Of a stretch of DNA of 21,138 nucleotides, positions 1 through 21,138 are shown piece by piece (position 1 is the stretch's first letter; each line of letters opens with the position of its first letter). A program made the translations under genes and the position numbers. The stretch is taken from positions 1 through 21,138 of IMG/VR virus record IMGVR_UViG_3300032282_002519. One strand, 5' to 3'. The notes beneath the pieces were generated by a model, which worked only from the letters and a program-made list of their open reading frames with translations, had not been told where the DNA came from and ran no database searches. This stretch comes from a virus.

Positions 1-4
1 TAAA

Positions 5-493
5 ATGGTAACAAATAATTTTGAAGAACCAGTAAGTATGACAAGAGGAACACCTTATATATTATATAAAAAAGATGGAGAAATCTGGATAGGATATTCA
101 GATGAGTTCAATGGAGATATGTACCCAGGTGGTGCATATGAAAGTATGGTAGATGCTCTTAAAGAAGTAACTACATATGAAGACTTTGGATTATGTATAC
201 ACAAATTTAATAAAGAAAATCATGATTATTCTGATCTAGGAATACATCACAAACCACTAAAAGAATACATAAATAGTGATGATGAGACTATAAATTTTAG
301 TAATGATTATTATGAGTACTGGTTTAGTGATTACCTATTCTTTCTAAACTTAACAGGTGATAATTTCACATTCATTATGAAAGATGAAAAGCCTATGGTA
401 ATAAATAATGATATGATCTTTACTGTAAATTTTGGTGAATCAGAAGGTGTATATGTTGCTAGTGCATCAAGGTATATATCCACAGAGATATAA
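5..493 (+). CDS. Hypothetical protein, 162 aa
   Basis: I do not recognise this protein. It is acidic, rich in aromatic residues (Tyr, Phe, Trp) and soluble-looking, with no signal peptide or clear membrane segment. The first ATG at 5 directly follows a TAA at 1-3, in the A-rich context usual for this window, which suggests close packing behind a gene outside the window. A second in-frame ATG at 38 would remove 11 residues. The N-terminal part (about residues 12-45) alternates short strands and glycines and looks like a small beta domain. Its last 35 bases overlap the convergent minus-strand gene that ends at 459. No function can be assigned. Confidence 0.7.
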   Translation: MVTNNFEEPVSMTRGTPYILYKKDGEIWIGYSDEFNGDMYPGGAYESMVDALKEVTTYEDFGLCIHKFNKENHDYSDLGIHHKPLKEYINSDDETINFSNDYYEYWFSDYLFFLNLTGDNFTFIMKDEKPMVINNDMIFTVNFGESEGVYVASASRYISTEI

Positions 494-866
494 TAGCAAC
501 ACTAGTAGATACCCAACCAATTTTAACCCATTTTAGTTTAACTTTAGATGTATGTACATCTTTAGTTAAATCTTTAATGTCTTGATTTTGTTTGTTTATT
601 ACATTGGCTGCTAAAGTAACCTGGATTTTTTGTTTAGCTATTATATCTTTTTGGGATGTAATAATTGTATCAGCAAAATCTAATTGTTTATTGGCTACTA
701 TTAACAAAGCATCACACTCTCTATTTTCAATAAGATTAAGTGCAATTGCTCTTAATTCTTCTTGATTATAACAAATTGTGCTATCTTTGTGGGAGTCCTG
801 CATTTGTCCTAATAATTGAGTCCAGCTGAATAACAGTGGCAGTAGGTACTTTAGATTTTTGTTCAC
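459..866 (-). CDS. Spanin-partner-like membrane protein, 135 aa, GTG start
   Basis: The protein starts with a short basic stretch and a hydrophobic segment (residues 5-20) resembling a signal peptide. A periplasmic-type region with two cysteines (near residues 32 and 50) and a long helical, coiled-coil-like stretch (about 55-112) follow. It ends in a hydrophobic segment (about 114-133) that could be a membrane anchor. The start is GTG at 866: a stop lies at 900-902 in this frame and no ATG precedes the hydrophobic segment. The first 86 bases overlap the 3' end of the upstream minus-strand gene in another frame, as spanin pairs often do. No lipobox cysteine follows the signal-like segment, so it is not a canonical outer-membrane o-spanin. 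A lysis role is inferred from topology and overlap only; it could be another envelope protein. Confidence 0.6.
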   Translation of the reverse strand: MNKNLKYLLPLLFSWTQLLGQMQDSHKDSTICYNQEELRAIALNLIENRECDALLIVANKQLDFADTIITSQKDIIAKQKIQVTLAANVINKQNQDIKDLTKDVHTSKVKLKWVKIGWVSTSVAIISLWIYTLMH

Positions 867-1098
867 GGTATTTGATTTTAATTTTAGGTGGTAATAATTT
901 TAAACTATCTAGTACTCTTACATAAGTAACCATTTTCTTTTCCTCTATTGATATTAATAAATTTAATTTTTTAATACTATCTGTATAAGGAGTAATATCA
1001 AAAGGTTTTTTTGTTACTACAACAGGATTTTTAATAACCAATATAAAGGCTAGTAATAATAAAGCAAAAGCAAATAATAAATAGTCTAAAAGTTTCAT
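781..1098 (-). CDS. i-spanin-like (Rz-like) single-pass membrane protein, 105 aa
   Basis: A strongly hydrophobic segment at residues 5-23, after a short basic start, predicts an N-terminal inner-membrane anchor. The rest is charged and helical (about 35-100), as expected for the periplasmic arm of an inner-membrane spanin, which with a partner fuses the two membranes at the end of phage lysis. Length (105 aa), topology and the overlapping downstream gene in another frame all fit an Rz-type protein. No endolysin or holin is visible beside it, so the lysis assignment is inferred. It opens a two-gene minus-strand unit and is preceded by a TAnnTTTG-type promoter element and a 16-bp palindrome in the divergent intergenic region. 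Confidence 0.6.
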   Translation of the reverse strand: MKLLDYLLFAFALLLLAFILVIKNPVVVTKKPFDITPYTDSIKKLNLLISIEEKKMVTYVRVLDSLKLLPPKIKIKYREQKSKVPTATVIQLDSIIRTNAGLPQR

Positions 1099-1100
1099 AA

Positions 1101-1116
1101 TAGTAAATATTTACTA
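1101..1116. promoter_or_regulatory. Perfect 16-bp palindrome, possible operator
   Basis: TAGTAAATATTTACTA reads the same on both strands. It lies between the start of the minus-strand lysis-like pair (1098) and the + strand replication block (1174), immediately downstream, in the minus direction, of a TAAATTTG element. A dimeric repressor site overlapping the minus-strand transcription start is a reasonable inference. In DNA this AT-rich, chance palindromes are not rare. Confidence 0.4.
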
Positions 1117-1124
1117 CAAATTTA
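1117..1124 (-). promoter_or_regulatory. Bacteroidota-type -7 promoter element
   Basis: On the minus strand this reads TAAATTTG, an exact match to the TAnnTTTG -7 element of primary-sigma promoters in Bacteroidota. It lies about 20 bases upstream of the ATG at 1098, so a transcript would start roughly inside the adjacent palindrome. No convincing -33 TTTG is present at the usual distance, so only half of the promoter is supported. Confidence 0.35.
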
Positions 1125-1173
1125 ACAAATAATCATAGAAATATAGAAATAAATCTAAAAAAACACATATAAA

Positions 1174-1743
1174 ATGAAAGATATTGAAGAATTAGAAGAA
1201 AGTATTAGTGTTGTATCAGATAAATATGTTAAAATTGATATAAAAACCATTAAAAAATCAGAAAATAAATTATTTAAACAGCTGGAACAAGATAGATCAC
1301 AAAATGCTGAAGAGTATATTCAATTATTTAAAGAAAATTTTTTAAAATTATACGGTATATCTCCAATAATTATTTATACATTGAAGCCCGATATTTATTA
1401 TCCTATATCTTTAGAAAATTTAGAAAATATTTGTAATGCATTTATTGATCCTAATGAAAGAGCAACTATAAGAGATAGAAACAGAGCAAGAACTATTGTA
1501 TTAGCAAGACATATATTCTTTTATGTAGCTTGTAAAATGAAATATACTACTGTGTTTCTTGCATCATACTTGGGTTGGCATCATGCTAGTATTGTTCATG
1601 CTAAAAAGACTATAAATACAGCATTAGAAGTAAATGATTTTGAAACAATTAGTAAGATAAAAATAGTATATGATGAAATTGAAAAAAGAATTAGAGCTAA
1701 CACCATTGTTCAATCTAATGATAAAGGAGAACCTATCTCCTAA
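1174..1743 (+). CDS. DnaA domain IV-like DNA-binding protein, 189 aa
   Basis: The C-terminal half resembles DNA-binding domain IV of the initiator DnaA. Residues 104-113 (RARTIVLARH) match the conserved R-x-x-AR-x-I helix start, and residues 134-147 (GWHHASIVHAKKTI) match the DnaA signature around its recognition helix (usually G-x-RDHSTV-x-HA). The N-terminal 90 residues are helical and contain no Walker motifs, so the AAA+ ATPase of DnaA is absent. It probably binds DNA-box sequences near the phage origin or in promoters, or captures host origin functions. It opens the + strand replication block, ahead of the winged-helix protein and the helicase, which supports a role in initiation. The upstream sequence is A-rich (cacatataaaATG). 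Its last 74 bases overlap the next gene. Confidence 0.7.
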   Translation: MKDIEELEESISVVSDKYVKIDIKTIKKSENKLFKQLEQDRSQNAEEYIQLFKENFLKLYGISPIIIYTLKPDIYYPISLENLENICNAFIDPNERATIRDRNRARTIVLARHIFFYVACKMKYTTVFLASYLGWHHASIVHAKKTINTALEVNDFETISKIKIVYDEIEKRIRANTIVQSNDKGEPIS

Positions 1744-2281
1744 TGAATTATATGTTCTTGATTGTATTTCTCAAAGTATCCCAACAGTAAATGTTAATTT
1801 ACATCTAGAAATTAGAGCACTAATAAGAGATGGTTGGATAAAAGATGAGAGTTCTGGTAAAGGATATAAGTATTCTCTTACACCTAAAGCTACCATGTTA
1901 TTATCTACTTTTGGTATTCCAAAGCCTAATGAATTGACAGTCAACATCTTAGATAATATTACTAAGTATTTAGATATGTTTCCTAGAGGTAAACTACCAA
2001 GTGGTAAACCGGCCAGATCTGATAAGAAGAATTTAGAAAACAATTTTAAATGGTTTTTTAATAACTTTTCCTATAGTTGGGATACAATCTTTAAAGCAAC
2101 TGCATATTATGTAGATGAGTTTGAGAAAGTTAACTACCTGTATATGAGAACATCACAATACTTTATTAGAAAAAGAGAAGATGGTAACAATTATGGTTCT
2201 GAATTAGCAAATTATTGTTCAATTATAGAGTCAGGAGATGATATAGATACTAATAATCATTTCAAACAAAATGTTGTATAG
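1670..2281 (+). CDS. Winged-helix-like protein upstream of helicase, possible helicase loader, 203 aa
   Basis: Residues 25-80 look like a winged helix: helices around NLSPNELYVL, a recognition-helix-like segment HLEIRALIRDGWI, then a beta wing before SLTPKATMLL. Residues 104-185 form a second helical region rich in aromatics, with a basic linker (RGKLPSGKPARS) and a YMRTSQYFIRK segment. Such proteins just before a phage replicative helicase are often initiators or loaders (DnaD- or lambda O-like), but I see no specific signature, so this rests on context. ATG 1670 is chosen because it has an A-rich upstream region and because the N-terminal amphipathic segment runs smoothly into the domain; ATG 1718 would cut the unusual 74-base overlap to 26 bases. 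Confidence 0.65.
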   Translation: MMKLKKELELTPLFNLMIKENLSPNELYVLDCISQSIPTVNVNLHLEIRALIRDGWIKDESSGKGYKYSLTPKATMLLSTFGIPKPNELTVNILDNITKYLDMFPRGKLPSGKPARSDKKNLENNFKWFFNNFSYSWDTIFKATAYYVDEFEKVNYLYMRTSQYFIRKREDGNNYGSELANYCSIIESGDDIDTNNHFKQNVV

Positions 2282-2284
2282 TTT

Positions 2285-2458
2285 ATGGAATTAAAAATTA
2301 ATTTTGGATTATTATTTAATTCAATATTGTGTACATTTGTTTGCTGGAATATTGTAAATTATTTTTTTATTCCAATTAGTTTTATTAAATTTGTTCTCCT
2401 TGAATTATGCTTAACAACTTTACATAAATTGTTTTCATGGTTGTATAGTAAATTATAA
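2285..2458 (+). CDS. Small hydrophobic membrane protein, 57 aa
   Basis: An open frame starts with ATG three bases after the stop of the preceding gene and ends with TAA at 2456-2458. Most of the 57 residues are hydrophobic (Phe, Leu, Ile, Trp), with one probable membrane segment at about residues 8-32 and a second possible one at 33-52. Three cysteines are present. The family is not recognised. Possible roles are a superinfection or host-membrane effector, or a holin-like protein, with nothing decisive. The frame fills the space between the two neighbours, which supports it being real. Confidence 0.5.
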   Translation: MELKINFGLLFNSILCTFVCWNIVNYFFIPISFIKFVLLELCLTTLHKLFSWLYSKL

Positions 2459-2477
2459 ACCTTTTCAATAAACCAAC

Positions 2478-2507
2478 ACCATATGGTATTATACCATGTG
2501 GTATAAT
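2478..2507. promoter_or_regulatory. Tandem near-palindromic repeat upstream of helicase
   Basis: Two adjacent 15-base copies, ACCATATGGTATTAT and ACCATGTGGTATAAT, match at 13 of 15 positions. The first contains the perfect palindrome ACCATATGGT. The junction forms a second symmetry, ATGGTAT-T-ATACCAT (2483-2497). The second copy ends in TATAAT (2502-2507), 11 bases before the helicase ATG at 2519. A regulator-binding site, possibly over a promoter, is inferred. No TTGACA-like or Bacteroidota TTTG element is seen at the right distance. Confidence 0.45.
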
Positions 2508-2518
2508 ATTCTCTAATA

Positions 2519-3517
2519 ATGACTGATTTGTCACACACGAAGCCTTGGAAAACTCAAAGAGAAGGATTTTTAGATTCTTTGATTTACATGCAAGGAAGAA
2601 TGAAAGGTCTTATTAAAAGTATTAAAACTCCCTGGCCTAAGTTTAATGATGCAACAACAGATGGTATAGAATGGCATTCTGTTACAGTCATAGGAGGTAG
2701 ACCAGCTAGTGGTAAAACATTAATGAAAGATCAAATAGTTAGAGAAGCTTTTAGATTAAATGCAGGTGAAGATTTTAGAGCATTAGAATTTCAATTTGAA
2801 ATGCTTGCAAGAACATCTGCTATCAGAGAATACTCCTCTGTTCTAGGTAAGACATATAAACATCTATGTAGTGCTGGAAGTATCTTAAGTGAAGATGAGC
2901 TTAAAGCTTGTCATGACCATGCTAAAGAAAGAGTAAAATACCCTATTGATGTTGTAGAAGAACCATGTACTGTTAGTGAGTTTAAGCAGATAATTGCTGC
3001 ATACATGGAAGAGCATGCTATAATAGATGGGGAAACCAAAACTTATAAAAAAACTATTGTAACCCTTGATCACTCCGTGCTACTCAAAAAAGATGCCTAT
3101 GAAAAGGATAAGTTTGATGTCCTTTATAACCTAGGTGAAGCCTTAACAAATTTTAAAAGAATATATCCCATTGCCTTTATAATACTGACCCAACTTAATA
3201 GAGATATAAATAATCCTGATAGAAATGAAGATGGTAAATATGGGAATCATATATTAGAGTCTGATATTTTTGGAGCTGATGCTCTATTACAACATGCTGA
3301 TACAGTAGTTGGAATAGATAGGCCCAGTAAAAGAAAGATTAAATACTATGGACCTGATAGATATGTAATAGACAATGATAATATTTTAGTATTACATTTT
3401 CTAAAGTGTAGAAATGGAGATGCCAGAATGAGTTTCTTTAAAGCAGAATTTGAAAGAATGAAAATAGTTGAGATGGAAACACCTCCTCAACAAGAGAGAC
3501 GTTTAAATACAAGATAA
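2519..3517 (+). CDS. DnaB-type replicative helicase, RecA-like domain, 332 aa
   Basis: This is a hexameric replicative helicase core that would unwind DNA at the phage fork. Walker A is GRPASGKT (residues 60-67), Walker B lies near IVTLDHS (Asp184), and the DnaB H4-type motif is ILTQLNRDI (222-230). The segment around SDIFGADALLQHADTVVGI (248-266) and the basic LKCRNGDA (295-302) fit the C-terminal DnaB motifs. At 332 residues it lacks the N-terminal helical domain of bacterial DnaB (usually 450-470 aa), leaving about 55 residues before Walker A. It is preceded by the palindromic repeat at 2478-2507. The next gene starts two bases after its stop. Confidence 0.9.
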   Translation: MTDLSHTKPWKTQREGFLDSLIYMQGRMKGLIKSIKTPWPKFNDATTDGIEWHSVTVIGGRPASGKTLMKDQIVREAFRLNAGEDFRALEFQFEMLARTSAIREYSSVLGKTYKHLCSAGSILSEDELKACHDHAKERVKYPIDVVEEPCTVSEFKQIIAAYMEEHAIIDGETKTYKKTIVTLDHSVLLKKDAYEKDKFDVLYNLGEALTNFKRIYPIAFIILTQLNRDINNPDRNEDGKYGNHILESDIFGADALLQHADTVVGIDRPSKRKIKYYGPDRYVIDNDNILVLHFLKCRNGDARMSFFKAEFERMKIVEMETPPQQERRLNTR

Positions 3518-3519
3518 AA

Positions 3520-4071
3520 ATGAATATAAAAACAATAACAGATAACTCTGGAGACAAAAGAGAAAGACTGAAATTAATGAGGGAGCACCAACAGCCCCTG
3601 CTTGATGCAATAGGAGAATCAAATGCATTTTATGTACCTAAGATGGCCTATAAGCCAACTGGTAAGAATGATATTCATGTATCCTTTTTTCCAAGTGAAG
3701 TTAATAGACAATGTGATATCTTTTTAGAGTTCTCAGGTAGAGATTATATACCTGAAGATCCATTGAGAAGATTATTTAAATGGAGATTTAACCCACACTT
3801 TGATGAAGAGTATGAGAAGACTGAAGCAAATGAGAGTGGACAATTTAGATATCTAGTGCCTGTATCTGAATTAGTATTGGTACAAGATCCTAGAAGTGTA
3901 ACAAAAGAAAAAGTAAAGGTAGAAGAAACACCTACTATAGAATTTGATTTAATGGACCCAGAATCTGATGCTCCATTTGATCAGCTAACTATAAGAGATT
4001 TGACTGCTATCTTATTAAAGAAACCGGTAAGTAATAAACAATGGTTAAACAAACTAATAACAGATAAATAA
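3520..4071 (+). CDS. Hypothetical protein between helicase and Sak4-like gene, 183 aa
   Basis: The family is not recognised. The N-terminal two thirds is mixed alpha/beta with many charged and aromatic residues. A strongly acidic linker (about 138-158, with DLMDPESDAPFDQ) leads to a short helical C-terminus with DLTAILLKKPVSNKQWLNKLI around residues 159-180, which looks like a conserved peptide or small interaction domain. It is tightly packed: it starts two bases after the helicase stop, and its TAA shares a base with the ATG of the next gene (TAATG). A helicase or recombination accessory role is inferred from position only. Confidence 0.7.
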   Translation: MNIKTITDNSGDKRERLKLMREHQQPLLDAIGESNAFYVPKMAYKPTGKNDIHVSFFPSEVNRQCDIFLEFSGRDYIPEDPLRRLFKWRFNPHFDEEYEKTEANESGQFRYLVPVSELVLVQDPRSVTKEKVKVEETPTIEFDLMDPESDAPFDQLTIRDLTAILLKKPVSNKQWLNKLITDK

Positions 4072-4754
4072 TGGCACAAAGTATATTAATTATTGCAGAG
4101 TCAGGGTCTGGTAAGTCTACCAGTATAGAGAATTTAGATTCTAAAGAGACCTTTATTATTAACATTGCTAACAAACCATTACCTTTTAAAGGTTGGAAGA
4201 AGAAGTATGAACTACTTACTAAGGATAATCCCCAAGGTAATATGAGTAATACAAGTTCTCCTAATGGTGTATTAAAAGCTATGGATTATATTAGTAATAA
4301 CATGCCTCACATTAAAACTTTAGTAATTGATGATTGGCAATATATGTCAGCATTTGAATACTTTGATAGATGTACAGAGAAAGGCTATGATAAATTCACT
4401 CAGATTGCAGCTGGCTTAGCTACTGTAGGTAAGAAACCAAAAGATCTTAGAGAGGATTTACAAGTATATTTCCTTACTCATGCTGAAGAATCATTAGATA
4501 TTGATGGTAAGAGAAAGATAAAAGCTAAAACAATAGGTAAGATGGTAGATAATGCTTTAACATTAGAAGGCTTATTCTCTATTGTGCTATTTGGTAAAGT
4601 AAAGAAAGATAAAGATGATAACATAAGATATGTATTTGAAACCCAGAACAATGGTGAGAATACATGTAAATCACCACGGGGAATGTTTGAAACATTTGAA
4701 ATCCCAAATGATTTAGAATATGTTAGAAAGTCTATATTAGAGTATGAAAAATAA
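4071..4754 (+). CDS. Sak4-like RecA-fold ATPase, 227 aa
   Basis: A phage ATPase of the Sak4/AAA_24 type, a distant RecA relative that anneals single strands and works with a cognate SSB. Walker A is ESGSGKST (residues 10-17), very near the N-terminus, as in Sak4. Walker B is TLVIDD (83-88). FLTHAEE (134-140) fits the sensor-like strand of the family. A late YVFETQNNGE segment (about 187-196) and SPRGMF (201-206) resemble the conserved C-terminal block of phage nucleotide-binding proteins. The next gene encodes an SSB-like protein, the expected partner. It starts with a TAATG overlap on the preceding gene, suggesting coupled translation. Confidence 0.75.
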   Translation: MAQSILIIAESGSGKSTSIENLDSKETFIINIANKPLPFKGWKKKYELLTKDNPQGNMSNTSSPNGVLKAMDYISNNMPHIKTLVIDDWQYMSAFEYFDRCTEKGYDKFTQIAAGLATVGKKPKDLREDLQVYFLTHAEESLDIDGKRKIKAKTIGKMVDNALTLEGLFSIVLFGKVKKDKDDNIRYVFETQNNGENTCKSPRGMFETFEIPNDLEYVRKSILEYEK

Positions 4755-4778
4755 GTTAACAATTAAAAAAGAAAAAAA

Positions 4779-5453
4779 ATGAACATTAGCACAAAAAACA
4801 TCCCTGTAAACAAAGCAGGTACCCCAAAGACATTACAACCAGGTAATGTACTAGCAAAAATTAATAGTATTGCTTTAGAGCCTTATACTTATAAACCAGG
4901 AGCTGATTATTTAGTTCTTAATTTAGAAGGTACAGATAGAGGTGCAGAGTTTGAAGGATTCTTTATTAATAAAGATAAGCCAGACTTAGGAAGACATAAA
5001 GGCCAAGTAGGTAAGGTTAAAACTTCTGAATGGGCATATGCAGATGGTACTACTACATCAGGTATTGTTATTAAAAAGAATGATGAGATCCTCAAATTCA
5101 TTAGTAGTTTATGTAAAGAGTTAAATATCAATTGGTTAGATGACCAAGATGGTAAACATGCTACAATTGAATTATTAGTAAAAGCTTTTAATACTGAAGC
5201 TCCTTTCAAGAACATCTTTATGAAGTTCTGTTTAGCAGGTAAAGAATATCAAAACAAAGAAGGTTATACCAACTATGATTTGTTCTTACCTAAGTATGCA
5301 AAAGGTAGAGTACCTTATGAAGCATGTGATAAACCAAACAGTAAGATTATTGAATTCAATGAAACAGATCATATCAAAAAGCAAAAGGCTGCTCCTGTAG
5401 CTGGTTTTGGTGGAGATAGTTCTGCATCAGCTGGATCAGATTTTGAATTGTAG
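4779..5453 (+). CDS. Putative single-stranded DNA-binding protein with acidic tail, 224 aa
   Basis: The central region (about 20-170) alternates beta strands with basic and aromatic residues, as in phage OB-fold ssDNA-binding proteins, but no family-specific motif is certain. From about residue 203 it becomes a low-complexity Ala/Gly/Ser linker ending in GSDFEL, like the acidic, hydrophobic C-terminal tip with which SSBs recruit replication and repair partners. It follows the Sak4-like ATPase, a combination known from other phages, and is the last gene before a strong terminator. It has an A-rich leader (aaaaaagaaaaaaaATG). SSB is the best call from tail plus context. Confidence 0.65.
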   Translation: MNISTKNIPVNKAGTPKTLQPGNVLAKINSIALEPYTYKPGADYLVLNLEGTDRGAEFEGFFINKDKPDLGRHKGQVGKVKTSEWAYADGTTTSGIVIKKNDEILKFISSLCKELNINWLDDQDGKHATIELLVKAFNTEAPFKNIFMKFCLAGKEYQNKEGYTNYDLFLPKYAKGRVPYEACDKPNSKIIEFNETDHIKKQKAAPVAGFGGDSSASAGSDFEL

Positions 5454-5477
5454 TATATTCTATAGTTGATAATAATA

Positions 5478-5500
5478 GGGGGTGTAATACCCCCCTTTTT
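5478..5500 (+). terminator. Rho-independent terminator after SSB-like gene
   Basis: GGGGGT (5478-5483) pairs with ACCCCC (5489-5494) around the loop GTAAT, and a T tract follows (5496-5500). This GC block stands out in an AT-rich region and separates the first replication block from the primase gene that starts 13 bases after it. Confidence 0.85.
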
Positions 5501-5512
5501 ATTCTAATAAAA

Positions 5513-6517
5513 ATGATAAGAACAAAGGCTTTACTCTCAGATATAAAAGATGTGCCAAGGACATGGATCTTTGAACATTATCTAAACTTAGAAGAAAAAT
5601 TAAGTGGACAAGATGTAAAAATTAAATCCGTATTTAATGCTAGAGATAAGAATCCTTCTATGTATATTTATTTTAATCAATCTAAAGATCAATATAAGTA
5701 TAAAGATTTTTCTACTGATTGCCAAGGTGATTCAATAGATCTGGTATTAAGACTATTTAACTTAAGTAGCAGAGGTGAATCAGCTTATAAGATCATTACT
5801 GATTACAATGAATATATCTTAACCAATGGTGAGGTAGTCATAAAAGAATTTAAACAGCACTCTAAGTATAAAGTAAGTAACTTTAAGACAAGGACATGGA
5901 CAACTATAGATCAAAGATATTGGTCTAAGTATCATATAGGTTCTAGTCTATTAGAAAAATATAATGTATATCCTTTAGAGTCATATGTATTATCTAAAGA
6001 AGAGGATAATGAAACCAAAGAATTACTAATCTCTGGTAACAATATCTATGGATACTTTAGAAAAGATGGTGTACTATACAAGGTATATCAACCCAAGATT
6101 AAAGATACCAAATTTATTAAAGTCAAAGATTATATACAGGGGATGGATCAACTAACAATGGAAGTTCCGTACTTAGTAATCTGTAGTTCCTTAAAAGATC
6201 TAATGACCTTTGTAAGACTAGGTATCAAAAATGCAGAAGCTATTGCTCCTGACAGTGAGAATACTTTAATACCTGAACATATTATTCATGCATTCAAAAA
6301 TAAGTATAAAGGAATTTGTACCCTATTTGATAATGATGAGGCCGGTATAAGAGCAATGCAAAAATATAAAGACAAGTATAATCTACCTTATGTTATACTA
6401 GATATGGAAAAAGATTTATCTGATTCTATAGAGAAGTATGGTGTAGCAAATATAAGAGATATGCTAATGCCTTTATTATCAAATGAATTAAAACCAAAAG
6501 AAAATGAAAGTAAGTAA
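5513..6517 (+). CDS. DNA primase, TOPRIM type, 334 aa
   Basis: It synthesises RNA primers for the phage fork. The N-terminal region (about 35-85) resembles the CHC2-like fold of DnaG-type primases without zinc ligands: SVFNARDKNPSMYIYF, then YKDFSTDCQGDSIDLVLRLF. The TOPRIM part spans about 218-300, with FDNDEAGIRAM (residues 272-282) as the metal-binding D-x-D block. The first TOPRIM motif, where a catalytic Glu is expected, reads ICSSLKDL (223-230), with Ser instead. No helicase domain is fused; the helicase is a separate upstream gene. It is the first gene after the terminator at 5478-5500. Confidence 0.8.
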   Translation: MIRTKALLSDIKDVPRTWIFEHYLNLEEKLSGQDVKIKSVFNARDKNPSMYIYFNQSKDQYKYKDFSTDCQGDSIDLVLRLFNLSSRGESAYKIITDYNEYILTNGEVVIKEFKQHSKYKVSNFKTRTWTTIDQRYWSKYHIGSSLLEKYNVYPLESYVLSKEEDNETKELLISGNNIYGYFRKDGVLYKVYQPKIKDTKFIKVKDYIQGMDQLTMEVPYLVICSSLKDLMTFVRLGIKNAEAIAPDSENTLIPEHIIHAFKNKYKGICTLFDNDEAGIRAMQKYKDKYNLPYVILDMEKDLSDSIEKYGVANIRDMLMPLLSNELKPKENESK

Positions 6518-6728
6518 AACAGAAGGATATATATCCGATGATGGAGAAATATTCAAAACAGAGTTAGAAGCTATTGAGAATAATGTATATACTATATTAA
6601 GATTAATGGAAGATGAAACAACTATGAGTATAGATACTGATCTTAGTGTACTTACCTGGTTTAAAGATAACAAGGATAAAGTAAACTATATCCTAAATAA
6701 TATAGATAAATTAGATTTACATGAGTAA
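6504..6728 (+). CDS. Hypothetical small acidic protein, 74 aa
   Basis: A small acidic protein, mostly helical after an N-terminal beta hairpin (YISDDGEIFKTELEA). It overlaps the primase gene by 14 bases and starts in A-rich sequence (aaaagaaaATG). The hairpin pattern of aromatic, small loop, then F-x-T-E-x-E-A is common among short phage proteins, but no function is known to me. No membrane segment is present. Confidence 0.65.
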   Translation: MKVSKTEGYISDDGEIFKTELEAIENNVYTILRLMEDETTMSIDTDLSVLTWFKDNKDKVNYILNNIDKLDLHE

Positions 6729-6873
6729 AGGTGCAAAAAAATATGTCTTTAAAAGTAAAGGCGGTGTACAAATAACAATAGTATGTGGTAGCCAAGATCA
6801 TGCTGTAGAAACATTAGCATCTCTTGTTAAGTCTGTATCAGACTTTCCTCACTTAAGAATTATAAAAGTATGA
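6721..6873 (+). CDS. Small basic hypothetical protein, 50 aa
   Basis: ATG at 6721 overlaps the previous gene by eight bases, and the TGA overlaps the next start as ATGA. The frame exactly fills the space between two genes. The product starts lysine-rich (MSKGAKKYVFKSKGG) and continues as one beta segment and one helix. No recognisable domain. Both coupled overlaps support a real gene. Confidence 0.55.
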   Translation: MSKGAKKYVFKSKGGVQITIVCGSQDHAVETLASLVKSVSDFPHLRIIKV

Positions 6874-7289
6874 GCTGGATATATACAGGTAAAGTCTTTG
6901 AACCAGAGATGATACCAGAAGGAGCTATAGGTTTTGTATATGAAATGTCAGCCATTATAAATGGTAAGTCCTTATCATATATAGGAAAGAAAAACTTTCA
7001 CTCTAATACTAAGAAGAAACTTAGTAAGAAGGCTATGCCTACTGATAAGAGAAAGAAAGGGTATGTAAAAGTAACTAAACTTGCATATGAAAATTACTAC
7101 AGTAGTAATGATGTGCTAAAAGCTGCACACAAAAAAGGGATAAAAATCCAAAGAAAGATATTAAAAATCTGTTATAGTAAAACTGAGCTAACTTATAATG
7201 AAGTTAAGTATCAGTTTGCATATAAAGTATTAGAATCAGATTTTTATTTAAATGGTAATATCCTGGGAAGATTCTACAAACAAAAATAA
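6870..7289 (+). CDS. GIY-YIG-like endonuclease-family protein, 139 aa
   Basis: GFVY (residues 21-24) and SYIGKK (36-41) sit at the spacing of the GIY and YIG motifs. YYSSN (76-80), Arg95, Glu111 in a helix (TYNEVKYQF) and a late Asn (128 or 130) could supply the remaining catalytic positions. Small phage proteins of this type resemble the Seg-like endonucleases of T4-related phages. It may be a homing endonuclease, a DNA-repair or host-DNA-degrading nuclease, or an inactive relative. The region is very basic, which fits DNA binding. It overlaps the preceding small gene by ATGA. Confidence 0.6.
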   Translation: MSWIYTGKVFEPEMIPEGAIGFVYEMSAIINGKSLSYIGKKNFHSNTKKKLSKKAMPTDKRKKGYVKVTKLAYENYYSSNDVLKAAHKKGIKIQRKILKICYSKTELTYNEVKYQFAYKVLESDFYLNGNILGRFYKQK

Positions 7290-7302
7290 ACTTTAAATAT
7301 TT

Positions 7303-7689
7303 ATGGAAAATAAATTAAACTTAATAGGTGTAATGACCTATCTAGGTGACCTTGGTTTTAATAGAATTCAAATAAATTATTCTGGAGGTGGAGATTCAGG
7401 TTGTTTAGATACTATTATGTATCTTAAACCAGAAGATAATGAAGAAGACATAAGTCATTATGAGTTAAGTGAAAAACAAAAAGAAACTTTAAATGAATCT
7501 GTTAGAAACTTTATTGATGATCTAGCATGGACAAAGTTAAATGATATAGAAGATTGGTGGAATAATGATGGAGGATTTGGTGTTATGACTATTGCTATTC
7601 CTTCAGGGGAATTTACTATAGAGAATAATACATATTATCAGATAACTGAAACATATGAGCATGAAGGTAAATTTAATGAAGAAATATAA
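7303..7689 (+). CDS. DUF6878-like protein, 128 aa
   Basis: The arrangement matches what I recall of the DUF6878 family. An N-terminal strand runs into a glycine-rich GGGDSG (residues 28-33) followed by an acidic residue. A helical middle (about 54-85) leads to DWWNNDGGFG (around 83-92), which corresponds to the conserved W-x-x-N-DG-x-x-G of the family, and a C-terminal strand region rich in Thr and Glu follows. The biochemical function is unknown. It is followed, with a TAATG overlap, by a DUF6915-like gene. Its start context ACTTTAAATATTTATGG recurs at 13431-13448. Confidence 0.6.
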   Translation: MENKLNLIGVMTYLGDLGFNRIQINYSGGGDSGCLDTIMYLKPEDNEEDISHYELSEKQKETLNESVRNFIDDLAWTKLNDIEDWWNNDGGFGVMTIAIPSGEFTIENNTYYQITETYEHEGKFNEEI

Positions 7690-8030
7690 TGTCACATCCT
7701 ATAGAGCATTGTAAATCCTCAGTAAGAAAATGGGGTGGTCAAGTATCTGATTATCAGGCAATTCATGAATGGTTTGATGCTACTAAAGCTTGGGTATGTC
7801 ATAGTAAACACAGATTGTTTAGACATCATGCTGAAGGTATCTTTGAATGTGAAAAGGTATTTGGTCCTAGTATAATTAATTCAAATGGTAAAACTGTATA
7901 TACCCGATATATAGGGGAACAACATGTCAAGGAAGACTGTTTTGGTTACATTCCTACAGCTAAGGAATGGATAGATAACTTAGATTGTCCTAAAGAATGG
8001 ATGACAAGAACAATTAAAATAGAAGACTAA
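7689..8030 (+). CDS. DUF6915-like protein, 113 aa
   Basis: The sequence follows the DUF6915 pattern closely: an N-terminal HP-x-x-HC-x-SSV-x-KWGG (residues 3-17), DYQAIHEWFDATKA (21-34), HRLFRHHAEGIFECEKVFG (41-59), a variable strand, GEQHVKED (76-83) and a C-terminal WM. Seven histidines plus Cys and Glu residues could bind metal, but no function is established that I know of. It is coupled to the DUF6878-like gene before it and the module gene after it, each by TAATG. Confidence 0.75.
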   Translation: MSHPIEHCKSSVRKWGGQVSDYQAIHEWFDATKAWVCHSKHRLFRHHAEGIFECEKVFGPSIINSNGKTVYTRYIGEQHVKEDCFGYIPTAKEWIDNLDCPKEWMTRTIKIED

Positions 8031-8512
8031 TGACAAAAAATAATAATATTAAATTAGATATAGAAAGTTTTAATAATGTCCTAAAGATGCTAAACTCATC
8101 TGATAAAGAAAGCAATGTAATGGGTTTAGTAACAATAGAAAATTTAGATTTTAAAAAGAATCTTACAATGATATTGTTACTTAAAAAGTTATCTCAATTA
8201 CCGTTTAATATTTGGAAAGTTAATGCACCTAAAACATATAAAAAACTAAACAATATTATAAAGCTTGAAGATGCTAACAATTCAGCAGAAGGTGTACTCA
8301 CCTATAAGAATTTATTAAAAATTCTTGTAAATGAAAAACAAACTCAGGAAGATATCCAATTATTCCTGGATATTTTTGCTAATCACATCTTTAAAACAAT
8401 ACAAGGTTTAGGATTTGACTTTATTGATGATACAGAAATAACTATTAAACTAAAAACAAATGATAAACAAAACAGAATCTCTTGCGAAGACTTGCAAGAA
8501 TCTAATGTTTGA
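8030..8512 (+). CDS. Repeat-module protein A, 160 aa, before vWA/MoxR pair
   Basis: Residues 10-52 carry a module (D-x-x-S-F ... KMLNSSDKES ... NLDFKK ... MILLL) that aligns without gaps to residues 19-61 of the protein at 10863-11312 and to a segment of the protein encoded at 11317-12354. The pattern suggests two or three amphipathic helices, HEAT-like in spirit. The rest is helical (about 85-130, rich in Leu, Gln, Asp) with a short strand at the end. It is not otherwise recognised. It starts with a TAATG overlap and its end overlaps the vWA gene by 53 bases. Confidence 0.65.
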   Translation: MTKNNNIKLDIESFNNVLKMLNSSDKESNVMGLVTIENLDFKKNLTMILLLKKLSQLPFNIWKVNAPKTYKKLNNIIKLEDANNSAEGVLTYKNLLKILVNEKQTQEDIQLFLDIFANHIFKTIQGLGFDFIDDTEITIKLKTNDKQNRISCEDLQESNV

Positions 8513-9671
8513 GGAACCATTCTATGGGATGTTCCTAATAATGTTGAATAAGGTGTGGGACAATAGAGTTCCTACAGCTGGTGTATCAAAGAATGGTATC
8601 AATTTTCAATTAACAATCAATGAAGAATTCTGGGGTAGTCTATCTGAAATTAAACATCTAGGTTTGTTAAAGCATGAGCTTTTGCATATTGGGTTTTTTC
8701 ATTTAACAGATTATGATTTCCTATCAGATAAAGAGGTAGCAAATATTGCTATGGATCTAGAGATCAATCAATATATACATAAAGATTGGCTACCAGAAGG
8801 TGGTATGATGCTGGATTTATTTCCTGAACTAAACTTAGAACCAAAGAAAGGTACTCAATATTATTATGATAAGTTAATGGAGGGTAAGAAAGATAAGTCT
8901 TGTCCTAACTTAAATAGCTTATTAGAAGGTATGGGTCAAGGCCAAGCTAAGGTAACAGTTAAAATGAAAGGTGGTAAAGATGGTGATGTTAATTGTCCTG
9001 ATCATGGTACATGGGATGAATTTGATAATTTAGATGAAGCAACTAAGAAGTTGATTAAATCTCAAACAGCTCATATTCTTAATGAAATAGCAGAACAAGT
9101 AGAGAAATCTAGAGGTACTGTACCAGGAGAATTTGCTGAGATTCTTAGAAAACTTAATGAACTTGAAGAAGCTAAGTTTAATTGGAGAGCATTCCTAAGA
9201 AGGTTTGCAGGTGGTTCTACTAAGGTATATACTAAGAGAACAAGAAGAAAACAGAATATGAGATTTGAAGATAGTCCTGGTCTAAAGGTGAAACCTAAGA
9301 GAAGGATATTAGTAGGGATAGATACATCAGGTTCTGTTAGTACAAAAGAATTACAAGAGTTTATGAATGAATTACATCACATCAATAAAACAGGAACAGA
9401 TATTACTGTGGTTCAATGTGATTCAGCTATCAGTCATATAGGTAAGTTTAATGTAAATGAAGATATAGCAATACATGGAAGAGGAGGCACAAGCTTTGAA
9501 CCTGTATGTGATTATTATAATGAGCATGTTAAAGACTATAGCTGTCTAGTATATTTTACTGATGGTGAGTGCAGTGCTCCTGATAAATGTAAAGGTCCAG
9601 TACTATGGGCTATCTCCACAAATGGAACAATGAATGAAGAATTACACGGTGTTAAAATTCAATTAAACTAA
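8460..9671 (+). CDS. vWA-like / putative metallopeptidase protein (DUF2201 type), 403 aa
   Basis: Two domains are visible. Residues 5-115 resemble the putative metallopeptidase region of DUF2201 proteins, with HELLH (72-76), a zinc-protease-type HExxH motif, and a further His81. Residues 281-395 form a von Willebrand factor A-like domain with an apparently complete MIDAS: D288-T-S290-G-S292, Thr344 in GRGGTSF, and Asp368 in FTDGE. A basic linker (KRTRRKQ, about 259-265) and a Cys/His pair lie between. The next gene is a MoxR-type ATPase, the usual partner of such vWA proteins in chaperone-like complexes. ATG 8460 gives the helical N-terminus typical of the family; ATG 8505 is an alternative. 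Confidence 0.8.
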   Translation: MINKTESLAKTCKNLMFEEPFYGMFLIMLNKVWDNRVPTAGVSKNGINFQLTINEEFWGSLSEIKHLGLLKHELLHIGFFHLTDYDFLSDKEVANIAMDLEINQYIHKDWLPEGGMMLDLFPELNLEPKKGTQYYYDKLMEGKKDKSCPNLNSLLEGMGQGQAKVTVKMKGGKDGDVNCPDHGTWDEFDNLDEATKKLIKSQTAHILNEIAEQVEKSRGTVPGEFAEILRKLNELEEAKFNWRAFLRRFAGGSTKVYTKRTRRKQNMRFEDSPGLKVKPKRRILVGIDTSGSVSTKELQEFMNELHHINKTGTDITVVQCDSAISHIGKFNVNEDIAIHGRGGTSFEPVCDYYNEHVKDYSCLVYFTDGECSAPDKCKGPVLWAISTNGTMNEELHGVKIQLN

Positions 9672-9675
9672 ACTT

Positions 9676-10863
9676 ATGTCAAAATCAAATAATCAAATCA
9701 GCTTAAATGCAGAAGAATTAAAAGGCTTCATGCGTCATATTATTTCTAATAATAAAATTATTCAAGAGAAAGGTACAACACCTGTATGTGTAAATGTTGA
9801 AGGACCTGCAGGAGTAGGTAAGACATCTTCTATTGTGCAATTAGCTCAAGAGGAAGGTATGGATATTGTAAGATTAAATCTTGCAGAGTTAGAAGACTTA
9901 TCTGACTTAGTAGGTTTTCCTATTAAAGAATTTGAAATTATTAATGAAGCTAAGGTATCTAAGTGGGTACCAGAAACTTTATTGCCACAATATATAGCAA
10001 GTAAATATAAACCAACAGGTAACAAGCGTATGTCATATGCTGCTCCTGAATGGATTAATAACAAAAAAGAAGGTGGTATCTTAATCCTAGATGATTACAC
10101 TAGAGCAGATGCTAGATTCATGCAAGCAACTATGACCTTAATAGAAACACAAACATATTATTCTTGGGCATTACCTAAGAACTGGCATATCATCTTGACA
10201 ACTAATCCTGATGATGGAAACTATAATGTTACTAGTTTAGATGGAGCTCAGAAGACTAGGTTTATCACAGTAAACTTTAAGTTTGATGTAGATGTATGGG
10301 CTAGATGGGCAGAGAAACAAGGCATAGATAATAGATGTATTAACTTTATGTTGTTACATCCAGAGTTAGTTAAAGATGATACAAATCCAAGAAGTATCAT
10401 GACTTTCTTTAACTCTATTAGTTCTATCCCTGAATTCAAAGATGATTTACCATTGATTCAAATGATTGGTGAAGGATCAGTAGGAGTAGAATTCTCTACA
10501 ATGTTTACTTCATTTATCAATAACAGACTAGATAAATTAGTTACTCCTAAAGATATATTACTTCATGATAATGAATCATATATCATTGGTGAATTAAGAA
10601 ACTGTGTTGGTAGAGGTAATGATTATAGAGCAGATATTGCAAGTATCTTAACTACAAGGATTATCAACTTCACATTAAACTATGCTGAGAAGAACTCTGT
10701 AACTAGAGCTATCACTGAAAGATTAATTAAGTTATCTACAGATCCGGAGACTTTAACATATGACTTACAGTTTATATTAGTAAAGAAAATTCTTGCTGGT
10801 AACAAACAAAAGTTCCAAGGTATGTTAACAAATCCTGAAGTAATCAAAATGTCATTAAAATAA
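9676..10863 (+). CDS. MoxR-type AAA+ ATPase, 395 aa
   Basis: An AAA+ ATPase of the MoxR/RavA type, which remodels partners with the help of a vWA protein. Walker A is GPAGVGKT (43-50). Walker B is ILILDD (135-140), with Asp in place of the usual Glu. Sensor 1 is ILTTNPDDG (173-181), followed by a KTRF (193-196) arginine region. The C-terminal helical part (about 250-395) forms the lid and an extension. It starts four bases after the vWA gene stop in aaacttATG, so the two are probably co-translated. Its stop overlaps the next gene (TAATG), which carries the same module as the gene upstream of the vWA gene. Confidence 0.85.
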   Translation: MSKSNNQISLNAEELKGFMRHIISNNKIIQEKGTTPVCVNVEGPAGVGKTSSIVQLAQEEGMDIVRLNLAELEDLSDLVGFPIKEFEIINEAKVSKWVPETLLPQYIASKYKPTGNKRMSYAAPEWINNKKEGGILILDDYTRADARFMQATMTLIETQTYYSWALPKNWHIILTTNPDDGNYNVTSLDGAQKTRFITVNFKFDVDVWARWAEKQGIDNRCINFMLLHPELVKDDTNPRSIMTFFNSISSIPEFKDDLPLIQMIGEGSVGVEFSTMFTSFINNRLDKLVTPKDILLHDNESYIIGELRNCVGRGNDYRADIASILTTRIINFTLNYAEKNSVTRAITERLIKLSTDPETLTYDLQFILVKKILAGNKQKFQGMLTNPEVIKMSLK

Positions 10864-11312
10864 TGAGTGATACAATAACAAAGACAGTGCCTCCAATAGG
10901 GGGTACTGTCATTATTGATGAAGAATCATACAAGAGTTTATATAGTATGTTTAATAGTAGTGATAAAGAAAATCATACTATTGGACAAATCCTATTAACT
11001 AAATGTGATATAAAAGAATCTATATATTACATATGGAAATTAGCAAGAACTATTTATACACCACACATGGTAAACTTAAGAACCAAAGCTGGTAGAAAGT
11101 TTAGAGATGATTCAAGTTTATTTGAGTTACGGGCTTATCCTGAAGAAAGTTTTGCTAGACATCTTATAGTTAAGGATTGGATGACACCTTTTATATTTTC
11201 ACAATTAGAAGATGATATATTAAGGACTACAGTTAGAAAATGTAATAATAAATTCTATGATGTAAAGTTAGAATTAAAAGATGAATATAAACAATACTCT
11301 TCAAAACAATAA
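10863..11312 (+). CDS. Repeat-module protein B, 149 aa, after MoxR gene
   Basis: Residues 19-61 (D-E-E-S-Y ... MFNSSDKEN ... KCDIKES ... YYIWKLA) align without gaps to the module in the proteins encoded at 8030-8512 and 11317-12354. Downstream is a basic region (about 68-95) with TKAGRKFRDDSS, then RHLIVKDWMTPFI and a helical, charged tail. The function is not known. Its position directly after the MoxR gene, with shared bases at the stop/start, points to a role with the ATPase. A short Pro/Gly-rich N-terminus (VPPIGGTV) precedes the module. Confidence 0.65.
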   Translation: MSDTITKTVPPIGGTVIIDEESYKSLYSMFNSSDKENHTIGQILLTKCDIKESIYYIWKLARTIYTPHMVNLRTKAGRKFRDDSSLFELRAYPEESFARHLIVKDWMTPFIFSQLEDDILRTTVRKCNNKFYDVKLELKDEYKQYSSKQ

Positions 11313-11316
11313 AACT

Positions 11317-12354
11317 ATGGAAAGAACATTATATATAGAACATATTAAAACGGATAGGCATAATATAACTGACATAGAATATGAGTTAGTACATGTTATG
11401 GATGAATCGAGTGATATAAAAAGCTTTATAAAATCAAAATACTCTATTAAAGATAATGATGTCTTATATATAGATAAGAGCTGTACTATACCAAGATTTA
11501 AATTAAAAGAATTTTGTGCAGAAAAGAATATAAAAATTACTAGAGATATAACAAAAGCAACAAGTATATTTATTTCAGATGATATTATTAAAGAATATTT
11601 TAATTATAAAAGTTTAGAAAAAATACCTGCTAAAGATTTTGTTTATGCTTTAAATAAAAAATGCCCATATCATACTGATGCAATAAAGATTAAAGAAATT
11701 ATTGAATCTGAAAATTTAGATTTTATTGTTATAGGTTATTATACATATAGTAATCAATTAGATATAAAGATTGATTACACTAGTGATTCTTTATTGGTTA
11801 TAGATGATGAGAATTACGATAAATTTCAAGTAATACTTCAAGGTAATACACATCATCAGAATGACTTACTAAAGTTATTAAATAATTCAGTAACTATGGA
11901 TGCTGATATGTATAAACAAATGTCACAAATGTTAAATACTAGAGAAGATGCTAATATTAAATTAGCAATGGAGTTACTAGCAAATTGTGATTATGAAGCA
12001 TCAGCTGTATATATCTTATTAATATTTAAGAACTATGGTACTACAATGTGGGATTCAGGTTTCAGGCACCATGTTAATTTTAAATCTTTACTAAAATTCT
12101 TTGACTTTGATGGTAGATATACGGTATCGAGATTTGATCTTGATGATATTGTAAATAAGTTAAAATTTAAAAATCTTATGACAGATGAAAATCTTGCAAT
12201 ATTAATGCCTATTGCTGAACAAGAAATAAAAGAATATAATCATTTCTCTCACTTTAAAGTTAAAGAAATTGAGTTTGAAGAAGATAATAAAGAAGATGAG
12301 AATGAAGATGATGAAGAAATAGTTAATATAAATGATGAAGAAGTCATTTTTTAA
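11317..12354 (+). CDS. Repeat-module protein C with acidic tail, 345 aa
   Basis: The N-terminal part (about 40-95) has the order LYIDKSCTIPRFKLKEF, then NIKITRDITKATSIFIS, faintly like a BRCT fold; this is a weak resemblance. Residues 195-237 hold the module shared with the genes at 8030 and 10863 (D-A-D-M-Y ... QMLNT ... ANCDYEAS ... YILLIF), followed by a helical part with HHVNFKSLLKFF. The last 30 residues are almost entirely acidic. The start is placed at ATG 11317, in taaaactATG four bases after the preceding stop. ATG 11281 is in frame but lies inside the previous gene. It probably works with the other module proteins and the MoxR/vWA pair. Confidence 0.65.
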   Translation: MERTLYIEHIKTDRHNITDIEYELVHVMDESSDIKSFIKSKYSIKDNDVLYIDKSCTIPRFKLKEFCAEKNIKITRDITKATSIFISDDIIKEYFNYKSLEKIPAKDFVYALNKKCPYHTDAIKIKEIIESENLDFIVIGYYTYSNQLDIKIDYTSDSLLVIDDENYDKFQVILQGNTHHQNDLLKLLNNSVTMDADMYKQMSQMLNTREDANIKLAMELLANCDYEASAVYILLIFKNYGTTMWDSGFRHHVNFKSLLKFFDFDGRYTVSRFDLDDIVNKLKFKNLMTDENLAILMPIAEQEIKEYNHFSHFKVKEIEFEEDNKEDENEDDEEIVNINDEEVIF

Positions 12355-12366
12355 TAGTATATTTGC

Positions 12367-13428
12367 ATGATGAATTCAACAGATGTTAAGGCTCTTGAGG
12401 ATAAGTTTTATTCTCAAGAGTTTTACCTGAGTTATTCAGGTCTTAATAAGTTATTGTATAGTCCACAACTATTTTATAGGTGGTACATTCTCCAAGAGAG
12501 AGAAGAAAAGTTAGAAAGTTATTTACTAGATGGAAAAGTAATTCATTGTTTATTATTAGATGATGGAAGTTTTAGTAAACAATTTATTGTGTCCCCCTCA
12601 AAGTTGCCCTCAGATAATACCAGAATTGTTATAGACAAAGTGTTCCAAGCATATGTGAATTTCCAACCTATTACTAGTGATGATGGAAGTGTAGCAGTAC
12701 TATCCCCACATTTAGAAGACTTATCTATCCAAGTGATTGATACTCTAAAAGAAATGAATCTCCACCAGTCTCTCAAAACAGATGAACAAAGATTAGCAAA
12801 GATTATAAGTGAAGATACCAAGTCTTATTTTGAGTTTCTTATGCAAAAAGGAAACAAGGATATTATAGATGACATTACTCTTAAAAGATGTACTGAATCT
12901 GTAGAAATCTTAAAAAATAATAAACGTGTAAGTGATCTTATGTCTTTACAAAAATCTGATTTTGAACTACATGAAGTCTACAATGAACACTATATAGAAA
13001 CAAAAAATACATACGGAAATGTAGAAACAGGTATTTTATATCCATTTGGATTGAAGGGTGTTATAGATAATCTAGTAATAGATTATACAAAGAAGAAGAT
13101 TTATATCAATGATTTAAAAACTTCAGGTAAAACATTAGCAGATTTCCCAGAAAGTATAGAATACTATAAGTATAGCTTGCAAGGTGCAATCTATAAAAGA
13201 CTTGTAGAAGATAAATTTAAGGCAATCATAACAGCAGAATGGGAAATTGTATTTAACTTTGTAGTAATAGATAAGTATCAACAAGTATGTATATTTGAAA
13301 TATCACCCACAACAATGGGAGAATGGCAAAGCAAACTTGAAGAATCTTTGACAGAGGCAACATACCATTATACTATTAGAGATTATTCAAAACCTTATAA
13401 GTTCATCTCAGGTATAGTAACTATCTAA
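12367..13428 (+). CDS. PD-(D/E)XK superfamily nuclease, RecB/Cas4-like, 353 aa
   Basis: A nuclease of the PD-(D/E)XK fold, probably an exonuclease in recombination or DNA processing. The N-terminus (YLSYSGLNKLLYSPQLFY, 20-37) is the opening helix region common in RecB-like/Cas4-like phage nucleases. GVIDNLVID (231-239) supplies the first Asp. INDLKTSGK (247-255) gives the D-x-K catalytic pair (Asp249, Lys251), followed by the helix YSLQGAIYKR with Gln272. It may supply resected ends to the Sak4-like protein. Two adjacent ATGs (12367, 12370) could both start it. A TATATTTG sequence ends one base before the first ATG. Confidence 0.8.
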   Translation: MMNSTDVKALEDKFYSQEFYLSYSGLNKLLYSPQLFYRWYILQEREEKLESYLLDGKVIHCLLLDDGSFSKQFIVSPSKLPSDNTRIVIDKVFQAYVNFQPITSDDGSVAVLSPHLEDLSIQVIDTLKEMNLHQSLKTDEQRLAKIISEDTKSYFEFLMQKGNKDIIDDITLKRCTESVEILKNNKRVSDLMSLQKSDFELHEVYNEHYIETKNTYGNVETGILYPFGLKGVIDNLVIDYTKKKIYINDLKTSGKTLADFPESIEYYKYSLQGAIYKRLVEDKFKAIITAEWEIVFNFVVIDKYQQVCIFEISPTTMGEWQSKLEESLTEATYHYTIRDYSKPYKFISGIVTI

Positions 13429-13444
13429 TAACTTGTAAATATTT

Positions 13445-14002
13445 ATGGCAATAAAATCTCTATATAGTGATTACTTTCAGAAGAGTAGGATATTTTTATA
13501 TCCAGCACTAGAGATAAAAAGGGGTGGTAGTATTACCCCAATTCAAACTTATGTTTCCTGGGATGAACATTATGAAAAAGAAGACTGCAAGTATATATGC
13601 TTGTATCATCTTAGAAATGATGAGGAGTTCCGCAAGTTTGAGAAGCAAAAGCTTTTAGGAAATAAACTATTTCATGATTTTAAAATAGTGGATAATAACA
13701 AAGGTGTTTACATATTTGATTTTAAATCCATAGAGCATGATTGGAAATGTTTTATTGAAGGTAAGTATTCTAAGATGACAATAGATCATAAGAAGAAGAT
13801 TAAATCTTTCTTTAGTCAAAACAATTCACATTATTCTTATATAGAAAGCTATTTACATCCAGAGAGATTCTTTGGTATGTATGCTGATCTATTAGGAGTT
13901 AATGTTTCTACTCTCAAGGAAGTTGGTGAGCTATGCTCTAAGGTTGACTTTGAGAAAGAAAAATTAAGTATTTCTATTAAAAATTTGGAAATGAGTATTT
14001 AA
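13445..14002 (+). CDS. Hypothetical protein, 185 aa
   Basis: The family is not recognised by function. The N-terminal 100 residues form an alpha/beta region with many aromatics: LYPALEIKRGGSITPIQTYVSW, CKYICLYHL, then FEKQKLLGNKLFHDF and a GVYIFDFKS strand. This arrangement looks like a conserved compact domain. The C-terminus (about 110-185) is helical with a basic KKKIKSFF segment and a coiled-coil-like end. Its leader ACTTGTAAATATTTATGG is nearly the same as that of the gene at 7303. The following gene starts after a 40-base AT-rich gap. Confidence 0.65.
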   Translation: MAIKSLYSDYFQKSRIFLYPALEIKRGGSITPIQTYVSWDEHYEKEDCKYICLYHLRNDEEFRKFEKQKLLGNKLFHDFKIVDNNKGVYIFDFKSIEHDWKCFIEGKYSKMTIDHKKKIKSFFSQNNSHYSYIESYLHPERFFGMYADLLGVNVSTLKEVGELCSKVDFEKEKLSISIKNLEMSI

Positions 14003-14042
14003 ATTCTTTATTTTGTTAAATTAATTAAAACCAATAAAAATT

Positions 14043-14468
14043 ATGAGTGATTTAAAATCAATGCTGTTAGTCACAGCTCCATGGTCTCGTGAAGAGAACA
14101 CCTTCAGAATGATTCCTGCAACAAACACATGTCCTTATTTAGATGTTGTCTACAACAAAGATAAGAAAGCTTTAGAGATTACATCCATGTTCAAGAGAAA
14201 TGAGTATGTAATGTTTGCTAAGATTGATGACAATGGTGATGCTGAGAAAAGAAAAGCTCCAAAGGTGGATCCTGAATCAGGAGAACAAATGACTATTAAA
14301 CAAGAGAGAAGAACAGCTGAAATTATTCAGAAATACTTTATCTTAGATCAAGCAGAAATCATTGCTTTTGTAGAAACCTTTTCAGTTAATGCTAATAAGA
14401 TTGACTACATGCAAGTATTTCAAGGAGCAATATTAGAAGCACCTAAGTCTTCTATTATAATGCCTTAG
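14043..14468 (+). CDS. Hypothetical protein, 141 aa, last gene before terminator
   Basis: No family recognised. The N-terminal half is beta-rich (MLLVTAPW, then TFRMIPATNTCPYLDVVYN and ALEITSMFKRNEYVMFAKI), ending in a charged loop with KRKAPKVDPESGEQ (68-81). The second half is helical. Its length, its beta-barrel-like start and its place just before the polymerase are compatible with a small abundant replication accessory protein. It has an A-rich leader (aaccaataaaaattATG) and its own strong terminator downstream. Confidence 0.65.
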   Translation: MSDLKSMLLVTAPWSREENTFRMIPATNTCPYLDVVYNKDKKALEITSMFKRNEYVMFAKIDDNGDAEKRKAPKVDPESGEQMTIKQERRTAEIIQKYFILDQAEIIAFVETFSVNANKIDYMQVFQGAILEAPKSSIIMP

Positions 14469-14492
14469 TAAATAAAACCATGGCGGTGTAAG

Positions 14493-14520
14493 GAGGAGGT
14501 TAACAGCCTCCTCTTTTTTT
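14493..14520 (+). terminator. Rho-independent terminator upstream of DNA polymerase
   Basis: GAGGAGG (14493-14499) pairs perfectly with CCTCCTC (14507-14513) around the loop TTAACAG, followed by seven T residues (14514-14520). The T tract overlaps a TTG that could be read as an upstream polymerase start, which argues for the ATG at 14537. It separates the second + block from the polymerase block. Confidence 0.85.
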
Positions 14521-14536
14521 GCCTAAAATATCTAAT

Positions 14537-16432
14537 ATGAATAAAGCTGTATATGATATAGAAACCTTATCCAATTGTTTTATTGTTTGCATGGAAGACT
14601 ATAAAACAGAAGAGGATAAAGTATTTGTAGTTCATGATCTCAGAAATGACTTTGATGAACTAGTAGAATGTTTTAAGCAATTAAGACAAAAGAAGGGATG
14701 GTTAGTATCATTTAATGGTATAGGCTTTGACTCTCAAGTAATGGAATACATGCTTGATAATCATGAGGATTGGGTAGGTTTTTCCGGTTGTCAAATAGCT
14801 GAGATAATATACAAGTATGCTCAAAAACTTATATCTACTCAAGATGGGGGATTCCCTGACTATCCTGAATGGAAACTAAGAATAAATAATATAGATGTTT
14901 TTAAACTTAATCACTGGGATAATCCAGCTAAAAGATCGAGTCTTAAATGGATTCAGTACTCTATGGACTGGCCTACCATACAGGATATGCCTATTCATCA
15001 TAAAGCTGTTATCACTACTATAGATGAGATAAATAGTATTATTGGTTATTGTAAGAATGATGTGAAGTCTACCAAGGCTATTATGAATTTAAGCAAAGAC
15101 CAAATTAATCTAAGGAAGACTCTTAGCCAAGAGTATAAAATTAATCTTTTTAGTGCATCTGAACCAAGAATTAGTAAAGACTTATTTTTACTATTCTTAA
15201 GTAATGCAACTGGAATACAGAAGTATGACCTTAAACAACTCAGAACTTTTAGAACTGAAATCAAGGTAAAGGATATTATCCTACCTTATATCAAGTTCAA
15301 CACGGGGGAGTTTACTAGACTTCTGAATCAGTTTGAAAAGCTTGTAATAAATCCAAATGAAACAAAGAATGCTTTTAAGTATAGTATTGATTATAAAGGA
15401 GTTACAACTGACTTTGGATTAGGTGGTGTGCATGGAGCAAAAACATCAGGGATATATGAATCAACAAAAGATATGATTATTATGTCTAGTGATGTGACTA
15501 GCTTCTATCCAAATCTAGCAATTAGAAATGGATGGTCACCAGCTCACTTACCTAAGAAGGAGTTTTGTAATTTGTATGAGTGGTTCTTTGAAGAGAGAAA
15601 GAAGATACCTAAGAAGGATCCTAAGAACTATGTCTACAAGATTGTCCTAAACAGTACATATGGCCTAAGCAATGATAAGAACTGTTTCTTATATGATCCT
15701 GAGTTTACAATGAGGATTACAATTAATGGTCAGTTATCACTAATCATGTTATATGAAATGTTAGCAGAAGGTATTCCAGGTAGTATACCTGTGATGCAAA
15801 ATACTGATGGTCTAGAGATGATGATACCTAGTAATGCCAAAGATAAGTATTTAGAAATTTGTGCAGAGTGGGAGAAGATAACTAATCTACAGTTGGAGCA
15901 TGATGAGTATAAAAAGATAATCCTTGCAGATGTCAATAATTACATTGCTATTAACACAGCAGGTAAAGCCAAGTGTAAAGGTAGATTTGATTTTGAGAAC
16001 CTAGCCTTACATAAGAACAAAAGCTTTCTAATCATACCTAAAGCAATATACAATTATTTTGTTAATGATATCCCACCAGAGAAGTATCTGGCAGATAATA
16101 GAAACATATATGATTATTGTGGAGGTGTAAAGATTAAAGGTGATTGGGCTTTTCAAATGACAAGTGTTAATCACGGTAATGTAATTGTAGAAAATCTACA
16201 ACCAACTCTTAGATATTATATTAGTGAAAAAGGTGGAAAGATAGTTAAGAAGAATAAGTATGACAACCGGACCATTCAACTTGAGTCAGGTAAATGGATG
16301 CAAGAACTCTTCATTAACTATGTAGATAAACCATGGATTGAATATAATATTGATGAGAGGTATTATCTTGAGGCTATTAGGAAAGAAATAGAAAACATAA
16401 TTAAACCAATTAAACAATTAAGTTTATTTTAA
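14537..16432 (+). CDS. Family B DNA polymerase with 3'-5' exonuclease, 631 aa
   Basis: The phage replicative polymerase. Exonuclease motifs: Exo I VYDIETL (Asp7, Glu9), Exo II around SFNGIGFD (58-65), Exo III IGYCKNDVKST (169-179). Polymerase motifs: A is SDVTSFYP (318-325, Asp319); B is YKIVLNSTYG (367-376, with Lys368, Asn372, Tyr375); C is MQNTDG (420-425), where the first Asp of the usual D-T-D is Asn while the catalytic Asp424 remains. Only about 50 residues separate motifs A and B, so the fingers are compact. A GG-x-HG element (around 296-300) precedes motif A. The start is the ATG at 14537 in tctaatATG, since an in-frame TTG at 14519 lies in the terminator T tract. Confidence 0.88.
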   Translation: MNKAVYDIETLSNCFIVCMEDYKTEEDKVFVVHDLRNDFDELVECFKQLRQKKGWLVSFNGIGFDSQVMEYMLDNHEDWVGFSGCQIAEIIYKYAQKLISTQDGGFPDYPEWKLRINNIDVFKLNHWDNPAKRSSLKWIQYSMDWPTIQDMPIHHKAVITTIDEINSIIGYCKNDVKSTKAIMNLSKDQINLRKTLSQEYKINLFSASEPRISKDLFLLFLSNATGIQKYDLKQLRTFRTEIKVKDIILPYIKFNTGEFTRLLNQFEKLVINPNETKNAFKYSIDYKGVTTDFGLGGVHGAKTSGIYESTKDMIIMSSDVTSFYPNLAIRNGWSPAHLPKKEFCNLYEWFFEERKKIPKKDPKNYVYKIVLNSTYGLSNDKNCFLYDPEFTMRITINGQLSLIMLYEMLAEGIPGSIPVMQNTDGLEMMIPSNAKDKYLEICAEWEKITNLQLEHDEYKKIILADVNNYIAINTAGKAKCKGRFDFENLALHKNKSFLIIPKAIYNYFVNDIPPEKYLADNRNIYDYCGGVKIKGDWAFQMTSVNHGNVIVENLQPTLRYYISEKGGKIVKKNKYDNRTIQLESGKWMQELFINYVDKPWIEYNIDERYYLEAIRKEIENIIKPIKQLSLF

Positions 16433-16433
16433 C

Positions 16434-17462
16434 ATGCCAAAAAGAACGGGTACAACAACAAAAGAGTATTTAGCTAGTATACCACTCCCAACACATGGGG
16501 GTAGGTATACAGTTATTTCACACAAATTTATTATAGATGCAACTCTATCAGAGTTAGCAAGTAAAGGATTACAAGTAGAAACTGAACTATATAGATGTAG
16601 TTTAGATGGCAACATTGCAACAGCAGTATATCATATTAAGCATGAACAAGATCCTGAACTAGGAATGATATTTACCTGGAGTAATAGCTATGATAAATCA
16701 ATGAGATTTAAATGTGCAATAGGTGCATTTGTTCACACATCTAAGAATCTTATTATCAAAAAAGAAATGGGATCTTGGGGTAGAAAACATACAGGTGTAG
16801 CAGATATGGAGGCCTTACAAACAATACAAGATCAAATTGCTAATGCTAATGTAAACTTCAATAGAATCATAGAAGATAAAGAGAAGATGAAACTTGTAAC
16901 AGTAAGTACACAAGAAGCAGCTGAAGCAGTAGGGAGATTGTATTTAGAAAAGGAGTTACTAACTAGTGAGCAAATGGGTATTGTTAAATCCCAATTCAAA
17001 GCACCTAAGTTTGATTATGTATCTTCAGCAGATAGTTTATGGGTATTTTATAACCATATAAGTTATGCATTACAAAGAGCACATCCAAAAACTTGGATGG
17101 ACCAACAGAGACTAGTGAACTGGTTCTTGTGTGATAAGTTTGGTTTGAACTTAATTCAAGCACAACCATCTTTAAATGTACCAATAACAAATGAGGTAAT
17201 AGGTGAAGTAAATATAGATGCTCTAGAGGTGAAGACACAATCAGTAGAAGAAGTAGTAGTAAGTCCCTATAGACAGATAACACTAGATGAAGCAATAGCA
17301 GAAGCTGAACAAGAAATATCTGAACCAAAAGGAAGTGACTTTGATCTTGATGCATTATCTCTAGATAAAGTATCTGAGGTTCAAGACTTTACAGCTGATA
17401 TAGATGATTTTAATCTATTAGGTGCATCTAGTAATAACATAATAGAAGACTTTGATCTATGA
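16434..17462 (+). CDS. DUF932-like protein with repeated acidic SSB-tail-like motifs, 342 aa
   Basis: Residues 25-240 resemble the DUF932 phage/plasmid family: MIFTWSNSYDKSMRFKCAIGAFVHTSKNLI (79-108) matches its conserved NSYD, GAF and C/H-x-S/N-x-L-I pattern, and SLWVFYNHISYAL (201-213) its N-x-x-T-like helix. The family is of unknown function but common beside phage and plasmid replication genes. From about residue 255 the chain is acidic and disordered-looking and carries SDFDL (301-305), DDFNL (324-328) and terminal EDFDL (338-342), all similar to the tip of the SSB-like protein (GSDFEL). It may bind the same partners as SSB. It starts one base after the polymerase stop. Confidence 0.7.
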   Translation: MPKRTGTTTKEYLASIPLPTHGGRYTVISHKFIIDATLSELASKGLQVETELYRCSLDGNIATAVYHIKHEQDPELGMIFTWSNSYDKSMRFKCAIGAFVHTSKNLIIKKEMGSWGRKHTGVADMEALQTIQDQIANANVNFNRIIEDKEKMKLVTVSTQEAAEAVGRLYLEKELLTSEQMGIVKSQFKAPKFDYVSSADSLWVFYNHISYALQRAHPKTWMDQQRLVNWFLCDKFGLNLIQAQPSLNVPITNEVIGEVNIDALEVKTQSVEEVVVSPYRQITLDEAIAEAEQEISEPKGSDFDLDALSLDKVSEVQDFTADIDDFNLLGASSNNIIEDFDL

Positions 17463-17572
17463 GCTTAAGAGAAAAGTATAAAGACTATAAAAGAGTGAAC
17501 TCACTAACCGGCTGGATAAAACATATCTGGCTGGTTATGGTAAGTTTACTATCATCTGACAAATCTAAATGA
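17459..17572 (+). CDS. Small basic ORF, 37 aa
   Basis: ATG at 17459 overlaps the preceding TGA (ATGA), and its own TGA ends one base before the next start, so the frame exactly fills the gap. The product starts with basic and Tyr-rich residues (MSLREKYKDYKRVN) and then has a short hydrophobic stretch (GWIKHIWLVMVSLLSS), possibly an amphipathic helix or weak membrane segment. No family recognised. Fit to the gap is the main support. Confidence 0.45.
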   Translation: MSLREKYKDYKRVNSLTGWIKHIWLVMVSLLSSDKSK

Positions 17573-17573
17573 C

Positions 17574-18308
17574 ATGGCAATATTTGGTATAAATGGTAAA
17601 ATTTCTTCAGGAAAAGATACTATAGGTAGTATCATACAATACTTAGTAGACAAAGATAGAGCTGGGTATCAACATCCTGATTCACAAGAAGATTTTATAT
17701 CTTACTGTATAAACTTTAATCCAAAGTATTGTAAATGGAAAGTTAAAAAGTTTGCTGGTAAACTCAAAGAGATTGCAGCATTACTTACAGGTTGTACTAT
17801 AGAGCAACTAGAAGACCAAGAGTTTAAGAAACAACCTCTTGGTTTTGATTGGAGCTCAGGTCATTGTGTAGGTGCTTCATCTACTTATAGAGAATTATTA
17901 CAATTGTTAGGTACTGAAATTATGAGAGATAAAGTACACCCTAATGTTTGGGTTAATGCTTTGATGGCTGATTATAAAGCAAAATGGGTTCCTACAGGAG
18001 ACAGTGTTGCAGAAAAAGATGTTTCTCTTGAAAAAGAATATCCTAACTGGATTATTACAGACATGAGATTTCCTAATGAAATAGAAGCTGTTAAAGCTAA
18101 AGATGGTATCACTATTAGAGTTAACAGACTTTATAGTACCACAGGAGAAAATGGCATCCCTGCTACATTTAGTCAAACTCAATTTCATCCTAGTGAGACA
18201 TCTCTTGACAATCATGAATTTGATTATGTGATAGACAACAATGGTACTATAGAAGATTTAATACAAAAAGTAAAAGTAATATTAGTTAAAGAAAGTATAA
18301 TTAAATAA
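17574..18308 (+). CDS. Deoxynucleoside monophosphate kinase, 244 aa
   Basis: It phosphorylates dNMPs for the phage dNTP pool. The N-terminal P-loop is GKISSGKD (residues 8-15). TYRELLQLLGTEIMR (104-118) is the typical substrate/lid helix of phage dNMP kinases. WIITDMRFPNEIEAV (159-173) carries the conserved D-x-R-F-x-NE. HPSETSLD (205-212) and the end strand YVIDNNGT (218-225) complete the family pattern. The length is close to T4 gp1 (241 aa). It is followed four bases later by a MazG-like gene, another nucleotide-pool enzyme. Confidence 0.88.
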   Translation: MAIFGINGKISSGKDTIGSIIQYLVDKDRAGYQHPDSQEDFISYCINFNPKYCKWKVKKFAGKLKEIAALLTGCTIEQLEDQEFKKQPLGFDWSSGHCVGASSTYRELLQLLGTEIMRDKVHPNVWVNALMADYKAKWVPTGDSVAEKDVSLEKEYPNWIITDMRFPNEIEAVKAKDGITIRVNRLYSTTGENGIPATFSQTQFHPSETSLDNHEFDYVIDNNGTIEDLIQKVKVILVKESIIK

Positions 18309-18312
18309 ACTT

Positions 18313-18705
18313 ATGAAGAAACAGATTAATGCAGTAGAAGAATTCCATAATTCATTTAATGAAGCTAATGGTACTATCCCAAAAGTAGTAGATACAGATA
18401 TATATGATCTTAGATACAGACTTATGAGAGAAGAGAATGAAGAGTATTTAGAAGCATGCAAAGAGAATGACATAGTAGAAATAGCTGATGCTTTAGGTGA
18501 CCAGTTATATATTCTTTGTGGTACTATTCTTAAGCATGGTATGCAACATATTATAGAAGATGTATTTGCAGAAATACACCGGAGTAATATGAGCAAGCTA
18601 GATGAAAATGGTAAACCTATATTTAGGCTAGATGGTAAGATTATGAAGAGTAATCTTTATGAAAAACCTAATCTTGTCCCTATTATATACGGTAAAGATT
18701 GTTAA
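18313..18705 (+). CDS. MazG-like nucleotide pyrophosphohydrolase, 130 aa
   Basis: An all-alpha NTP pyrophosphatase of the MazG/PRA-PH superfamily, likely hydrolysing (d)NTPs or ppGpp-like nucleotides. The metal-binding motifs are E40-E41-x-x-E44 (LMREENEEYLEA) and E56-x-x-D59...D63 (VEIADALGDQ). The C-terminal part (FAEIHRSNMSKL, then GKPIFRLDGKIMKS and a Tyr/Pro end) is the usual signature of phage members. It starts in taaacttATG four bases after the dNMP kinase stop, so both are probably made together. Confidence 0.85.
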   Translation: MKKQINAVEEFHNSFNEANGTIPKVVDTDIYDLRYRLMREENEEYLEACKENDIVEIADALGDQLYILCGTILKHGMQHIIEDVFAEIHRSNMSKLDENGKPIFRLDGKIMKSNLYEKPNLVPIIYGKDC

Positions 18706-18737
18706 ACAAATAAAATTAATTTTAAAAACAACATAAT

Positions 18738-18890
18738 ATGAGCTGGATAATAATTGAAATCTTTGATGAAGATAAAAGAAAATCACGTATAATACAAGAT
18801 CAACATGGAACTGTATTATTTAATACAGAAGAAGAAGCATTAGCTTTTGCACAACAGTATGATGAAGCTTATGTAGTACAACTTACATAA
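18738..18890 (+). CDS. Small acidic hypothetical protein, 50 aa
   Basis: The ATG at 18738 follows an AT-rich leader (aaaaacaacataatATG) and the frame ends TAA at 18888-18890, just before a strong terminator. The product has strand, turn and helix segments: SWIIIEIFDED, then a strand with TVLFNTEEEALAFAQQYDEAYVVQL. The pattern of a strand, F-x-T-E-x-EA-x-x-FA helix and final strand is common among very small phage proteins of unknown role. No membrane segment. Leader, length and the terminator placement support it. Confidence 0.6.
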   Translation: MSWIIIEIFDEDKRKSRIIQDQHGTVLFNTEEEALAFAQQYDEAYVVQLT

Positions 18891-18895
18891 TAAAA

Positions 18896-18923
18896 GGAGA
18901 GCTTCGGCTCTCCCTTTTTTTTT
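18896..18923. terminator. UUCG-loop terminator between convergent units, probably bidirectional
   Basis: GGAGAGC (18896-18902) pairs perfectly with GCTCTCC (18907-18913) around a TTCG tetraloop closed by C-G, an extra-stable hairpin. A T tract follows on the + strand (18915-18923). On the opposite strand the flank reads TTTTATTA, so it can also stop the minus-strand gene ending at 18939. Confidence 0.9.
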
Positions 18924-18938
18924 CTTAGTTGCTGTAAG

Positions 18939-21138
18939 TTACCTATTTAGGTTTAATGATTGTGCTGTTTGGAAGTTCTTAAGAGCTGTAACCGGATCTA
19001 TACTAGATGCATTTATACCATACATTCTAGCTATGTGAGACCATAATTTAGCACCACCTTGTTGTTGCCACTCATATGGACCCATTCTTCTAGCATAATA
19101 TGCCTTATCTGAACCTTCAAACATATTTACTATATCAGTACCAGCTGAGAAGTATGAATCTAATGTTGGACCAAAGCCTATTGATTTAAGATCTGTAAAT
19201 GGAGCTAACACAGCTTTAGGATGCCAGAATGCTAATTGCTCATTCTCAGCTTTAATTTGCATCATTAATAAACCTGCATGTACTTGCATAAATCCACCAA
19301 AATTAAATGGATCTTCTTCCTCTGATACACCAGGTATATGTAATGGACCTGTCTTTTCTCTTAATTTTTGATATCTATCTGGGTCATCAGGATCAAATCC
19401 ACCTAGTATCATAGCAGATAACATACCAACTAAAAATAAGGTAGCTACTTCTGTAAATACTTGCATAAAAGCTTCCTTTTCTTTTGGACCCATATGTGCT
19501 AGATTCTTTTCTTTAATTGTTTCTAGCAATGACTTTACAGCTGTTACATAATAACCTTCATCCATACCACCTAATCCAACATTCATTCTGTTTTTAGCAA
19601 ATCTATTTACAGCCATCTCTGTAAAGTAACCTTTCATGAAACTTACCATTCTAAATGCTAGATATCTTTTTGCATCAGGTTGATCAAATTTAGATACAGC
19701 TCCAATAAGTTTGTTGTTTACCATATGAATTCTATTCTTCATTGCTATAAACTTCTTACCTAGTTCTACTGTACCATCATCATTGTATTTGATTCCATAT
19801 TCTGGATCTATACCTGGTTTAAGTTGTAACTTACCATCTTTTACTTCCCAAGCTTCAATGTAAGGTATTTCTATATTACCCATCATTACCTTTTCTTTAT
19901 ACATCATACCTGCTGATGCTGCTAAAGTAGATTGTAATTCGGTCCATTTTCTAACATTTACTAACCAAGATCTATCTACTATATCTTTTCCTAATGTTCT
20001 GGTCATTCTGGTTCCAAACTTATCTTCTGTTCTTCCTTGTGCAAAGTCCATAGTTTCTGCTAATAAAAGCTCAACATCTGTAGTTGGTCCCTTATATACA
20101 TTCATACTTATCTTACCCATAACTCTAGCAGACCATACTTCACCCTTTAGATATGTTCTAGGTGTAAGGTATTTACCTGCAGAAGACATGATAATAGCTT
20201 GTAATTTAGCTCCAAAAGCATTCTTTAATGCTGATGTTATATTTATTGCAAAGAAAGCATTGGCTGCTCTTTTAAACATAAAGTTAGAAGCATTCTGTAA
20301 TATCTCAGAATCTGATCCCCAACCTGTAGTATTAGCTCCTCTAAACTCTCTATCATATAAAGCCTGAAATTGTTGTTGCCTTATATAGCTTCCTTTTTTA
20401 TTTACAAACTTAATTAGACCTGTGTTTCTAAAAGCACCTGCATTAATTGAATCAGCTTCTTTAGGTTGGTTATTTGGGTCAGTTAATAATGACTTAATAG
20501 CCTGAGCTAATGGGTTGATTTCAATTAATTTTTTTTGCTTCTCTGCTCCATACATATATCTCATCATGGATGTGAAAACATCTGTAGAGGTCTCATACTC
20601 ATCATAGTCTGATAACCCGGATACTGGGATTTTGTCTATGGCATTATCAAACATGTCTGTTTGAACTAGTTTAAGTTGTGCTTTAAAGTTTAATCCTTTA
20701 TCATAATCTGATCTGGATCCTAAAAAGAACTCTCTTATTCTATTAATTATTTGTTGAATTAACCCAACTTTTTCTCCTGGTTTTTTAGTAAATGCAGTTT
20801 GTGCCATCTCAAGATCACTCTTTAGATATCTTGGATAATCATAATATAACTTACTATTCTTTGGAGATCCTTTTTGCCACTCTATAAATGTCTCTTTTGT
20901 TTTTTCAAGTAAAGCAAACATAGCCGGGTCTCTCTTCTGTAGATCATAATATTCTTCATTTCTATAAGGACTATTAATTAAATCTTTAGGAAGGAAGTTA
21001 CCTTTATTGTCTATATGTTCTCCTACTTTAAGTTCTACTTTACCAGTAGCTTTATTATATCCATTTCTATATTCTTTTTTTACTACCCTAGCAAAATACT
21101 TAAGACTTGGGACACCATCTATCTTACCTATGACATTA
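18939..21138 (-). CDS. C-terminal part of very large phage protein, probably virion-associated, 5' end outside window
   Basis: The frame stays open from the stop at 18939 to the right edge, so about 732 residues are visible and the N-terminus is missing. The Met at 20921 is internal: 72 more codons precede it without a stop (ending ...YYDLQKRDPAM). The region is largely helical, with a YDYPRYLKSDLE-like segment, an Ala-rich stretch (ANAFFAINITSALKNAFGAKL) and one probable membrane segment near the end (FTEVATLFLVGMLSAMILGGF) followed by DPDDPDRY. This resembles the C-terminal portions of giant phage polyvalent or ejected internal virion proteins, but no enzyme motif is visible. Its minus orientation marks the start of another genome module. 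Confidence 0.7.
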   Translation of the reverse strand, partial: NVIGKIDGVPSLKYFARVVKKEYRNGYNKATGKVELKVGEHIDNKGNFLPKDLINSPYRNEEYYDLQKRDPAMFALLEKTKETFIEWQKGSPKNSKLYYDYPRYLKSDLEMAQTAFTKKPGEKVGLIQQIINRIREFFLGSRSDYDKGLNFKAQLKLVQTDMFDNAIDKIPVSGLSDYDEYETSTDVFTSMMRYMYGAEKQKKLIEINPLAQAIKSLLTDPNNQPKEADSINAGAFRNTGLIKFVNKKGSYIRQQQFQALYDREFRGANTTGWGSDSEILQNASNFMFKRAANAFFAINITSALKNAFGAKLQAIIMSSAGKYLTPRTYLKGEVWSARVMGKISMNVYKGPTTDVELLLAETMDFAQGRTEDKFGTRMTRTLGKDIVDRSWLVNVRKWTELQSTLAASAGMMYKEKVMMGNIEIPYIEAWEVKDGKLQLKPGIDPEYGIKYNDDGTVELGKKFIAMKNRIHMVNNKLIGAVSKFDQPDAKRYLAFRMVSFMKGYFTEMAVNRFAKNRMNVGLGGMDEGYYVTAVKSLLETIKEKNLAHMGPKEKEAFMQVFTEVATLFLVGMLSAMILGGFDPDDPDRYQKLREKTGPLHIPGVSEEEDPFNFGGFMQVHAGLLMMQIKAENEQLAFWHPKAVLAPFTDLKSIGFGPTLDSYFSAGTDIVNMFEGSDKAYYARRMGPYEWQQQGGAKLWSHIARMYGINASSIDPVTALKNFQTAQSLNLNR

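What the first reader, a model, noticed from the sequence alone, without database searches (positions are those of the whole stretch)
8030..12354. Three genes share one unnamed module of about 43 residues and bracket a MoxR/vWA pair
Proteins at 8030-8512 (residues 10-52), 10863-11312 (19-61) and 11317-12354 (195-237) align without gaps: an invariant starting Asp, [FY] at +4, M at +10, N at +12, D at +30 and I at +38, plus NSSDKE in two copies. The module looks helical and HEAT-like. One copy lies before and two after a vWA/metallopeptidase-like gene and a MoxR ATPase, all overlapping or nearly so. This suggests one complex in which duplicated adaptor proteins deliver or recognise targets for the ATPase. 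I know of no named family for the module.
Basis: partly seen in the sequence, partly recalled or inferred. Interest (0 to 1): 0.7.

Follow-up and report, generated by a model that had tools for sequence, protein, structure and literature searches.

The report
Phage ATPase-protease operon with duplicated helpers
A group of uncultured, crAss-related viruses of bacteria carries a strictly conserved set of four or five neighbouring genes: an ATP-driven unfolding ring, a protease partner, and two or three related small helper proteins of a kind not named before, lying in the virus's DNA-copying region and probably working as one machine.

Summary
The three proteins are homologous over about 125 residues (profile-profile E 1.6e-10 to 7e-17), not 43. 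Predictions from separate alignments give the same seven-helix fold for A and for the C-terminal half of C. C also has an N-terminal alpha/beta domain that looks BRCT-like by structure (not significant by sequence), and often an acidic-aromatic tail.

In uncultured phages the gene order h(A) - metallopeptidase-vWA - MoxR - [B] - C is nearly invariant. All 61 MoxR-anchored loci with enough downstream sequence carry C. All but 3 of 80 C-anchored loci carry the vWA gene, and those three are contig ends. No module gene lies more than 1.5 kb from the pair.

Relatives are absent from 50,697 GenBank phages, from a pattern scan of GTDB genomes, and from MoxR/vWA loci of four other phages. A 122-kb relative has a crAss-like terminase and portal.

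The MoxR plus metallopeptidase-vWA pair itself is published in jumbo phages; the paralogous module family and the C protein appear undescribed. Most likely this is one AAA+ remodelling/protease machine with paralogous scaffold or adaptor subunits acting on replication-associated targets. Function is inferred; co-conservation is shown.

The parts
8030..8512 (+). Protein A (160 aa): single helical module, first gene of the unit; h domain about 8054-8407
   Evidence: AlphaFold pLDDT 84, seven helices 11-126; A-type gene upstream of V in 65 of 74 MoxR-anchored loci
8460..9671 (+). V: zincin-like metallopeptidase (DUF2201_N) fused to vWA (DUF2201), phrog_1314
   Evidence: Pfam 1e-15 and 6.6e-12; HExxH in 92/93 and MIDAS DxSxS in 90/93 full-length homologues
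8673..8687 (+). HELLH metal-binding motif of V (residues 72-76)
9321..9335 (+). MIDAS motif DTSGS of V (residues 288-292)
9676..10863 (+). M: MoxR-like AAA+ ATPase, phrog_1297
   Evidence: E 9.2e-34; Walker A and B kept in 84 of 87 full-length homologues each
9802..9825 (+). Walker A of M (residues 43-50)
10081..10095 (+). Walker B of M (residues 136-140)
10863..11312 (+). Protein B (149 aa): single helical module with the MVNLRTKxxRxFRD motif; h domain about 10911-11273; in a subclade its place is held by a full-length N+h protein
11317..12354 (+). Protein C (345 aa): N-terminal alpha/beta domain + helical module + acidic tail
   Evidence: AlphaFold pLDDT 90.3; present in all 61 MoxR-anchored loci with at least 1.5 kb downstream
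11443..11880 (+). N-terminal alpha/beta domain of C (residues 43-188), BRCT-like by structure, with invariant P59, R60, K62
   Evidence: VIA-align list dominated by BRCT domains, best Z 6.6 over 77 residues; profile match to bacterial LigA BRCT not significant
11878..12270 (+). Helical module of C (residues 188-318) with AMExxAN and (H)VNFKSL motifs
12295..12351 (+). Disordered acidic C-terminal tail of C ending DEEVIF
   Evidence: pLDDT below 50 at residues 327-345; acidic-aromatic tip in 28 of 58 C proteins

Best explanation
The five genes encode one machine of a crAss-related phage group: a MoxR AAA+ ring (M) driven by ATP, a co-chaperone/protease (V) whose MIDAS site grips a protein ligand and whose HExxH domain may cut it, and two or three paralogous helical-superhelix subunits (A, B, C) that dock targets or tether the ring. 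C carries a second, BRCT-like domain and often an acidic-aromatic tail, and so probably links the machine to DNA or the phage replisome, where it remodels or clips DNA-bound protein complexes during replication or recombination. Shown: homology of A, B and C; the same fold for A and C; conserved catalytic motifs; near-invariant synteny and co-occurrence; location in the replication block. Inferred: physical complex, adaptor role, DNA-linked targets, proteolysis.
For: Homology over ~125 residues. Gene order h-V-M-[h or n+h]-n+h in nearly all loci; of 80 C-anchored contigs 79 have M and 77 have V, the misses being contig ends; of 61 MoxR-anchored contigs with enough sequence 61 have C, and 65 of 74 have A. 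Translational overlap: A-V overlapping in 83/98 loci, B-C in 29/32. HExxH 92/93, MIDAS 90/93, Walker A/B 84/87. Wherever the flanks are covered, the unit lies between primase and an exonuclease VIII-like gene plus PolB. C shares acidic-aromatic C-terminal tips with g4779 and g16434 of the same block: 28/58, 16/37, 21/34 vs 104/1615 of all ORFs. AR9's homologous MoxR gene carries an annotated early promoter. A MIDAS-bearing partner that recruits clients to a MoxR ring is the established logic of midasin, RavA-ViaA and CbbQ-CbbO (PMC7159879 for the first two; PMC4660213 for the Rubisco activases, abstract; details from general knowledge).
Against: No interaction, activity or target has been shown by anyone. 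Position in a replication block is shared by many unrelated phage genes. BRCT is not significant by sequence: hhalign probability 9%, score 19.4 vs best shuffled control 17.3 but a natural control at 18.1; no BRCT chain in hmmsearch of the PDB. Some loci lack A or B. Iyer et al. 2021 place the homologous pair of jumbo phages in virion assembly.
Confidence: 0.42

Rival explanations
1. The module proteins are structural or regulatory subunits of the V-M ring (caps, tethers, hexamer organisers) and do not bring in targets; V itself binds the target through MIDAS.
For: Two or three paralogues of one fold suit a pseudo-symmetric assembly; A is translationally coupled to V (83/98 overlap); all copies stay next to V-M.
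Against: C has an extra alpha/beta domain and a variable acidic tail, more typical of a recruiting subunit. Not excluded.
Confidence: 0.28
2. Virion assembly or maturation chaperone-protease, as proposed for the MoxR plus metallopeptidase-vWA pair of group 2.2 jumbo phages by analogy with Acidianus two-tailed virus.
For: Published proposal for homologous proteins (PMC7824862); V and M are clear homologues (AR9 V E 5.4e-47, M 6.6e-17).
Against: The unit lies in the replication/recombination block, away from capsid genes, which in the 122-kb relative G001 lie at about 40-58 kb while the unit lies at about 97-114 kb; AR9's copy has an annotated early promoter.
Confidence: 0.2
3. Host take-over or counter-defence device that disassembles or degrades a host complex early in infection.
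For: MoxR-vWA pairs are the core of prokaryotic conflict systems with a third conserved component (PMC7159879).
Against: No effector domain in A, B or C; no meaningful PADLOC match (GajB E 0.0039 at 13.7 bits is noise). Near-invariant retention in the group is unlike fast-changing conflict genes.
Confidence: 0.1

Closest known systems
MoxR AAA+ / metallopeptidase-vWA pair of group 2.2 jumbo phages (Iyer et al. 2021, PMC7824862) and of phages AR9, Vibrio D497, Pantoea G19
   Same: Homologous ATPase and zincin-vWA fusion, adjacent genes
   Different: There the order is MoxR then vWA; no A/B/C homologue found in four such loci; here V precedes M and paralogous module genes bracket the pair
MoxR-vWA ternary systems (VMAP, iSTAND, FtsH; Kaur et al. 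2020, PMC7159879)
   Same: MoxR ring, MIDAS vWA and a third conserved component
   Different: Third component here is a paralogous helical family with a BRCT-like fusion; no effector domains; phage replication block rather than a multicellular bacterial conflict operon
RavA-ViaA, CbbQ-CbbO, midasin
   Same: Works-like comparison: MoxR-type ring plus MIDAS vWA partner recruiting a client
   Different: No peptidase domain and no A/B/C family in those systems (established knowledge, not tested here)
ARM/HEAT, VHS, ENTH and CID alpha-superhelices
   Same: Weak fold resemblance of the h module
   Different: Z below 6, no sequence link, no repeat unit found
BRCT domains (PARP1, PARP4, Dbf4, Rev1, LigA)
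   Same: Most of the C N-domain VIA matches; in-register weak profile match PRxKxK...GIKxVRD...AtxIF
   Different: Not significant by sequence; aligned range 43-192 for about 77 aligned residues implies an insertion

Membership tests
MoxR-type AAA+ ATPase | AAA+ profile match and Walker A/B motifs | tested here: met
   phrog_1297 9.2e-34; GxxGxGK[TS] and hhhDD each in 84 of 87 homologues. Pfam AAA matches stay below the curated cut-offs (AAA_5 E 0.0031), so the name MoxR rests on PHROG and homology to annotated phage MoxR genes
DUF2201 metallopeptidase-vWA fusion | DUF2201_N and DUF2201 domains above cut-off, HExxH, MIDAS | tested here: met
   58.4 vs cut-off 26.4 bits and 46 vs 23.2 bits; motifs in 92/93 and 90/93
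Published jumbo-phage MoxR + metallopeptidase-vWA pair | Adjacent homologous ATPase and peptidase-vWA genes | tested here: met
   (AR9); gene order differs
BRCT domain | Significant BRCT profile match | tested here: inconclusive
   Structure list dominated by BRCT, Z up to 6.6; Pfam only 2 of 52 members at best E 0.05; hhalign probability 9%
HEAT/ARM or ENTH/VHS/CID superhelix | Superhelical fold with significant structural match | tested here: inconclusive
   Z 4-5.6 to many superhelices, below the level the tool calls meaningful; no Foldseek match at E 0.001
VMAP / iSTAND / FtsH ternary conflict system | VMAP, inactive STAND or FtsH third component plus effector domains | tested here: inconclusive
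   No Pfam, NCBIfam or PADLOC match of A, B or C to such components, but VMAP models may be missing from those libraries
Substrate adaptor of an AAA+ protease | Binds both the ring and a target | not testable with these tools
   needs biochemistry

The most novel reading that the evidence does not exclude
A phage-encoded AAA+ ring plus zincin protease dedicated to stripping or cleaving proteins on replicating DNA, steered by a new family of paralogous helical adaptors, one of which carries a BRCT-like DNA- or replisome-binding domain: a viral counterpart, in logic, of p97-SPRTN/Wss1.
Probability: 0.17. Interest if true: 0.8.

Novelty: new variant of a known kind. Interest (0 to 1): 0.55.

Why it matters
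MoxR-vWA machines are widespread, but their clients and adaptors are known in only a few cases. Here a phage group keeps a MoxR plus protease-vWA pair locked to two or three copies of one undescribed adaptor-like fold. That gives a compact, repeated experiment in how such a ring acquires partners. The metallopeptidase-vWA pair in phages has so far been assigned to virion assembly by analogy; its position here inside the replication block makes that assignment directly testable.

Tried and rejected
A alone as a query in viral contigs found nothing; the A profile was too variable for a pattern scan. No hit for B or C in GenBank phages apart from two chance ssRNA-phage matches; no C relative in GTDB genomes by pattern scan. 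Leptolyngbya phage Lbo-JY46 (whole genome) and the two thirds of csAssE-Sib that were read, the best portal matches, do not carry the system. Pfam hits of A to PTHB1 and CBM_21 and of C to DUF4062 are below cut-off and taken as noise; PADLOC GajB likewise. PHROG's name 'HNH endonuclease' for the V family is wrong here: it is metallopeptidase-vWA by Pfam. BRCT membership could not be proved. Coincidental neighbourhood was rejected because the linkage survives anchoring on either C or MoxR.
Full report
What the window is. The window is a 21,138-base IMG/VR virus record. Its genes form a replication/recombination block: DnaB-type helicase (2519-3517), Sak4-like ATPase (4071-4754), Toprim primase (5513-6517), an exonuclease VIII-like gene (12367-13428), and a family B-like DNA polymerase (14519-16432, phrog_1252). 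A 122-kb relative (G001, the record behind L018) has a terminase and portal most similar to crAss-like and Flavobacterium phages, and for the portal also Leptolyngbya phage Lbo-JY46, at about 23-34% identity. So the group is crAss-related by these markers. Its hosts are not known from this work.

The observation. The pairwise similarity is above chance. With orthologues the matter is settled: profile-profile comparison links A, B and the C-terminal half of C at E 1.6e-10, 3.3e-15 and 7.3e-17 over 124-149 columns. Each family's HMM, iterated, collects the same set of about 240 ORFs. The homologous unit is therefore about 125 residues.

Folds. A and C were predicted from separate alignments (51 A sequences; 52 C sequences). 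C has mean pLDDT 90.3 and A 84.0. The helices come in the same order in both: A 11-21, 26-37, 45-54, 59-65, 67-80, 92-101, 106-126; C 196-207, 211-222, 230-245, 248-251, 253-261, 275-284, 290-307 (C has one further short helix, 267-271). This rests on secondary structure order and profile alignment; the two models were not superposed. B was not modelled because only two jobs were allowed; its profile link to C is the strongest of the three. Solved structures that resemble the module are ARM/HEAT, VHS, ENTH and CID superhelices, all at Z below 6.

The extra domain of C. Residues 43-192 of C match mostly BRCT domains in the structural second look: PARP1 Z 6.6, 77 residues, rmsd 3.5 A; PARP4, Dbf4, Rev1, MCPH1 and BRCA1 follow. 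Among viral models the only strong matches are four uncharacterised proteins, from an uncultured Caudovirales phage, Podoviridae sp. ctz6O13 (two proteins) and CrAss-like virus sp. ctYsL76; weak matches include phage NAD-dependent DNA ligases and BRCT proteins. A sequence profile of 31 bacterial BRCT domains aligns in the expected register (PRxKxK...GIKxVRD...AtxIF) but is not significant: probability 9%, score 19.4, none of 200 shuffled or reversed profiles as high, one natural control at 18.1. I call this domain BRCT-like by structure, unproved.

Linkage. The co-occurrence test was done from two sides. Anchored on C (439 relatives found, 80 kept), 79 of 80 contigs also hold MoxR and 77 hold the vWA gene; the three without vWA start or end inside the unit. 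Anchored on MoxR (474 relatives, 80 kept), all 61 contigs with at least 1.5 kb downstream hold C, and 65 of 74 with at least 700 b upstream of vWA hold an A-type module gene. In the first 114 loci no module gene lies more than 1.5 kb from vWA or MoxR. Some contigs occur under more than one locus id, so counts within a scan should be used, not sums across scans. Coding overlaps are common: A-vWA in 83 of 98, B-C in 29 of 32.

Paralogues. A-type modules form one group in the module tree (support 0.84, 0.76). B forms another (all 12, support 1.0). In 21 MoxR-anchored loci the gene after MoxR is a second full-length N+h protein followed by C. A subset of these first copies joins B with support 0.93. 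The simplest history is three old positions (before vWA, after MoxR, last), with B having lost the N-terminal domain in the window's relatives and the whole middle gene missing in most phages (h V M n+h). Deep branch support is modest, so this history is a suggestion.

Catalytic parts. HExxH is kept in 92 of 93 full-length V proteins and the MIDAS motif in 90 of 93; Walker A and Walker B are each kept in 84 of 87 full-length M proteins. Both partners therefore look active.

What is known. Iyer et al. 2021 (PMC7824862) reported the MoxR plus metallopeptidase-vWA pair in group 2.2 jumbo phages and proposed virion assembly. The passages found there do not mention a third component. Kaur et al. 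2020 (PMC7159879) described ternary MoxR-vWA conflict systems with other third components. A search for papers holding both 'crAss-like' and 'MoxR' gave none. Four phage loci with the pair (Vibrio D497, Pantoea G19, Vibrio SRILMA, Bacillus AR9) have MoxR first and no module homologue; in SRILMA the MoxR gene was found but no vWA gene was detected by our model. So the pair is known; the module family and the C protein appear undescribed within what could be searched.

How it probably works. By analogy with other MoxR-vWA machines, V would recruit a client through its MIDAS site and hand it to the MoxR ring, and its zincin domain may cut it. The paralogous h proteins would be scaffold or adaptor subunits. 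C, with its BRCT-like domain and often an acidic-aromatic tail like those of two other genes of the same block (28/58, 16/37 and 21/34 proteins against 104/1615 background ORFs), is the best candidate for the link to DNA or replisome. Only homology, fold, motif conservation, gene order and location are shown. The complex, the client and the proteolysis are inferred. Virion assembly, a purely structural role for A/B/C and a host take-over role remain open.

Mobile introns. MoxR and V genes are split in many relatives at fixed codons, several of which fall on or beside catalytic motifs: MoxR about 43 (Walker A) and 140 (Walker B), V about 72 (HExxH), plus about 97 and 342. Rfam recognises group I introns at four of these places; ten inserts checked carry GIY-YIG or LAGLIDADG homing endonucleases, though Rfam finds no intron in six other loci even at a relaxed threshold. 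Such insertion sites are typical of genes with slowly changing active sites, an indirect sign that both enzymes matter to these phages.

Noticed in passing
L024, L027, L034, L051, L068, L084, L085 and others; MoxR codons ~43 and ~140, V codons ~72, ~97, ~342: MoxR and vWA/peptidase genes of relatives are interrupted by ~0.3-1.1 kb inserts at or near Walker A, Walker B and HExxH codons; group I introns by Rfam in L027, L039 and L085, and GIY-YIG or LAGLIDADG endonucleases in ten inserts checked.
   Followed up: partly
16415-16429 (C-terminus of the DNA polymerase): The phage DNA polymerase ends in QLSLF; 39 of 46 relatives end in a QLxLF-like motif, which matches the canonical bacterial sliding-clamp-binding motif, suggesting use of the host beta clamp.
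   Followed up: partly
4779-5453, 16434-17462 and 11317-12354 (C-termini): Three families of the block share acidic-aromatic C-terminal tips (DFEL, EDFDL, EEVIF; relatives DFEWF, IDWF, PDFF), reminiscent of SSB and T7 tails, far above background; they may dock on one partner.
   Followed up: partly
18939-20921, minus strand: 660-aa protein on the opposite strand, only weakly similar (22%) to a gene annotated as RNA-polymerase subunit in crAss-like phage cr106_1.
   Followed up: no
7303-7689 and 7689-8030: DUF6878 and DUF6915 genes lie just upstream of the unit in most relatives; function unknown, possibly linked.
   Followed up: no
L024 2891-4521 (Sak4-like gene), L016 12225-15322 (DNA polymerase): The Sak4-like ATPase gene and, in L016, the DNA polymerase gene are also split by inserts.
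   Followed up: no
phrog_1314 (V family, window 8460-9671): PHROGs labels the metallopeptidase-vWA family 'HNH endonuclease', and the same label appears on its homologues in GenBank Vibrio phage records; Pfam shows metallopeptidase plus vWA.
   Followed up: yes
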